A stretch of DNA of 64,000 nt from NCBI RefSeq assembly GCF_003449015.1, contig NZ_QRGD01000010.1, positions 1 to 64,000 of the forward strand, written 5' to 3'. Numbering within the stretch: position 1 is the stretch's first letter; every line of letters starts with the position of its first letter. The position numbers and the translations under genes are program-made. Source of the DNA: Aureibaculum luteum (lineage in GTDB: Bacteria; Bacteroidota; Bacteroidia; Flavobacteriales; Flavobacteriaceae). This document shows positions 1 through 64,000 of this stretch, piece after piece. Under the pieces are notes generated by a model. The model saw only the letters and a program-made list of their open reading frames with translations. It searched no databases and was not told where the DNA came from.

Positions 1-1175
1 ATGACCTTACTCCACTCTTTTGTTCTTTCTGTTTCTATACTTAAATTTATAACTATATTTATAAATGCTAACTTAAGATATACGTATTCCAAGATCAAAT
101 CCTAATAAAAAAACACTTATTTTCTTAAGCTGCATGTTGCTGAAGAACCACATAAGGTGTTCCTCTTTTTACAACTGCAAAAGCTCTAGCTATTAGTTTA
201 TTTCTAACATTATTTATGGCTAACATTTTATCTTTTCCTTCTGCCAATTTTCTTTTATAATACAGTCTTAATTCGGTGTCATGTTGTATTGCTGATACAC
301 TTGCCATACTCAGCAAACTTTTCATTTTTCTATCTCCTAAATAATGACATTGTTTTCTGCGATGTATACTAGTACCTGAGCGATGCTCAAATGGTGCTGT
401 ACCACAATAGCTAGAAAAGGCTCGCCAACTAGCAAATCGAGTGAAATTTCCTGTGTGATAAATTAGTTGACATGCAACTACTAAACCAACACCTTTAAGA
501 CTGGATAGTAATTCGTAATTCTTGTTCATAGAATCATCTGCTGTGATTATCTCTTTAATTCTATCTTCTATACCTTTTACTTGCTTAGATAAGTAATCTA
601 TACTGCGTTTTAAGCTAATACATCCAAAATCTGTTGTTGGACTTGACAATAGTACTTTCATCTCTTTTAAAGTGCCTTTAAGTCCTGCATTGTTTCTTAC
701 TAATTGATCTCTTAAAGCTAGTAATCTGCCTAACTCTAAATGAGACATACTCTTTACTGTACTTGGCTGTAACTCTTCTCTGTAAAGCCATGCGTATCTT
801 GCTATAAGTTTGGCGTCTAACTTATCTGTTTTCTCTTTTACAACTCCGCTGGAGCGTTTTATTTTTAATGGACTTTCTTCTACATAAACAATATCTTGAC
901 TATGTAAATAAAGTGCTAACTTTAAGGAGTAATAACCTGTATTCTCAAAACAGTAAAAAACCTTGCTTGTTTTTGTCTGTTTCAAAACCCATTTTAATAG
1001 TCTGTTATATCCTATTAAATCATTAACAAACTCTTTGTGGACTTGTGCTTGATAACAATAAGCATCAATTGTTTTTTTTGATACATCAATTCCTACTACT
1101 TCTTCGTAATTTTTCATATTTTTACAATTAGTGTGAATAAATATGTTGCGTTAACTACTTCCTTTATCGGGAGAA
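1..1175 (-). mobile_element. IS110-family insertion sequence (right end outside window)
   Basis: The transposase fills most of this stretch. The upstream end cannot be placed exactly. Sequence shared with a second locus (39177 onward) starts at about 1175, which leaves at most some 58 bases between the transposase start and the flank. IS110-group elements carry their guide (bridge) RNA in a long 5' non-coding region, whereas IS1111-group elements carry it on the 3' side, so the short 5' side suggests the IS1111 subgroup. In that case the RNA would lie in 1-124 and beyond the window edge. No terminal repeats were identified by eye. Boundaries are inferred. Confidence 0.55.
125..1117 (-). CDS. 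IS110-family transposase (DEDD recombinase)
   Basis: This 330-residue protein has the family's two-part layout. The N-terminal RuvC-like DEDD domain begins with GIDVSK (Asp11), continues with FENTG near residue 58 and has the EKTDKLDAK segment near residue 100. The C-terminal transposase-20 domain has LKGVG followed by a YCGTAPFEHRSGTS block with the expected catalytic Ser near residue 247. These enzymes move circular intermediates using a structured guide RNA. The length is normal for the family and the frame is intact, so the element may be active. Directly upstream lies a repeat that recurs in the 39 kb region, so the insertion site is itself repetitive DNA. Confidence 0.93.
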   Translation of the reverse strand: MKNYEEVVGIDVSKKTIDAYCYQAQVHKEFVNDLIGYNRLLKWVLKQTKTSKVFYCFENTGYYSLKLALYLHSQDIVYVEESPLKIKRSSGVVKEKTDKLDAKLIARYAWLYREELQPSTVKSMSHLELGRLLALRDQLVRNNAGLKGTLKEMKVLLSSPTTDFGCISLKRSIDYLSKQVKGIEDRIKEIITADDSMNKNYELLSSLKGVGLVVACQLIYHTGNFTRFASWRAFSSYCGTAPFEHRSGTSIHRRKQCHYLGDRKMKSLLSMASVSAIQHDTELRLYYKRKLAEGKDKMLAINNVRNKLIARAFAVVKRGTPYVVLQQHAA

Positions 1176-1326
1176 TTGTCTCCTGGTATTCCAAATGGTT
1201 CTTGGCAACTTGATAGAAAGAGAGGACTCGTACGTGTAAGGGAGCGTTATTCTAAAACACGTTATAGTTCTCCTCTTTTTCTATCTAAAGATATTTATTA
1301 CAAACTAAAGAAACACGTTGTAACCA
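1175..1326. repeat. Left part of dispersed cassette-associated repeat
   Basis: The first 90 or so bases match 39177-39265 with moderate divergence: both begin GGTATTCCAAATGG and share an AGAGGACT..TACGT block. The stretch ends in AACACGTTGTAACCA (1312-1326), whose last ten bases are the exact inverse of TGGTTACAAC at 1876-1885. An open frame can be read through it, but that frame is only translated repeat DNA leading into the small gene that starts at 1341. I infer that this is the left shoulder of a site into which a one-gene unit was placed. Confidence 0.55.
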
Positions 1327-1340
1327 ATTTGAGAAACCAA

Positions 1341-1802
1341 ATGAAACTGGATAAAAATCGGAAATTATTATTAATTCTAATAGTCGGAATTTTATGTTTC
1401 TATGGTTTTAAAAATTACGCTGAAAAAGTAAAAGACGAACATAGTATTGCTACCAGTATTTCTTCCAAATTTTTTGACTTTAATACGTTTGAATTGAAAG
1501 TGGACTCAAATCTGAACCTATCTGATTTTAAAGTTGTGAATCAAAATAGCGGAACGACAATTTTTGCGAATGGAAAAAACCGAAAAGGAATTGATAATGA
1601 TTATGGACATCGATTATTTGAATTGTATTATAAAGACCGAAAACTATATGAATTTGGACACTTTTCAACAAATAATTGGTACACATTTGACTATACTCTG
1701 AATTTAAATAACCGAATCGAACCTGAATTGAAAATAATGAGAGGAAATAATGAATCTTATAATGACTTTTTTTACAAAAGGTTTGAATATAATGAAAGTT
1801 GA
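1341..1802 (+). CDS. Small N-terminally anchored membrane protein, probably nonsense-truncated
   Basis: The family is not recognised. Translation from ATG 1341 gives a typical short positively charged start (MKLDKNRK) and one hydrophobic segment (about residues 8-21), then a polar domain outside the membrane. A longer frame open from 1176 only reads through repeat DNA. The frame ends at TGA 1800-1802 after FEYNES, but the same frame continues with 22 protein-like codons (KLDRISYLTLGKEVYNVKEISE) to TAA at 1869-1871. A TGG-to-TGA change would explain this, so the original product was about 176 residues. The gene lies exactly between inverted GTTGTAACCA/TGGTTACAAC ends. Confidence 0.55.
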   Translation: MKLDKNRKLLLILIVGILCFYGFKNYAEKVKDEHSIATSISSKFFDFNTFELKVDSNLNLSDFKVVNQNSGTTIFANGKNRKGIDNDYGHRLFELYYKDRKLYEFGHFSTNNWYTFDYTLNLNNRIEPELKIMRGNNESYNDFFYKRFEYNES

Positions 1803-1871
1803 AAACTCGACAGAATTAGTTATTTAACTTTAGGAAAAGAAGTTTATAACGTTAAAGAAATTAGCGAATAA

Positions 1872-2030
1872 AAACTGGTTACAACAAAGTACTGTGGTAA
1901 TAAAAAAGTAAAAATATAATAATCCCTCACTAAATTGCTACTATAGGCATCATCGCATATTAGTCCTGATTTTACTATTCCAAAAACTTATTTAATAGTT
2001 TATTACAAACTGCTTTTACTGCTAATTTTT
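1872..2030. repeat. Right part of dispersed cassette-associated repeat
   Basis: It starts one base after the original stop codon of the preceding gene. Bases 1881-1900 (ACAACAAAGTACTGTGGTAA) are identical to 39260-39279, and 1998-2014 matches 39378-39394 with two differences, so about 150 bases are related. At the 39 kb locus the left and right parts are contiguous. Here they are separated by the small membrane-protein gene. Confidence 0.65.
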
Positions 2031-2312
2031 GTTCTTTCCTATTACTACAATTCGCTCGTAAAAATCTCGGCAAGCTTTATTATATTTACAGGCATAAAAC
2101 CGCACATAAATCATAAATCACAAAACTTTTGATTGCCGTATTCATTCCAAAATAAAAAACATTTAAAAAGCTAAATTTTCTTTTCTAGATATTGCTAGAT
2201 TATTTAAAAAACAAGAAGTCATAATTGAATAAAGCCCGTCGTTAACAATGTCTATGAAATTATTGTCCAATTTTAAGACAAGACATAGATAATAACAAGA
2301 ACAAAACAAACT
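2031..2312. other. Intergenic region without recognisable gene
   Basis: This AT-rich stretch separates the cassette-like repeat from the RapA gene. I see no credible reading frame, tRNA or terminator in it. It must hold the promoter of the RapA gene, but no convincing TAnnTTTG box was found. Confidence 0.5.
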
Positions 2313-5138
2313 ATGGAGATTTTTTTTCCAAATCAAAGATATACAAGTAAAGGTGAACCTGATTTAGGGGTTGGTATTTTAAAAGAAGCCAGCAAAGAAA
2401 AAGTACAGATCTATTTTCCGTTGTCTAATGAAACACGATTATACGCAGTTGAAAGTGCCCCTTTACAACGCGTTGTTTTTAAAATTGGTGATACAATAAT
2501 GGATGCAAAAGGGCAACCATTACTTATAGAAAATGTTGAAATAGTCAACAATCTATACATCTATTATGGCAAAGACAAAAAAATAACTGAGGCAGCACTT
2601 GGTGATGTGTCAGCAAATCACAGTGTCGATGACCGTCTTTTTTTGGGAGATGTAGACACGCCTCAAGCCTTTGCTTTACGCAGAGAAACATTAGAACACG
2701 AATATAAACGGAGATTATCGCCTGTACATGGATTTGTAGGCGGAAGAATTGATCTTATTCCACATCAATTGTATATTGCACATGAAGTGAGTTCAAGATA
2801 TGCTCCTCGTGTCTTACTATCTGACCAAGTTGGGCTTGGTAAAACTATTGAAGCTTGCTTAATCCTTCATCGTTTATTATTAAGCGGACGCATTTCTAGA
2901 GTGCTCATACTTGTTCCTGAATCGTTAATACATCAATGGTTTGTTGAAGTTTTACGTCGATTTAATATGTGGTTTAATATTTTTGATGAAGAACGTTGTG
3001 CAGCACTTGATGACAATGCACCTGATGGTAATCCTTTTTTAGACAATCAACTTATTATTTGTAGTACTGAATTTTTAGCCGGTTCTGCCAAGCGAACGAA
3101 GCAAGCAATTTCTGCTAACTGGGATATGCTTGTGGTTGATGAAGCTCATAATCTGGAATGGTCTGTTAACAACATAAGCCCAGAGTATCGAATTGTAGAA
3201 CTTTTGAGTAAAGTTGCAAAAGGGTTATTACTGCTTACGGCTACGCCAGAACAATTAGGCGTAGAAAGTCATTTTGCACGACTCCGATTACTTGATCCTA
3301 ACAGATATGAAAACTATGATGATTTTATAAATGAATCTTCAAATCATAAAATCATTGCCTCTATTGTTGAAAAATTACATCTAGGAAAACCCCTTGAATC
3401 TAAGGATACTAAAATTTTAGAATCTCTTTTCTCAAAAGAAAGCATACAATTAGTACTTGATGGAAAAAATGAAGCCAAGGATAATCTTATTGAAAATCTA
3501 CTAGATCAACATGGTCCAGGCAGAGTATTATTCCGAAATACTAGATCTGGAATGAGTGGCTTTCCAAAACGAAAGGCACATTTAATTCCCATAAAAGTAG
3601 TAAAAGACAAGGAGCTGTGGTTAGAACGTTTAAGCAATGAATTTGCTTATGAAATGACTCCAGATGAAACTGCAAATAATCAACAATTTTGGTTTGCCAA
3701 AGATCCACGTGTACAGTGGCTGTTAACCATTATAAAAGAGCTTTATCCTGCAAAAGTACTACTCATTTGTAAGCAGAAAGAAAAGGTGCTGGCTTTAGAA
3801 GAAATCTTAACAAAACGTGGAAATTTTAAAGTTGGTGTATTTCATGAAGATCTTACTATAGTGCAACGCGATAGAAATGCGGCATGGTTCTCAGAACCCG
3901 ATGGTGCTCAAATACTGCTTTGTTCAGAAATAGGAAGTGAAGGACGAAATTTTCAATTTGCTCATCACCTCATCTTATTTAATTTGCCCTTGAATCCTGA
4001 ATTGTTAGAACAGCGAATAGGACGCCTAGACAGGATTGGTCAAAAAAAAGATATTCATATTCATATTCCCTACCTTACCAATAGTCCACAACATATACTT
4101 GTACGATGGTTTCATGAAGGCCTGAATGCCTTTGAAAACAACATTGAAGGTGGAAATAAAATTTCTAAATTATTTAGTAAACGGCTACTTGAACTATCAA
4201 AACTAAACACTAAAACTGAACATAATTCAGCATTAGAAGCTTTGATTACGGAAACGTCAACTTTCCAAAAAGAGCTACAAAAAAGCTTAGCCGATGGCAG
4301 AGATAAATTACTAGAAATGAATTCTTTTCGCCCAAAAATAGCCACAAAACTAATCAAACAAATTCAAGCGGAAGACAACGATAAAAGTCTTGAAAATTAT
4401 ATGACAAAAGTCTTTAATCATTTCGATATTGAAATGGAAGACCTCGTTTCTCGAAGCTATTATTTAAAACCTACGTCTCTAATCACTGAAATTTTTCCGT
4501 CGATACCCATGGAAGGTATTGGCGTTACATTTGACAGAAAACATGCTCTTAGCAGAGAGGAAATCAGTTTTCTAAGTTGGGATCATCCCATGACCACCGA
4601 TGTCATAGATATGGTGTTAAGTTCAGGTACAGGTAGTGCTAGCTATGGAGTTCTAAAGGGAAGCAAAAGCCCTGGTCTTCTACTTGAAATCATTTTTATT
4701 CTTGAAACACCAACACGACAAAACATAGCTGTAGACCGTTTTCTACCCAACACACCACTAAGAGTTGTTGTAGACCATGCGGGTAATGAGGTTACAGAGG
4801 AGTATCTTGTTGACGTATTAAACAAAAAATTAATACCTGGTCAAATAGACGCTTTACTGGATAATGAAGCCATCGTTGAAACACTATTGCCCAATATGAT
4901 AGCAGTGGCTACAAAACTAGCTAAAGAGATGAGCAGCACAGCAATAGCAAATGGTTTAGATAGTATGAACTTAACGTTGAATCATGAAATTGACAGACTG
5001 AAACTATTACAAGAGAAAAACAATACTATAAGACCAGAAGAAATTCAAATAGCTTGCAATGACCAAATAGCTCTAACAACAATCATTAAAAACGCACGTG
5101 TAAGGATGGATGCTATTCAATTGATCAGAAAGGAGTAA
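2313..5138 (+). CDS. rapA: RNA polymerase-associated SNF2 ATPase RapA (HepA)
   Basis: RapA is a Swi2/Snf2 translocase that binds RNA polymerase and promotes its recycling from stalled post-termination complexes. The 941-residue protein follows E. coli RapA (968 residues) from end to end. The N-terminal Tudor-like region (about 1-110) keeps the LG(V/L)G and TRLYA segments. The helicase core has DQVGLGKT (171-178, Gln replacing the usual Glu), LLVVDEAH-type motif II (DEAH 276-279), LLTATPEQLG, FHE and SEIGSEGRNFQFAHH, and QRIGRLDRIGQ as motif VI. A C-terminal RapA-specific domain of about 300 residues follows. RapA is chiefly known from Gammaproteobacteria, so its presence next to an insertion sequence and cassette repeats suggests acquisition by transfer. 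Dpd-system helicases are distant relatives, but no other dpd gene is nearby. Confidence 0.9.
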   Translation: MEIFFPNQRYTSKGEPDLGVGILKEASKEKVQIYFPLSNETRLYAVESAPLQRVVFKIGDTIMDAKGQPLLIENVEIVNNLYIYYGKDKKITEAALGDVSANHSVDDRLFLGDVDTPQAFALRRETLEHEYKRRLSPVHGFVGGRIDLIPHQLYIAHEVSSRYAPRVLLSDQVGLGKTIEACLILHRLLLSGRISRVLILVPESLIHQWFVEVLRRFNMWFNIFDEERCAALDDNAPDGNPFLDNQLIICSTEFLAGSAKRTKQAISANWDMLVVDEAHNLEWSVNNISPEYRIVELLSKVAKGLLLLTATPEQLGVESHFARLRLLDPNRYENYDDFINESSNHKIIASIVEKLHLGKPLESKDTKILESLFSKESIQLVLDGKNEAKDNLIENLLDQHGPGRVLFRNTRSGMSGFPKRKAHLIPIKVVKDKELWLERLSNEFAYEMTPDETANNQQFWFAKDPRVQWLLTIIKELYPAKVLLICKQKEKVLALEEILTKRGNFKVGVFHEDLTIVQRDRNAAWFSEPDGAQILLCSEIGSEGRNFQFAHHLILFNLPLNPELLEQRIGRLDRIGQKKDIHIHIPYLTNSPQHILVRWFHEGLNAFENNIEGGNKISKLFSKRLLELSKLNTKTEHNSALEALITETSTFQKELQKSLADGRDKLLEMNSFRPKIATKLIKQIQAEDNDKSLENYMTKVFNHFDIEMEDLVSRSYYLKPTSLITEIFPSIPMEGIGVTFDRKHALSREEISFLSWDHPMTTDVIDMVLSSGTGSASYGVLKGSKSPGLLLEIIFILETPTRQNIAVDRFLPNTPLRVVVDHAGNEVTEEYLVDVLNKKLIPGQIDALLDNEAIVETLLPNMIAVATKLAKEMSSTAIANGLDSMNLTLNHEIDRLKLLQEKNNTIRPEEIQIACNDQIALTTIIKNARVRMDAIQLIRKE

Positions 5139-5357
5139 AAACTACTACCGTTAATTTTTATGAAGTGATTCAAAATAAAATACCTGAAAGTTTAATTCAG
5201 AAATCATTTTTTTCTTTTATTTAAAACAATCGCAAAAGTTGCTGTGAATTTTCTAGTACGTGTTTTATTTGTTAATTTAGTAGCTTACACACAAATCATA
5301 ACACAAACATTACTTCAACTAATAAATATTCCATATCACACTCATTATTAACTTTTT

Positions 5358-8183
5358 ATGAAACACAATTTAAAATATTTTTTGTTTGTTCTTTTTCTAA
5401 TTACAACACTTGTTTATCAAGGTTGTGAAAAAGCAACTCCAGATAATTGGAAATGGGAAACGATAACAACAAATGGAGAACCCACCGCGAGACATGAAGC
5501 TGGGTTTGTAGCTTACAAATCCAAATTATACTTAATGGGCGGTCGTAGAATCAATCCTACTTCAGAATTTGACCCGAGCACTAATACATGGACTGAAAAG
5601 TCACCTTCTCCAATTGAATTGCATCATTTTCAACCTGTAGTATATGGTGATGCTATTTATATTATTGGGGCAATGACCGGACAATGGCCAAATGAAAAGC
5701 CTGTGGACCGAATTATTATTTACTATCCTGAGCGTAATGAATATGTTTATGGTGATTCTATTCCAAAACATCGAAAACGAGGTGGTGCAGGTGCTGTTGT
5801 CTATAAAGACAAAATTTATCTTGTTGGTGGTATTATTAATGGACATATGAACGGTTTTAAACCTTGGTTTGATGAATACAATCCTAAAACTAAAGAATGG
5901 AAAACGTTGACAGACGCTCCTAATGCACGCGACCACTTTCAAACGGTAGTAACCAATGACAAACTGTATGCTTTTGCTGGCCGTACTACCTCAAGAATAA
6001 CTAAAGAAGATTTTTCACTAACAGTGAACCATGGCAATACCTATAACTTTTTGACTCAAAAATGGGAACCCGTAACAAACGACACCGCAATACCCACTAT
6101 GCGAGCAGGTAATTCTGCCCTTGCTTGGAATGGATCTATTGTTATTGCTGGTGGTGAAAGTATGGTACAAGAAGCAGCTCACAACCAAGTCGAAGCCTAT
6201 AATACAAAAACAAAACTATGGAGTAAATGGCCGTCTTTAAATCAAGGACGACATGGCTCTGGACTTGCCGTTATTGGTGATTATGTATATACTGCTTCAG
6301 GATGTGGTAAACGTGGTGGAGAACCAGAACTGACAACCATTGAACGTTTACAATTACCTAACGGAAACGCTACACCATTAACTGAAATTGCAGATACCAC
6401 ACCTGTTTATCAACAATACAATACACTGACCATCCCTTTTGAAGGTCCTGAAACATCCGAAACCGATGCTATAAATCCCTTTCTAAATTATCGTTTAAGT
6501 GTTGAATTTCAACATGAAGATACCAAGCAAACGATACGCGGGTTTTACGCTGCAGATGGAGATGCTGCTGAAACGAGTGCTAATACTGGAAAAATATGGA
6601 AAGTTCGGTTTACGCCAAATAAAATTGGAAAATGGACGTACACTGCGAAACTTCATAAAGGAGATAGTATTGCGTTAACTGACGACTTAACCATTGGAGA
6701 TCTTATACCAATGACGAATGCAAAAGGCGACTTTATAATTGTTACTTCTGATAAAGAAGGAGATGACTTTAGAGGAAAAGGAAGACTAGAAGCTCATAAA
6801 GGTTATTTTAAATTTCGTAACACAAATGATTATTGGTTAAAATTGGGTACTAATAGTCCTGAAAACTTATTGGGCTATGTAGATTTTGATGATACGTATC
6901 GCATGAAATCAGAAGCTAGAGAAGGAGAGGCCGCAGCAACTGAAAACATTCATAGATACGCTCCACATTTAAAAGACTGGAAAACAGGTGACCCTTCCTG
7001 GAAAAAGGGTAAAGGAAAATCTCTTGTTGGAGCAATTAACTATCTGTCATCAAAAGGAATGAATTCTGCTTATTTTTTAACATTAAACATTTTAGGCGAT
7101 GGTAAAGATGTATGGCCTTATGTTACCCCAGATAATTTTACCCGTTTTGACGTTAGTAAACTAGAGCAATGGGAAATCATATTTCAACATATGCAATCTA
7201 ATGGTATATTACTGCATATGGTTTTACAAGAAACCGAGAATGAAACCATGCTTGATCATGGAAATACCGGTCCATTACGCCAACTCTATTTTAGAGAACT
7301 CATTGCCCGTTATGGACATCATCTCGCTTTAGTTTGGAATTTAGGAGAAGAGAACGGTCCCGCATCTTGGTCACCTATTGGTCAAAATGATAAGCAACGA
7401 AAAGCAATGGCTACATTTTTAAAAGAAACAGACCCTTACCAACACCCCGTACTACTGCACACACATTCTGAAGATCCGTTAAGAGATGACATTCTCAATG
7501 ACATACTTGGTTTTAAAGACTTAGATGGCCTATCCTTACAACAAGCAAAACGCGAAGAGGCAAGTACTGTTGTTGAAACATGGAGAAAAAAATCAAAAGC
7601 TGCCGGGCAAGATTGGCTTATTACGATGGATGAAATTGGTATGTGGCATACGGGTGCTCTAACAGATACTCAAGACGCTAATCATTTTTCATTGCGACAT
7701 TATGCCCTTTGGGGAACACTGATGTCGGGTGCTGCTGGTGTTGAATGGTATTTTGGTGCAAAACAACCACAAAATGATTTAACTTCTGAAGATTGGAGAC
7801 AAAGAAATCATCTTTGGGAAATAACCAACCATACAAAAGTATTTTTCAATACCTATTTACCTTATTGGGAAATGCAACCCAAGCATAATTTAATTAATTC
7901 AAAAGAGGCATATTGTTTAAGAAAAGTGAATGAAATATATGCGGTATACCTACCAAAATTAGGCAGATATACTATTGACATGAGTGAAGCCTCGGGTGAT
8001 TTTCAAATACAATGGTATAATCCATTTACAGGCGGGCAATTACAAACAGGTTCTGTTAAAACAATTTCTGGAGGAGGAATACGCACTTTGGCAATACCTA
8101 TAGAATTTTCTAATACTGAAAAAAATACTGATTGGGTAGTGCTTCTTAGAAAAAATATTGACATTAATCAAACATCTAAATAA
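5358..8183 (+). CDS. Kelch-propeller / DUF5060 / glycoside hydrolase lipoprotein
   Basis: This is a secreted lipoprotein: the hydrophobic signal ends in LVYQGC, with Cys23 as the lipidation site. Residues about 45-340 form a Kelch-type propeller with repeated GG/GR-R-N..YNPKTKEW units. Residues about 355-460 match DUF5060, the beta-sandwich found in front of hydrolases. Residues about 475-850 look like a DUF4038/GH140-type TIM barrel, with candidate acids in VWNLGEENG and TMDEIGMW. The C-terminus (about 885-930, YTIDMSEASGDFQIQWYNPFTGG) resembles the domain annotated as putative collagen-binding. The fused Kelch part is unusual. The gene is two bases from the next glycosidase, so the two are probably co-transcribed and act on the same glycan. 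Substrate unknown. Confidence 0.8.
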   Translation: MKHNLKYFLFVLFLITTLVYQGCEKATPDNWKWETITTNGEPTARHEAGFVAYKSKLYLMGGRRINPTSEFDPSTNTWTEKSPSPIELHHFQPVVYGDAIYIIGAMTGQWPNEKPVDRIIIYYPERNEYVYGDSIPKHRKRGGAGAVVYKDKIYLVGGIINGHMNGFKPWFDEYNPKTKEWKTLTDAPNARDHFQTVVTNDKLYAFAGRTTSRITKEDFSLTVNHGNTYNFLTQKWEPVTNDTAIPTMRAGNSALAWNGSIVIAGGESMVQEAAHNQVEAYNTKTKLWSKWPSLNQGRHGSGLAVIGDYVYTASGCGKRGGEPELTTIERLQLPNGNATPLTEIADTTPVYQQYNTLTIPFEGPETSETDAINPFLNYRLSVEFQHEDTKQTIRGFYAADGDAAETSANTGKIWKVRFTPNKIGKWTYTAKLHKGDSIALTDDLTIGDLIPMTNAKGDFIIVTSDKEGDDFRGKGRLEAHKGYFKFRNTNDYWLKLGTNSPENLLGYVDFDDTYRMKSEAREGEAAATENIHRYAPHLKDWKTGDPSWKKGKGKSLVGAINYLSSKGMNSAYFLTLNILGDGKDVWPYVTPDNFTRFDVSKLEQWEIIFQHMQSNGILLHMVLQETENETMLDHGNTGPLRQLYFRELIARYGHHLALVWNLGEENGPASWSPIGQNDKQRKAMATFLKETDPYQHPVLLHTHSEDPLRDDILNDILGFKDLDGLSLQQAKREEASTVVETWRKKSKAAGQDWLITMDEIGMWHTGALTDTQDANHFSLRHYALWGTLMSGAAGVEWYFGAKQPQNDLTSEDWRQRNHLWEITNHTKVFFNTYLPYWEMQPKHNLINSKEAYCLRKVNEIYAVYLPKLGRYTIDMSEASGDFQIQWYNPFTGGQLQTGSVKTISGGGIRTLAIPIEFSNTEKNTDWVVLLRKNIDINQTSK

Positions 8184-8185
8184 TT

Positions 8186-9304
8186 ATGAATAGTCGTAGA
8201 AAATTCATTTATGATATCTCAAAAGGAATGGCTTTTGTAGCCTTAGCACAATCTGGAATTTCTTGTAAAACGAAAGAGGAACCGGCCTTTAGTGACCGCA
8301 TGCTACCGGCACCCGTTGGTGGTGGTTTTGAAATGGAAAACTATTGGGTATGGGGTTCTTCCGTGATAAAAGGTGAAGATGGAAAATATCATATGTTTGC
8401 TTCTCGTTGGCCAAAAGATATTGGCTTTGGTAAATGGGTTACTAATTCTGAAATTGTTAGAGCTGTATCTGATACTCCAGTAGGTCCATATACCTTTCAA
8501 GAAGTTGTTTTACCAATACGAGGTAAAGATTATTTTGATGGTTTGGTTACACATAATCCTAGAATAATAAAATATGGTGACTATTACCTACTTTATTATT
8601 TTGGTACTACATACGATTTTGACATACCAGAAACCAATGTAAATATTTGGGGAGATGACAGAGCTCGTAAAGCATGGATGAACAAAAGAATTGGTATGGC
8701 TTATTCTAAATCAGTTTTAGGTCCATGGAGACGTATGGATCAACCGGTATTAGAACCGCGACCAGGAAAATGGGATGCCACGATAACATCAAATCCCGCT
8801 CCTGTAGTTAATGAAAAAACAGGTGAAATTCTTTTGATTTACAAATCATCCACAAATGGCCCAGAACCACCACTGCTATTGGGTGTTAGTAAAGCCGCTG
8901 GGATGCAAGGTCCTTATCTTAGAATTAAAGACGAACCTATATTTAATTTAGACACGAGTAAAACCAATGAAAATGATGTAGAAGATCCTTTTGTATGGTG
9001 GGCAGGTGATCATTATGAACTTATAATGAAAGATCGCTTTGGCCATATTTGTGGTGAAAAAGGTGGTGGAATACATGCCTTATCAAAGGATGGTATTCAT
9101 TGGGAATTTGCTCCTAATCCATTAGCCTATAGTAAAACCATTTTATGGGATAATGGGAAGACTGTTTATCAAAACCATTTTGAAAGACCTTCATTATTAA
9201 TTGAAGACGGTAAGCCAACGCACCTCTTTGCAGCAACGGGTATTGGCTCAAAAGAATGGACATTTGAAAAAACTTGGAATATGGTAATTCCCTTAAAATC
9301 ATAA
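8186..9304 (+). CDS. Five-bladed-propeller glycosidase (GH43/GH117-like), Tat lipoprotein
   Basis: The N-terminus has a twin-arginine-like motif (SRRKFIYD, residues 3-10) and a lipobox ending GISC (Cys27), so the enzyme is probably exported folded and anchored as a lipoprotein. The mature part shows the repeating blades of the GH43/GH32/GH117 superfamily: WVWGSSVIKGEDGKYHMFASR, HNPRIIKYGDYYLLYYFG, ATITSNPAPVV and NDVEDPFVWWAGDHYEL. The Asp and Glu residues in these blades are candidate catalytic acids. It follows the multidomain hydrolase with a two-base gap. The exact GH family and sugar are not resolved. Confidence 0.78.
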   Translation: MNSRRKFIYDISKGMAFVALAQSGISCKTKEEPAFSDRMLPAPVGGGFEMENYWVWGSSVIKGEDGKYHMFASRWPKDIGFGKWVTNSEIVRAVSDTPVGPYTFQEVVLPIRGKDYFDGLVTHNPRIIKYGDYYLLYYFGTTYDFDIPETNVNIWGDDRARKAWMNKRIGMAYSKSVLGPWRRMDQPVLEPRPGKWDATITSNPAPVVNEKTGEILLIYKSSTNGPEPPLLLGVSKAAGMQGPYLRIKDEPIFNLDTSKTNENDVEDPFVWWAGDHYELIMKDRFGHICGEKGGGIHALSKDGIHWEFAPNPLAYSKTILWDNGKTVYQNHFERPSLLIEDGKPTHLFAATGIGSKEWTFEKTWNMVIPLKS

Positions 9305-9401
9305 AAGTTAATCTTATTAGGTTATAATGCCATTTTACCCTAATACCGAACTCTATTTAAGCCGTAACAATTTTATGGCTCATACCAATAATTAAAAAAC
9401 A

Positions 9402-10397
9402 ATGACCACATTACCTGTTATAGCCTCTACCCTTTCCGCAAAAGCATTAGGCGAATTCACCATAGAACAATATGGATTACATAAAAATTTTAATTGTAAG
9501 TTATTTAGAACAGGGATGAATCACACGTATTTTCTTTCAGATAATGAGAGTAAATATGTTCTAAGAGTTTACAGCCATAATTGGAGATCAGAATCTGAAA
9601 TCAATGAAGAACTAACGCTATTAAACGTATTAAATAAAAGTAATTTAAGTGTTTCAATTCCTATCCCCGATAAAAACGGTAGCCTTATTCAAGAAATTAA
9701 AGCTCCGGAAGGTATGCGGTATGCGGTTCTTTTTTCTTTTGCTAAAGGTGATAAAATTAGATTTATGAACGAGGAGACCTGCTACGCAATAGGTTCTCTA
9801 ATGGCTAACATTCATAAAACCACTTTAAACAACACTATTGACCGTATTACCTATAACAAAAAGTCGCTTATAGAATTGCCTTATCACTACTTGAAGCAGT
9901 ACTTTTCAGAGCGTTTACCTGAAATGGAATACATCAAAAAAATTGGAGCATCTTTTAAAAATAAAGATTTTGAAAATTCAAAAAAGGGAATTGTCCATTT
10001 GGATATATGGTATGATAATATGGCCATTACCAAAACTAAAGAAATTACAATCTTCGACTTTGATTTTTGCGGAAATGGATGGCAAATTTTGGATATTGCT
10101 TATTTCTGTAATCAGTTATTTAATATAGAATCTGACAAAAAAGTGTACGAAATAAAAATGCAACATTTTTTAGAAGGTTACCATAAAATAAATCCCTTAT
10201 CAACTAATGAGCTTACATTAATTCCAAAAGCAGGGTTGGCTATATTCGTGTTTTATTTGGGTGTTCAAAGTCAAAGGTTTGATTGGTCAAATATTTTTCT
10301 CTCTGAAAATTACCTAAAAATGTATACAAACAGAATGAAATCATGGACGGAATATAACGACTCCAATAAAATAGTTTTAAATAATTCTTCGATTTAA
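9402..10397 (+). CDS. Aminoglycoside/choline-kinase-like phosphotransferase
   Basis: The protein has the APH kinase fold. The catalytic loop reads HLDIWYDN (His199, Asp201, Asn206), followed by the metal-binding FDFDF (218-222) and GWQILDIAYF. The N-lobe has YVLRVYS around residues 52-58. Relatives phosphorylate small molecules or act as stress kinases (SrkA-like), and there is no reason to call it antibiotic resistance. It lies 97 bases downstream of the glycosidase on the same strand, so a sugar or amino-sugar substrate is possible but unproven. Confidence 0.8.
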   Translation: MTTLPVIASTLSAKALGEFTIEQYGLHKNFNCKLFRTGMNHTYFLSDNESKYVLRVYSHNWRSESEINEELTLLNVLNKSNLSVSIPIPDKNGSLIQEIKAPEGMRYAVLFSFAKGDKIRFMNEETCYAIGSLMANIHKTTLNNTIDRITYNKKSLIELPYHYLKQYFSERLPEMEYIKKIGASFKNKDFENSKKGIVHLDIWYDNMAITKTKEITIFDFDFCGNGWQILDIAYFCNQLFNIESDKKVYEIKMQHFLEGYHKINPLSTNELTLIPKAGLAIFVFYLGVQSQRFDWSNIFLSENYLKMYTNRMKSWTEYNDSNKIVLNNSSI

Positions 10398-10518
10398 TTA
10401 CAGGAAGTAATCTTTAAGGTATTGCGAAAGCACAACTATCCGCTTCATTTTCAGTTCTAATACTGCAATCAAAACTATCACAAATTAAAATTATGTAATT
10501 CTTAATCATAAAAAAAAA

Positions 10519-10536
10519 CCACTTCAACTGAAGTGG
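10519..10536 (-). terminator. Intrinsic terminator of the thioredoxin operon
   Basis: CCACTTCA and TGAAGTGG form an 8-bp stem with a two-base loop. Read on the minus strand it is followed by a run of eight T, placing it about 45 bases after the last gene of the thioredoxin operon. Confidence 0.85.
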
Positions 10537-10580
10537 CTTCTTATTGTAATTATTTACTATTGTATGTTACTGACAACAAA

Positions 10581-10838
10581 TTAATTATCAATAGACCCCA
10601 TAACACGTTTCATAAATGAATTTAGTGCTTCTTTTTTGGGAGTACCTTCTTTAATCATTTTATTTACTTCTAAAGCACCGTACATATTAGAGATAATTTC
10701 TCCTATAACATCAAGTTCTTCATCTTTTAATGAAGGTACCTCTGTTAAGTGCTCTAAAGTTTCAATAGTTTCGACTAAAAAGTCTTCATCATTGTCTTCA
10801 ATGAATTGGGACAAATGTTTAATTACTGGTAACTTCAT
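10581..10838 (-). CDS. Small acidic protein, DUF6952-like thioredoxin partner
   Basis: An 85-residue soluble, acidic, largely helical protein with no signal peptide and no cysteine. I associate it with the DUF6952 family, which in Flavobacteriia sits directly behind thioredoxin/peroxiredoxin genes. Its start overlaps the end of the thioredoxin gene by 20 bases, indicating coupled translation. A role in thiol redox metabolism is inferred only from position. Confidence 0.72.
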   Translation of the reverse strand: MKLPVIKHLSQFIEDNDEDFLVETIETLEHLTEVPSLKDEELDVIGEIISNMYGALEVNKMIKEGTPKKEALNSFMKRVMGSIDN

Positions 10839-11133
10839 CTACTAATTCTTTTAACACATCTAACTTATTCGTTTGTGTTTGATTAACAAAAATGCCATTT
10901 TTAAAAGTAGCAAATGTTGGTAGATTATCTACCGTTGCTAATTTTCTAGATTCCGGAAATTTTTCAGCATCAGCTATTACAAAAGTAATATTTTCTAATT
11001 CAGAGGCCAATTTCTTAACCTTTGGTTTCATAATTCTGCAATTACCACACCATGTGGCAGAATACTGAACAACAACGGTTTCATTGTTGTTCACTATTTC
11101 TTGTAAGTTATCTTCACTTAACTCTTGAACCAT
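10819..11133 (-). CDS. Thioredoxin family protein
   Basis: A cytoplasmic dithiol reductase of 104 residues, the normal thioredoxin size. The active site reads WCGNC (Cys29, Cys32) instead of the canonical WCGPC. This makes it a divergent thioredoxin rather than a classical TrxA, because the residue before the second Cys tunes redox potential. The cis-Pro is visible in VDNLPTFATF near residue 74. It lies between peroxiredoxin and the DUF6952-like gene and is a plausible reductant for that peroxiredoxin. Confidence 0.9.
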   Translation of the reverse strand: MVQELSEDNLQEIVNNNETVVVQYSATWCGNCRIMKPKVKKLASELENITFVIADAEKFPESRKLATVDNLPTFATFKNGIFVNQTQTNKLDVLKELVDEVTSN

Positions 11134-11152
11134 AATTATATATTTTAAATTA

Positions 11153-11191
11153 CAAACTCTAAATTTTAATAAATTTAAAATTTAGAGTTTG
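11153..11191 (-). promoter_or_regulatory. Long hairpin between peroxiredoxin and thioredoxin genes
   Basis: A perfect 16-bp stem (CAAACTCTAAATTTTA and its inverse at 11176-11191) with a seven-base loop sits 13 bases after the peroxiredoxin stop. The following minus-strand sequence is only moderately T-rich. It may be a leaky terminator or RNA-stability element that keeps peroxiredoxin expression above that of the downstream genes. Confidence 0.6.
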
Positions 11192-11203
11192 ATATATTAC
11201 TAA

Positions 11204-11842
11204 TTAGTGAGAAGCTAAATATTCAGCAGTTCCTTTTGCATTTGCTTGCATAGCTTCTTTACCTTCTTCCCAGTTTGCAGGACAAACTTCACCTTTTTCT
11301 TGAACATGAGTTAAAGCGTCAACAATACGTAAGTATTCATTCACGTTTCTACCAATTGGCATATTGTTTATACTCTCGTGTTGTACAACACCATCTTCAT
11401 CAATAACATATGTTGCTCTATAGGTTACGTTATCACCTTCAACCTGTACAGTACCTGTAGCTTCATCATACGTTTCATTGGTAATATCTAAAACACCTAA
11501 GATACTAGATAAATTACGGTTACTATCCGCTAATATTGGATAAGTAACACCTTCTATACCTCCATTATCTTTTGGTGTATTTAACCATGCAAAATGCACT
11601 TCTGGTGTATCACAAGATGCTCCAATTACAATTGTATTTCTCTTTTCAAATTCAGCCATAGCTCCTTGAAAAGCATGCAATTCAGTTGGACATACAAATG
11701 TGAAATCTTTAGGGTACCAAAACAACAACACTTTTTTGTTATTATTTTTTGCTTCTTCGAATACATTTACTTTAAATGTATCGCCCATTTCATTCATTGC
11801 GTCTACATTTAAATCTGGAAATTTTTTACCTACTAATGTCAT
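11204..11842 (-). CDS. Typical 2-Cys peroxiredoxin (AhpC/Prx1 type)
   Basis: Reduces hydrogen peroxide and organic peroxides in the cytoplasm. The 212-residue protein has the peroxidatic site FTFVCPTE (Cys51) and the resolving cysteine in GEVCPANW (about 187), with an intact C-terminal extension including a YL segment of the sensitive type. The thioredoxin gene follows on the same strand, giving a self-contained peroxide-reducing unit. A TATATTTG box lies 36 bases upstream of the start codon. Confidence 0.95.
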   Translation of the reverse strand: MTLVGKKFPDLNVDAMNEMGDTFKVNVFEEAKNNNKKVLLFWYPKDFTFVCPTELHAFQGAMAEFEKRNTIVIGASCDTPEVHFAWLNTPKDNGGIEGVTYPILADSNRNLSSILGVLDITNETYDEATGTVQVEGDNVTYRATYVIDEDGVVQHESINNMPIGRNVNEYLRIVDALTHVQEKGEVCPANWEEGKEAMQANAKGTAEYLASH

Positions 11843-11877
11843 TTTGTTTTATTGTTTTAAGCGTTATTTTCTAAGTA

Positions 11878-11885
11878 CAAATATA
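11878..11885 (-). promoter_or_regulatory. Bacteroidetes -7 box of the peroxiredoxin gene
   Basis: On the minus strand this reads TATATTTG, a match to the Bacteroidetes TAnnTTTG -7 element, 36 bases before the start codon. No TTTG was found at the ideal -33 distance. Confidence 0.55.
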
Positions 11886-11989
11886 ACATGCAAAAAACTC
11901 AAATCATAGAGATGATTATGCAATTTTTTTATACGATTATAAGGATTATTTATGATGATGAGTGAATAGTCTTATTTAACTAAGAAGTA

Positions 11990-12112
11990 TTGTTTAAGCG
12001 ACTCAATCAGCAAATATAAATCGCGTAGAAAATCTGCTAGTCCCGAAGCTTCGGGATTCGTTAGTAGGCTAGATCTGGCAATATATTATATACGGATTAC
12101 AACAGTTTTTTT
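11990..12112 (-). repeat. Dispersed 3'-end repeat, copy 1
   Basis: Read on the minus strand, this starts at the stop codon of the lipoprotein gene and matches 40231-40360 on the plus strand over about 120 bases. Shared blocks are CGT(A/G)TATAAT, ACGAATCCCGAAGC, CGGGACT, GATTTTCTA and GTTTATATTTGCT-like. The centre is a perfect palindrome, CCCGAAGCTTCGGG (12042-12055). In both copies it follows a short accessory gene in the same orientation, so it moves or is kept with the gene's 3' end. Confidence 0.75.
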
Positions 12113-12598
12113 TCAATATTCATAAGTAATTTGTTCATTCCATCCATAAATATTTAATTGTAATTCACTTTGCCCATCAATTTGAATTGGTGTTATGTCA
12201 AAGGAAACTGTTTTTTGAAAAACAGTTAGACATAACTCTTCATTGATTAATTTCATTTTGAGAGCTCGTTGTAATGGAAAAACAGTATAAAAAGCATCTA
12301 CACTATATAAATTCTCTTCCCACAAATCCGGTCCACATCCGCTAGAACCGAACGTTATTTCTAAGCAATCATTTTTTAATTCGACATCAGTTATTTTATA
12401 ATTTGAAGTATTAATCCCATTAAAATCGTCCTCCAAAATAATTTCAGATATGAAATTACAATTATCGTCAATCGTTGACTTATCATCTGAATTACAACTG
12501 AAAATTAATATACAAAATAAACCAATAAGAACAGTTTTATTCCTTACGTGTGGTTTGTTTTCTATCAGATGTAAAAAGGTTGAAAAGGTTGTGTCCAA
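12113..12598 (-). CDS. Hypothetical lipoprotein with 3' dispersed repeat
   Basis: Family not recognised. A hydrophobic signal followed by the lipobox ILIFSC and an Asn/Ser/Asp-rich linker marks an outer lipoprotein. The mature part (about 125 residues) is beta-rich with two Cys in DNCNF and GCGPDLW. The only ATG start gives about 20 extra residues before the signal (MDTTFSTFLHLIENKPHV). The natural start would be expected at RNKTV, but the codon there is GTA, so the start is uncertain and may have decayed. Only 24 bases separate it from the regulator gene upstream, and its 3' end abuts the dispersed repeat, so it looks inserted. Confidence 0.65.
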   Translation of the reverse strand: MDTTFSTFLHLIENKPHVRNKTVLIGLFCILIFSCNSDDKSTIDDNCNFISEIILEDDFNGINTSNYKITDVELKNDCLEITFGSSGCGPDLWEENLYSVDAFYTVFPLQRALKMKLINEELCLTVFQKTVSFDITPIQIDGQSELQLNIYGWNEQITYEY

Positions 12599-12622
12599 TG
12601 TCTTACAATACTTGTATAAATC

Positions 12623-13786
12623 CTACTTACTAGCAAACAACTTTACATCATCTTCAGACACCTCGGTATTACCCAAAATGATTAAACGTTCTACCACATT
12701 TCGCAATTCACGAATATTTCCGGTCCAATCGTATTCTTGTAGTTTTTTTATGGCCTTATCAGAAAATGATTTTTTAGCAGTTCCTTGTTCATTTGCAATT
12801 TTTTCAGCGAAGAAATTTATCAATAAAGGGATGTCTTCACGTCTGTCGTTTAAGGCAGGTACTTTAATTAATATCACAGCCAATCTATGATATAAATCTT
12901 CCCTGAAATTACCTTCAGATATTTCTTTTTTCAAATTTTTGTTAGTCGCTGCCACAACACGTACGTTGACTTTAATATCTCTATCACTACCTACTCTGCT
13001 AATTTTATTTTCTTGTAAAGCTCGCAACACTTTAGCTTGAGCTGACAGGCTCATATCACCAATTTCATCTAAGAAAATAGTACCACCATTTGCAGCTTCA
13101 AACTTACCTGCTCTGTCTTTATTTGCCCCAGTAAATGATCCTTTTACATGCCCAAACAATTCACTTTCTATCAACTCTGATGGAATTGCAGCACAGTTCA
13201 CCTCTACCATAGGCGATTTAGAGCGTTCACTTTTTTCGTGCAACCAATGTGCAACCAACTCTTTTCCCGTACCGTTTGGCCCAGTAATTAGCACTCTAGC
13301 ATCAGTAACGGCAACTTTTTCTATAATATCTTTTATATGTGAAATAGCATCGCTATTACCCACCATTTCATAATTTTTACTGACCTTTTTCTTTAGTTTT
13401 TTATTTTCTACAACTAAACTCTTCTTATCTAAGGCATTACGTACCGCATTCAACAATCTATTTAAATCAGGTGGTTTAGAAATATAATCAAATGCTCCCA
13501 AACGCATCGTTTGTACTGCGGTATCTAAATCACCGTGCCCAGAAATCATCAACATTGGTATTTCTGGTTTTATTTTTTGTGTTTTTTCCAAAACTTCTAC
13601 CCCATCCATTTTTGGCATTTTAATATCACATAACACCAAATCATAATCATTATTTTTGATCATTTCCATACCTACAAGACCATCTTCAGCCTCTTCAACT
13701 TCGTAGGTCGCGTTTTCTTCAGAAATAATCTTTTTTAATACTCTGCGGATCGCCGCTTCATCTTCAATAACTAATATTTTTGGCAT
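12623..13786 (-). CDS. NtrC-family sigma-54 activator lacking the Fis DNA-binding domain
   Basis: A response regulator of 387 residues when started at MPKILVIEDE. A longer frame exists but adds ten non-family residues. The receiver domain (1-120) has the phosphorylatable Asp54 in LVLCDIKMPKMDG. The AAA+ domain (about 140-365) has GPNGTGKE as Walker A, the sigma-54 contact loop GSFTGA and the Walker B sequence GGTIFLDEIGDMS, then WTGNIREL and RNVVERLIIL. The chain stops 13 residues later (SEDDVKLFASK), so the usual C-terminal Fis-type helix-turn-helix is absent. It may activate sigma-54 polymerase without enhancer binding. No sensor kinase gene is adjacent. Confidence 0.92.
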   Translation of the reverse strand: MPKILVIEDEAAIRRVLKKIISEENATYEVEEAEDGLVGMEMIKNNDYDLVLCDIKMPKMDGVEVLEKTQKIKPEIPMLMISGHGDLDTAVQTMRLGAFDYISKPPDLNRLLNAVRNALDKKSLVVENKKLKKKVSKNYEMVGNSDAISHIKDIIEKVAVTDARVLITGPNGTGKELVAHWLHEKSERSKSPMVEVNCAAIPSELIESELFGHVKGSFTGANKDRAGKFEAANGGTIFLDEIGDMSLSAQAKVLRALQENKISRVGSDRDIKVNVRVVAATNKNLKKEISEGNFREDLYHRLAVILIKVPALNDRREDIPLLINFFAEKIANEQGTAKKSFSDKAIKKLQEYDWTGNIRELRNVVERLIILGNTEVSEDDVKLFASK

Positions 13787-13859
13787 TTTATTTAGGATTT
13801 TTGGTCGGAAGACCAACGTTTATTATTTTATTATTTAAATGCAATTATTGTTCCATCTT

Positions 13860-14696
13860 TTATTTTACAGCATCTGTATTGTAAATATGCACATCTCTTT
13901 GTGGAAATGGAATGGTAATATTATTTTCCCTGAACAACCTATCAATTTCAAATCTGATATCACTTTTTGGAATACGCACATTAAAACTGTCATTAATTGA
14001 AAAAGCAACTCTAAAATCTAAAGAACTATCTCCAAAATTCATAAATAAAACTTTTGGTTCTGGCTCATTTAATACTGCAGGGTTGGTTTTTACTGCTTTT
14101 AGAAGTAAAGACTCAACCAATTTAACATCACTACCGTAAGCAACACCAACATCTACTACTTCTCTTGTTTCGATACCATTTGCAGTCCAATTATACAAAC
14201 TATTGGTCAGATATAAATGATTTGGGATCACTAATACTTTATTATCCACAGTAACCGCTCTCGTGGTTCTTAGTTTAATTTCTTCTACTCTACCCACTTT
14301 TCCGTCCAATTCAATAATATCACCCACATGCACAGATTGATCTACCAATATAAATACTCCAGAAATTATATCTTGAAATAAGGTTTGTAATGCCAACCCA
14401 ATACCAATTAATAAAGCCGCCGAAGCCGTAAAAAGTGCGGTTACATTTACACCAATATTATCGAACGTTATGATTAAAATGATTAAATAAATAAACCAGC
14501 GTCCAAAAGAAAATAACGAAACAAATTTTACTTGATCTTGTTTCGGTAGTTTTCGAGTCACTAATTTCCGTATCCATTTTAAAACAAATGATGTAGCAAT
14601 AAGAGCAATTATTACAATTAACAACCCCTTATAGGTAATAGCTATTGAGTCAGAAAATCTAATTGGTCTATTTAGAAGGTTAATTAAATCGTACAT
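13860..14696 (-). CDS. Small-conductance mechanosensitive channel (MscS family)
   Basis: A 278-residue inner-membrane osmotic release valve. About three hydrophobic helices are seen: residues 22-42, 65-85 and 88-108. The third has the Gly/Ala-rich pore pattern (ALFTASAALLIGIGLALQTLFQDIISG). The MscS beta domain follows with VHVGDIIELDGKVGRVEEIKLRTT and IPNHLYL. The size matches E. coli MscS (286). It is 73 bases upstream of the NtrC-like regulator on the same strand and 17 bases downstream of the ABC permease. Confidence 0.94.
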   Translation of the reverse strand: MYDLINLLNRPIRFSDSIAITYKGLLIVIIALIATSFVLKWIRKLVTRKLPKQDQVKFVSLFSFGRWFIYLIILIITFDNIGVNVTALFTASAALLIGIGLALQTLFQDIISGVFILVDQSVHVGDIIELDGKVGRVEEIKLRTTRAVTVDNKVLVIPNHLYLTNSLYNWTANGIETREVVDVGVAYGSDVKLVESLLLKAVKTNPAVLNEPEPKVLFMNFGDSSLDFRVAFSINDSFNVRIPKSDIRFEIDRLFRENNITIPFPQRDVHIYNTDAVK

Positions 14697-14713
14697 AAAT
14701 TAAATTGATGCTG

Positions 14714-16033
14714 TTAATATTTAAGCCATTTATACAACTCCTTATATGTAGGTTTCTTACCATACATTAAAATACCCACTCTATAAATTTTAGCTGCAAA
14801 TAGTACAGTAATATAAAATGTTCCAAACAATATTAAAACCGACAATAATTGTTGCCAAATAGGTACCCCAAAAGGAATACGCATTAACATAACTACAGGC
14901 GATGTGAACGGAATGTAAGAAAAAACTTGTGATACCATACCATGTGGATTTTCAATTACCGTAAAAAAACCGACATAAATAGCCAACATTAACGGCATAA
15001 TTATGGGCATCATAAATTGTTGAGTATCCGTTTCATTATCTACAGCGGCACCAATGGCAGCATATAGCGAAGCATATAATAAATAACCTCCAATAAAAAA
15101 TAAAATAAACATTATAATAAGGTTAGCCAACGGCATATTATTTATCTCTTGAAATATAGTTGTAAACATTTGTTGAGCCTCATCATTTTGCGATGCCTGT
15201 TTTATCAGCTCTTCCTGTTGTTGTGCCATTGGGCCTTGAGACGTTTCCACTCCGAAAAATGCAGAAACTCCAATCATTAATGCCGAACCAATTATTATCC
15301 AAACTGTAAATTGAGTTAGACCCGCCAAAGTAGTTCCGAATATTTTACCTAATAATAATTTTATTGGTTTTACAGAGGAAATAATAATTTCTATAATTCT
15401 ACTCGTTTTTTCTTCAATAACACTCCTCATAATCATGTTTCCATAAATAATGATAAACATAAATAATAAATAACCTGCAGCCCCTCCAAAAATCAACTTC
15501 ATGTAGTTACCTACTTTGGATGTTTTTTGGCCATCAAAGGTTTCTAAGTTAGCTCTTACTTTAATTTTTAATTTACTTACAAGAACTGGGTCTAAGCCTG
15601 ATTCTTTTAGTTTTATAGCTCGAGCTTCCTCTTCAATTTTATCTTCAATAGTATTCATTACACCTACCGAAGGCGATTCTTCTGAATAAAATTTAATTTT
15701 ATCGGCAATAGCATCTACATTTTCAGCCGGTGGAATATATAACAACCCATAATTTTCAGCTTTTCTTACTAATTGCTTGGCATCTTCTAAATTTAAGCCT
15801 GTTAAAATATCATATTTTGTATGCTCAGAATTTTCAAACTTATTGGCAAATAAATTACTTTCATCTAATACTGAAATGGTTTTTACTCCGTCATTATTCA
15901 ATTGCGTTAAAAAGCCAATTAAAGCAAAAATACCCACCATAATTAGCGGACTTAAAAATGTCATGATGATAAATGACTTATTTTTGACTTTATTAAGATA
16001 TTCTCTTTTTGTAATTAGAGATAAATGATTCAT
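14714..16033 (-). CDS. ABC-2 type transporter permease (NatB-like)
   Basis: A 439-residue membrane subunit. One helix near the N-terminus (about 22-42) is followed by a roughly 150-residue extracytoplasmic domain, then five to six helices from about residue 180 with the RSVIEEKTSRIIEIIISSVKPIKLLLGKI segment that is diagnostic of the NatB/YhaP group. Members extrude sodium or small toxic compounds with a NatA-type ATPase, which is encoded one base upstream, so both are surely co-expressed. Substrate not determinable from sequence. Confidence 0.92.
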   Translation of the reverse strand: MNHLSLITKREYLNKVKNKSFIIMTFLSPLIMVGIFALIGFLTQLNNDGVKTISVLDESNLFANKFENSEHTKYDILTGLNLEDAKQLVRKAENYGLLYIPPAENVDAIADKIKFYSEESPSVGVMNTIEDKIEEEARAIKLKESGLDPVLVSKLKIKVRANLETFDGQKTSKVGNYMKLIFGGAAGYLLFMFIIIYGNMIMRSVIEEKTSRIIEIIISSVKPIKLLLGKIFGTTLAGLTQFTVWIIIGSALMIGVSAFFGVETSQGPMAQQQEELIKQASQNDEAQQMFTTIFQEINNMPLANLIIMFILFFIGGYLLYASLYAAIGAAVDNETDTQQFMMPIIMPLMLAIYVGFFTVIENPHGMVSQVFSYIPFTSPVVMLMRIPFGVPIWQQLLSVLILFGTFYITVLFAAKIYRVGILMYGKKPTYKELYKWLKY

Positions 16034-16034
16034 A

Positions 16035-16961
16035 TTAATAATTTTGAACAGTTTGAATAAAAATATCGTTTACACTTGGAATTACCTCAACAAAATGAGT
16101 AAGTTCACCTTTAGAAGTCAAATGCTGTATGAGTTGATTTGCAGGTAATTTATCGTCAATTTTAATATTGAATTGCAACTCATCGTTTAAGCTTTTAAAA
16201 GTAGCGTCAGTCAATTCGAAGTTTTCTTTTAAATTTTGAATTGCTTCAGCTTTGTTATCCGCAATTAGGCCTACTTGATAAATATTCTTTTTAAATTGAC
16301 GTTTTATATCTGTTAATTTTCCTTCTAAAACTTTATTAGACTTATGAATTAAAGCAATATCATCACATAGTTCTTCAACAGATTCCATTCTATGTGTAGA
16401 AAAAATTACTGTAGCTCCTTCTTCTCTTAACTTTAAAATTTCATCTTTAATAAGGTTCGCATTAATAGGATCAAAACCACTAAAAGGTTCATCAAATATT
16501 AATAATTTTGGCTGATGAAGTACAGTTACTATAAACTGTATTTTTTGAGCCATCCCTTTAGATAGTTCTTGAATTTTCTTATTCCACCAATCGCCAATTT
16601 CAAATTTATCAAACCAATATTTTAATCTTGCCTTGGCTTCTGATTCTGACAATCCTTTTAATTGTGCCAAATAAAGGGCCTGCTCCCCTACTTTCATCGA
16701 TTTATATAATCCGCGTTCTTCTGGCAGATAACCAATATCCTTAATATGATCTGGTTTTAAAGGTTCACCATCCAAAGTTATCAACCCTTCATCAGGCATG
16801 GTAATTTGATTGATAATTCTAATTAATGTTGTTTTACCGGCTCCGTTTGGACCTAAAAGTCCAAAAATGCTTCCCTTAGAAACATTTATTGAAACATTGT
16901 TTAAAGCCTTGTAATCGCCGTAATTTTTAACTACATTTTCAGCAACGAGAATATCACTCAT
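16035..16961 (-). CDS. ABC transporter ATP-binding protein (NatA-like)
   Basis: ATPase partner of the ABC-2 permease directly downstream. Walker A is GPNGAGKTT (about 35-43), the signature is LSKGMAQKIQ, Walker B is LLIFDEPFSGFD, and the H-loop is STHRM. The C-terminal 85 residues form the extra DUF4162-type domain common in NatA-like ATPases. The length, 308 residues, is normal for this group. Confidence 0.94.
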   Translation of the reverse strand: MSDILVAENVVKNYGDYKALNNVSINVSKGSIFGLLGPNGAGKTTLIRIINQITMPDEGLITLDGEPLKPDHIKDIGYLPEERGLYKSMKVGEQALYLAQLKGLSESEAKARLKYWFDKFEIGDWWNKKIQELSKGMAQKIQFIVTVLHQPKLLIFDEPFSGFDPINANLIKDEILKLREEGATVIFSTHRMESVEELCDDIALIHKSNKVLEGKLTDIKRQFKKNIYQVGLIADNKAEAIQNLKENFELTDATFKSLNDELQFNIKIDDKLPANQLIQHLTSKGELTHFVEVIPSVNDIFIQTVQNY

Positions 16962-17053
16962 ATTTTAATTTTATTTTTCAAAGATATTGATTTGACGTTG
17001 TTAACTGCCAATTGTTACTTAGTAATTTAAATATATTACTAAGATTAAAGATA

Positions 17054-18991
17054 CTAATTCTCTGTGGTAAGTTGTTTATCTATAATCCTATCGAAATAAT
17101 CCTTCATAAAAGCCTTACAAGCTTCTTCAATTTCGTCCATTTCTGGTGTTCTATTTTCAATAAGATTATCAACTAATCCCTTATCATTTTTACTAAAAAA
17201 ACCAGTTGCTTTCTCTCCATCAAAAGTACAGATTAAATTACCTCGTTGCAATTGATATTGCGTACCGTTATAATTCATTGCGTAAGGTTCAATTTGAGGT
17301 TCGCTTATTAAACTTCTTCCCCAACTTCTGAATGGTTTATCATAACCTATAGCATCTAACACTGTAGGATAAATATCTATTTGCTGAGCCAATTTTGTAT
17401 CTACACCAACAAAAGTGCTGTCTGGTTTATAGATTAAAATAGGCACAGCACCTCTATTGATAATTTTGTAATATTCATCCTTGTAAAAGGATTGATTGGT
17501 ATGATCTGCCGTTAGGATAAAAATAGTATTTTTAAACCAAGGTTCTTTTTTAGCAGCTTCGAAAAACTTTTTAAATGCATAATCGGTATACCCTACAACT
17601 TGATGCATGGGTATATCTCCTTTAGGAAATTTGTCTTTATATTTTACTGGTGGTAGAAATGGTTCATGTGAAGTAAGCGTAAAAAGTGAAGCAAAAAACG
17701 GCTCCTTTTTAGTGTCTAAAACGTCTTTGGTGAACTGCATAAACTCCTCATCCCAAATACCCCAAAAGCCATCATCGTCTTCATCATTTGCATATTCTGT
17801 CATCCCATAATAATGGTCAAAACCTAAAATATTACCAAAACCTAAAAACCCCATAGACCCATTAGGTGCCCCATGAAAAAAAGAAGTATCATAATTACGT
17901 TCTTTCAATGTTGACACTAACGATTCAATTTTCTGATTGGCGTATGGTGAAGAGGTAAACGCGTGTTCAAAAGATGGAATACCTGCTATTACTGATGACA
18001 TACCATGAATGGATTTTCTTCCATTTGCAAAAGCATTTGTAAAAATAAGACTGTGGTCCGCTAAAGAATCTAAAAAAGGGGTATAACTTTTAAAATTTGC
18101 AATCTTCGTATCCTTATTAAAGGCTTGCCAATATTCACGTCCATAACTTTCTACAATAAACACAACAATGTTAGGTGAAGTTTTCGGATTGTTTTTATAC
18201 TGTTTTACGGGTTTAAAATACTTATCAACAGCGTTAGGATCTACCTGATATTTCACTTTCTTTATGTTAATTGTATTAAACGTTCTTATAAAAGCAAATG
18301 GAGAATTTAATACAAAATCGGCTTGTTGTAGTTTAGTTACATGCCTACTCGCATCTACTAAATTTATTGGTCGAGTACTTTTCTTAAAATCGCCACCACG
18401 AATGGCTCCTATCATCAATATCACCAAAAAAACAAATACTATTGTTGAGAATAAAAAATAACTCAGGTTATTTTTCTGATACGTTTTTTTATTTAATTTC
18501 ACTTTATTATAAAGGAAAATCCACAGGGCCGCAGCTATAAAAAACAACAGGTATACATGCCAATAATTAGCTAAAAATCGAAAAAACATACTCGATTTAT
18601 TCGATTCATTTTCCAACGTTTCAAAAACAGCCTTCGTTGTTCTACTGAAGGTAAACCTATAATATATAAAGTCTATAAAGTTAATAGCATATGCTACTAG
18701 ATTAAAGGTGAAATAAATAAAAAATAATAATTTTTGATACCATTTTTTAGTGTTTACTTTTAACGGTAACAACGATAGCACTATAAACAATGCATTTACA
18801 TATAATATGGCTGCGGTATCAAATGCAAGACCATAATATGACAATCTAAAAAAATCAAAAACGGTATCAATTCCTAATAAATCACTATTGTAAAAATAGA
18901 ATAAAACCCTAGCAATGAAATAAAAAAAATAGGCGAGTAATAACCTATAAAACATTATTTTATATTCATTCTTTCTTAAATAACTAATCAT
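17054..18991 (-). CDS. LTA synthase-family sulfatase / phosphoglycerol transferase
   Basis: The N-terminal half has five membrane helices (about 10-210). The C-terminal half is an alkaline-phosphatase-superfamily domain: NIVVFIVESYGREYW (metal site), NAFANGRKSIHGMSSVIAG with the expected Thr/Ser nucleophile region, FFHGAPNGSMGF, and TLTSHEPFLPP..ADHTN. The family transfers phosphoglycerol or phosphoethanolamine to envelope glycans or lipids. In a Gram-negative bacterium the acceptor is not lipoteichoic acid. A TTG eight codons upstream opens the frame, but ATG 18991 fits better because a promoter-like TATTTTTG (19013-19020) would otherwise be coding. Divergent from the MarR gene. Confidence 0.88.
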   Translation of the reverse strand: MISYLRKNEYKIMFYRLLLAYFFYFIARVLFYFYNSDLLGIDTVFDFFRLSYYGLAFDTAAILYVNALFIVLSLLPLKVNTKKWYQKLLFFIYFTFNLVAYAINFIDFIYYRFTFSRTTKAVFETLENESNKSSMFFRFLANYWHVYLLFFIAAALWIFLYNKVKLNKKTYQKNNLSYFLFSTIVFVFLVILMIGAIRGGDFKKSTRPINLVDASRHVTKLQQADFVLNSPFAFIRTFNTINIKKVKYQVDPNAVDKYFKPVKQYKNNPKTSPNIVVFIVESYGREYWQAFNKDTKIANFKSYTPFLDSLADHSLIFTNAFANGRKSIHGMSSVIAGIPSFEHAFTSSPYANQKIESLVSTLKERNYDTSFFHGAPNGSMGFLGFGNILGFDHYYGMTEYANDEDDDGFWGIWDEEFMQFTKDVLDTKKEPFFASLFTLTSHEPFLPPVKYKDKFPKGDIPMHQVVGYTDYAFKKFFEAAKKEPWFKNTIFILTADHTNQSFYKDEYYKIINRGAVPILIYKPDSTFVGVDTKLAQQIDIYPTVLDAIGYDKPFRSWGRSLISEPQIEPYAMNYNGTQYQLQRGNLICTFDGEKATGFFSKNDKGLVDNLIENRTPEMDEIEEACKAFMKDYFDRIIDKQLTTEN

Positions 18992-19012
18992 ATATAAATA
19001 AGGTGTAGACTT

Positions 19013-19020
19013 CAAAAATA
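19013..19020 (-). promoter_or_regulatory. Bacteroidetes -7 box of the LTA-synthase-like gene
   Basis: The minus strand reads TATTTTTG, a TAnnTTTG match 22 bases upstream of the chosen ATG. A GCATA half-site of the neighbouring MarR operator motif lies at 19030-19034, close to its -33 position. Confidence 0.5.
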
Positions 19021-19066
19021 CAACTTATTGCATAAATTACTATTATTTTTAAATTTACAATTTTAT

Positions 19067-19078
19067 TATGCGTGCATA
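19067..19078. promoter_or_regulatory. Probable MarR operator (TATGC-GT-GCATA)
   Basis: A perfect 5-bp inverted repeat with a two-base spacer lies at the -33 position relative to the TATATTTG box of the MarR gene. Two further half-sites occur in the same intergenic region: GCATA at 19030-19034 and TATGC at 19102-19106, the latter overlapping the start codon. The spacing and symmetry fit a MarR dimer. The role is inferred from position. Confidence 0.6.
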
Positions 19079-19090
19079 GTATTTTTTTGT

Positions 19091-19098
19091 TATATTTG
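19091..19098 (+). promoter_or_regulatory. Bacteroidetes -7 box of the marR-fad operon
   Basis: TATATTTG matches TAnnTTTG and ends only four bases before the ATG of the MarR gene. Transcription would therefore start at or very near the start codon, giving a leaderless or nearly leaderless message. Confidence 0.6.
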
Positions 19099-19102
19099 TA
19101 AT

Positions 19103-19561
19103 ATGCAAAAAGAAACGACGATCGATCACGCCTTAAGAGCAACCTGGCAAGCAGTTGCAAAAATGTACAATGAGCAGGCGGCAAAACACGGTAGTACAAT
19201 GTCTACAGCATTTGTATTGTTAAATATAGATTATGAAAATGGAACACCTTCTACGGCACTCGGTCCTTTAATGGGCATGGAACCTACTAGTTTGTCTAGA
19301 ATATTAAAAACAATGGAAGACAAAGGTGCCATTTTTAGAGAAAAACATCCTGAAGACGGCAGGAGTGTACTTATAAAATTGACTGACTACGGTAAGGAAA
19401 TGCGGAAAGTTTCTAGAGCGTCAGTCATCGCTTTTAACGAAAAGGTTAAAGAGGAATTAGATGAAGAAAAGTTAAATAACTTTTTTGAAGTAACTGAAAA
19501 AATAAATCAATTAATAGCAGAGCGTGTAATTTTCAATGAAAATAAACGTAAAGCGATTTAA
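19103..19561 (+). CDS. MarR-family transcriptional regulator of the fad operon
   Basis: A 152-residue winged-helix regulator when started at MQKETTIDHAL. The frame is open further upstream, but that would translate the promoter and operator. The wHTH spans about residues 40-105 with GTPSTALGPLMGMEPTSLSRILKTMEDKGAIFREKHPEDGRSVLIKLTDYG, a textbook MarR recognition helix and wing. It is 12 bases upstream of the beta-oxidation genes. It is inferred to repress them until a fatty-acid-derived ligand binds. The Bacillus counterpart operon uses a TetR-type FadR instead. Confidence 0.92.
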   Translation: MQKETTIDHALRATWQAVAKMYNEQAAKHGSTMSTAFVLLNIDYENGTPSTALGPLMGMEPTSLSRILKTMEDKGAIFREKHPEDGRSVLIKLTDYGKEMRKVSRASVIAFNEKVKEELDEEKLNNFFEVTEKINQLIAERVIFNENKRKAI

Positions 19562-19573
19562 AATAGTTAACAA

Positions 19574-21982
19574 ATGAACAAAAGGCATATTAAAAAAGTA
19601 GCTGTTATTGGTTCTGGTATAATGGGATCTGGTATTGCATGTCATTTTGCCAATATTGGCGTAGATGTATTATTGTTAGACATTGTTCCTAGAGAACTAA
19701 ACGACAAAGAAAAAGCTAAAGGGTTGACTTTAGAAGATAAAGTCGTTAGAAACAGATTGGTTAATGATGCTTTAACTGCATCCTTAAAATCTAAACCTTC
19801 TCCTATTTATAGTCAATCTTTTGCAAGTCGAATTACTACTGGTAATTTAGAAGACGACATTGCTAAAGTTGCAGATGTAGATTGGATTATGGAAGTTGTC
19901 GTTGAAAGACTAGATATCAAGAAAATGGTATTCGAAAACTTAGAAAAATATAGAACTCCAGGAACATTAATTACATCTAACACTTCTGGTATTCCTATTA
20001 AATTTATGAGTGATGGACGTAGTGAAGATTTCCAGAAGCATTTCTGTGGAACCCACTTCTTTAATCCCGCTCGTTACTTAAAATTATTCGAAATAATTCC
20101 TGGGCCAAAAACAGAAGCTTCTGTTTTAGAGTTTTTAAATGAATATGGCGAAAAATTCCTAGGAAAGACATCTGTAGTTGCAAAAGACACGCCTGCTTTT
20201 ATTGGAAACAGAGTTGGTATATTCAGTATCCAAAGTTTATTTCACGCGGTTAAAGAGTTAGATTTAACCATAGAAGAAGTAGATAAATTATCAGGACCAG
20301 TAATTGGTCGCCCTAAGTCTGCAACTTTTAGAACTGTTGATGTTGTTGGATTAGATACTTTAGTTCACGTGGCAAACGGAATTAGAGAAAACTGTCCTAA
20401 AGACGAACGTTTAGAGCTTTTTAAATTACCTGATTTCATTAACAAAATGATGGAAAAAAAATGGTTAGGAAGCAAAACAGGACAAGGGTTTTATAAAAAA
20501 ACGGTTTCAGCTGAAGGACAAAAAGAAATTTTGTCACTCGACTTAAACACCTTAGAATATCGTTCTGCAAAACGAGCAAAATTTGCAACTTTAGAATTAA
20601 CGAAAACGATTGATAAAGTAGTAGACCGTTTTAAAGTATTAGTAAAAGGTAAAGATAAGGCCGGTGAGTTTTACAGAAAAAGCTTTACTGCATTATTTGC
20701 CTATGTATCTAATAGAATTCCAGAAATTTCAGATGAGCTATATAAGATTGATGATGCTATGAAAGCTGGTTTTGGATGGGAACATGGTCCTTTCCAAATT
20801 TGGGATGCTATTGGCGTAGAAAAAGGAATCGAATTAATGAAAGCTGAAGGTTTAGCCCCAGCTGCATGGGTTAATGAGATGATTACTTCTGGTAACACGT
20901 CTTTTTATACAATAAAAGAAGGTTCTTCATATTTTTATGATATTCCAACAAAAACACAAACTAAAATCCCTGGTCAAGATAGTTTCATTATCCTAGACAA
21001 TATTAGAAAAACAAACGAAGTGTTTAAAAACTCAGGTGTTGTTGTTGAAGATTTAGGAGATGGAATTCTTAACGTAGAATTCCAATCTAAAATGAACACT
21101 ATTGGTGGAGATGTACTTGCAGGATTAAATAAAGCTATTGACTTAGCTGAAAAAGATTTTGCTGGATTAGTGGTTGGTAACCAAGCAGCAAACTTCTCAG
21201 TTGGTGCAAATATTGGAATGATTTTCATGATGGCTGCAGAGCAAGAATATGATGAGCTTAATATGGCTATCAAATATTTCCAAGATACCATGATGCGTAT
21301 GCGTTATTCTTCAATACCAACTATTTCTGCTCCACATGGAATGGCTTTAGGTGGTGGTTGTGAATTGTCATTACATGCTGATAAAGTAGTAGCAGCAGCA
21401 GAAACGTATATGGGACTTGTAGAGTTTGGTGTAGGTGTTATTCCCGGCGGTGGTGGTTCAAAAGAAATGGCATTAAGAGCATCAGACCTATTTCATAAAG
21501 GAGATGTACAGTTAAACGTTCTTCAAGAACATTTCTTAACTATTGGTATGGCAAAAGTATCTACTTCTGCTTATGAAGCTTTTGACACTAACCTTTTACA
21601 AAAAGGTAAAGATATTGTTGTTGTAAATAAAGACCGTCAAATAGCTGTAGCAAAACAACACGCAAAATTAATGGCAGATATGGGCTACACACAACCTGTT
21701 CGAAGAACAGATGTTAAAGTACTCGGTAAACAAGCCTTAGGTATGTTCCTTGTAGGTACAGATGCTATGGAAGATAGCAACTACATTAGTGAGCATGATC
21801 ATAAAATTGCAAACAAGTTAGCTTACGTAATGGCAGGTGGAGATCTATCTGAGCCAACTCTAGTGAGTGAGCAGTATTTATTAGATTTAGAACGTGAAGC
21901 TTTCTTAAGTTTATGTACAGAACGTAAAACTTTAGAACGTATTCAACACATGTTAACCAAAGGAAAACCTTTAAGAAACTAA
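19574..21982 (+). CDS. fadN: 3-hydroxyacyl-CoA dehydrogenase / enoyl-CoA hydratase (FadN type)
   Basis: A bifunctional beta-oxidation enzyme of 802 residues. The NAD-binding dehydrogenase comes first (GSGIMGSGIA at 13-22, then the HFFNPARYLKL and DTPAFIGNRVG motifs). The crotonase domain comes last (about 490-690, with APHGMALGGGCELSLHAD and VEFGVGVIPGGGGSKEM). This order is the reverse of E. coli FadB/FadJ and is that of Bacillus FadN. The thiolase gene starts five bases after the stop, so the two activities feed directly into it. Confidence 0.94.
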   Translation: MNKRHIKKVAVIGSGIMGSGIACHFANIGVDVLLLDIVPRELNDKEKAKGLTLEDKVVRNRLVNDALTASLKSKPSPIYSQSFASRITTGNLEDDIAKVADVDWIMEVVVERLDIKKMVFENLEKYRTPGTLITSNTSGIPIKFMSDGRSEDFQKHFCGTHFFNPARYLKLFEIIPGPKTEASVLEFLNEYGEKFLGKTSVVAKDTPAFIGNRVGIFSIQSLFHAVKELDLTIEEVDKLSGPVIGRPKSATFRTVDVVGLDTLVHVANGIRENCPKDERLELFKLPDFINKMMEKKWLGSKTGQGFYKKTVSAEGQKEILSLDLNTLEYRSAKRAKFATLELTKTIDKVVDRFKVLVKGKDKAGEFYRKSFTALFAYVSNRIPEISDELYKIDDAMKAGFGWEHGPFQIWDAIGVEKGIELMKAEGLAPAAWVNEMITSGNTSFYTIKEGSSYFYDIPTKTQTKIPGQDSFIILDNIRKTNEVFKNSGVVVEDLGDGILNVEFQSKMNTIGGDVLAGLNKAIDLAEKDFAGLVVGNQAANFSVGANIGMIFMMAAEQEYDELNMAIKYFQDTMMRMRYSSIPTISAPHGMALGGGCELSLHADKVVAAAETYMGLVEFGVGVIPGGGGSKEMALRASDLFHKGDVQLNVLQEHFLTIGMAKVSTSAYEAFDTNLLQKGKDIVVVNKDRQIAVAKQHAKLMADMGYTQPVRRTDVKVLGKQALGMFLVGTDAMEDSNYISEHDHKIANKLAYVMAGGDLSEPTLVSEQYLLDLEREAFLSLCTERKTLERIQHMLTKGKPLRN

Positions 21983-21987
21983 GAACT

Positions 21988-23178
21988 ATGGAAACAGCAT
22001 ATATAGTAAAAGCATATAGAACAGCAGTTGGTAAAGCACCAAAAGGCGTGTTCCGTTTTAAAAGAACTGATGAATTGGCTGCAGAAACCATCAAATACAT
22101 GATGAAAGAACTGCCTAATTTAGACAAGAAACGCATTGACGACGTTATTGTTGGTAATGCAATGCCAGAAGGTGCACAAGGATTAAATATGGCACGATTT
22201 ATTTCTTTAATTGGATTGGATAGTGTAGATGTGCCGGGTGTAACCGTAAATCGTTTTTGTGCTTCTGGTGTTGAAACAATAGGCATTGCCACAGCAAAAA
22301 TTCAAGCTGGTATGGCAGATTGTATTATCGCTGGTGGAGCTGAAAGTATGAGTTCAGTGCCTATGACAGGCTTTAAACCAGAATTAAACTACGATACAGT
22401 AAAAGCAGGTCACGAAGATTATTATTGGGGAATGGGAAATACTGCAGAAGCGGTGGCCAAACAATTTAAAGTTTCTCGTGAAGACCAAGATGAATTTGCT
22501 TATAATTCACATATGAAAGCATTACGAGCTCAAGCTGAAAATCGTTTTCAAGATCAAATTGTTCCTATCGAAGTAGAGCAAACCTATATTGATGCAAACG
22601 GAAAAAAAGCAACGAAATCCTATACAGTCACTAAAGATGAAGGACCTCGTGCTGGAACAAGTAAGGAAGTTTTAGCTAAACTTAGACCCGTATTTGCTGC
22701 CGGTGGAAGTGTTACAGCTGGTAACTCATCACAAATGAGTGATGGAGCTGCTTTTGTAATGATTATGAGTGAAGACATGGTTAAAGAACTCGGTTTAGAA
22801 CCTATTGCTAGAATGGTAAACTATGCAGCAGCAGGTGTTGAGCCTCGTATTATGGGAATTGGCCCAGTAAAAGCAATTCCAAAAGCATTAAAACAAGCAG
22901 GTTTAAAACAATCAGATTTAGAGTTAATTGAATTGAACGAAGCATTTGCTTCGCAATCAATAGCGGTAATTAGAGAGTTAAGTCTTAATCCAGATATTAT
23001 TAATGTAAATGGTGGTGCAATTGCACTCGGACACCCATTAGGGTGTACAGGAGCAAAATTATCTGTGCAATTGTTTGATGAGATGCGTAAACGCGATATG
23101 AAAGGTAAATATGGTGCAGTAACCATGTGTGTTGGTACAGGTCAAGGTGCTTGTGGAATTTTTGAATTTTTAAACTAA
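21988..23178 (+). CDS. fadA: Acetyl-CoA acyltransferase (3-ketoacyl-CoA thiolase)
   Basis: Cleaves 3-ketoacyl-CoA with CoA to acetyl-CoA and a shortened acyl-CoA. The 396-residue protein has all thiolase signatures: VNRFCASGVETI with the nucleophilic Cys near residue 91, the NEAFASQ segment, NVNGGAIALGHPLGCTGAK with the active-site His, and CVGTGQGACGIFE with the C-terminal Cys. It lies between fadN and the acyl-CoA dehydrogenase gene in one operon. Confidence 0.96.
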   Translation: METAYIVKAYRTAVGKAPKGVFRFKRTDELAAETIKYMMKELPNLDKKRIDDVIVGNAMPEGAQGLNMARFISLIGLDSVDVPGVTVNRFCASGVETIGIATAKIQAGMADCIIAGGAESMSSVPMTGFKPELNYDTVKAGHEDYYWGMGNTAEAVAKQFKVSREDQDEFAYNSHMKALRAQAENRFQDQIVPIEVEQTYIDANGKKATKSYTVTKDEGPRAGTSKEVLAKLRPVFAAGGSVTAGNSSQMSDGAAFVMIMSEDMVKELGLEPIARMVNYAAAGVEPRIMGIGPVKAIPKALKQAGLKQSDLELIELNEAFASQSIAVIRELSLNPDIINVNGGAIALGHPLGCTGAKLSVQLFDEMRKRDMKGKYGAVTMCVGTGQGACGIFEFLN

Positions 23179-23205
23179 TCAAAGAACTTAATAAAATACT
23201 ATAAA

Positions 23206-25014
23206 ATGGCAGATTTAGAAAAAGACATCCTTCGTGGAGGTCAATTCTTAGTAAAAGAAACAAAATGTGAAGACGTTTTTACTCCTGAAGATTTTTCAGA
23301 AGAGCAAACAATGATGAAAGAATCAGTAATGGAATTTAATGATCGTGAAATCATTCCTCATAAACCTCGTTTTGAAGCCAAAGATTTTGCTTTAACGGAA
23401 GAAGTAATGCGTAAAGCTGGAGATATGGGATTTTTAAGCGTATCGGTACCCGAAGCTTATGGTGGAATGGGAATGGGATTTGTTTCTACTGTATTAACGT
23501 GTGATTATATCTCAAGTGGTACAGGTTCATTTAGTACTGCTTTTGGTGCCCATACAGGTATTGGAACACTGCCAATTACACTTTACGGTACAGAAGAGCA
23601 AAAACAAAAATACGTACCAAAATTAGCAACTGGAGAATGGTTTGGAGCGTATTGTTTAACAGAACCAGGAGCGGGATCTGATGCTAACTCTGGTAAAACA
23701 ACTGCTACACTTTCTGCCGATGGTAAAACATACAAAATTAACGGTCAAAAAATGTGGATTTCAAATGCAGGTTTCTGTAGTTTGATGATTGTTTTTGCTC
23801 GTATTGAAGACGATAAAAATATTACAGGCTTCATTGTTGAATTCGATAGAAACAACCCGAATGGAATTACCATGGGTGAAGAGGAGCATAAACTTGGTAT
23901 TAGAGCTTCCTCAACACGTCAAGTATTTTTTAACGATACTGTTGTTCCTGCGGATAACATGTTAGCTGGTCGTGGAGAAGGTTTTAAAATTGCCATGAAC
24001 GCTTTAAATGTTGGACGTATTAAATTGGCTGCAGCTTGTTTAGATTCTCAAAGACGAATTTTAAGCATTGCCGTAAATTATGCTAATGAGCGTAAACAAT
24101 TTAAAACCCCTATTGCTGATTTTGGAGCTATTAAAACAAAATTAGCAGAAATGGCAGCTAGTACTTATGCTGGTGAATCTGCGACCTATAGAGCTGCAAA
24201 AAATATTGAAGACAGAATTACGCTACGTGAAGCTTCAGGGAATACACATCAAGAAGCAGAACTTAAAGGTGTTGAAGAATATGCAATTGAATGTTCCATC
24301 CTAAAGGTGGCCGTATCAGAAGATGTTCAAAATGCTGCAGATGAGGGTATTCAAATTTTTGGCGGAATGGGATTCTCTGAAGAAACTCCGATGGAGTCGG
24401 CTTGGAGAGACGCTCGTATTGCAAGAATTTACGAAGGAACCAATGAGATTAATAGAATGCTTTGTGTTGGTATGTTAGTTAAAAAGGCAATGAAAGGTCA
24501 TGTAGATTTATTAGGACCTGCTCAAAAAGTTCAAGAAGAATTAATGGGTATTCCTTCTTTTGAAACTCCTGATTATTCTGAATTATTTTCAGAGGAAAAA
24601 GAAATGATCAAAAAGCTTAAAAAGACGTTTTTAATGGTGGCTGGTGGTGCTGTTCAAAAGTATGGACAAAACCTTGAAGATCATCAACAATTATTAATTG
24701 CAGCAGCCGATATTTTGATTGAAATCTATATGGCCGAATCTGCTATTTTAAGAACTGAAAAAAATGTTAAACGTACTAGCGAAAAAGAGCAATCTGCACA
24801 AATCGCTATGGCAAAATTATATTTATATCACGCTGTAGATATCGTAGAAGAAAAAGGTAAAGAAAGTATTATTTCTTTTGCTGAAGGCGATGAACAACGT
24901 ATGATGTTGATGGGACTTAAACGTTTCACGAAATACGCTAACTATCCAGATATTGTTGATTTACGTATTGAAATAGCTGAGAAAGTTAAAGCAGAAAACA
25001 AGTATTGTTTTTAA
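23206..25014 (+). CDS. fadE: Acyl-CoA dehydrogenase (FadE of Bacillus type)
   Basis: An FAD enzyme for the first oxidation step of fatty acid degradation. The 602 residues contain the acyl-CoA dehydrogenase core (about 20-425) with YCLTEPGAGSDANS, the WISNAGF FAD loop, and IYEGTNEINR at the usual end of the core. An extra helical domain of about 170 residues follows, as in the Bacillus FadE/YusJ group. It is the last gene of the operon and is followed by a strong terminator. Confidence 0.95.
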   Translation: MADLEKDILRGGQFLVKETKCEDVFTPEDFSEEQTMMKESVMEFNDREIIPHKPRFEAKDFALTEEVMRKAGDMGFLSVSVPEAYGGMGMGFVSTVLTCDYISSGTGSFSTAFGAHTGIGTLPITLYGTEEQKQKYVPKLATGEWFGAYCLTEPGAGSDANSGKTTATLSADGKTYKINGQKMWISNAGFCSLMIVFARIEDDKNITGFIVEFDRNNPNGITMGEEEHKLGIRASSTRQVFFNDTVVPADNMLAGRGEGFKIAMNALNVGRIKLAAACLDSQRRILSIAVNYANERKQFKTPIADFGAIKTKLAEMAASTYAGESATYRAAKNIEDRITLREASGNTHQEAELKGVEEYAIECSILKVAVSEDVQNAADEGIQIFGGMGFSEETPMESAWRDARIARIYEGTNEINRMLCVGMLVKKAMKGHVDLLGPAQKVQEELMGIPSFETPDYSELFSEEKEMIKKLKKTFLMVAGGAVQKYGQNLEDHQQLLIAAADILIEIYMAESAILRTEKNVKRTSEKEQSAQIAMAKLYLYHAVDIVEEKGKESIISFAEGDEQRMMLMGLKRFTKYANYPDIVDLRIEIAEKVKAENKYCF

Positions 25015-25052
25015 AAGTACTATACTCAAATAATTTTTTATTATAGTGGATG

Positions 25053-25103
25053 AAACCGTTTTCTAAATACCTTTTTTATTTTTGGTATTGAAAACGGTTT
25101 TTA
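25053..25103 (+). terminator. Terminator of the fad operon
   Basis: AAACCGTTTTC..AATACC and GGTATTGAAAACGGTTT form a long stem (25053-25071 with 25084-25100), followed by T-rich sequence, 39 bases after the FadE stop codon. Confidence 0.88.
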
Positions 25104-25195
25104 TTTGAAGGGAATTAATAATCATTTACTAATAATTCACCCAAGTGTCATCTTGAACGTCCCGACTGACAAGGTAATATTTAATATTTAATTTT

Positions 25196-25681
25196 ATGGA
25201 TATTACTCAAAACTGGAAGGCAATAAGAACTCATTTTAACGATAGTTTCAAATCGAATTTACATGTATCAATAGCCTCCGTAAATTCCAATAATCTTCCT
25301 ACAGTTACTCCTGTTGGGACTCTATTTTTAAATGGTGATCAAACCGGATTTTATTTTGAAAAATACATATCAAAACTACCAGAAAACGCTAAATTCAACA
25401 ATAATATTTGCGTATTGGCTGTAAATAGTAATAAATGGTTTTGGATAAAATCATTATACAAGTTAAAATTTAATAACTATCCTGCACTTAAATTATATGG
25501 CAAGCTTGGCACAAAAAGAAAAGCCTCTGAAATTGAAATCAGCAGATTAAAAAAAAGAATGAAATCTACAAATAGTCTTAAAGGCAATAAATACCTTTGG
25601 GGAGATATGGTACATGTTAGAGAAATTAACTTTACCAACGTTGAAAAAATTAATATTGGCAAAATGACTGCCCATTTTTAA
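25196..25681 (+). CDS. Pyridoxamine 5'-phosphate oxidase-family protein
   Basis: A 161-residue FMN-binding split-barrel protein. The N-terminal segment reads like the family core (LHVSIASVNSNNLPTVTPVGTLFL, about residues 22-46), followed by NNICVLAVN and an Arg/Lys-rich helix. Relatives include PNP oxidases and general flavin/heme-handling proteins, so the activity cannot be named. The 3' end overlaps the convergent DUF1569 gene by four bases. Confidence 0.75.
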   Translation: MDITQNWKAIRTHFNDSFKSNLHVSIASVNSNNLPTVTPVGTLFLNGDQTGFYFEKYISKLPENAKFNNNICVLAVNSNKWFWIKSLYKLKFNNYPALKLYGKLGTKRKASEIEISRLKKRMKSTNSLKGNKYLWGDMVHVREINFTNVEKINIGKMTAHF

Positions 25682-26136
25682 ACTCCAAATTGAGTTAAGT
25701 GATGGTCTAAATGTTTATAATATAAATTATTCCACTCATTTTTGGTTAATTTTCCAAAAGAGAGATTTTCTTTACCATCAAAATGAAGTTCACCCAACTT
25801 CTGTGTTTTTTTTATATAATCGATCAAGCGTCCTTTTTCTTTTTCAAAATCTTTATCCACTTTCATTATAAACATAGGTGCTGTTCTAGAATTTCGTTTG
25901 TAGGGAGCATCTCCAGTTACAATTTTCTTGGCAAATAACTTGATCATAAATCTTGAAAAAGCATTTGGTTTTGGATGCGTATTTTCATAAACCAATTCAT
26001 AGGCTACGTTGCAATGAGCAAACATTTGAGCTACCGTCATTGATCCCCATTCTGCTTTGGATTCTGGTGTTAAATTAGTAATGCGATCAATAACTCGATC
26101 TGAAACCTCTTGGGTAAAAATATTTGGAAACGTCAT
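25678..26136 (-). CDS. DUF1569 (DinB-like four-helix) protein
   Basis: A 152-residue soluble, mostly helical protein with the pattern LTPESKAEWGSMTVAQMFAHCNVAYEL near residues 20-50 and LYYKHLDHHLTQFG at the C-terminus, typical of DUF1569 in the DinB superfamily. The His residues (His41, and the HLDHH cluster near 146) are positioned like the metal ligands of DinB-type thiol transferases. Function unknown. Confidence 0.78.
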   Translation of the reverse strand: MTFPNIFTQEVSDRVIDRITNLTPESKAEWGSMTVAQMFAHCNVAYELVYENTHPKPNAFSRFMIKLFAKKIVTGDAPYKRNSRTAPMFIMKVDKDFEKEKGRLIDYIKKTQKLGELHFDGKENLSFGKLTKNEWNNLYYKHLDHHLTQFGV

Positions 26137-26268
26137 CTTTTAAGATCTTTATTTGTTAACTACAATCCAAATGTAGTCATTTTGCTCAGTAACCGACCAT
26201 ATAGAAATGTCATTTTTTAAATGTAGATATAATAATTATATTCGCATAACTAATCCAAACTCAATATA

Positions 26269-29200
26269 ATGTCTAAAATCAACTTGCTCTACCTTATCGC
26301 TATTCTTTTATCATTTGGAATACATGCCCAAGATGAAAAGTCTAAAAAATGGGATGTTTCAAATCCCGAAGGCGATTGGAATTTCAAAGAGGTCAAATTA
26401 AATACAGATGAAGGCACTTGGATGAATGTAGATGTGAGTCCTGACGGAAAAACGATTGTCTTTGACCTTTTAGGTGATATTTATAAGATGCCTGTTACCG
26501 GAGGAAAAGCAACACTATTAAGACAAGGTTTGGCTTTTGAAATACAACCACAGTTCAGTCCTGATGGTAAAAAGATTCTATTTACAAGTGATGCTGGTGG
26601 TGGTGATAATATTTGGACAATGAACACAGATGGTTCGGATGCCAAACAAATCACAAAAGAAAGCTTTAGATTGTTGAATAATGCTACTTGGATGCCTGAT
26701 GGTGATTTTATTATCGCTAGAAAACATTTTACGTCTGGCAGATCTTTAGGTGCAGGAGAAATGTGGATGTATCATATAACTGGAGGTTCTGGAACTCAAT
26801 TAACAAAAAGAAAAAATGACCAACAAGATGTAAACGAGCCCACAGTATCACCTGATGGTAAGTATTTATATTATAGCGAAGATGTATATCCCGGCGGAGC
26901 TTTTAATTATAACAAAGATCCTAACAGTCAGATTTATGTCATAAAAAGATACAGTTTTGAAGATGCCAGTATAGAAACAATAACGGGTGGACCGGGTGGA
27001 GCTGCACGTCCTCAAATATCACCAGATGGTAAAAAATTAGCGTTTGTAAAACGCGTTAGAACGAAAACAGTACTCTATATTCATAATTTAGAAACGGGTG
27101 AAGAATTTCCTGTGTACGACAACTTAAACAAAGACCAGCAGGAGGCTTGGGCAGTATTTGGAGTGTACACTCGCTTTAGTTGGATGCCTAACAATATTGA
27201 ATTGGTATTTTGGTCAGGTGGTAAAATCAATAAACTAAACATTGAAACTTTAGCAGTAAGCAACATTCCTTTTGAAGCAGAAGCCACTATCAAAATTGCG
27301 AAAGCAGTGGAGTTTGATAATCCTGCGTTTACAGATAGTTTTACAGCAAAAGCAATTAGAAACACAGTGACTTCTCCTGATGGGAAATCAATAGCTTTTA
27401 ATGCTCTGGGACATATCTACACTAAAAAATTACCAAATGGCACACCAAAGCGATTAACTAAAGGAAATGACATTGAAGCAGAACCTCAATTTTCTCCAAA
27501 CGGAAAAGAAATTGTGTATGTAACTTGGAACGATGAAAATTACGGTGCCATTTATACAGTATCATCCAAAGGAGGTAAATCAACTAAAATAACTAGTGAA
27601 AAAGGTATTTTCAGAATGCCTTCTTTCAGTAATGACGGCAACAAAATTGTCTATGTAAAAGAAGGAGGTAATAATGAGCAAGGCAGAACATATTCGAAAA
27701 AATCAGGTATTTACACCGTAAACGAAGATGGTTCCGACAATAAATGGCTAAAAGTAAGTGGTGAATATCCAAAATTTTCGGTATCAAATCAACATATTAT
27801 CTATCAAACAGGTGGAACCTATTTTGGAAATTTAACCAAATCCTTAAAAAGTATTGATTTAAATGGACAACAAGAAAAAACATTAATCACCTCTAAATAT
27901 GCAAACAGACTAGTACCAAGCCCAGATAACAAATGGCTTGCTTTCAGCAATTTACACAACGTATACTTGGCACCAATGCCAACAACAGGCCAAACATTAG
28001 ATTTAGATAATAAAACGAAAGCGGTTCCTGTTTCGCAAATTTCAAAAGATGCAGGCACTAATTTACATTGGTCTGGTGATAGTAAAACGGTACACTTTAC
28101 GTTGGGTGAAGAATATTATAGCAATAAAATTAATGAGCGATTTACATTTCTTAAAAATTCTCCTGATAGCATTGCTCCACCCAACGATAAGGGACTCAAA
28201 ATAAACCTAGTTACTAAAATGGATAAACCTAAGGGTAAAATAGCATTTACAAATGCTAGAATTATTACTATGGAAGGTAAAGAGGTTATTGAGAATGGAA
28301 CCATCGTTATTGAAGAAAATAAAATTATCGCTATTGGCAAAACGTCAGACATAACTATAGATTCGAACACTAGAGTTTATGATGTTGCCGGTAAAACAAT
28401 TATGCCGGGAATGGTTGATGCCCATGCACACATCGGTGGATTCAGGTATGGTCTAAATGCTCAAAAACATTGGCAATTCTATGCCAATTTAGCTTATGGT
28501 GTAACTACCTCTCATGATCCTTCGGCAAACACAGAGACTGTATTTACATTGGCCGAAATGATTAAAAGCGGTGAAATGGTTGGGCCTCGCCTCTACTCTA
28601 CCGGATTTATTTTATATGGTGCTGATGGTGATTTTAAAGCCGTTGTTAATAGCTTAGATGATGCTCGATCTTCAATCAGAAGAACCAAAGCTTTTGGAGC
28701 TCTATCTGTGAAGAGTTATAACCAACCAAGACGTGAACAACGTCAACAAATTTTACAAGCGGCTCGTGAAGAGGGCATTTTTGTGGTTCCAGAAGGTGGC
28801 TCTACTTTTTATCATAATATGACCATGATTATGGATGGACATACGGGTATTGAACACAACATTCCGATTGCCCCAGTTTATAAAGATGTCATAACACTTT
28901 GGAGTAATAGTAACACAGGGTATACCCCAACACTTATTGTAAATTACGCTGGTATGAGTGGTGAATATTATTGGTATCAAACTACCAATGTATGGGAGAA
29001 TGAAAAATTATTAAAATATACCCCTAGAAGTATTGTTGATGCCAGATCTAGACATAGAACAATGGTGCCTATGGAAGAATATGAAAATGGACATATATTA
29101 ACCTCAAAAACTGCGAAAGCACTTTCTGACGTTGGAGTAAAAGTAAATTTAGGTGCTCACGGACAGTTACAAGGCTTAGGTGCTCATTGGGAATTATGGA

Positions 29201-29556
29201 TGTTACAACAGGGTGGTATGACCAACCATGAAGCCTTACAAGCTGCAACTATTAATGGAGCTGAATATTTAGGAATAGGCAATGATGTTGGCTCTCTAAA
29301 AGTAGGTAAACTCGCAGATTTAATTGTACTAGATAATAATCCTCTAGAAGATATTCAAAATTCAAATAGTGTAAAATACACTATGGTAAATGGTAGATTA
29401 TATGATACCGAAACCATGAACGAAATTGGAAATACAATAAAAAATAGGACTAAATTCTATTGGGAAAACAACAATTACAACCAAGCTTTTCCTTGGCATG
29501 AAGAAGCTCAAAGTTTTACGCAACCAGGTTGTGGATGTGTAGTGGGGCATAATTAA
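26269..29556 (+). CDS. Secreted TolB-propeller amidohydrolase
   Basis: An exported protein of 1095 residues with a signal peptide (about 1-20, ending IHAQ). Residues about 35-640 contain repeated PD40/TolB blades of the form SPDGKxI.F, e.g. VSPDGKTIVFDLLG, FSPDGKKILFTSD and ISPDGKKLAFVKR. Residues about 655-1055 form a metal-dependent amidohydrolase with MPGMVDAHAHIGG (HxH metal site) and a closing LADLIVLDNNPLEDI. The C-terminal CGCVVGHN is unusual. The fusion is recurrent in Bacteroidetes, probably for hydrolysis of cyclic amides or peptides at the cell surface; substrate unknown. Confidence 0.88.
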   Translation: MSKINLLYLIAILLSFGIHAQDEKSKKWDVSNPEGDWNFKEVKLNTDEGTWMNVDVSPDGKTIVFDLLGDIYKMPVTGGKATLLRQGLAFEIQPQFSPDGKKILFTSDAGGGDNIWTMNTDGSDAKQITKESFRLLNNATWMPDGDFIIARKHFTSGRSLGAGEMWMYHITGGSGTQLTKRKNDQQDVNEPTVSPDGKYLYYSEDVYPGGAFNYNKDPNSQIYVIKRYSFEDASIETITGGPGGAARPQISPDGKKLAFVKRVRTKTVLYIHNLETGEEFPVYDNLNKDQQEAWAVFGVYTRFSWMPNNIELVFWSGGKINKLNIETLAVSNIPFEAEATIKIAKAVEFDNPAFTDSFTAKAIRNTVTSPDGKSIAFNALGHIYTKKLPNGTPKRLTKGNDIEAEPQFSPNGKEIVYVTWNDENYGAIYTVSSKGGKSTKITSEKGIFRMPSFSNDGNKIVYVKEGGNNEQGRTYSKKSGIYTVNEDGSDNKWLKVSGEYPKFSVSNQHIIYQTGGTYFGNLTKSLKSIDLNGQQEKTLITSKYANRLVPSPDNKWLAFSNLHNVYLAPMPTTGQTLDLDNKTKAVPVSQISKDAGTNLHWSGDSKTVHFTLGEEYYSNKINERFTFLKNSPDSIAPPNDKGLKINLVTKMDKPKGKIAFTNARIITMEGKEVIENGTIVIEENKIIAIGKTSDITIDSNTRVYDVAGKTIMPGMVDAHAHIGGFRYGLNAQKHWQFYANLAYGVTTSHDPSANTETVFTLAEMIKSGEMVGPRLYSTGFILYGADGDFKAVVNSLDDARSSIRRTKAFGALSVKSYNQPRREQRQQILQAAREEGIFVVPEGGSTFYHNMTMIMDGHTGIEHNIPIAPVYKDVITLWSNSNTGYTPTLIVNYAGMSGEYYWYQTTNVWENEKLLKYTPRSIVDARSRHRTMVPMEEYENGHILTSKTAKALSDVGVKVNLGAHGQLQGLGAHWELWMLQQGGMTNHEALQAATINGAEYLGIGNDVGSLKVGKLADLIVLDNNPLEDIQNSNSVKYTMVNGRLYDTETMNEIGNTIKNRTKFYWENNNYNQAFPWHEEAQSFTQPGCGCVVGHN

Positions 29557-29859
29557 AAAAGATAGACTTTTGTATATAAATTTCAATTTACTCGTTACTT
29601 CGATTGTTTTCTTTGAAATGATAGCGTAAAACACTCCGGAATCGGTGGAAGTATAGAGAAGCAGTTCTCGATACAACGCTCTAAATATATACTAAAAAAA
29701 TAATTACAAAAGCGTCACTCGAACGGACGGAAATTACGTTGTTAAAATTCGCATCACTTCGAGTGTTTTCTTTGTAGTCCCGAGACTTCGGGAGCGTAAA
29801 GAAATTGTATCGAGAAGCATAGGTACATAAGCTTCAGAAGTATTCAGAAATGAAAATTC
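29557..29859. repeat. Intergenic flavobacterial palindromic repeat, degenerate
   Basis: No gene is seen. The interval contains repeated inverse segments: TTCTCGATACAA (29667-29678) against TTGTATCGAGAA (29805-29816), a CACTTCGAGTG palindrome near 29754-29765, and TCCCGAGACTTCGGGA around 29779-29792. The interval also contains two GTTTTCTTTG blocks. This looks like a decayed BIME-type repeat between convergent genes. The CCCGA..TCGGG element resembles the palindrome at the centre of the 12.0 and 40.3 kb repeats. Confidence 0.6.
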
Positions 29860-30588
29860 TTACTTATTCCTCACATAAATCAACTTAAACCTTTTATTAC
29901 CTTGATCACGTTGTTCAATTTCAAATTGCGTAAGCGACTTGAATAATGGTGTTAACTTATCAAAACCAAAATTACGAGCATCAAAGTTAGGTTGCTTTTT
30001 GATAATTAGTGAGCCTACATCACCTAAAAATGCCCAACCATCATCATCTGCAGCATCTGAAACAGACTGTCTTAATAAGCGAATTGTTTTGGATGTTATT
30101 TTATCTAAACTTGGTTTCTTTACTTCTGGCTTACCATCTTGCTGCTCCGTAAACGTTTCTAAAATTTCTAAATAAATAAATTTATCACAAGCTACAATAA
30201 ACGGATCTGGCGTTTTCTTTTCGCCAATACCAATAACTTGCATACCAGATTCTCTTAATCGTGTTGCCAACTTCGTAAAATCACTATCCGAGGAGACCAA
30301 ACAAAATCCATCAATGTTTTTGGAATATAAAATATCCATCGCATCAATAATCATGGCTGAATCTGTGGCATTTTTACCGGTAGTATATCCGTATTGTTGT
30401 ATTGGATTAATGGCATTTTCTAATAGGACATTTTTCCATTTGTTCAAATGTGGTTTCGTCCAATCTCCATAAATACGTTTAATTGTAGGAGTTCCGTATT
30501 TGGTAATCTCTTCCATCATCTCCTTTATGTACTTCGACGGAATATTATCACCGTCTATAAGTACTGCTAATTTTATATCTTTAATCAT
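29860..30588 (-). CDS. NYN-domain protein with C-terminal LOTUS/OST-HTH domain
   Basis: A 242-residue presumed RNA-processing protein. The N-terminal PIN-like NYN domain (about 1-150) shows VLIDGDNIP, ATDSAMIIDAMDIL and CLVSSDSDFTKLATRLRESG, carrying the acidic residues of the nuclease site. The C-terminal part (about 168-240) matches an OST-HTH/LOTUS fold with the GWAFLGDVGSLI and KLTPLFKSL helices, an RNA-binding module. This is the LabA/DUF88 architecture seen widely in bacteria; targets are unknown. Confidence 0.9.
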   Translation of the reverse strand: MIKDIKLAVLIDGDNIPSKYIKEMMEEITKYGTPTIKRIYGDWTKPHLNKWKNVLLENAINPIQQYGYTTGKNATDSAMIIDAMDILYSKNIDGFCLVSSDSDFTKLATRLRESGMQVIGIGEKKTPDPFIVACDKFIYLEILETFTEQQDGKPEVKKPSLDKITSKTIRLLRQSVSDAADDDGWAFLGDVGSLIIKKQPNFDARNFGFDKLTPLFKSLTQFEIEQRDQGNKRFKLIYVRNK

Positions 30589-30744
30589 ACCTGTAAATAT
30601 ACTAAAATAACTTAGGTTAATAAAGCATATAAAGCTTGAATATCAACAGTATAATTCATTTTTTGTTAAATTATAAATGTTAAATTTTGTAGATTGCAGT
30701 AAATCAAATAATTATTACTTTTAACTAAATCAAACGTTTTATTC

Positions 30745-32199
30745 ATGATAAATTCTAAATCGACAGTTTTAACCACTTTATTATTTCTAATACTAACAAC
30801 CTTTTTAGTAGCTCAAGATAAACATCATTATCAAACAGACTTTTCACCTGAAGATTTTAATAAAAGAAGAACTCAAATATTTGCCACAATTGGAAACAAT
30901 GCTTTTGCTTTAATACAAGGTTCTGCTGGTGTTCCTGGATTTAGCGTTTACAGACAATCTAATACGTTTTATTATTTAAGCGGATTAGAAACTGCTCATG
31001 CCTATTTATTGCTTAATGGAAAGCATAAAACATCAACCCTTTATTTACCACATAGAGATGAAGGTAGAGAAAAAGGGGAAGGAAAAGTACTATCTGCTGA
31101 AGATGCAGAATTGGTCAAAGAATTAACTGGTGTAGATAAGGTTCGTGGACTCGAATTTTTATCAAGTGATATTGTTAGTACCGGATTAATTAAACCACCC
31201 GGATTGGTATTATACACACCCTTAAGTCCTGCTGAAACAGGTAATGATAGTCGTGATGAGATTTTATATGCCCAAGCTAGAACCGCTTCTGATCCTTGGG
31301 ATGAACAACCATCGCGAGAAGCTAGATTTACGCAAAAAATAAAAGAACGTTTTCCACAAGTTGAAATACAAGACCTTTCTCCAATTTTAGATGCTATGCG
31401 ACTCATAAAAAGTCCTAAAGAAATTGACCTTATTAGAAAAGCAACCCAAATAGCTGGACTTGGTATTATTGAAGCCATGAAATCGACAAAACCAGGTATT
31501 TACGAATACCAACTAGATGCCGCCGCAAAATATATTTATTACTTAAATGGAGCCAGAGGTGATGGTTATGCATCCATAATTGGAGGTGGAACCAATGCTT
31601 ATTTTGGTCACTACTTTCACAAGAAAGATGTACTTAATGATGGTGATTTAGTACTTATGGATTATGCCCCTGACTATCGGTATTACACCAGTGATGTAAC
31701 CAGAATTTGGCCTGTAAATGGTAAATTCAACAAAGCTCAAACAGCTTTATACGAATTTATTGTAGCTTACCGTGACGCTCTTTTCAAATACATAAAACCA
31801 GGAATAACTTCAAATGAAGTACTTACAAAGGCCGCTGAAGATATGAAGAAATACATTGTGGGTAAAAAATTCGTAAAGCCTTCTCATTTAAAAGCTGTAC
31901 AAGAAGGACTTGTATTTCGTGGTCATTTCCAACACCCTGTTGGTATGGCTGTTCATGATGTTAGCAGAGTAAGAGGCGTTGAACTTAAACCTGGTATGGT
32001 TTTTACTATAGACCCTATGATTTGGTTACGAGACGAACAATTGTATATACGAATTGAAGATGTTGCCGTGGTTACTGAAAAAGGTGTTGAAAACATGAGT
32101 GGTTTTGTTCCTTCAAGCATAAGCGATGTTGAAAAAACTATTAAAGGAAAAGGGCTGACTGAATTTAGACCAGCAACAGTATTGCCATTAAAAGAATAG
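30745..32199 (+). CDS. Secreted M24 Xaa-Pro aminopeptidase
   Basis: Removes N-terminal residues preceding proline. The protein has a signal peptide (about 1-23, ending LVAQ) and the two-domain fold of aminopeptidase P. The N-terminal creatinase domain is residues about 30-200. The catalytic M24 domain shows the metal ligands in MDYAPDYRYYTSDVTR, HPVGMAVHD, TIDPMIW and YIRIEDVAVVTE. It is 35 bases upstream of an M1 peptidase with its own signal peptide, so the two form an extracytoplasmic peptide-degrading pair. Confidence 0.92.
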   Translation: MINSKSTVLTTLLFLILTTFLVAQDKHHYQTDFSPEDFNKRRTQIFATIGNNAFALIQGSAGVPGFSVYRQSNTFYYLSGLETAHAYLLLNGKHKTSTLYLPHRDEGREKGEGKVLSAEDAELVKELTGVDKVRGLEFLSSDIVSTGLIKPPGLVLYTPLSPAETGNDSRDEILYAQARTASDPWDEQPSREARFTQKIKERFPQVEIQDLSPILDAMRLIKSPKEIDLIRKATQIAGLGIIEAMKSTKPGIYEYQLDAAAKYIYYLNGARGDGYASIIGGGTNAYFGHYFHKKDVLNDGDLVLMDYAPDYRYYTSDVTRIWPVNGKFNKAQTALYEFIVAYRDALFKYIKPGITSNEVLTKAAEDMKKYIVGKKFVKPSHLKAVQEGLVFRGHFQHPVGMAVHDVSRVRGVELKPGMVFTIDPMIWLRDEQLYIRIEDVAVVTEKGVENMSGFVPSSISDVEKTIKGKGLTEFRPATVLPLKE

Positions 32200-32234
32200 A
32201 CTTAACATCAACAACCTATAGAAGACCTTTAAAT

Positions 32235-33899
32235 ATGAAAAAATCTATACTAAGAAATGTAGTTGTACTTTGTGTATTTGCAATAACAATTATAAATTCA
32301 TCAGCTTATGCATTTATTGACAACTATCCTAAAAACCCAAAAATTGATGTTACCAATTATGCATTTAACATTAAACTGTCGGATACTACTGACGAAATAA
32401 TTTGCGTAGTTACTATTGATGTAAACTACCTCGCGGATGGTATAGCATATCTTCGGCTCGACTTAATAAATGCCTCAACCAAATTAGATAATAAAGGTAT
32501 GACAGTGAGCAGCATTATTTCGGATGGAAACGAAATTACATACACTCATAAAAATGACGAAATTTTAATTGAGTTTCCTGAAAAATCGTACAAAAATCAA
32601 ACCAGTCAGTATACTGTTTCTTATAAAGGTATACCTGCCACAGGACTTAAAATAGCCGATAACAAGTACGGAGATCGTACATTTTTTAGTGATAATTGGC
32701 CAAATAAAGGTCGTAACTGGCTTGCTATGGTAGATCATCCCTATGACAAGGCCAAGTGTGAATTTATAGTCACAGCTCCTAATCATTATCAGGTAGTTTC
32801 TAACGGCTTAAAAGTTGAAGAAACAGATTTACAAAACGGAATGCGTCTTACCCATTGGAAACAATCAGTGCCCATTGCTTCTTGGTTGTATGTTCTTGGA
32901 GTAGCCAAATTTGCCATCCAATATGTTGATAAATTTGATGGGAAATCTATTGAAACATGGGTGTATCCCCAAGACCGTGATGCTGGATTTTATGATTTTG
33001 CCCAACCCACAAAAAAAGTGTTAGAATTTTATAGCTCCTATATTGGTCCTTTTTCTTACGAAAGATTGGCTAATATTCAATCAAACAGCGTAAGTGGCGG
33101 TATGGAAGCCGCATCTGCAATCTTATATAGTGAAAAATCCGTTAAAGGAGATCGAAATGAACGATGGCGAAATGTAGTTATACATGAAATTGCACATCAG
33201 TGGTTTGGTAATGCTGTTACTGAATATGACTGGGATGAAGTTTGGCTTAGCGAAGGTTTTGCCACTTATTTCACGTTACTCTTTATAGAGCATGAATACG
33301 GTAGAGATGCCTTTACAAATGGTCTAATTGACAGTAAAAAACGGGTAGACACCTTCTATGAGAAGAATCCTGAATACACTATTATACATGATAACCTCAA
33401 GGATATGAAAGAGGTAACCAGCTCTCAAACCTATCAAAAAGGGAGTTGGATTTTACACATGCTACGTGGTAAAGTAGGTACCGATGTTTTTTGGAAAGGT
33501 ATACGTGCGTACTATAAAAAATATAAGGACCTAAATACTACCACCGCTGATTTTCAGAAAGAAATGGAAATTGTTTCTGGACAAGACTTATCTCAATTTT
33601 TTGAGCAATGGTTATACAAACCAGGTACGTTAAAATATGAAGGTGATTGGAAATATGATACAAAGAAAAAAAAGCTTAGAATCCGTCTTAATCAAGTACA
33701 AAAAGATGGTAGTCTTTTTAAAATGCCTCTTGAAATAAGTATTTATTATCGTGATAAGCAAAAACCTAGTATAGAAACACTACAGGTAAATGAGAAAACA
33801 AATACTTTTTTTATTGATACAGACATTGAGCCTGAAAACATAATGCTAGACCCCAATATGTGGGTACTGATGGATTCTGAATTTAAAAAAGCTAAATGA
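32235..33899 (+). CDS. Secreted M1-family zinc metallopeptidase
   Basis: An aminopeptidase N-like exported enzyme of 554 residues with a signal peptide (about 1-27). The zinc site reads HEIAHQWFGN followed by an 18-residue spacer and WLSEGFA, the complete M1 signature. The substrate-anchoring motif, usually GAMEN, reads GGMEA, as in the leukotriene A4 hydrolase-like branch. The C-terminal beta-rich part (about 465-550) replaces the long helical domain of full-size aminopeptidase N. It is co-oriented with and close to the M24 peptidase gene. Confidence 0.92.
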   Translation: MKKSILRNVVVLCVFAITIINSSAYAFIDNYPKNPKIDVTNYAFNIKLSDTTDEIICVVTIDVNYLADGIAYLRLDLINASTKLDNKGMTVSSIISDGNEITYTHKNDEILIEFPEKSYKNQTSQYTVSYKGIPATGLKIADNKYGDRTFFSDNWPNKGRNWLAMVDHPYDKAKCEFIVTAPNHYQVVSNGLKVEETDLQNGMRLTHWKQSVPIASWLYVLGVAKFAIQYVDKFDGKSIETWVYPQDRDAGFYDFAQPTKKVLEFYSSYIGPFSYERLANIQSNSVSGGMEAASAILYSEKSVKGDRNERWRNVVIHEIAHQWFGNAVTEYDWDEVWLSEGFATYFTLLFIEHEYGRDAFTNGLIDSKKRVDTFYEKNPEYTIIHDNLKDMKEVTSSQTYQKGSWILHMLRGKVGTDVFWKGIRAYYKKYKDLNTTTADFQKEMEIVSGQDLSQFFEQWLYKPGTLKYEGDWKYDTKKKKLRIRLNQVQKDGSLFKMPLEISIYYRDKQKPSIETLQVNEKTNTFFIDTDIEPENIMLDPNMWVLMDSEFKKAK

Positions 33900-33945
33900 G
33901 TTAATGATTATAGCATTCGTGTTACTTTATAGCGATATAGTAGTT

Positions 33946-33953
33946 TAAATTTG
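33946..33953 (+). promoter_or_regulatory. Bacteroidetes -7 box of the superoxide dismutase gene
   Basis: TAAATTTG matches TAnnTTTG and lies 22 bases before the ATG of the Cu-Zn superoxide dismutase gene. Confidence 0.5.
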
Positions 33954-33975
33954 TTACTAACAGAAAACTAGAATT

Positions 33976-34563
33976 ATGCAAACTAAAATAATAACACTAA
34001 TGGTCTTGGTCTTTTTTATAACCATTTCATGTAAAAATGAGAAAAAAACAAACCAGACAAATGATTCAATAGATTCGTTAACAGAAACTACTACATCAGT
34101 TGAAGAGATAACCCCAGATGCTTTAACGGTTACGCTATATGCTAAAAGTAATAGCAATGTAACAGGAGAAATTGTATTCATTCAAGAGAACGACAAGGTA
34201 ACAATGACAGCTAGTTTACTAGGATTAACTCCTGGTGAACATGCCATTCATCTCCATGAAAAAGCAGATTGTAGTTCAGATGATGCTACCTCAACAGGTG
34301 GTCATTGGAACCCTGAAAACAAAGAGCATGGTAAGTGGGACGATGAAAGCGGATATCACCGAGGTGACATAGGTAATTTAACCGCAGATGCAGACGGAAA
34401 TGCTACGCTCACCTTTGAAACTGACCAATGGGCCATTGGAGGTTCTGATGAAAACAAAAATATTATCGGTAGAGGTATTATAGTGCATGCAAAAGCTGAT
34501 GATTTTGCAACACAACCTACTGGTGCGGCTGGCGGAAGAGTAGCCTGTGGAGAAATTAAATAA
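33976..34563 (+). CDS. sodC: Cu-Zn superoxide dismutase, lipoprotein
   Basis: Dismutates superoxide outside the cytoplasmic membrane. The short signal ends in ITISC (Cys16), marking a lipoprotein, followed by a Thr/Ser/Glu linker to about residue 45. The copper/zinc ligands are visible in HAIHLHEKADC, GGHWNPENKEHG and GYHRGDIGN, with the later GRGIIVHAKADD and GGRVACGEI closing the fold and the disulfide. The length is normal. A terminator follows, then an ECF sigma factor gene on the same strand. Confidence 0.96.
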   Translation: MQTKIITLMVLVFFITISCKNEKKTNQTNDSIDSLTETTTSVEEITPDALTVTLYAKSNSNVTGEIVFIQENDKVTMTASLLGLTPGEHAIHLHEKADCSSDDATSTGGHWNPENKEHGKWDDESGYHRGDIGNLTADADGNATLTFETDQWAIGGSDENKNIIGRGIIVHAKADDFATQPTGAAGGRVACGEIK

Positions 34564-34587
34564 TAGTATCTCAATTTATAAATCTTT

Positions 34588-34612
34588 AAAACCGTTTTTA
34601 AACGGTTTTTTT
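34588..34612 (+). terminator. Terminator after the superoxide dismutase gene
   Basis: AAACCGTT and AACGGTTT form a stem with a short T/A loop, followed by a T run, 25 bases after the stop codon. Confidence 0.8.
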
Positions 34613-34639
34613 AGTATTTTTCAACTTTAAAACACCTAA

Positions 34640-35170
34640 ATGACCTTCGAGGAATCTATAATTCTATTTCAAAAAAAAGACGTAAAGGCTTTTGAGTACC
34701 TCTATAATAATTATAAAAAGAGTTTGTTGGGCGTTATTTTCACCATTGTAAAAAACGATACCATCGCTGAAGAAATACTACAAGACGTTTTTATAAAAGC
34801 ATGGAATAGTGCAGATTCTTACAATTCAAGTAAAGGCAGATTTTTTACTTGGATGTTGAATATTTCTAGAAATGCTGCCATTGACAAAACCCGATCTAAA
34901 AACTTTAAAAACAGTAAAAAAAACCAAAGTGTCGATAAATTCGTAGATGTTATAGAGACCTATGATAATCTTGACACTACTACAAATAGTATTGGCATAA
35001 AAAAGTTTGTTGATAAACTGGCAGAAAAATGTAAAGAGGTAATTAACCTTCTCTATTTTAAAGGATATACGCAGAAAGAAGTGTCAGAAACTCTAAAAAT
35101 GCCAATTGGCACAGTTAAAACTAGGAATAGGAATTGTATTAATGAATTAAGAAACATCGTGTTAAATTAG
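34640..35170 (+). CDS. ECF-type RNA polymerase sigma factor
   Basis: A 176-residue sigma-70-family factor. Region 2 has FEYLYNNYKKSLLGVIFTIVKN, AEEILQDVFIKAW and FFTWMLNISRNAAIDKTRS (about 18-95). Region 4 has CKEVINLLYFKGYTQKEVSETLKMPIGTVKTRNRNCINELR (about 130-172). The gene for a membrane anti-sigma factor starts two bases after its stop, the standard arrangement. The SigK/RskA type is the closest in layout. Regulon unknown. Confidence 0.94.
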   Translation: MTFEESIILFQKKDVKAFEYLYNNYKKSLLGVIFTIVKNDTIAEEILQDVFIKAWNSADSYNSSKGRFFTWMLNISRNAAIDKTRSKNFKNSKKNQSVDKFVDVIETYDNLDTTTNSIGIKKFVDKLAEKCKEVINLLYFKGYTQKEVSETLKMPIGTVKTRNRNCINELRNIVLN

Positions 35171-35172
35171 TA

Positions 35173-35976
35173 ATGGAAGAAAAAGAATACATAGCATCAG
35201 GAATTTTAGAGCTTTACGTGGCTGGTGTACTTTCTGAACAAGAAAATCAGGAGGTTTTTGCTATGGTTCAAAAACATGCTGAAATTGCTAAAGAAGTTTC
35301 TGAGATTGAAGCCGCCATTTTAAAATTAACAGCAGCAACTGCACCCGTTTCCAATTCATCATTTACATCTATTAAAGAAAAAATAAGTTCTTCAAATACT
35401 GCGAAACCCAACGTTATTCCATTGGCTAGAAAAGCTACTAATTGGGCAACGTATACGGGTTGGGCAGCTGCCGTAATATTAACAGGTGGTTTAATGTGGA
35501 CTATGGTACAAAATAACAACCTAAATACACAATTACAATCTGCTGAGCTTGAAAGACAACAGTTAGAAGAACAAATTTTTAAAGCGAACACGAGTCTTGC
35601 AGAAACAAAAAAATTAAATACTACACTTAGAGATAAAGATATATTAGCCGTTCCATTGAGCGGACAAGCAGTATCACCTGATTCTTATGCAAAAGTGTAT
35701 TGGGATAAAAACGAAAACCAAGTATATGTTGATGTTCAAGGTTTACCTAAACCACCAGCAGGTAAAGTATATCAAGTTTGGTCATTAAAATTAGACCCAC
35801 TTACACCAACAAGTATTGGTATATTAGATCAGTTTAATGATGACGAAAATAAAGTATTTACACTGGCTAATAGTAACGACTCTGAAGCTTTTGGTATTAC
35901 TTTAGAACCTGAAGGCGGTAGTGAAAGCCCTACTTTAGAACAATTGTATACATTAGGTGCAGTTAGTGCCCCATAA
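35173..35976 (+). CDS. Membrane anti-sigma factor (RskA-like)
   Basis: A 267-residue one-pass membrane protein. The N-terminal cytoplasmic domain (about 1-90) resembles anti-sigma-K domains (ASGILELYVAGVLSEQENQEVFAMVQKHAEIAKEV). One membrane helix lies at about 96-115, a short coiled coil at about 118-150, and a periplasmic RskA-type beta domain (about 160-265) has KVYWDKNENQVYVDVQGLPKPPAGKVYQVW. It is expected to hold the ECF factor encoded directly upstream until an envelope signal releases it. Confidence 0.9.
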   Translation: MEEKEYIASGILELYVAGVLSEQENQEVFAMVQKHAEIAKEVSEIEAAILKLTAATAPVSNSSFTSIKEKISSSNTAKPNVIPLARKATNWATYTGWAAAVILTGGLMWTMVQNNNLNTQLQSAELERQQLEEQIFKANTSLAETKKLNTTLRDKDILAVPLSGQAVSPDSYAKVYWDKNENQVYVDVQGLPKPPAGKVYQVWSLKLDPLTPTSIGILDQFNDDENKVFTLANSNDSEAFGITLEPEGGSESPTLEQLYTLGAVSAP

Positions 35977-36107
35977 AACAATTAATTCACTTACTTTTTA
36001 ACCTTATTATAATTCTACGAAATTTGTATATTGCATACATAACGTAACTAAATGCAATACGTTTGTTCAACTTAAGTTTGTCTTTTAATAGAGGTTAATA
36101 TTGCTAA

Positions 36108-36590
36108 ATGGAAACATATATAATTGAAAAAAATAGCCTCTTAAAAACAAAAGCCTTTAATTATTGGTTGATTACATTTATTATGGCTTTGATAATAATT
36201 ATTCCAAGAATTGTATTTTCAAATAGAAAACCGATTCAATTTGACAAAAGTTTCACTTATATTGTTGGATTTTATTTTATTTCTGGAATGATAATTTTAT
36301 TAATTAATATATTTAAAATTAAGAAAGTTGGATTTTTTAAATTTGATAAACAAAATATATCTATTAAAAAAAATGAACTAAAACGAGTGATTAAATTAGA
36401 AACAATAAAGAAATTATCTATTTATAGAATTCAGGGAAACATTTACCATCTTAAAATTGAAAATATAAGGCTAAATATCGTTTTAGGAAAAACAGAATTG
36501 ATCGAACTAAAAAATACTTGCAAGGAGTTGAATATCAACTTACAGTTTGAAAGATTCCTAGATAGATTACTAGGCTTATTAAAGACATAA
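36108..36590 (+). CDS. Two-helix membrane protein with PH-like C-terminal region
   Basis: Family not recognised. Two hydrophobic helices (about 18-36 and 47-66) are separated by a short loop, as in small bacterial PH-domain proteins. The remainder (about 70-160) is Lys/Ile-rich with alternating beta strands (FDKQNISIKKNELKRVIKLETIKKLSIYRIQGNIYHLKIENIRLNIVLG) and a C-terminal helix. It lies between repeat-like sequences (36035-36070 and 36585-36611) at the start of the accessory island, and the downstream repeat is interrupted by IS1182. Confidence 0.65.
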   Translation: METYIIEKNSLLKTKAFNYWLITFIMALIIIIPRIVFSNRKPIQFDKSFTYIVGFYFISGMIILLINIFKIKKVGFFKFDKQNISIKKNELKRVIKLETIKKLSIYRIQGNIYHLKIENIRLNIVLGKTELIELKNTCKELNINLQFERFLDRLLGLLKT

Positions 36591-36611
36591 CATTGCACAA
36601 CAACAGTAATC

Positions 36612-38301
36612 GTTGCACAAGCTCAAAAAAGAACATTTTAGAGGAATAGTTGACTTCATTTCCGCTGTTTTAAGAAAGACTATATTTTGAGTACTGACTT
36701 TATTTGATTATTTTTTGTGAGGTTATACCTGCTTACTTTGTTCCTCAGATAGTCGATATAATGAGCTAAAACAGTAGCTAGTGATTTAGCATCACTTTTT
36801 ACAATTTTACTAGTGAATTTTAGATATTTCTTTAAGTTATAAGCAATTGCAGACAGGTGCATGACCTTGTTAACTTGTTTTATACCGATGGTATTTATTT
36901 TTCTGAGTCCCATAAATTGTGTTAGCGTTCCAAATACAGGCTCGACCGTACTCTGTCTTTTGCTTTTCATATAACGACCCCGTTTACTATTAACCCTTTT
37001 TTTGTTACGCTCATACTCTTCTCTAAAATAGGTTACTGAAAACTTCTTCTCTTGTGCTGTTTTACCTACGCATTGCTCTTTTATAGGACAGTATCTACAG
37101 ATTTTTGAGGATATTCTATATTCCTTTTTCTTGGTGTGGGTTCTGTAATCATTAAATACTTTTTTAAAGGGGACAATTTCGCCTTGTGGACATAGATAAT
37201 GGTCTTGCTCTTTATTATAGCTAAAACCATCTGGACCGCCTTTATAGGTGCCATGAGGAGGTATGTAACTTGTTAAACCTGTCTCTTCTAAAAAAGCATA
37301 ATTTTCTCCATCACTATAGCCTGTGTCCGCTACACAATTTCGCCACAGTAAACCTTGTTTGTGCAATCGTTTTTTTAGTCTTTGCACAATGTCCTGTAGG
37401 TATTGATTGTCTTTCTTGTCTGCCATATAGGCTCTAATATCTGTGATTACATGATGAGCCGTATCTACACTTAGTTGGCTCATGTAGTTCAGCTTTCTTG
37501 CCTTACCTGGCTTTACGCTTATTTTTGCATCTGGATCCGTTGGACTGTAATGGGTTTTGTTAGAGGTATATTTACTGCCTTTATTACTAGCCCCTGGTCG
37601 TTGGTCTTGATCTTTTGACCATTTTTTGTTCCGTCCCTTTATGGCTGTCAATTCTTGTTTATTGGCAGTTATGGTCTTTTGTGATTTGGTCGCTTTATTT
37701 ACTTTAGCCTTCCGTATGGGTTTCTCCCTATCCATCGAACTGATATGACGAATGTTTCGTAGATAATCTTCCAATTCTGATTCGGGTACTTTCAATTCTA
37801 AACTGTCCATAGAAGCATTTGCCTTAACTGGTGCGGAATCTATCGCTTGAGTATGACCACTTACCATCCCCTTTTCCACACACATGGATAAAACCTTTGT
37901 AAAGACCTGTTCAAAAACTTCTTCCGGATATAATTGACGCGTCCGACTTATTGTACTGTGCCATGGTAATTCTTCATCAATATCATAACCTAAAAAATAT
38001 AAAATATCCAAACGTAAACTACAATGGGAAATCAATTTACGGTCACTAATAATATTCTCTAAATAACCAACCAAACACAACTTGAAAAATACGGTAGGAT
38101 CGATACTCTTTTGCCCACTATCACCATAGTAAGGTCGCGTCAAAACATATAGAAAATGTAAGTCCAATACTTGTTTTAATCTCCTGTAAAAATTCTCCTT
38201 CGGAATCCGATCACTCATTCGAAATTCAGTGAACAATTTTTCTTGATATTCTTTTTTACCTTGCATAATACAAGATACAAAATATTACTATCTTGTGCAA
38301 C
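36612..38301 (-). mobile_element. Complete IS1182-family insertion sequence
   Basis: Ten-base terminal inverted repeats are visible: GTTGCACAAG at 36612-36621 and CTTGTGCAAC at 38292-38301. They enclose 1690 bases and a single transposase gene. No matching direct target duplication was seen at the edges. The left flank (CATTGCACAACAACAGTAATC) and right flank read like the two halves of a gene-3'-end repeat, so the element probably landed in one. Confidence 0.85.
36680..38266 (-). CDS. IS1182-family transposase (DDE)
   Basis: A 528-residue DDE transposase with the N-terminal IS1182 domain (DPTVFFKLCLVGYLENIISDRKLISHCSLRLDILYFLGYDIDEELPWHSTISRTRQ), a catalytic core (IDSAPVKANAS, VADTGYSDGENY) and a C-terminal zinc-ribbon-like block (CPQGE..ICRYCPIKEQC) before the TVEPVFGTLTQFMGLRKI segment with the last acidic residue. 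Full length and undisrupted, so probably functional. Confidence 0.95.
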   Translation of the reverse strand: MQGKKEYQEKLFTEFRMSDRIPKENFYRRLKQVLDLHFLYVLTRPYYGDSGQKSIDPTVFFKLCLVGYLENIISDRKLISHCSLRLDILYFLGYDIDEELPWHSTISRTRQLYPEEVFEQVFTKVLSMCVEKGMVSGHTQAIDSAPVKANASMDSLELKVPESELEDYLRNIRHISSMDREKPIRKAKVNKATKSQKTITANKQELTAIKGRNKKWSKDQDQRPGASNKGSKYTSNKTHYSPTDPDAKISVKPGKARKLNYMSQLSVDTAHHVITDIRAYMADKKDNQYLQDIVQRLKKRLHKQGLLWRNCVADTGYSDGENYAFLEETGLTSYIPPHGTYKGGPDGFSYNKEQDHYLCPQGEIVPFKKVFNDYRTHTKKKEYRISSKICRYCPIKEQCVGKTAQEKKFSVTYFREEYERNKKRVNSKRGRYMKSKRQSTVEPVFGTLTQFMGLRKINTIGIKQVNKVMHLSAIAYNLKKYLKFTSKIVKSDAKSLATVLAHYIDYLRNKVSRYNLTKNNQIKSVLKI

Positions 38302-38647
38302 AGGCACAACATATAAAATCAATACGAATTTTGGTGCTTAACCGAAAGTTTAGAGCTCAAAACCAAGTCTGCCAAATAGAATATTACGCGACTGCGAAAT
38401 GATCTGTGTTCGCTTTAATGCCCCTTCTTGTTTTGGTCATGCATTGTTTCACTTAGAGAAGAATCAAAATACCTCCCCTTTTTGCAATAATAATACAAGT
38501 TATCACTTAACATTTCATAAATACTTCTAGATTTTGCAAAAATAGTACATGCACTAAAAAAGCTAATGTCGTAATCTTGTAGTGTATTTTTATTCAACCA
38601 TTTAAATACACAAACTATTTTGTATTAATCAATTAATTATATTCATT
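38302..38647. other. Gene-poor region with probable cassette-repeat remnant
   Basis: I see no supportable gene. The first 100 bases after the insertion sequence (up to about 38400) read like the continuation of the repeat interrupted by it. A 60-codon frame on the minus strand (38415-38597) starts with TTG and has no family features. The last 60 bases are the upstream region of the collagen-like lipoprotein gene. Confidence 0.45.
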
Positions 38648-39058
38648 ATGAAAACAACAATTAAAAAAACAACCAAATTATTCTTAATGCTAATTATTGC
38701 ACTTACTTTTTCATGTTCAGCAGAAGATGGAGCCATTGGTCCAGCAGGAGCAAATGGTGCTGATGGTATTGATGGAATTGATGGAAATGCCAATGTTACA
38801 TCTGTCCTTTTTGAAAGCTTCGTTCTTGTTATTGGTGATAATAATTTTGCCGTTCCAGAATTAACACAAGAAATATATGATACAGGGTTTGTGTATTCTT
38901 ACGCACGTAATCCTGCAGCTAGTGTTTGGGAAGAAATACCAATTTCAAATAATGGAAGTATTCAGTTAGAGACAGTAATTTCTGTAGGTAATGTCAAATT
39001 AAAATCGACATTTAATCAAACTGCGGATATTCGATTTGTACTTGTAGCCAGTAATTAA
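38648..39058 (+). CDS. Collagen-repeat lipoprotein
   Basis: A surface lipoprotein of 136 residues: the signal peptide ends at LTFSC (Cys23). It is followed by a short Gly-X-Y stretch (GAIGPAGANGADGIDGIDGNANV, about residues 28-50) and a 90-residue beta-rich domain (SVLFESFVLVIGDNNFAVPELTQEIYDTGFVYSYARN). This layout is common in Bacteroidetes and Collagen-repeat numbers vary between strains. Function unknown; a surface or adhesive role is plausible. It is the first gene after IS1182 in the accessory island. Confidence 0.82.
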   Translation: MKTTIKKTTKLFLMLIIALTFSCSAEDGAIGPAGANGADGIDGIDGNANVTSVLFESFVLVIGDNNFAVPELTQEIYDTGFVYSYARNPAASVWEEIPISNNGSIQLETVISVGNVKLKSTFNQTADIRFVLVASN

Positions 39059-39176
39059 TTAGAAAGTTATTGTAAATAGGAATACGATGACTCACATCAA
39101 TGTATTCCTATTGAAATTTTCTTGCAAAAAAAATTGAAAACTTTGTACTATAGGTAATTATTTGGCGTAATTAATG

Positions 39177-39405
39177 GTATTCCAAATGGTCCTAAAGCAA
39201 CCTAAGAAAGACAAGAGGACTGATACGTATAATGGAACTATAATTCAAAATAACGTGGTACAACAAAGTACTGTGGTAAAAAACAAGTAAAACTTCATTA
39301 ATTTTTCAATAAAGTACTTCTGTAATTCTGGTCGTTAGCCACTCTTGATTTAGTAATGATATAAGCCTGTTTTAAAAGTTTATTGCAAACCGCTATTAAA
39401 ATTAA
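39177..39405. repeat. Uninterrupted copy of the dispersed cassette-associated repeat
   Basis: This is the contiguous version of the repeat that is split by a gene at 1175-2030. Its left half (39177-39265) is related to 1175-1265. Bases 39260-39279 are identical to 1881-1900, and 39378-39394 matches 1998-2014 with two differences. No gene is present in the region from 39059 to 39633. Confidence 0.68.
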
Positions 39406-39633
39406 CTTTTCAAACTACATTTTCACCGCATTTACTACCCAAATTTTCCATTTGCTTTATTGCCATTTTATTTATACATTTGAAAGGATGTCGCTAAATA
39501 ACCCCCCTACTCCATCACATTTGAAGTGCTGTTTGCTTTAGCTTCATAATTCAAGAAAAACATAGTTGTAACTAAATTCAATATAACTATAATATGGTTA
39601 TACATATGTTCTACGCAAGCTGAAATCACTTAT

Positions 39634-40026
39634 ATGGAAACACAAACTCTCGAAAATAAACTGACGGAAATTCGGGATACTTTAATTGAGCTTGAAAGAC
39701 TAAAAACCGACATTAGATTTATATCAAATAAGGAAACCGAATATTTTAACAAAATAGTAGAAAAATCAGCTTTTTTCTATCGAATTTATAGAAATTCAAT
39801 TAAGCTATTTGTGATTGATATTTGTAAATTAATGAACCCAAATGAAGATTTTAGTTTATTAAAAACCTTAAATTTTATCCAATCAAATCGAAAAAGAATA
39901 GAATGGAAAAGAGAATTAAAATCGGATAGGATAAATGAACTTATTTTTAAAATTGAGATTCTGAACTCTGAACATTTAGAAAGTTTTAAAAATTTGAGAG
40001 ATAAACATTACGCTCATAATGACTAG
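39634..40026 (+). CDS. AbiU2/HEPN-like protein, possibly truncated
   Basis: A 130-residue helical protein without signal. It starts with a Glu/Lys-rich coiled-coil-like segment and ends in LESFKNLRDKHYAHND. The R-x4-6-H-like RDKHYAH motif is the hallmark of HEPN/AbiU2-type toxin RNases used in abortive infection and toxin-antitoxin systems. The protein stops directly after the motif, whereas related domains usually continue for several tens of residues, so the C-terminus may be lost to the IS3-like sequence that follows. A GTTGTAACTA element (39565-39574) precedes it and the 40.2 kb repeat follows. Confidence 0.5.
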   Translation: METQTLENKLTEIRDTLIELERLKTDIRFISNKETEYFNKIVEKSAFFYRIYRNSIKLFVIDICKLMNPNEDFSLLKTLNFIQSNRKRIEWKRELKSDRINELIFKIEILNSEHLESFKNLRDKHYAHND

Positions 40027-40084
40027 TTTAGCCCCTTATAAGTTCGGAGTGTTCTTTTAAATTTCATAATACTACATTTGAGAT

Positions 40085-40231
40085 ATGAAATATAAGAAAT
40101 GGACTTTGAATCAGAAGTTAGAAATATTAACAAGATCTGAAGAAATACTTATGACTGAATTAAAAAAAGGACCGGATTTAGGAAAATTACAAATGGTCAG
40201 AGATATAACTTTAGGAAAAAAGCCTGCGTAG
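40085..40231 (+). pseudogene. Fragment of an IS3-family orfA, fused to unknown tail
   Basis: A 48-codon frame beginning MKYKKWTLNQKLEIL..SEEI, the usual N-terminus of IS3-family OrfA proteins in Bacteroidetes. After about 21 residues the similarity ends and an unrelated tail (LMTELKKGPDLGKLQMVRD..) runs to a stop just at the beginning of the dispersed repeat. The 60 bases before it may be the insertion-sequence end. A deletion remnant is likely. Confidence 0.45.
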
Positions 40232-40360
40232 AACACCGTGTATAATTAATTACTTGTTCACTGCCTATTTACGAATCCCGAAGCGTCGGGACTCGCGGAT
40301 TTTCTATCTGGTTTGTATTTGCTAAATTAGTTACTTATCCACGCAACTAACCAAGAACTG
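40231..40360 (+). repeat. Dispersed 3'-end repeat, copy 2
   Basis: Related over about 120 bases to 11990-12112 read on the opposite strand. The central palindrome is CCCGAAGCGTCGGG (40277-40290), one base from the perfect form at 12042-12055. Nothing else is recognisable between here and the beta-lactamase gene at 40485. Confidence 0.75.
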
Positions 40361-40484
40361 AGTTGAAAAACAAACTTTTTATTCATTAAATATATACACT
40401 ATCTTACTAGGCTCAAAATATGATTATTTCGTACTTTAATACACGAAAGTCCACACACAAATACATTGGCATTAATAAAACAAG

Positions 40485-41324
40485 ATGAAACTATTTTATT
40501 TAGCACTCTTATTAATTCTATTTTTTTCCTGCATTGAAAAGAAGACCATCCCTGATAAAAAAGAAGTTAAAGTAACAGACCAAGAAATTGTAGTTAAAGA
40601 ATTTCAAACCATTATTGATTCTGCCAATGTCAAAGGAGCAATTTTAATTTATGATTTTGAAAAAAACAAGTACTATTCAAATGATTTCCAATGGGCTCAA
40701 AAAGGAAACTTACCAGCTTCTACCTTCAAAATAACCAATTCAATTATAGCACTTGAAATAGGGATAGTTGAAAACGATAGTACACTTTTTAAATGGAACG
40801 GAGAAAATAGAAGGCTTAAGGCTTGGGAACAGGATTTGACCTTTACAAATGCTTTTCGTTTATCGTGTGTTCCTTGCTATCAAGAGATAGCACGAAAAAT
40901 TGGAGTAAAAAAAATGAAGGAATATCTAGACAAACTTGAATACAGAAATATGATAGTTGACGCTACCAACATTGACCTATTCTGGTTAGAAGGAGCATCT
41001 CGAATTAATCAATTTCAGCAAATAGACTTTTTAAAGCGGTTTTATAAATCTGAATTACCAATTTCTGAACGTACTGAACAGATCATGAAAAGAATGATGG
41101 TAATTGAAAAAAAGGATGCGTACAAACTTAGTGGAAAAACAGGTTGGTCAATCAGTAATGGAAACAATAATGGCTGGTTTGTGGGGTATATCGAATCTCA
41201 AAATAAAACTTATTTTTTCGCCACAAATGTTGAACCGAAAGAACAATTTGATATGAATAGGTTTCCAATGATTAGAAAAAATGTGACCTATAAAGCATTT
41301 GAACAATTGAGAATAATTAAATAA
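40485..41324 (+). CDS. Class D beta-lactamase, lipoprotein
   Basis: A serine beta-lactamase of the OXA class. The lipobox LFFSC puts Cys16 at the N-terminus of the mature protein, so it is membrane-anchored. The active-site motifs are all present: STFK (79-82), SCV (127-129), YRN in place of YGN (153-155), Trp167 in FWLEGASRINQFQQIDFL, which guards the carboxylated Lys82, and KTG (218-220). The 279-residue length is normal. Closest in motif style to OXA-48-like and intrinsic flavobacterial enzymes. It sits alone in the cassette-like island, preceded by the 40.2 kb repeat. Actual antibiotic spectrum cannot be read from sequence. Confidence 0.92.
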   Translation: MKLFYLALLLILFFSCIEKKTIPDKKEVKVTDQEIVVKEFQTIIDSANVKGAILIYDFEKNKYYSNDFQWAQKGNLPASTFKITNSIIALEIGIVENDSTLFKWNGENRRLKAWEQDLTFTNAFRLSCVPCYQEIARKIGVKKMKEYLDKLEYRNMIVDATNIDLFWLEGASRINQFQQIDFLKRFYKSELPISERTEQIMKRMMVIEKKDAYKLSGKTGWSISNGNNNGWFVGYIESQNKTYFFATNVEPKEQFDMNRFPMIRKNVTYKAFEQLRIIK

Positions 41325-41380
41325 ATGCTCTGGTACGATAAATAATTTATCGCTAGTTCTAGACTATTCATAAAAATTAT

Positions 41381-41419
41381 TTCCAATTTTCTATTTCATT
41401 TTTATTTCCTAAATTGGAA
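41381..41419. promoter_or_regulatory. Inverted repeat upstream of decarboxylase gene
   Basis: TTCCAATTT (41381-41389) and AAATTGGAA (41411-41419) form exact nine-base arms 21 bases apart. It could be the terminator-like end of the beta-lactamase unit or an operator. No T run follows directly. Confidence 0.35.
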
Positions 41420-41461
41420 GCTTAATGGGTAATTAACCAACTAGGCTTTAAAACAATCGTA

Positions 41462-42952
41462 ATGACGAATAAACGTGAGAATTCAATTGAAATTAGCAAA
41501 ACCGAATTTCGTAAAATAGGTTATGAACTCATTGATACAATTTCTGACTTTTTTGATGATATTTCAGAAAAACCCATCACAACAAGTAAGTCTCCAAAAG
41601 AATTACAAAAAAAATTAGGTATTTTATCATTACCAGAAAATGGATTGCCAGCAGAAGAATTACTATCGAAAGCTTCTAAATTACTCTTTGAAAATTCATT
41701 ATTTAATGGTCATCCAAAATTTTTTGGATTTATAACCTCATCGGCAGCACCTATTGGAGCCTTGGCCGATTTGTTAGCCTCTTCAGTTAATGCAAATGTT
41801 GGCGGACAAATACTGAGTCCGATGGCGACAGAAATAGAAAAACAGACCATAAAATGGTTGGCAGAGTTTATAGGAGTCTCACCTAATTATGGAGGCATAT
41901 TAGTCAGTGGAGGAAACATGGCAAATTTCACTGCCTTTTTAGCTGCAAGAACGGCTAAATCACCTAAAACCATAAAAGAAAATGGACTTTCTAGCAGTTC
42001 TAAAATGTTAATTTCCTATTGTTCAAAAGCTACGCATACTTGGATTGACAAAGCTGCTATTTTATTTGGACATGGCTCAAATTCTATCCGATGGATTCCA
42101 ACGGATACCGCTAATAAAATGAATATAGAAATCTTAGAGCAAACTATAAAAGAAGATGTAAAACAAGGACATCAACCATTTATGGTTGTAGGTACTGCTG
42201 GAGACGTAAGTACTGGTGTTGTAGATAACCTCGAAGCCATTGCTTCAACATGTAAAACGCACAATTTATGGTTTCATATAGATGGTGCCTATGGTATTCC
42301 AGCTGCTGTTATTCCTGAATTAAAAGATTTATTTGTAGGGATTAAAGAAGCCGATTCTATCGCATTAGACCCTCACAAATGGCTTTATAGTGCTTTAGAA
42401 GCGGGTTGTACTTTGGTAAAAAACCCACAGCATCTTATAGACACCTATAGCTCGCATCCTGAATATTATAATTTCAGCTTAACGGAAGAAGGTGGTTCTT
42501 TAAACTACTTTGAATATGGACTGCAGAACTCTCGTGGTTTTAGGGCTTTAAAAGTATGGCTGGCGTTACAACAAATTGGAAGTAATGGTTATGTAAAATT
42601 GATCAAAGAAGATATAGCATTGTCCAAATACTTCTATGAACTGGCAAATAAACATACAGAATTAGAACCCGTAACTCAAAATTTAAGTATTGCAACGTTT
42701 AGGTATGTACCTAAAAACTATCAAGAACAAGGTGAAAAAAGAGAGGCCTATTTAAACACTTTAAATGAAGAATTAGTGAACAGTGTGCAAAACGGAGGTG
42801 AACTATTTTTATCAAACGCAATTGTAGAAAACAAATACTGCTTACGTACCTGTATCGTAAACTTTAGAACTACAAAAAAGGATATAGAAGATAGTATAGA
42901 AATAATAGTAAAAGAAGGAAGAAAATTAAACAATTTAATGCAGGATATGTAA
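41462..42952 (+). CDS. Group II PLP-dependent amino acid decarboxylase
   Basis: A 496-residue member of the aromatic-L-amino-acid/glutamate decarboxylase family. Visible residues include His192 stacking on PLP (KATHTW), FHIDGAYG (Asp274 binds the pyridine nitrogen) and ALDPHKWLY with the Schiff-base Lys306. The family includes DOPA, tyrosine, tryptophan and diaminobutyrate decarboxylases. No transporter or partner gene nearby specifies the substrate. It lies at the right border of the accessory island. Confidence 0.92.
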   Translation: MTNKRENSIEISKTEFRKIGYELIDTISDFFDDISEKPITTSKSPKELQKKLGILSLPENGLPAEELLSKASKLLFENSLFNGHPKFFGFITSSAAPIGALADLLASSVNANVGGQILSPMATEIEKQTIKWLAEFIGVSPNYGGILVSGGNMANFTAFLAARTAKSPKTIKENGLSSSSKMLISYCSKATHTWIDKAAILFGHGSNSIRWIPTDTANKMNIEILEQTIKEDVKQGHQPFMVVGTAGDVSTGVVDNLEAIASTCKTHNLWFHIDGAYGIPAAVIPELKDLFVGIKEADSIALDPHKWLYSALEAGCTLVKNPQHLIDTYSSHPEYYNFSLTEEGGSLNYFEYGLQNSRGFRALKVWLALQQIGSNGYVKLIKEDIALSKYFYELANKHTELEPVTQNLSIATFRYVPKNYQEQGEKREAYLNTLNEELVNSVQNGGELFLSNAIVENKYCLRTCIVNFRTTKKDIEDSIEIIVKEGRKLNNLMQDM

Positions 42953-42996
42953 ATATAATTTCTTCTTTATTTATAGAAAATAATTATGTCAATGAA

Positions 42997-43581
42997 TTAC
43001 TTTCTAACCTTACCACTAAAGACACTTACCTTAGAGTTAAAAGGGTTTCCAGAAGCCCTTCTCAATAGGGAAACTTGACCTGAATGCCAGATAGCATCTT
43101 CAATGGGACCACTAATGTTAATCCAAAAAGAGTGTTCAGAAGTACCATAATCATTTTCAAAAATAATCTTAAAATCATCTAATGATTCCGCTTCTAATAA
43201 AATAGTACTCGCTTTTTTAAAGTTTAATAAGGTTGCACTTCTAAGTTCATCAAAACTTAAAGAATCTTTTTCTTTTTTACCATTGGGTGTTTTGGTAGTT
43301 GCATTTACAATCATTTTGGACAATTCATAAATATGACGAACCGTTTCTGCACTTGTCCGCCCTTCTTCACTTGCTTTATAATCTAAATCTTTAGGACGTA
43401 AACCTTCTGTTGCCCAATAATATCTAAACCCTAAACCATCAATCATTCTTGCTGCGACAGTTGTAGCCGTATATTTTTCAGGATGGGGAGGAACTACAGC
43501 ATAAGGTATGTCTGTTTTCATATTCTGAGCATTAATAGATGAAATTGTTAAAAGGAGTACGATATATAAAAATGATTTCAT
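42997..43581 (-). CDS. Secreted DinB-like protein
   Basis: An exported 194-residue protein with a signal peptide (about 1-18, ending INAQ). The mature part is mainly helical with MIDGLGFRYYWATEGL, ETVRHIYELSKMIVNAT and a terminal GPIEDAIWHSGQVSLLRRASGNP. His residues at the start of the second helix and in IWHSGQ are spaced like the DinB-superfamily metal site, so I assign a DinB-like four-helix bundle. No function is known for exported members. Confidence 0.72.
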   Translation of the reverse strand: MKSFLYIVLLLTISSINAQNMKTDIPYAVVPPHPEKYTATTVAARMIDGLGFRYYWATEGLRPKDLDYKASEEGRTSAETVRHIYELSKMIVNATTKTPNGKKEKDSLSFDELRSATLLNFKKASTILLEAESLDDFKIIFENDYGTSEHSFWINISGPIEDAIWHSGQVSLLRRASGNPFNSKVSVFSGKVRK

Positions 43582-43825
43582 GCGTTTTTATTTATTGTTT
43601 TATAATTGTCATCCCATAGCGTCGAGACTGTTCGCTATTAATAATTTCATTATGACTTAACGTTTTATACATACTCGTTTCATTATTAAATTATTAATTT
43701 TGTTGTTTTTAAAAGTAATATAAATATTGAAAATGGAAGCCCATTTTGGGTAGTTAATAAAAAATGATTCACACCAACCTTTTCAAACAACTATAAACGA
43801 GTGTGTTGGTAACAAAATAATATTG

Positions 43826-44800
43826 ATGAATACTACTTTAGATGTTTTAATTATTGGTGCAGGACCAATTGGGATTGCCTGTGCGTTAGAAGCGAAGAAA
43901 AAGAATTTAACCTACCTTATCGTTGAAAAAGGGGTTTTGGTCAACTCGTTATACAACTACCCTACCAATATGACTTTTTTTTCTACGTCTGAAAAGTTAG
44001 AAATTGACGATATTCCTTTTATAAGCAGTAATGCTAAACCAAATAAAAAAGAGGCGTTAGAATACTATCGTCGCATTGTTTCTTCCAATAAGCTTAATGT
44101 AAATTTATTTGAAAAAGTTGAAATGGTAGAAACAAAAATTAATTTATATAATGTAACTACTGATAAAAATAAATACCAAGCGAAACAAATTATTATTTCA
44201 ACTGGCTTTTATGACATTCCTAATTATTTAAATGTTCCTGGAGAGGATTTACCAAAGGTTTTTCATTATTATGACGATCCTCATTATTTTTCAGAACAAG
44301 ATGTTGTCATTGTCGGAGCTAGTAATTCTGCTGTAGATGCCGCTCTAGAAATTTATAGAAAAGGCGGTAGAGTTACCATGATAATTCGAGGGGAAAATAT
44401 TGGAGACCGGGTAAAATATTGGGTAAAACCAGATATTGTAAATAGAATTGAAGAAGGAAGTATTAAAGCATACTACCATTCAGAAATTAAAGAAATTTTA
44501 AAGGATAAAGTAGTTATATCAACGAAAGAAGGTAAAGAAATATCCTTAAAAAATGATTTTGTAGTTGCTTTAACCGGCTACCAACCTAATTTTGATTTTT
44601 TAAAGAATATAGGAATTCAACTATCCACTGATGGATTGAAAAAGCCAGCTTACAATCCAGAGACAATGGAGAGTAATTTAAAAGGAATCTATTTAGCTGG
44701 AGTTATATGTGGTGGAAAAGAAACCCATAAATGGTTTATTGAAAACTCTCGCATACATGCAAAAATGATTATAAAAGATATAATTGCTAAACAGTCTTAA
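43826..44800 (+). CDS. ypdA: YpdA-family FAD-dependent bacillithiol disulfide reductase
   Basis: An NADPH/FAD pyridine nucleotide oxidoreductase of 324 residues. Rossmann motifs are GAGPIG near residue 11 and VVIVGASNSAVDAALEI near residue 165. The FFSTSEKLEIDDIPF and STGFYDIPNYLNVPGEDLPKV segments are typical for YpdA. It lacks a CxxC pair, as expected. YpdA recycles oxidised bacillithiol, consistent with bacillithiol use in Flavobacteriia. ATG 43826 is preferred over the TTG one codon earlier. Confidence 0.88.
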   Translation: MNTTLDVLIIGAGPIGIACALEAKKKNLTYLIVEKGVLVNSLYNYPTNMTFFSTSEKLEIDDIPFISSNAKPNKKEALEYYRRIVSSNKLNVNLFEKVEMVETKINLYNVTTDKNKYQAKQIIISTGFYDIPNYLNVPGEDLPKVFHYYDDPHYFSEQDVVIVGASNSAVDAALEIYRKGGRVTMIIRGENIGDRVKYWVKPDIVNRIEEGSIKAYYHSEIKEILKDKVVISTKEGKEISLKNDFVVALTGYQPNFDFLKNIGIQLSTDGLKKPAYNPETMESNLKGIYLAGVICGGKETHKWFIENSRIHAKMIIKDIIAKQS

Positions 44801-44828
44801 TTTTGTAAAGACTTTATGTACACTAAAA

Positions 44829-45404
44829 ATGGCTAAACTACCAGAAATTTATTTTAAGAAGGATATTGAATGGAGAGCATGGTTGGAAGAAAACCATACT
44901 ACTGTTGGCGGTGTGTATCTTATTTTTTATAAAGTGGAAAGTGACATGCCTAGTATGCGTTGGGAAGAGGCCGTTAAAGTTGCCCTATGTTTTGGTTGGA
45001 TAGACTCTACTGTTAAAAAAATAGATAATGAACGTAGAAGGCAATATTTCTGTCCAAGAAATGCTAAAAGTGTTTGGAGTAAACTCAACAAAAATCACAT
45101 TATAGAGCTTATTGAAAATGACTTAATGCATCAGAGTGGCTTAACAAAAATAGATGTAGCCAAGAAAAATGGCTCATGGATAGCATTGGATGATGTTGAA
45201 AATTTAATTGTACCAGAAGAATTACAAAATGCCTTTGATAAAAATAATTTAGCTTTTGAAAATTACACCAATTTTGCACCCAGTTACAAAAAGAGCTATT
45301 TGTATTGGTTAAATCAAGCAAAACGACCTCAAACAAGAATGAATCGGATTGAGCAAATTATTCAATTTTGTGAGAAAAATATAAAATCTAGAGCTACTTG
45401 GTGA
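44829..45404 (+). CDS. YdeI/OmpD-associated family protein
   Basis: A 191-residue soluble protein beginning MAKLPEIYFKKDIEWRAWLEENH. Segments VYLIFYKVESDMPSMRWEEAVKVALCFGWIDS and RRQYFCPRNAKSVWSKLNKNHI are family signatures. The C-terminal SYKKSYLYWLNQAKRPQTRMNRIEQII helix belongs to the second part of the fold. Its true function is unknown. The start was moved 15 codons in from the longest frame because MAKLPE is the conserved N-terminus. Confidence 0.88.
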   Translation: MAKLPEIYFKKDIEWRAWLEENHTTVGGVYLIFYKVESDMPSMRWEEAVKVALCFGWIDSTVKKIDNERRRQYFCPRNAKSVWSKLNKNHIIELIENDLMHQSGLTKIDVAKKNGSWIALDDVENLIVPEELQNAFDKNNLAFENYTNFAPSYKKSYLYWLNQAKRPQTRMNRIEQIIQFCEKNIKSRATW

Positions 45405-45406
45405 CC

Positions 45407-46261
45407 CTATAAAAACACATTGCTTGAATTAGCATAAGACTTGTCAAACTCTTGTTGATTTAGATTTAATGCTATCTTATGCTCTTTAAAATAAGAAACT
45501 AATTTCTCGGTAGGCATATTACCCGTTAACTCGTCTTTTGCCATAGGACAACCTCCATATCCTTTTATAGCACTATCAAAACGATTACAACCAGAAGAAA
45601 ATGCAGCATGTACTTTTTCTTTCCATGTGCTAGGCGTTGTATGTAAATGAGCACCAAATTCTATATTAGAATGCATCGGAATCAGATTAGTAAAAAGATA
45701 CTCTATGATATCTGGTGTTGAACTTCCAATAGTATCTGACAAGGAAATTATTTTAACTCCCATAGCGGCCATTTTTTGTGTCCAATCGGCTACGATATCA
45801 ACATTCCAAGGATCTCCATAAGGATTACCAAACCCCATGGATAAATAAGCTACCACTTCTTTGTTCGATTTATCTGCAATATTTAAGATTTCCTTTAAAA
45901 TAACAATAGATTCTGCTATAGTTTTACCGGTATTACGCATTTGGAAGTTTTCCGAAATAGAAAAAGGATAGCCTAGATAATCTATTTCCTCAAATTGAGA
46001 AGCATCATTTGCCCCTCGTATATTGGCAACAATTGATAATAATTTACTTTTTGTAGTATTTAAGTCAAGCATAGAAAGTACCTCAGCAGTATCTCGCATT
46101 TGCGGAATTGCCTTAGGTGAAACAAAGCTACCAAAATCAATAGTATCAAAGCCAACCTTTAATAGTTGATTGATATACGCCGCCTTTGTTTCTGTGGGTA
46201 TAAACAACTTTATACCTTGCATGGCGTCTCTTGGACATTCTATGATTTTTAATAGACTCAT
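45407..46261 (-). CDS. Hydroxymethylglutaryl-CoA lyase
   Basis: Splits 3-hydroxy-3-methylglutaryl-CoA into acetyl-CoA and acetoacetate, the last step of leucine breakdown. The 284-residue TIM barrel begins with the family segment ECPRDAMQGI. GAHLHTTPSTW carries metal-binding His residues, and FDSAIKGYGGCPMAKDELTGN contains the catalytic loop Cys. Convergent with the YdeI-family gene, two bases apart. Confidence 0.93.
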   Translation of the reverse strand: MSLLKIIECPRDAMQGIKLFIPTETKAAYINQLLKVGFDTIDFGSFVSPKAIPQMRDTAEVLSMLDLNTTKSKLLSIVANIRGANDASQFEEIDYLGYPFSISENFQMRNTGKTIAESIVILKEILNIADKSNKEVVAYLSMGFGNPYGDPWNVDIVADWTQKMAAMGVKIISLSDTIGSSTPDIIEYLFTNLIPMHSNIEFGAHLHTTPSTWKEKVHAAFSSGCNRFDSAIKGYGGCPMAKDELTGNMPTEKLVSYFKEHKIALNLNQQEFDKSYANSSNVFL

Positions 46262-46294
46262 TGAAAATCAAAGATACAATTTGATATAACTATT

Positions 46295-46909
46295 TTAAGA
46301 AAATAAAATAAAAATTGCTATTCCAACAAAAACAATGATTTGCAACCATTTTAAAAACCTACCCATATTTTTATTTTGATTGAGGCCTTTAGCTATTTGT
46401 CCTGAAAGTATTGCAATTACGGAAAAAACAATCAGAGAAACTGCCATAAAAATAAAGCCTAAAATAAAAAACTGTATTACGGTACTCAGCTCTTTACTGA
46501 ATAAGAATGAAGGAAAAAAAGCCAAAAAGAAAATAGAAACTTTCGGATTCAGTACATTCATAATAAACCCTCGTTTAAATAATTGGAACATGCTTTTTTC
46601 GACTTTAACGTCTGTAGTCAAATTAATATTTGATGAACTTTTGTAAACTTTATAGGCCAAAAACATCAAGTAACTTGCACCAAATATCTTAAGTGCTAAA
46701 AATAAATTTTCATTGTCTTTGATGATGGTAGATACACCTAATGCCACTAATGTAGTATGAATAATGCAGCCAGAGATTAAACCAAAAACAGTTGCTAAAC
46801 CATATTTTACACCATCGGCAATACTTGTAATTAATACATAAATATTATCAGGACCCGGGGCAATTGCTAATAATGCTGTTGCTGCTATAAATGAAAGTAT
46901 GATGTCCAA
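46295..46909 (-). CDS. LysE-family translocator
   Basis: A small inner-membrane exporter of 204 residues with five to six hydrophobic helices. The N-terminal signature LLAIAPGPDNIYVL is intact, followed by GLATVFGLISGCIIHTTLVALGVS and FKRGFIMNVLNPKVSIFFLAFFPSF. Members export amino acids or derivatives (LysE, RhtB). It is 33 bases upstream of the HMG-CoA lyase gene, possibly in one transcript; substrate unknown. Confidence 0.93.
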   Translation of the reverse strand: MDIILSFIAATALLAIAPGPDNIYVLITSIADGVKYGLATVFGLISGCIIHTTLVALGVSTIIKDNENLFLALKIFGASYLMFLAYKVYKSSSNINLTTDVKVEKSMFQLFKRGFIMNVLNPKVSIFFLAFFPSFLFSKELSTVIQFFILGFIFMAVSLIVFSVIAILSGQIAKGLNQNKNMGRFLKWLQIIVFVGIAIFILFS

Positions 46910-46976
46910 TTGATGTACTAAATTGTTGGTTAATAGTTATTGTTATTTCAGGTACTTGCTAAATTAAGCAAAAAAA

Positions 46977-46998
46977 AATCCTGCCGAAGCAGGATTTT
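46977..46998 (-). terminator. Terminator of the pfkA-gap operon
   Basis: AAATCCTGC and GCAGGATTT form a stem with a four-base loop. On the minus strand it ends in a run of nine T. It is 25 bases after the GAPDH stop codon. Confidence 0.9.
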
Positions 46999-47022
46999 AA
47001 TATTCTTATAGTGCTGTATCAA

Positions 47023-49024
<2,002 letters not shown>

Positions 49025-49194
49025 TTTTACACTTATTTTAAAGCAGTGTAAAACTAAGAATAATTAAGGTAATTTATAGACTTTTTAGAACATTTATACG
49101 AAATCGTTATCGTTAGAAGTTGTAACACCTACGGCCTCACATTTTATTTAAATCACTAAATACGTGTATTTTATGACATTAACAGAAAAGTCAT

Positions 49195-52100
49195 TTAATT
49201 TTTAACTTTGCTGGGAATAGAATCTTTTTTTCTTGCCCCTATATTGATTAATTTCTTTTCGGCTTTTAAACTATCTTTAACTTTTTTCTTTTGCTTACCT
49301 CTATCACTTCTTTGAAGTAACTTATCAACCAATTCTTTTGTATTGTCATAATCCACTCGCCATGATAAACCAATACCATGTGTATAACCTTCTACATCAG
49401 TAACATCATATTCAATGTCATTTTGTCGAGTATATGCTTTTGCTCTTAATGTACCTTCCTCATTTAATGGTAGTTCAACCTCAACTTCTCCTACAATATT
49501 ATTCTGTTGTGTATTCGTACTAACCGGAACTCCAACTTTACCATTAACAATAAGCCTATCTGCAATTGTACTTGAAAAAGAAACCCCTAATTGATCACTT
49601 AAATCGTATGACCTTACATCATTTTTACTTGCAATATCATAGGTTACACCCAATTCAAATTTATCACCTTTTGACTTTAATATACCTGAAAGCACCTTCG
49701 CTATTTTCTCTGACAAATTACCAGTTAAAGCTGCATTTCCATCAAAATTTAAATTACCATCACTTAAAGGCATAAAAGAATTAGCCATTAATAAAGAGAA
49801 AAATTGAGTCATTTTTGCATCTTCGTTACTTAGTTTAAAATCTAATTCTGAATTTATACTTGAATTTTGGTTGACTAATTCTAGGTCAAAATCAATTTCA
49901 GAATTTAACAATTGCCCTGTAATTTTCGCTATCAGATTCACATCTATTTTCCTATTGGAACTTTGGTCTATATTATCTAATAAAACAGAAGGGTTGGCTT
50001 TTGTTTTATATATCGCTGTTATGTCTATAAAAGCATCAAACGGATTGCCATTCCAAATTACCTTTCCATTGGGTTGTACTATAAAGTCTTTATTCACAAT
50101 ATTTCTAAATTCATAAATTCCTTCAGAAATAATATAAGTTCCACTCATCTCAAATTTACCATTGGTATTTATTTCTATGCCTAAATATCCATTACCACTA
50201 CCCCTTAAAATACTACCTGTATTTTTATCAATAACAATCTCTGCAATAGCATTATCTCTAACTTCTAAATCAAAATTTAGATTTAATCCTTTTAGTTTGT
50301 CAAAAATTACTTCTTCGCGTTTGTTTTTATCGACCCCATTTTCCGCTAAGGTTACAAAATTAATTAGACCAGAATCTCCAATAGTTGAAACATCGCTTAA
50401 CGGAACAATAAACTCTGTACCAGGCATTGTTGCTCCTTCTACATTAATAGTTAACTGATCTGTGTATCCTTTAATACTGGCAGTTCCATCCATAAAGGCA
50501 GTTCCGTAATATTGTACATCTTCGTCTTCAACTGTATTTAAAACCAATAAATTATCAGTATCAATATTTAAATTTAAATACCATTTTTTGAACTTATAAT
50601 GAATGATACTACCATATAAACTACCGGTAGTATTCTTATCTATATCAGTAATTGTTGTTGGTAAAAATTTAAAGGTTCTGTTACTTAATTCTACTTTAGA
50701 ATTATTGGCAATATCAAAATCAACATTTAAATAGGGTATTTTAAGTCCTGCATTATCCAACGTTAATAGGCCATTAAAATCAGGGTTTTCAAGCAAACCA
50801 GAAACGGTTCCGTTACCTTTAACCTTACCTCTTATATTGGTTAATACGTCTTTCCCTAAATCGCTAAAAGAATTTATGTTAAACTCGTAAAAATTATAAT
50901 TGGCAAGAATTGTAGGCTGCTCTACTGAAAAATCAATTTCACCATCAGCAACAAAAACATCAAATCGGTCATTGGTTAATCTTGCTGCAACATGATATTG
51001 ATCAATGGAGTTGTCTCCTTGTGCGGTAATAAAAAGATTACCTTGTTTTATATCATTTATATAAAAGTCATTAATGGAAACATTGGCCAACGGAAAAGAC
51101 TCTCCGTTCATTTGTTTGTAATTAACCTTCCCGTTTACCAAACCTTTCATAATAAAGCCATCTATATATGGCGTTATGCCATTTAGATCAACATTTTTTA
51201 AATTCAACGTTAGGTCTTTATTGCTTTTACCATTAATAATACCGGCCATATCAATAATTTGATCTTCATGAGAAACCGTAAACTTATCGAAAGCAAAGGT
51301 GTTAAACCCCTTGTCAAATACAATTTTATTTTGATTGTTGTTCGTTGGGTTTATGGCCCAGTTGTTTTCTTTAAAAACAATATTAGATTTTTTTAAACCT
51401 ACAACCGATTTATTATTTTCATTTATAGTATGATAGAAACTTAAATCGTACTTTTCCTTTAAATCTTTACCTCCAACAAAATCTGTTCTAAAAAACAGCG
51501 TGTCATTCAACGTTACATTTACCAAGTTAACATCTGCAACATTATAATATTTGGTTTTTATTTCATCGACACTTAATAGCGTGTTATAAATTGGGTTTTT
51601 ATTATCAATTTGTAATCTAATGTTTTCAATAAGATTGTCATAGGCGTCAATGTGTGGCGATTTTACAGTCAATTCGAACTGGTCTGAATCAGAACTAATT
51701 ACCCCTTTAATAGTTGAATTAGCCCCTATTTTCACCTCAGGAAAGAATACATCAACAATTTTATTGTAAATTTTAAAATTGAAGTCGACAAATTGCCCTT
51801 TCGTTACAACGGCAGGTGTATAATTAGCATAAATACCAGCAAATGAATTTGTTGCTAGTTTTCCTATTTCATTATATTTAAAGATCCCTTTTATTTTACC
51901 TTCTATTATATCAGTGGAGTTAATAGTTACAACCCTTATACTATCCTGAAATTCTGACGCAACTTTAAAATCAGTAAAAAAGTAATTATCATTTTGATTG
52001 GTATAGGAAGCATTAGAAAAATTTATTTCACCTGCAATATTATCTAACGAATTTCCTCGTAATTTTATATCTATTTTTCCTTTAAGGATTGCCATGGAGT

Positions 52101-53628
52101 CTCTTTTAAATAGATTGAGTTTATTAAAATCTGAATACACCACATCTGCAACGAAATCAAAATCATATACTTTTTTTGACAAATCTGCCAAACCTGTAAA
52201 ACTCATTTGTAGGTTTTCATCTTTAGAGACTAAACTTCCATTAAAATGTTTGTTTTTGAAGACACCGTTAATATCAATATCATTATAGGTATACCCCTTG
52301 TATTGATGTTTAAAAATATTACCATTTATGGAAGTATTAATATGATCTAATGTAAAGCCTTTACCTTTTATATCTGCAATAAGTGATAATTTACCTACAA
52401 GGCTATCTTGTATTATTTTTCCAAATTCTAAGTCTACAAATTCAATTTCACCAATATATTTAGCATTATTTATGTCATTGATATCCGTCATTTTTAAATT
52501 GGTAATAATTTTACCCAAATCTGTTTTAACGATAACATCGGCATTCATTAAAGTAGTAGTTATGAATGATTGACCAGTAACACTAAACCTTCCCAATTTA
52601 CCAACTGCTGGTGGTAAATTTTGACCTAAAAGATTAGGTAATATTATCTTTAAATTTTCGTAGTTCGATGTAAGCTCATTAATATTAGCGGTTAATGAAA
52701 AACCATTTTCTTTATTTATCGCATTTTCAAAATGAAAATGCCCATTTATAATAGAATTTCTATTTGATACCAACTCAAAATTAGTAAGCTTAAAATCGTT
52801 TAAAGTTCCTTTTAAATTGGTAGTAAAATTAACCTTATCATTTAATCCAATTTCACTATAAAACTTATTCAAATCAATTAGTGACACTTCCCCTTTAGTA
52901 ACTGCAGCATCGATTTGTACTTTATTATTAAAATCTGCCAAATCTTCTCGCTTATAATTAAAAGTAAAATCAGCATTGACAGTAGAGTTCTCCGTTTCCA
53001 AATACGTGGAATCAAAGGTCATTTTTGTTTTGGTATAAACAAAATTTGACGTCAACTGTTTCACTTCAATTCCATGATTTTCCACCAAAGAAATCCTTCT
53101 CACGTTTGCATAAACTTTAGGTCCTTCAATTTTAAAATCATCTACAATCCCTATAATATTCTTATAATACACAATAGCATCCTCTTGTTTATTTTTATCA
53201 AATAAATAAAAATTAGCATTGTCAATATTTAACTTGGAAGAAGTCAATAAAAAGGGTGTTGATGAAGGTTCTGAATCCTTACTATCAAACTTATCAATAA
53301 AAACGGATAAGTTATCTTGTTCTTCACCACTATAGGTCTTCATATGCATATAAAGGCCTGAAACATCAACTTCACCAAACTCAAGTTTATTATCTAAAAT
53401 ATTTTTATAACTAAAAACTGATGTAGAAATTTCATTTACATAAATTAACGTATCATTATGATGATCGTCAATTTGAACCCCTTTTAATTTAACATTGCCC
53501 AAATAAGATAAATCTACTTTTTGAACAACGATATTGGTGTTATACGTTTTATTTAAACTGTTTGTAACAATTTTGGCAAGTTTAGTTTGTACTATAGGCA
53601 GTGAGAGTAGAACAACAGATACGACCAC
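49195..53628 (-). CDS. tamB: Translocation and assembly module protein TamB
   Basis: A large AsmA/TamB-superfamily protein of about 1480 residues bridging inner and outer membranes for lipid transport or outer-membrane assembly. The N-terminal helix (VVSVVLLSLPIVQTKLAKIVTNSLNKTYNTNIVV) is followed by over 1000 residues of repeating beta strands, and the C-terminal DUF490/TamB domain has the TNGKFEMSGTYIISEGIYEF and LSDQLGVSFSSTIADRL segments. The frame start given here is a GTG inside the membrane helix. The family N-terminus needs about 20 more codons, which are open back to a stop at about 53710 and contain no ATG, GTG or TTG, so an ATT near 53691 may be the true start. Confidence 0.92.
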   Translation of the reverse strand: MVVSVVLLSLPIVQTKLAKIVTNSLNKTYNTNIVVQKVDLSYLGNVKLKGVQIDDHHNDTLIYVNEISTSVFSYKNILDNKLEFGEVDVSGLYMHMKTYSGEEQDNLSVFIDKFDSKDSEPSSTPFLLTSSKLNIDNANFYLFDKNKQEDAIVYYKNIIGIVDDFKIEGPKVYANVRRISLVENHGIEVKQLTSNFVYTKTKMTFDSTYLETENSTVNADFTFNYKREDLADFNNKVQIDAAVTKGEVSLIDLNKFYSEIGLNDKVNFTTNLKGTLNDFKLTNFELVSNRNSIINGHFHFENAINKENGFSLTANINELTSNYENLKIILPNLLGQNLPPAVGKLGRFSVTGQSFITTTLMNADVIVKTDLGKIITNLKMTDINDINNAKYIGEIEFVDLEFGKIIQDSLVGKLSLIADIKGKGFTLDHINTSINGNIFKHQYKGYTYNDIDINGVFKNKHFNGSLVSKDENLQMSFTGLADLSKKVYDFDFVADVVYSDFNKLNLFKRDSMAILKGKIDIKLRGNSLDNIAGEINFSNASYTNQNDNYFFTDFKVASEFQDSIRVVTINSTDIIEGKIKGIFKYNEIGKLATNSFAGIYANYTPAVVTKGQFVDFNFKIYNKIVDVFFPEVKIGANSTIKGVISSDSDQFELTVKSPHIDAYDNLIENIRLQIDNKNPIYNTLLSVDEIKTKYYNVADVNLVNVTLNDTLFFRTDFVGGKDLKEKYDLSFYHTINENNKSVVGLKKSNIVFKENNWAINPTNNNQNKIVFDKGFNTFAFDKFTVSHEDQIIDMAGIINGKSNKDLTLNLKNVDLNGITPYIDGFIMKGLVNGKVNYKQMNGESFPLANVSINDFYINDIKQGNLFITAQGDNSIDQYHVAARLTNDRFDVFVADGEIDFSVEQPTILANYNFYEFNINSFSDLGKDVLTNIRGKVKGNGTVSGLLENPDFNGLLTLDNAGLKIPYLNVDFDIANNSKVELSNRTFKFLPTTITDIDKNTTGSLYGSIIHYKFKKWYLNLNIDTDNLLVLNTVEDEDVQYYGTAFMDGTASIKGYTDQLTINVEGATMPGTEFIVPLSDVSTIGDSGLINFVTLAENGVDKNKREEVIFDKLKGLNLNFDLEVRDNAIAEIVIDKNTGSILRGSGNGYLGIEINTNGKFEMSGTYIISEGIYEFRNIVNKDFIVQPNGKVIWNGNPFDAFIDITAIYKTKANPSVLLDNIDQSSNRKIDVNLIAKITGQLLNSEIDFDLELVNQNSSINSELDFKLSNEDAKMTQFFSLLMANSFMPLSDGNLNFDGNAALTGNLSEKIAKVLSGILKSKGDKFELGVTYDIASKNDVRSYDLSDQLGVSFSSTIADRLIVNGKVGVPVSTNTQQNNIVGEVEVELPLNEEGTLRAKAYTRQNDIEYDVTDVEGYTHGIGLSWRVDYDNTKELVDKLLQRSDRGKQKKKVKDSLKAEKKLINIGARKKDSIPSKVKN

Positions 53629-53874
53629 TAATAATAATAAAATTAATAGTGTTCTTACAATTATTTTTTTTGCTCTTTTGATAGTTTTAATTGTTATAAA
53701 TTTGCCGTGCTAAAATTACACAATTTACAGGTACAAATTTTATGCCTTAAATACATAAATTTGTCTTAATTATTCATATTATGTATTTAGTTTCAAAACT
53801 CATAAGGTTCAGACGCAAAATAGCATGCTCTCTTACTCTAATTAAGGAGTATAAATAAAAATAATAAGGTTAAC

Positions 53875-54903
53875 TTGAAAACAAATAATTCAACATATAT
53901 TTTAGCGATAGAATCATCTTGCGATGACACAGGGGTGGCTATCTTACACAACGACAAAGTATTGTGTAATGTTGTGGCTAATCAAGAAATTCATTCACAA
54001 TATGGTGGCGTGGTTCCTGAATTGGCCTCAAGAGCACATCAGCAAAATATTGTACCTGTTGTTGCTCAGGCCCTGAAGCAAGCTGGAATTGATAAAAAAC
54101 AATTGAATGCTATCGCGTTTACAAAAGGCCCAGGTTTAATGGGCTCTTTATTAGTGGGTAGTTCTTTTGCCAAGTCCATGGCTTTAGCTTTAAACATACC
54201 ACTAATAGGGGTCAACCATATGCAAGCTCATATTTTGGCTCATTTTATAAATGATGATAGTCAACAAAAACCGCCTTTTCCATTTTTATGTTTAACGATA
54301 AGTGGTGGACATACGCAAATTGTTAAAATAACAGATCATTTTACGATGGAAGTTATTGGAGAAACCATTGATGATGCTGTTGGTGAAGCTTTCGATAAAT
54401 CTGCTAAAATTTTAGGCTTGCCTTATCCAGGTGGACCATTGGTAGACAAACATGCTCAATTAGGAAATCCGAATGCTTATATTTTCACAAAACCAAAAAC
54501 TAAAAATTCACTCGATTTTAGTTTTAGTGGATTAAAAACTGCTATTCTTTATTTTATTCAAAAACAAGTCAAAGAAAACCCTAATTTCATCGAAGAAAAC
54601 CTAAATGATATCTGTGCTTCTATACAATTTACTATTACGACTATATTAATGGATAAATTGAAAAAAGCCGTGAAACAGACAGGCATTAAACATATTGCTA
54701 TTGCCGGAGGAGTTTCTGCAAATTCTGAAATACGAAAAGTCTTAAAGAAAGCTGAAAACAAATATAATTGGACCACCTATATACCTAAATTTGAATACAC
54801 CATGGATAATGCGGCTATGATTGGAATAGTGGGGTATTATAAATATTTAGATGAGCAGTTTGATGATTTGGGAATTACCGCAAGTGCGAGAATGAAGTTT
54901 TAG
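53875..54903 (+). CDS. tsaD: tRNA N6-adenosine threonylcarbamoyltransferase TsaD
   Basis: Universal tRNA t6A-modification enzyme of 342 residues. Starts ILAIESSCDDTGVAI, with the metal-binding HMQAHILAHF, the SGGHTQIV and GEAFDKSAKILGLPYPGGP motifs and GGVSANSEIR. The only possible start that keeps the family N-terminus is TTG 53875. No ATG or GTG lies between the upstream in-frame stop and the IESSCDD motif. It is divergent from tamB across 246 bases. Confidence 0.96.
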   Translation: MKTNNSTYILAIESSCDDTGVAILHNDKVLCNVVANQEIHSQYGGVVPELASRAHQQNIVPVVAQALKQAGIDKKQLNAIAFTKGPGLMGSLLVGSSFAKSMALALNIPLIGVNHMQAHILAHFINDDSQQKPPFPFLCLTISGGHTQIVKITDHFTMEVIGETIDDAVGEAFDKSAKILGLPYPGGPLVDKHAQLGNPNAYIFTKPKTKNSLDFSFSGLKTAILYFIQKQVKENPNFIEENLNDICASIQFTITTILMDKLKKAVKQTGIKHIAIAGGVSANSEIRKVLKKAENKYNWTTYIPKFEYTMDNAAMIGIVGYYKYLDEQFDDLGITASARMKF

Positions 54904-54929
54904 TATTTAAAGTTATGGTATCTTAAATA

Positions 54930-55274
54930 CTATTCCGTCATTTTATTAAAATCCAAAGCTTTATCAATCCAATATTCTAAATCGGATTCTAGATCAAAAC
55001 CACTTGGAGTTATAAAAATATAGCCTTTCATGGGTCTTCCTGTAAAGTCCATGGGTAGACAAACGTCTTTTTTTATTTCTTCTTCATAAGCTGGCATTCC
55101 TATTTTTACCATTAACAAACTGTCGCCATATTTTTTATCGATATGGATTCCACATGTCATTTTTTCATTGACCATAAAAATCAGTCCACCCATCATTTTT
55201 TTACTGTAAAATGGAACTTTTTTTGATTTAATGATTTCATTAATTCGCTCCCCTAATTGTATATCGTATGGCAT
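54930..55274 (-). CDS. TfoX/Sxy N-terminal domain protein
   Basis: A 114-residue single-domain protein. Core features are VPFYSKKMMGGLIFMVNEKMTCGIHIDK and RPMKGYIFI, matching the TfoX N-terminal fold. In gammaproteobacteria TfoX regulates competence. Stand-alone versions in Bacteroidetes have no known function. Confidence 0.85.
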   Translation of the reverse strand: MPYDIQLGERINEIIKSKKVPFYSKKMMGGLIFMVNEKMTCGIHIDKKYGDSLLMVKIGMPAYEEEIKKDVCLPMDFTGRPMKGYIFITPSGFDLESDLEYWIDKALDFNKMTE

Positions 55275-55333
55275 TTATTAATTGTTTTCGCTTTACAAAT
55301 TACAATTATTATTGGATTATACTATGAATAAAA

Positions 55334-55368
55334 AAATCCCAAATTCTAACAATTAGAATTTGGGATTT
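55334..55368. terminator. Bidirectional terminator
   Basis: AAATCCCAAATTCTAA and TTAGAATTTGGGATTT pair over 16 bases with a three-base loop. A-rich sequence before and T-rich after serve both strands. It closes the acyltransferase gene on the minus strand. Confidence 0.88.
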
Positions 55369-55391
55369 TATATTTTTTAAAATGTTTATTA

Positions 55392-56639
55392 CTATCCAAG
55401 CATTGCTTCGGCAATTTTCTTGTAAACACCTTGTTTTAGTTTATCTCTAATCTCAGAAAAGGCTATTATTGTCGCTTTTACATCTTCTAATGTATGAGCT
55501 GCAGTTGGAATCATTCTTAATAAAATCATTCCTTTAGGAATTACAGGGTACACCACAATAGAACAGAAAATACCATGATTTTCTCTTAAATCATTTACCA
55601 TAGCCATAGCTTCTGGTATATCACCTTCTAAAAATACGGGTGTTACACACGTATTTGTGTTACCAATATCAAATCCATTTTCTTTTAAACCTGATTGTAA
55701 CGCATTTACATTTTCCCAAAGTTTTTCTTTCAACTCTGGCATAGTACGTAACATATCCAAACGTTTTAATGCACCTTTAACCATAACCATAGGTAATGAT
55801 TTTGCAAACATTTGCGAACGCATATTGTATTTTAAGTACTGAATAATATCTTTATCAGCAGCGAAAAAGGCTCCAATACCAGCCATAGATTTTGCGAAAG
55901 TCGCAAAATAGACATCAATACCATCTTGAACACCTTGCTCAACTCCTGCTCCTCTTCCTCCTTCACCTAAGGTTCCGAATCCGTGAGCATCATCGACTAA
56001 AAATCTGAAATTATATTTTTCCTTTAGAGCAACAATTTCTTTCAATTTACCTTGTTCGCCTCGCATACCAAAAACACCTTCTGATATGACTAAAATTCCA
56101 CCACCGTTTTCAGTAGCCATTTTAGTTGCTCTTTTTAAGTTTTTTTCTAAACTCTCTACATCATTATGTTTGTAAACAAAACGTTTACCAGCATGTAAAC
56201 GCACACCATCAATAATACAGGCATGTGTATCCATGTCATAAACAATAACATCATGTTTTGTAACTAAAGCATCTATCGCAGATACCATTCCTTGGTAACC
56301 GAAATTAACTAAATATGCAGCTTCCTTATGAACAAACTCCGCACATTCTTGTTCTAATTGCTCATGAAAGTGGGTATGTCCAGACATCATTCTGGCACCC
56401 ATTGGGTATGCCATACCATGTTCAGCAGCAGCAGCAGCATCAGCTTTTATCACCTCTGGATGATTAGCTAAACCTAAGTAATCATTTATACTCCAAGTGA
56501 TCACTTTTTTACCGTTAAAACCCATTCTGTTTGAAATAGGTCCTTCTAACTTTGGAAACACATAATATCCTTCCGCTTGCTCGGCCCATTTACCTAAAGG
56601 CCCTTTATCGTTAATTATTCTTTCAAATAAATCTTTCAT
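55392..56639 (-). CDS. Serine palmitoyltransferase-like enzyme, probable cysteate fatty acyltransferase
   Basis: An alpha-oxoamine synthase of 415 residues (PLP-dependent, condenses an amino acid with acyl-CoA). Motifs: SINDYLGLANHP, GYQGMVSAIDALV, VDDAHGFGTLGEGGRG and the PLP lysine in YFATFAKSMAGIGAFF. In Flavobacterium a member of this family makes capnine from cysteate and fatty acyl-CoA, needed for sulfonolipids and gliding. The cysteine-synthase-like gene 150 bases upstream could supply cysteate. A 2-amino-3-ketobutyrate ligase or sphingolipid role remains possible. Confidence 0.85.
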   Translation of the reverse strand: MKDLFERIINDKGPLGKWAEQAEGYYVFPKLEGPISNRMGFNGKKVITWSINDYLGLANHPEVIKADAAAAAEHGMAYPMGARMMSGHTHFHEQLEQECAEFVHKEAAYLVNFGYQGMVSAIDALVTKHDVIVYDMDTHACIIDGVRLHAGKRFVYKHNDVESLEKNLKRATKMATENGGGILVISEGVFGMRGEQGKLKEIVALKEKYNFRFLVDDAHGFGTLGEGGRGAGVEQGVQDGIDVYFATFAKSMAGIGAFFAADKDIIQYLKYNMRSQMFAKSLPMVMVKGALKRLDMLRTMPELKEKLWENVNALQSGLKENGFDIGNTNTCVTPVFLEGDIPEAMAMVNDLRENHGIFCSIVVYPVIPKGMILLRMIPTAAHTLEDVKATIIAFSEIRDKLKQGVYKKIAEAMLG

Positions 56640-56747
56640 CTCGAATCTCTAATTTAATTTTGCAAAGTAACGTATTTTTTAACGTATTTTGAACTACCTC
56701 GCAACTCTTTTTTAACAAGTTACTAATTTTAAATGAATTATATAAAA

Positions 56748-56771
56748 AAAGGCTTCAATATTGAAGCCTTT
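56748..56771 (-). terminator. Terminator between the cysteine-synthase-like and acyltransferase genes
   Basis: AAAGGCTTCAAT and ATTGAAGCCTTT are perfectly complementary. T-rich sequence follows on both strands. It separates the two presumed sulfonolipid genes into two transcripts or attenuates read-through. Confidence 0.85.
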
Positions 56772-56788
56772 TTGAAACTTTAAATCAC

Positions 56789-57826
56789 CTATTTTATAAA
56801 TTCAATTTCTGAATGTGCAAATTTTTCTGTATCAAAAAACCCTTGTTCTTGCATCCAATCATCACTATAAATTTTACTCATATATCTTGAACCGTGATCG
56901 GGAAAGATAACAACGACCTTGCTATTTTCATCAAATTCACCTTTTTTCGCTAATTGAAATACAGCTTGCATCGCGGCTCCACTTGTATAACCAGCAAAAA
57001 CACCTTCTGATAATGCAATTTCTCTAGCTCTATGGGCACTATCTTCATCACTTACTTTTTCAAATTTGTCAATGATATCAAAATCTGTTGCAGTAGGTAT
57101 CAAATTCTTACCTAAACCTTCAATACGATATGGATAACTCTCTTTCGTATCTAATTCTCCCGTTTCATGGAATTTTTTCAATACAGAACCATAAGCATCT
57201 ACACCAATAATTTTAATATTAGGGTTTTGCTCTTTTAAATATCTTGAAGTTCCAGAAATTGTACCACCTGTGCCACTAGCGGCGACTAAATGAGTTATTT
57301 TACCATCAGTTTGTTCCCATATTTCAGGTCCAGTAGAATTATAATGTGCATCAGTATTTAACTGATTAAAATATTGGTTGATATAAACTGAATCTGCTAT
57401 TTCTGAATGCAATTTTTTTGCAACATTATAATAAGAACGAGGATCATCAGCACTAACATGAGCTGGGCAAACATATACCTTTGCTCCCATGGCCTTTAAC
57501 ATGTCAATTTTATCGCTTGATGACTTTGATGTTACTGCTAAAATACAATCGTAGCCTTTTATTCTACTTACCATTGCAATACTAAAACCAGTATTACCTG
57601 ATGTAGTCTCAATTATTGTTGTGCCTTTTTTAATTAAACCTTCTTTTTCAGCTTGTTCAATAATATGATGGGCAATTCTATCTTTTGTTGAATGACCTGG
57701 GTTATAACCTTCAAACTTTGTATAGAACTCACCTTCTAATTCGTCGGTAATTTTATTTAATTTAATCATTGGTGTATTACCAATAAGCTCTAAAATGTTC
57801 TGGTTAATACCTAATTTATGACTCAT
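56789..57826 (-). CDS. Cysteine-synthase-like PLP enzyme, candidate cysteate synthase
   Basis: A 345-residue fold-type II PLP enzyme with the CBS/cysteine synthase layout: [21 protein letters not shown] with the PLP Lys48, [12 protein letters not shown] (74-84), [11 protein letters not shown], and [16 protein letters not shown]. It is longer by about 40 residues than CysK/CysM and has a C-terminal tail ([14 protein letters not shown]). The group contains O-acetylserine, O-phosphoserine and cystathionine enzymes. Proximity to the cysteate-acyltransferase-like gene suggests cysteate formation from phosphoserine and sulfite. A TAAATTTG promoter box lies 35 bases upstream. Confidence 0.82.
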
Positions 57827-57860
57827 AAAAAATCAATTCTAATTACTATTAACTAACGGG

Positions 57861-57868
57861 CAAATTTA
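57861..57868 (-). promoter_or_regulatory. Bacteroidetes -7 box of the cysteine-synthase-like gene
   Basis: The minus strand reads TAAATTTG, a TAnnTTTG match 35 bases before the start codon. No TTTG at -33 was found. Confidence 0.5.
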
Positions 57869-58083
57869 GTCCTTTTTTTTAAATCACTTTTAAAATATGG
57901 TTAAAAAACGCCATTTTAACAGATAAAAAGCTGATAATTAATTTTTTACATTATCATTTTTACAATTAAATTATGCAATTACAACGGATTTATTTCAATA
58001 GTAAACTCTAAATTTAACATCAACCTAATTGGATATGTTACATAAATTACCCTCTGTTTAATATAATAAGTAGTGGTACAAGG

Positions 58084-58698
58084 TTACTTTGGACGTTGGT
58101 AATCCAATCGCTTTTTTAATTGAGGTATTGCATAGCCATCTAAACCGTTTATTGCTGCCACTTTACCTAAAGTTAGGTTAATAAAACCATCATTTTCCAA
58201 CATTTCATCTTGTATATGCAAATCAATTATTTCACCGATAACTAAAATAATACCATTACACTTTATTTCATATTCTTCAACAAACTTCATGGCTAATTTT
58301 ACTGGAGCACTTTCAACAAAAGGAGCCGAAAAATCATTTAAGTATTCTGGTTTTAAATCTGTCTTTTCAAACTCTGATATGAGCTTATCATATTTTGCAG
58401 AAGTATGGTGAGCATCTTCTATAACCTCTTCATTAATATGATTGATGGTATACACTCCCGTCGACTTAATATTTTCATAAGTGTTTCTTGCAACTGTTGC
58501 TGGTCTAAAAAACACACCTAACAATGGTGGATGAGACCCCATGTGGGTTACCGAACTAAACACAGCTAGGTTTTCTAAATTATCTACCGATTTTGTACCA
58601 ATTAAATTAGCCGATTTATAACCTGTACAGCTATTTATGAGATTAATTCTATACAAATGATGCAAACTATCAAGATCAGTTTTACTGAAATAGGCCAT
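58084..58698 (-). CDS. Flavin reductase-like FMN-binding protein
   Basis: A 204-residue split-barrel flavoprotein: NLAVFSSVTHMGSHPPLLGVFFRP is the family's FMN-binding strand-turn, followed by TGVYTINHINEEVIEDAHHTSAKY and GIILVIGEIIDLHI. Its start codon overlaps the stop of the ABC1 kinase gene (TAATG), so translation is coupled. In Flavobacteriia a TetR-ABC1 kinase-flavin reductase set often accompanies photolyase genes. None is visible here. Confidence 0.88.
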   Translation of the reverse strand: MAYFSKTDLDSLHHLYRINLINSCTGYKSANLIGTKSVDNLENLAVFSSVTHMGSHPPLLGVFFRPATVARNTYENIKSTGVYTINHINEEVIEDAHHTSAKYDKLISEFEKTDLKPEYLNDFSAPFVESAPVKLAMKFVEEYEIKCNGIILVIGEIIDLHIQDEMLENDGFINLTLGKVAAINGLDGYAIPQLKKRLDYQRPK

Positions 58699-60008
58699 TA
58701 CAACTTCTTAAAATTATTTATTTTCACTCCCTGTGATTTTAAATCGAACATTAAGTTATACAAACCAAAAAAAGTTCTGTTTATATAGATAAAATGTTTA
58801 GATCCTCTATTTCCATTCATTTTTCTCAATTCAGTACTCTTAGAATAACGTTCTCCTAATTGTCCTATCTTTTCGAAAAAATCAGGATTTGAAAAATCAA
58901 AAACTTCTTGATGCAGTGGCTGCGTAAATAAGCTTAACATTTCATGAAACATTTTCGTAAAAAATTCAACTTCCTCTTTAGAATCATCTTCTCGTAAGAT
59001 TTCTAATTCATATAGCTTATCCTTAAAAAGGGCAGGATTATTAATATTATCTTCTTCAGCCAGTTCAAAATAAGGAATATAAAATTCTTCTGGAATTTCT
59101 TTTATACATCCAAAATCAATGACAATTAGCTTTCCTTCTTTATTAATTAAAAAGTTACCTGGATGTGGATCTGCATGTACTTTTTTCAATTTATGAATTT
59201 GGAACATGTAAAAATCCCAAAGAGCTTGTCCTAATTGATTTGCCATTTCTTGATTGGTATTATGAGCTACAAATTCAGACAAATGTTCTCCGTGCATCCA
59301 ATCCATTGTAATAATTCTCTCCGAAGAAAGTTCTTTGTAATATCTAGGAAAAAGTAAATTAGGAATGTGCTTTGCTGCATTTACCATGGCTATACTTTGT
59401 TCTACCTCTAAAATATAATCGGTTTCTTCAATCAACTTATCTTCTACTTCCTTAAAATATTTACCAGAATCTTTACCTTTTATATTAAACATGCTCATAG
59501 CGATAGGTTTAACCATAGCTAAATCTGAACTAATACTCTGAGCAACACCAGGATACTGTATTTTTACCGCCAACTCCTTTTTGTCTTTTTCTGCCTTATG
59601 CACTTGACCAATACTTGCCGCATTAACTGAAGTTGAATTAAAAACATCAAAGATTTCATTAGGATGTTTACCAAAATACTGCTTAAATGTTTTTATGACT
59701 AAAGGAGGTGATAAGGGCGGTACCGAAAATTGAGCTAGGGAGAATTTTTCCACATACGCATTGGGCAAAATATTCTTTTCCATACTCAACATTTGAGCCA
59801 CCTTTAAAGCACTTCCTTTTAACTGTTTTAGTCCATCATATATATCGTTCGCATTATTTTTATTTAATCTTTCTTTGGCTTCTACTTCTGTATTAATAAT
59901 TTTATCTCCATAATACTTAAGGTAATTAACACCAACCTTAGCTCCAGTCTTTACTAGTTTTGAGGCACGTTGTATTTTTGAAGTTGGAATACTGTCTATC
60001 GTTTTCAT
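58698..60008 (-). CDS. AarF/ABC1/UbiB-family atypical kinase
   Basis: A 436-residue protein-kinase-like ATPase. The Ala-rich loop and lysine are in ASIGQVHKAEKDKKELAVKIQYPG, the invariant KxGQ-type segment reads LKGSALKVAQMLSME, and the catalytic and metal loops are HADPHPGNFLI and VIDFGCIKEI. UbiB-type kinases support prenyl-lipid (quinone) biosynthesis. Predicted to be membrane-associated but without clear membrane helices. It is 64 bases from the TetR-type gene upstream. Confidence 0.92.
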   Translation of the reverse strand: MKTIDSIPTSKIQRASKLVKTGAKVGVNYLKYYGDKIINTEVEAKERLNKNNANDIYDGLKQLKGSALKVAQMLSMEKNILPNAYVEKFSLAQFSVPPLSPPLVIKTFKQYFGKHPNEIFDVFNSTSVNAASIGQVHKAEKDKKELAVKIQYPGVAQSISSDLAMVKPIAMSMFNIKGKDSGKYFKEVEDKLIEETDYILEVEQSIAMVNAAKHIPNLLFPRYYKELSSERIITMDWMHGEHLSEFVAHNTNQEMANQLGQALWDFYMFQIHKLKKVHADPHPGNFLINKEGKLIVIDFGCIKEIPEEFYIPYFELAEEDNINNPALFKDKLYELEILREDDSKEEVEFFTKMFHEMLSLFTQPLHQEVFDFSNPDFFEKIGQLGERYSKSTELRKMNGNRGSKHFIYINRTFFGLYNLMFDLKSQGVKINNFKKL

Positions 60009-60072
60009 CTGTTAACTTTAAGTTTTTATTAAATCCTTGAGAGCATAAATTACCATAGTTGATATTGAACAA

Positions 60073-60726
60073 TTATAGTTTCATCTTTTCTTTGTACAAA
60101 AATTTACCTAAATCGATAATACTTTTAATTGGTTGTGTATCTATTAAATCAAAGCTTGTATTAACCGCTTTTTCTATAAATACATCCGTTTTTTCAAAGT
60201 TTTTAGAAGTGTCATCTATCCAAAACTTTATGGTAACTATTAATTGTAACCAAGCAGATTCTTTTAACGTTTTTTGCTGAAATTTCATCAACCTCTCTTC
60301 TTTCATATCGACCATTTCAATTTTTAAACTATCAATATAATCTGTAAATGCTTTTTTTAATTCTGAAAGTTTAGAAATGCTTTTCAATTTGTTTCCATCA
60401 ACTTTCAAAGCTTGTAAAACATAGCTTCGGTTTGCCGTAAGGTTTTCGAAGAATGTGAAATAAAAACTCAATAGCTTATCTCTTGATTCATATGAGGCAT
60501 ACTCTTCGCTTTTATGCAATGCAATAAGCGTATTCTCAAAAAACGCTTTAAAAATACTTTTCTCTAGGGCTTCAAAAGTACCGTAGAAATTATAAAAAAG
60601 AGCTTCATCAAAATTGTTATGTTTTGCAAAAGCATAAACGGTCTTTGGTTGTTCGTTATGCTCTAATACATAGTCCATATAAAAAGACATCAGATCATTT
60701 TCGGTAATATTTTTCTTTTTTGCCAT
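60073..60726 (-). CDS. TetR-family transcriptional regulator
   Basis: A 217-residue regulator with a DNA-binding domain at about residues 8-60 (ENDLMSFYMDYVLEHNEQPKTVYAFAKHNNFDEALFYNFYGTFEALEKSIF) in which YAFAKH..FYNFYG form the turn and recognition helix. The helical ligand domain follows. It heads the operon with the ABC1 kinase and flavin reductase genes. A perfect 16-base palindrome is located 58-73 bases upstream of its start codon. Confidence 0.87.
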   Translation of the reverse strand: MAKKKNITENDLMSFYMDYVLEHNEQPKTVYAFAKHNNFDEALFYNFYGTFEALEKSIFKAFFENTLIALHKSEEYASYESRDKLLSFYFTFFENLTANRSYVLQALKVDGNKLKSISKLSELKKAFTDYIDSLKIEMVDMKEERLMKFQQKTLKESAWLQLIVTIKFWIDDTSKNFEKTDVFIEKAVNTSFDLIDTQPIKSIIDLGKFLYKEKMKL

Positions 60727-60783
60727 GACTTTTAATTTAGATTGTAAAGATACTGATTGTTTAACTTTAATAGCAATTAATTA

Positions 60784-60799
60784 AACAAAATATTTTGTT
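60784..60799. promoter_or_regulatory. Probable TetR operator palindrome
   Basis: AACAAAATATTTTGTT is a perfect 16-base palindrome in the upstream region of the TetR gene. The length fits a TetR dimer site. Confidence 0.5.
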
Positions 60800-60806
60800 A
60801 AATAAA

Positions 60807-60831
60807 AAAAGTGCTCAATTAAGGCACTTTT
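60807..60831 (-). terminator. Terminator of the S9 peptidase gene
   Basis: AAAAGTGC and GCACTTTT flank a nine-base loop, with T runs on either strand, 24 bases after the peptidase stop codon. Confidence 0.85.
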
Positions 60832-60854
60832 TTTTATGTATACTTTCAAAGTGA

Positions 60855-63020
60855 TTATTCGTTAATCCCCTCCATTTCAAGAATAAATCCATAATCTCTT
60901 GCGGTGTCTTTTAATGCATTAAATCGCCCTGAAGCTCCTCCATGACCAGATTCCATATCGGTATGCATCACTAATAAATTATCATCTGTTTTATTGGCTC
61001 TTAATTTAGCCAACCATTTTGCAGGTTCGTAATACTGAACTTGACTATCATGTAAACCCGTAGTGATTAACATATTTGGATATTCTTTTTTCTCAACATT
61101 ATCATAAGGCGAATAAGACAACATATAATTGTAATACTCTTTTTCATTCGGGTTCCCCCATTCGTCATACTCAAATGTAGTAAGTGGAATAGTTTCATCT
61201 AACATGGTAGTAACAACATCCACAAAAGGCACTGCGGCAACTATTCCATTGTATAATTCTGGATTCATATTAATAATACCTCCCATTAACAGCCCTCCTG
61301 CTGATCCACCCATGGCATATAAATGATCTGCTGACGTATAATTCTCTTCAATTAAATATTTAGAGCAATCTATAAAATCAGTAAACGTATTCATCTTATT
61401 AAATAGCTTACCATCTTCATACCATTGTCTTCCTAAATATTGGCTTCCACGAATATGAGCCAATGCAAAAACAAATCCTCTATCTAGTAAACTTAAACGT
61501 GTCGTGCTAAATCCATCTGGAATCGTTGCTCCATAAGAACCATAAGCATACAAAAGTAACGGCGTATCTTTGTTAAGCTCGGTATCTTTTCTATACACCA
61601 TTGAAACGGCTACTTTCTTACCATCTCTGGCGGTAACCCAAACTCTTTTGCTTGTATAGTTATTCTTATCAAACTTACCTCCCAATACCTCTTGTTCTTT
61701 CTTAATTTCTTTCGTCTTATCTTTCATGTTATAATCTATAACAGAAGCCGGAGTTGTAAAAGAATTATAACTATAACGGAGAGTATCTGTATCAAATTCT
61801 GGATTACTACTAACATTTACCGAATACGTTTCTTCATTAAATGGTAAATATTCATCAGCTGTTCCATCCCATCGTTTGATACGAATCTTATTCAATCCAT
61901 TAGAACGCTCTTCCAAAACTAGATAATCTTTAAAAATTGAAATGTCTTCTAACAAAACATCATCTCTATGTGGAATAACATCTACCCAATTATCAGAACT
62001 CGTCTTTTCAATTGGTGTTTTCATTAATTTAAAATTTGATGCCTTGTCCTTATTCGTATAGATGTAAAAATAATTTTGATAATGAGAAATATGATATTCC
62101 AACCCTTTTACTCTTGGCTGTACCATTTTGAATTTATCATTAGGCTTATCTGCAGACAAAACCTGATATTCAGTGGTTAATGTACTACTTGACCCAATAG
62201 CTATAAATTGATTTGATTTGCTTTTAAAAACATAAGTACTGTATGTATCATCAGCTTCGAAAAATATTTCAATATCAGTTGATGCATCTGTACCTAATAC
62301 ATGCTTAAAAATTCGTTCTGCTCTTAAAGTAGTTGGGTTTTTCTTCGTATAAAAAACAGTTTTATTATCGTTGGCCCAAACTGAAGAGCCAGATGTACTT
62401 TCTATTTTTTCAGGATAAATTTCACCAGTCTCTAAATTTTTAAACTGTAAAACATATTGACGACGACTAATGGTGTCAACAGCAAAAGCTGCTAATTTAT
62501 TATTTGGACTCACATTTAATCCGCCCAAACTATAATATTCATGACCTTCTGCAAGTTTATTAACATCAAACAACAACTCTTCTTCAGCATCTAATGTTGC
62601 CTTTTTACGAGCATATATTGGGTATTGACCATCTTTAATATAACGGGTAATGTAGAAATAACCATTATCTTTATAAGGTACTGATTCGTCATCCTCTTTA
62701 ATTCTAGATTTCATCTCTTGAAATAAATCATCTGTAAATTTCTCAGTATGACCCATTTTTTTATCAAAATAGTCATTTTCAGCATTTAGATAATCTAAAA
62801 CCTTCTGCGTATGCTCATCAGAAGTTTTTGAATTTTTCTGCTCATCAGATAATCGCATCCAATAATAATTATCTATTCTAGTATCACCATGAGTCTCCAT
62901 TTCTTTCGGAACAACATCTGCAATAGGTGGTTTTATATCTTCTGTTTGCATCTTATCTTTTTTGCATGAAGTGGCAAAAGTAAGTGAAAGTATCGTTAAA
63001 AGAAAGGCTATTTTTTTCAT
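60855..63020 (-). CDS. Oligopeptidase B-like S9 peptidase, lipoprotein
   Basis: A serine peptidase of 721 residues that cleaves short peptides. The signal ends in FATSC (Cys19), so unlike cytoplasmic oligopeptidase B it is a lipoprotein. The seven-bladed propeller (about 85-430) has repeated GYFYITRYIKDGQYPIYARKK and VSPNNKLAAFAVD-type strands. The catalytic hydrolase domain (about 440-715) shows YGSYGATIPDGFS, the nucleophile in AMGGSAGGLLMG, the Asp near TGLHDSQVQYYEP and the His in ESGHGGASGRF. Confidence 0.93.
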   Translation of the reverse strand: MKKIAFLLTILSLTFATSCKKDKMQTEDIKPPIADVVPKEMETHGDTRIDNYYWMRLSDEQKNSKTSDEHTQKVLDYLNAENDYFDKKMGHTEKFTDDLFQEMKSRIKEDDESVPYKDNGYFYITRYIKDGQYPIYARKKATLDAEEELLFDVNKLAEGHEYYSLGGLNVSPNNKLAAFAVDTISRRQYVLQFKNLETGEIYPEKIESTSGSSVWANDNKTVFYTKKNPTTLRAERIFKHVLGTDASTDIEIFFEADDTYSTYVFKSKSNQFIAIGSSSTLTTEYQVLSADKPNDKFKMVQPRVKGLEYHISHYQNYFYIYTNKDKASNFKLMKTPIEKTSSDNWVDVIPHRDDVLLEDISIFKDYLVLEERSNGLNKIRIKRWDGTADEYLPFNEETYSVNVSSNPEFDTDTLRYSYNSFTTPASVIDYNMKDKTKEIKKEQEVLGGKFDKNNYTSKRVWVTARDGKKVAVSMVYRKDTELNKDTPLLLYAYGSYGATIPDGFSTTRLSLLDRGFVFALAHIRGSQYLGRQWYEDGKLFNKMNTFTDFIDCSKYLIEENYTSADHLYAMGGSAGGLLMGGIINMNPELYNGIVAAVPFVDVVTTMLDETIPLTTFEYDEWGNPNEKEYYNYMLSYSPYDNVEKKEYPNMLITTGLHDSQVQYYEPAKWLAKLRANKTDDNLLVMHTDMESGHGGASGRFNALKDTARDYGFILEMEGINE

Positions 63021-63052
63021 TTTATGTCTTTTATTATTTTGGTCTAAATTAG

Positions 63053-63060
63053 TAAATTTG
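63053..63060 (+). promoter_or_regulatory. Bacteroidetes -7 box of the YbaB gene
   Basis: TAAATTTG matches TAnnTTTG and ends 24 bases before the YbaB start codon in the divergent gap. Confidence 0.5.
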
Positions 63061-63084
63061 CAATTAACCAGTTAAACAAAGAAT

Positions 63085-63408
63085 ATGTTTGGAGATTTAC
63101 AAGGAATGATGGGCAAACTAAAAGAAACCCAACAAAAAATTGAGGATACAAAAAAACGATTAGATACTGTTTTTGTTGAGGGCTCAGCGAAGCAAGGAAA
63201 AATTAAAATAACAGTGTCAGCCAATAGAGTGGTGAAAAATATTGCTATTGATAGTGGTCTTTTAGAGGACAAAGAAGAATTGGAAGATTATTTGATCATT
63301 GCCATGAATGATGCCTTAAAAAAAGCAAATACCATTAATGATGCAGAATTAGCTGCAGCTGCAAAAGACGGGATGCCTAATATTCCTGGTTTAGACATGT
63401 TCAAATAG
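63085..63408 (+). CDS. YbaB/EbfC nucleoid-associated protein
   Basis: A 107-residue DNA-binding protein of the family that bends DNA as a dimer. N-terminal helix with [52 protein letters not shown], then the helix [21 protein letters not shown] and a disordered end. In many bacteria it is next to recR or dnaX, which are not visible here. Confidence 0.93.
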
Positions 63409-63576
63409 TCCAGAATTAGGAAATTGAGTATGGTCAATACTATTTTAGTTTCATTTTAAGTACATGATTATTTTGTAAACGAAGCAGTAAATGCAACTTT
63501 TCAAATTGGAATCTACTCAATTATTTAGATTTGATTGTTAAGCATAGGCTCTTCATGTTATATTGTTTTTTATTTT

Positions 63577-63600
63577 AATTCGGATAAATTTGTCCGAATT
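63577..63600. promoter_or_regulatory. Operator palindrome of the Rrf2 regulator
   Basis: A 24-base palindrome with one mismatch: arms AATTCGGA and TCCGAATT around TAAATTTG. It overlaps the -33 TTTG (63589-63592), the best place for repression by the downstream Rrf2 protein. Confidence 0.7.
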
Positions 63601-63620
63601 AAAAATCTGCCGTACATTTG
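63589..63620 (+). promoter_or_regulatory. Complete Bacteroidetes promoter (-33 TTTG, -7 TACATTTG)
   Basis: TTTG at 63589-63592 and TACATTTG at 63613-63620 are 20 bases apart, the expected spacing of the Bacteroidetes primary sigma factor. The start codon follows 19 bases after the -7 box. Confidence 0.75.
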
Positions 63621-63639
63621 CTTCAAATAAAATAACAAT

Positions 63640-64000
63640 ATGTTTTCTAAAGCCTGTGAATACGGAATTAAAGCATCAATCTACATTGCCTTACAATCGT
63701 TGCAAGACAAGCGTGTGAGCCTTAAAGAAATTGCAGAAGAAATTAATTCCCCTGTTGCCTTTACAGCTAAAATACTGCATCAATTGGCGAAAAACGATAT
63801 TTTAGATTCCGTTAAAGGTCCCGCTGGTGGTTTTCAAATTGAAAAAGATAATGTTGAGAAATTGAAATTAAGTCATGTTGTTTTTGCAATAGACGGAGAT
63901 TCCATCTATTCGGGTTGTGGTTTAGGTTTGGAAAAATGTAATGAAAAGCAACCCTGCCCTTTACACGACAAATTCGTAATAATACGTAACGAACTTAAAC
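63640..64000 (+). CDS. Rrf2-family transcriptional regulator (cut by window end)
   Basis: The first 120 codons are present and the frame is open at the window edge. The winged helix has CEYGIKASIYIALQSL, VSLKEIAEEINSPVAFTAKILHQLAKNDILDSVKGPAGGFQI. A cysteine cluster follows, C-x6-C-x5-C (SGCGLGLEKCNEKQPCPLHD), like the Fe-S ligands of NsrR and IscR. A nitric-oxide or iron-sulfur sensing role is therefore likely. The palindrome and promoter just upstream suggest autoregulation. Confidence 0.88.
   Translation, partial: MFSKACEYGIKASIYIALQSLQDKRVSLKEIAEEINSPVAFTAKILHQLAKNDILDSVKGPAGGFQIEKDNVEKLKLSHVVFAIDGDSIYSGCGLGLEKCNEKQPCPLHDKFVIIRNELK

What the first reader, a model, noticed from the sequence alone, without database searches (positions are those of the whole stretch)
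1312..1885. Gene bracketed by inverted 10-base ends inside a repeat that is uninterrupted elsewhere
The small membrane-protein gene (1341-1871 with its original stop) lies between GTTGTAACCA (1317-1326) and its exact inverse TGGTTACAAC (1876-1885). The flanks of this unit match adjacent sequence at 39177-39405, where no gene is present and the junction reads AACGTGGTACAACAAAG. This looks like an occupied and an empty version of the same site, as expected for insertion of a one-gene unit. No integrase is visible, and I do not know a described element with these ends.
Basis: partly seen in the sequence, partly recalled or inferred. Interest (0 to 1): 0.72.

Follow-up and report, generated by a model that had tools for sequence, protein, structure and literature searches.

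The report
Integron-like gene cassette, atypical integrase
The bracketed gene is one cassette of an integron-like gene-shuffling system found in many flavobacteria, which seems to be run by a recombinase lacking the domain thought to define integron integrases, so it could open the origin of integrons to experiment.

Summary
The 10-base inverted ends are real but are not transposon ends. GTTGTAACCA/TGGTTACAAC is the private start/end label of a gene cassette. Relatives of the gene sit in other flavobacterial genomes among unrelated small genes separated by folded attC-like sites. In 16 arrays, 93 of 103 cassettes have a start complementary to their own end (at least 6 of 7 variable bases), against 5 of 119 for the two halves of one site. 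Arrays start 26-135 bp from a tyrosine recombinase gene in those 16; 31 of 40 recombinase loci carry sites, 0 of 20 control regions do. This recombinase clade lacks the IntI 'additional domain' (43 of 43) and stands apart from IntI and Xer; 0 of 249 genomes pass the IntI cut-off, while 213 of 249 hold sites. The '39.2 kb empty site' is something else: both its flanks are IS110-family sequence, and one IS110 type inserts into these sites. I read this as a new, AD-less integron variant. Architecture is shown; recombination is inferred.

The parts
125..1117 (-). IS110-family transposase (element called IS110a here)
   Evidence: Pfam PF01548 and PF02371
1118..1310 (-). noncoding end of IS110a with a hairpin seen by eye (1212-1285), probably ending ...TTACAAACTAAAG at 1310
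   Evidence: sequence; end placed by analogy with IS110b ending TTACAAACTTAAG|CCGTG; inference
1311..1319 (+). remaining right end of the upstream attC-like site, AAACAC|GTT
   Evidence: resembles attC right ends such as CAAACACGTTG; inference
1317..1326 (+). cassette start label GTTGTAACCA (R' core GTT plus 7 private bases)
   Evidence: 10/10 complement of the end label
1341..1802 (+). cassette gene, small protein with a hydrophobic N-terminal stretch, no Pfam family; early stop at 1800-1802
1876..1885 (+). cassette end label TGGTTACAAC (R'' inverse core AAC)
1887..2145 (-). decayed IS110b element inserted in this cassette's attC-like site after AACA; right limit approximate
   Evidence: 78% similar to L009, whose complete IS110b (Pfam) splits a site as AACA|...|CCGTGTATA
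39175..39256 (.). remnant of an IS110a-type noncoding end
39257..39265 (+). part of the roughly 14 bases between the two IS110 remnants, perhaps a deleted cassette
   Evidence: sequence; no matching cassette start upstream; inference
39266..39405 (-). IS110b remnant
39608..40234 (+). second cassette of the window up to its inverse core: start label GTTCTACGCA (39608-39617), end label TGCGTAGAAC (40225-40234), gene 39634-40026
   Evidence: labels read from the stretches printed; gene
40227..40368 (-). attC-like site of that cassette (bottom strand); right arm replaced by IS110-type sequence from about 40346 (by eye)
   Evidence: model R1 77.9 bits, E 4.8e-14
40485..41324 (+). transpeptidase-domain protein, class D beta-lactamase-like (class recalled), lying between two attC-like sites
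   Evidence: PF00905, E 3.3e-35; sites
41332..41462 (-). degenerate attC-like site
   Evidence: R1 38.8 bits, E 6.9e-5
11965..12102 (+). degenerate attC-like site; no AAC core found near its end
   Evidence: R1 47.3 bits

Best explanation
The unit is a gene cassette of an integron-like system of Flavobacteriaceae. Each cassette is typically one small gene plus a 3' attC-like site. Its first 10 bases (GTT plus 7 private bases) are complementary to the 10 bases that begin its own site. Proposed working: a tyrosine recombinase of an IntI-related clade without the IntI additional domain recognises the folded bottom strand of the site, recombines at the CGTT core, releases a cassette as a circle whose private label lets R' and R'' pair over 10 bp, and inserts it at an attI-like site beside the recombinase gene, so arrays grow from there. 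Shown by sequence: cassettes, labels, sites, platform, one-sided arrays, exact cassette duplication. Inferred: folding in the cell, strand, crossover point, catalysis by this enzyme. In the window no recombinase of this kind was seen near the cassette; the site after it was hit by an IS110 element that targets such sites, and another IS110 element lies directly before it.
For: Gene relatives in 7 loci with different neighbours (read by eye for 5 loci); start and end labels intact in L002, L003, L007 and the window, degraded in L001, L004, L005, not seen in L006. L007 holds a cation-efflux cassette twice, 974 identical bases, borders at CGTT. Start/end complementarity 93 of 103 (at least 6 of 7) against 5 of 119 within one site and 4.65% of random pairs. 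Bottom strand folds better in 110 of 118 sites; 7 of 23 and 9 of 42 predicted pairs show two-sided changes in A4 and A5. R1 gave 153 and R2 142 matches over 40 recombinase regions and 20 controls, none in the controls (2 of the 40 overlap loci that supplied training sites). First cassette start matched 6-7 of 7 bases in 16 of 16 arrays, 26-135 bp from the recombinase. Own clade, support 98/93. Residues I take as the catalytic R, K, H, R, H, Y (roles recalled) are invariant in the 6-row alignment.
Against: No recombination was observed. 9 of 40 recombinase loci show no site; 7 of these have a contig end within about 2 kb, but in L098, L111 and L112 it is on the gene's 5' side, and L118 and L124 have none near. 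Sites also lie far from recombinases: in the own genome on many contigs, and some genomes have sites with no recombinase at 1e-60, for example G071 with 13. Attribution to this enzyme rests on position. 10 of 103 cassettes fall below 6 of 7. The additional domain is reported necessary for IntI activity (reference title). Two of the 9 IS110b junctions lack a matching start. Palindromes with arms of 7 or more precede attI in 7 of 13 co-directional and 0 of 3 divergent arrays.
Confidence: 0.85

Rival explanations
1. A canonical integron whose IntI simply scores low: an ordinary new member.
For: IntI1 is annotated at 23 of 30 spread rows shown of at least 5000 plasmid records, about 30% identity; TIGR02249 is the top NCBIfam match by E-value for 3 of 5 recombinases scanned.
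Against: 0 of 249 genomes pass the IntI cut-off (stretches scored singly, at most 8 candidates a genome, and none of the 14 control genomes passed, so there was no positive control); linker 20-26 residues in 43 of 43 against 61-63 in 4 of 4 IntI; separate clades; classical core fits 9 of 119 R' and 10 of 119 R''.
Confidence: 0.1
2. A single-gene transposable unit or MITE with 10-bp terminal repeats, moved by an unlinked transposase.
For: Short inverted ends around one gene; no recombinase of this kind noticed in the window.
Against: The ends differ from cassette to cassette and match only within a cassette; units lie head to tail with one site between them; duplication border at CGTT.
Confidence: 0.02
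3. IS110-family elements mobilise the gene as cargo between them.
For: IS110 sequence on both sides here and at 39.2 kb.
Against: L002, L003 and L007 have the same gene with the same borders next to attC-like sites, and I noticed no IS110 in the flanks printed (not searched by profile); IS110b splits a site with both halves recovered in L009 and L012, so it is the invader.
Confidence: 0.03

Closest known systems
Integrons with IntI integrases (class 1 and sedentary chromosomal integrons)
   Same: Platform of recombinase plus attI plus head-to-tail cassettes; attC-like sites with R and L boxes predicted to fold best as bottom strand; core and inverse core of one cassette complementary.
   Different: Recombinase lacks the additional domain and forms its own clade; R box is CGTT[AG]N5[AC]A with a 10-nt private label instead of GTTRRRY; in 26 of 31 loci with sites the array lies 3' of and in line with the recombinase (read); attI is a short palindrome in 7 of 16 arrays.
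CALINs (attC clusters without integrase), including that of Polaribacter phage P12002L
   Same: R1 finds 5 sites with E below 1e-5 in P12002L; the paper reports that one P12002L attC was recombined by IntI1 (PMC9892861, passages).
   Different: Here 31 of 40 recombinase loci have adjacent sites, and the recombinase is of a non-IntI clade; which phage sites were tested I could not match to my hits.
IS110/IS1111-attC insertion sequences (group recalled; seekRNA and bridge-RNA papers PMC11187229 and PMC11208160 seen in a search listing only)
   Same: IS110 transposase; insertion at a fixed point of attC-like sites.
   Different: Target sites are of the flavobacterial type; insertion at AACA|CCGT.
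Xer recombinases and IS91-partner tyrosine recombinases
   Same: Same enzyme family, also without the additional domain; linker 21-28 residues in the 4 compared.
   Different: Separate branches in the tree, though the order among them is weak; no attC arrays known to me (recall).

Membership tests
Canonical integron | IntI with the additional domain | tested here: not met
   0 of 249 genomes over the TIGR02249 cut-off; linker 20-26 aa in 43 of 43 against 61-63 in 4 of 4 IntI; IntI4 residues 182-242 have no counterpart
Canonical integron | attI beside the integrase gene | tested here: met
   first cassette start found 26-135 bp from the recombinase in 16 of 16 arrays; not in this window
Canonical integron | attC sites folding as single strands, bottom strand preferred | tested here: met
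   by prediction only: 110 of 118; two-sided changes
Canonical integron | RYYYAAC / GTTRRRY consensus boxes | tested here: not met
   10 of 119 R'' and 9 of 119 R' fit
Canonical integron | cassettes as discrete units with complementary core and inverse core | tested here: met
   93 of 103; exact duplication in L007
Canonical integron | integrase catalyses attI x attC recombination on one strand | not testable with these tools
   needs an assay
Canonical integron | cassette promoter | not tested
   no promoter scan was run
IS110-family element that targets attC (IS110b) | IS110 transposase | tested here: met
   PF02371 and PF01548 in the complete copies of L009 and L012; the window copies are decayed remnants
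IS110-family element that targets attC (IS110b) | insertion at a fixed point in attC sites | tested here: met
   9 distinct junctions after AAC, 7 of 9 with a matching cassette start upstream; both halves of the site in L009 and L012
One-gene transposon / MITE | constant terminal repeats and an empty site | tested here: not met
   ends are cassette-specific; 39.2 kb is IS110 sequence

The most novel reading that the evidence does not exclude
A second lineage of integrons, possibly branching before IntI gained its additional domain: an AD-less recombinase recombines folded single-stranded sites, and each cassette carries a private 10-nt label that pairs fully only in the free circle. Full pairing in the circle but not in the array would favour insertion over re-excision, giving built-in directionality.
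Probability: 0.5. Interest if true: 0.92.

Novelty: new variant of a known kind. Interest (0 to 1): 0.8.

Why it matters
Integrons are described as rare in Bacteroidetes: IntegronFinder 2.0 names one complete case there, Salinibacter ruber (PMC9024848, passages), and its use on a Tenacibaculum genome reported none (PMC10013915, passages; I did not scan that strain). Here 213 of 249 genomes of one family hold attC-like sites at E 1e-3 or better and 156 of 249 hold the recombinase at E 1e-60 or better. If the recombinase drives the arrays, a large gene-shuffling reservoir may have been missed because detection relies on the IntI domain and classical attC models, and the idea that the additional domain is needed to handle folded sites can be tested. 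Such a recombinase and a cassette of this type already sit on a mobilizable Flagellimonas plasmid.

Tried and rejected
Occupied/empty site at 39.2 kb: rejected, both flanks are IS110-family sequence. Rfam: 0 matches at gathering threshold in the window and six loci. Viral contigs: 11 stretches matched a pattern, none encodes a relative of the gene. Plasmids: no match to the gene's protein. Canonical IntI: 0 of 249 over the cut-off. A folding script ran over a wrong interval and was stopped by the time limit; redone. R1 was trained on 11 sites and R2 on 6; some come from L048 and L049, which overlap L096 and L095, so 2 of the 40 test loci are not independent. For one search I used 16 of the 31 loci with sites, choosing those with four or more; two genomes appear twice (G040 and G159). 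One search folded 118 of 119 sites (one too long). Paper searches: judged from listings, plus passages of ten papers, I saw no description of such a system in Flavobacteriaceae; [quoted passage not shown] bioRxiv and most subscription journals are not held, so novelty in print is not proven.

Full report
1. The observation. The two 10-mers are exact inverses at 1317-1326 and 1876-1885 and are the only exact copies in the window; with neighbours they form a 14-nt repeat at 93%. The gene between them stops at 1800-1802; relatives L001 and L002 continue to the position of window 1869-1871. The similarity to 39.2 kb is real, but its left part lies in the noncoding end of the IS110-family element whose transposase is 125-1117, and its right part is the end of a second IS110 type.

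2. What the gene's relatives show. A scan of genome contigs gave 7 loci with relatives of the protein, six titled as Flavobacteriaceae, Flavobacteriales, Nonlabens, Tenacibaculum or Lacinutrix and one as Bacteroidia. In L002, L003 and L007 the gene starts after CGTTGTAACCAATTTGAG and ends with ACTGGTTACAAC, followed by a 100-150 bp imperfect palindrome and then other sequence; L001, L004 and L005 show degraded versions and L006 none. Neighbouring genes differ among the five loci whose ORFs I listed. In L007 a cation-efflux gene (PF01545) is present twice, in 974 identical bases bounded on both sides by CGTT. That is how cassettes behave.

3. The sites. 22 sites were read from the loci; the bottom strand folded better than the top in 21 of 22. 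Two alignments (11 and 6 sites, bottom strand) gave consensus hairpins with two-sided changes at 7 of 23 and 9 of 42 predicted pairs. Models R1 and R2 were built from them; Rfam has no match at gathering threshold. In the window's own genome R1 gives 52 matches and R2 19 at E up to 0.1, three of the R1 matches inside the window.

4. The recombinase. IntI's profile (TIGR02249) gives no match over its cut-off in 249 genomes of the family, but nearly all (248) have lower ones; the listed best ones mostly cover model positions up to about 180, with separate pieces from about 238. That search scored stretches singly and at most 8 candidates a genome, and no control genome passed the cut-off. In L048 and L049 such a gene (277 aa) stands beside a YebC gene (PF01709) and is transcribed away from an array that begins after ...GTATATAGTAAC|GTT or ...GTATATACTAAC|GTT. 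A profile of six such proteins (four from genomes where sites were then seen near by, two chosen by score) finds 156 of 249 genomes at E 1e-60 or better, mostly one copy each in the rows listed; R1 finds sites in 213 of 249 at E 1e-3 or better, some with one weak match only. Across the phylum 32 of 247 genomes match at 1e-6: 14 of these are the own genome, its genus or family, 18 lie outside. The window's genome has two copies, on contigs C4 (280 aa) and C46 (374 aa).

5. Test of linkage. I took the first 40 recombinase loci with start coordinate 12000 or more (about 19 kb each where the contig allowed) and 20 control regions 150 kb away in the same genomes. At E up to 0.1, R1 gave 153 and R2 142 matches; none lies in a control. 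31 of 40 loci have at least one site. Of the 9 without (L097, L098, L101, L104, L111, L112, L115, L118, L124), seven have a contig end within about 2 kb of the gene; in L098, L111 and L112 that end is on the 5' side, which fits a lost divergent array for the first two (by their place in the tree) but not for L112; L118 and L124 have no near end. By reading the tables, the sites of one locus lie on one side and one strand. In 26 of 31 loci the array lies 3' of the recombinase in the same direction (in L103 about 5 kb away); in L095, L096, L099, L100 and L102 it is divergent, the classical geometry. Sites also occur far from any recombinase, for example on many contigs of the own genome.

6. Test of cassettes. 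In 16 arrays with 119 sites I compared the 7 bases after GTT at each cassette start with the complement of the 7 bases before AAC at its own end: mean 6.40 of 7, at least 6 in 93 of 103. The two halves of one site, which belong to neighbouring cassettes, give a mean of 2.81, at least 6 in 5 of 119; random pairs reach 6 in 4.65%. So the label is private to the cassette. The median distance between sites is 646 bp. In L120 the spacings and labels of a two-cassette block repeat. The expected start of the first cassette was found at 6-7 of 7 bases in 16 of 16 arrays, 26-135 bp from the recombinase gene: from its stop in 13 co-directional arrays, from its start codon in 3 divergent ones. This marks attI. 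A palindrome with arms of 7 or more lies in the 45 bases before it in 7 of 13 co-directional and 0 of 3 divergent arrays, against 4.1% of random 45-mers. The bottom strand is more stable in 110 of 118 sites, by 2.89 kcal/mol on average. Classical consensus boxes fit only 9 of 119 (R') and 10 of 119 (R'').

7. What the recombinase is. Pfam: PF00589 with PF13495 in the five scanned. NCBIfam: TIGR02249 gives 188-206 bits for these five against a cut-off of 265; the 374-aa protein passes NF040815, named XerA-type / integron integrase. Against PDB, the profile matches IntI4 (2a3v) in two pieces with residues 182-242 of IntI4 unmatched. The segment holding the additional domain is 20-26 residues in 43 of 43 recombinases against 61-63 in 4 of 4 IntI and 24-28 in the own XerC and XerD. 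In a tree of 51 proteins the clade has 98/93 support, IntI 100/99, Xer 100/99; only four IntI, two Xer and two IS91 partners were included, and the branch order between IntI, the IS91 partners and this clade is weak (83/49). Papers tie IntI to the additional domain (PMC9668308 and PMC2426708, passages); [quoted passage not shown]

8. The IS110 elements. Nine distinct junctions of the form AAC|AAAG[TA]ACTG[TA]G were found in the loci searched, eight in the own genome and one in its relative G119; in 7 of 9 a cassette start complementary at 9 or 10 of 10 positions lies upstream, the exceptions being 39.2 kb and L024. In L009 and L012 a complete element (IS110 transposase by Pfam) splits a site, with CCGTGTATA or CCGTATAAA on its far side. 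So this IS110 type targets the cassette sites. In the window the focal cassette's site is cut this way at 1886/1887. The upstream site keeps only its right end after IS110a. At 39.2 kb remnants of both element types enclose about 14 bases; I read this as a deleted cassette, which is not proven.

9. Other cassettes in the window. 39608-40234 has labels complementary at 10 of 10 positions (read) and a 130-aa gene. The class D beta-lactamase-like gene 40485-41324 lies between that site and a degenerate one.

10. How it works. Shown: architecture, labels, platform, cassette duplication. Inferred: the recombinase excises and inserts cassettes through the folded bottom strand. Support from others: an attC site of Polaribacter phage P12002L was recombined by IntI1 (PMC9892861, passages), and R1 finds five sites with E below 1e-5 in that phage, though I cannot tell which were tested. 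The private label suggests that a free circle has a fully paired R stem and an array site does not.

11. Verdict. An integron-like system with an AD-less recombinase: it works like an integron, but fails two defining tests of the canonical one. Nine paper searches showed me no prior description for this family of bacteria; preprints were not searchable.

Noticed in passing
window 1-80: Sequence resembling the outer end of another IS110-type element (...TTGTTCTTTCT...AACTTAAG), just before IS110a; the contig starts here.
   Followed up: no
L009, L016 and window 1301-1319: Three places in the own genome share the odd right end CAAACTAAAGAAACACGTTG in place of the usual CATACACAAACACGTT; perhaps a scar of IS110a.
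   Followed up: no
L043:1896-2240, L044:4628-5023, L045:3008-3355, L047:1958-2320: A small cysteine-rich (zinc-finger-like by eye) gene lies next to the recombinase and is transcribed away from it; no Pfam or NCBIfam match for the L043 and L044 copies.
   Followed up: partly
L169:9901-12813: A mobilizable Flagellimonas plasmid carries this recombinase, an erm(F) gene and a dihydrofolate-reductase-family gene that looks like a complete cassette (labels 6 of 7).
   Followed up: partly
L176 (Polaribacter phage P12002L): Several sites of this type lie in a lytic flavobacterial phage, some beside methyltransferase genes.
   Followed up: partly
L120:11358-16367: Spacings (1455 and 716 bp) and labels of a two-cassette block occur twice in tandem.
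   Followed up: no
L007:1229-3436 and 3541-4614: A cytosine methylase with an Arm-DNA-binding domain next to an MvaI/BcnI-type endonuclease, within the array.
   Followed up: no
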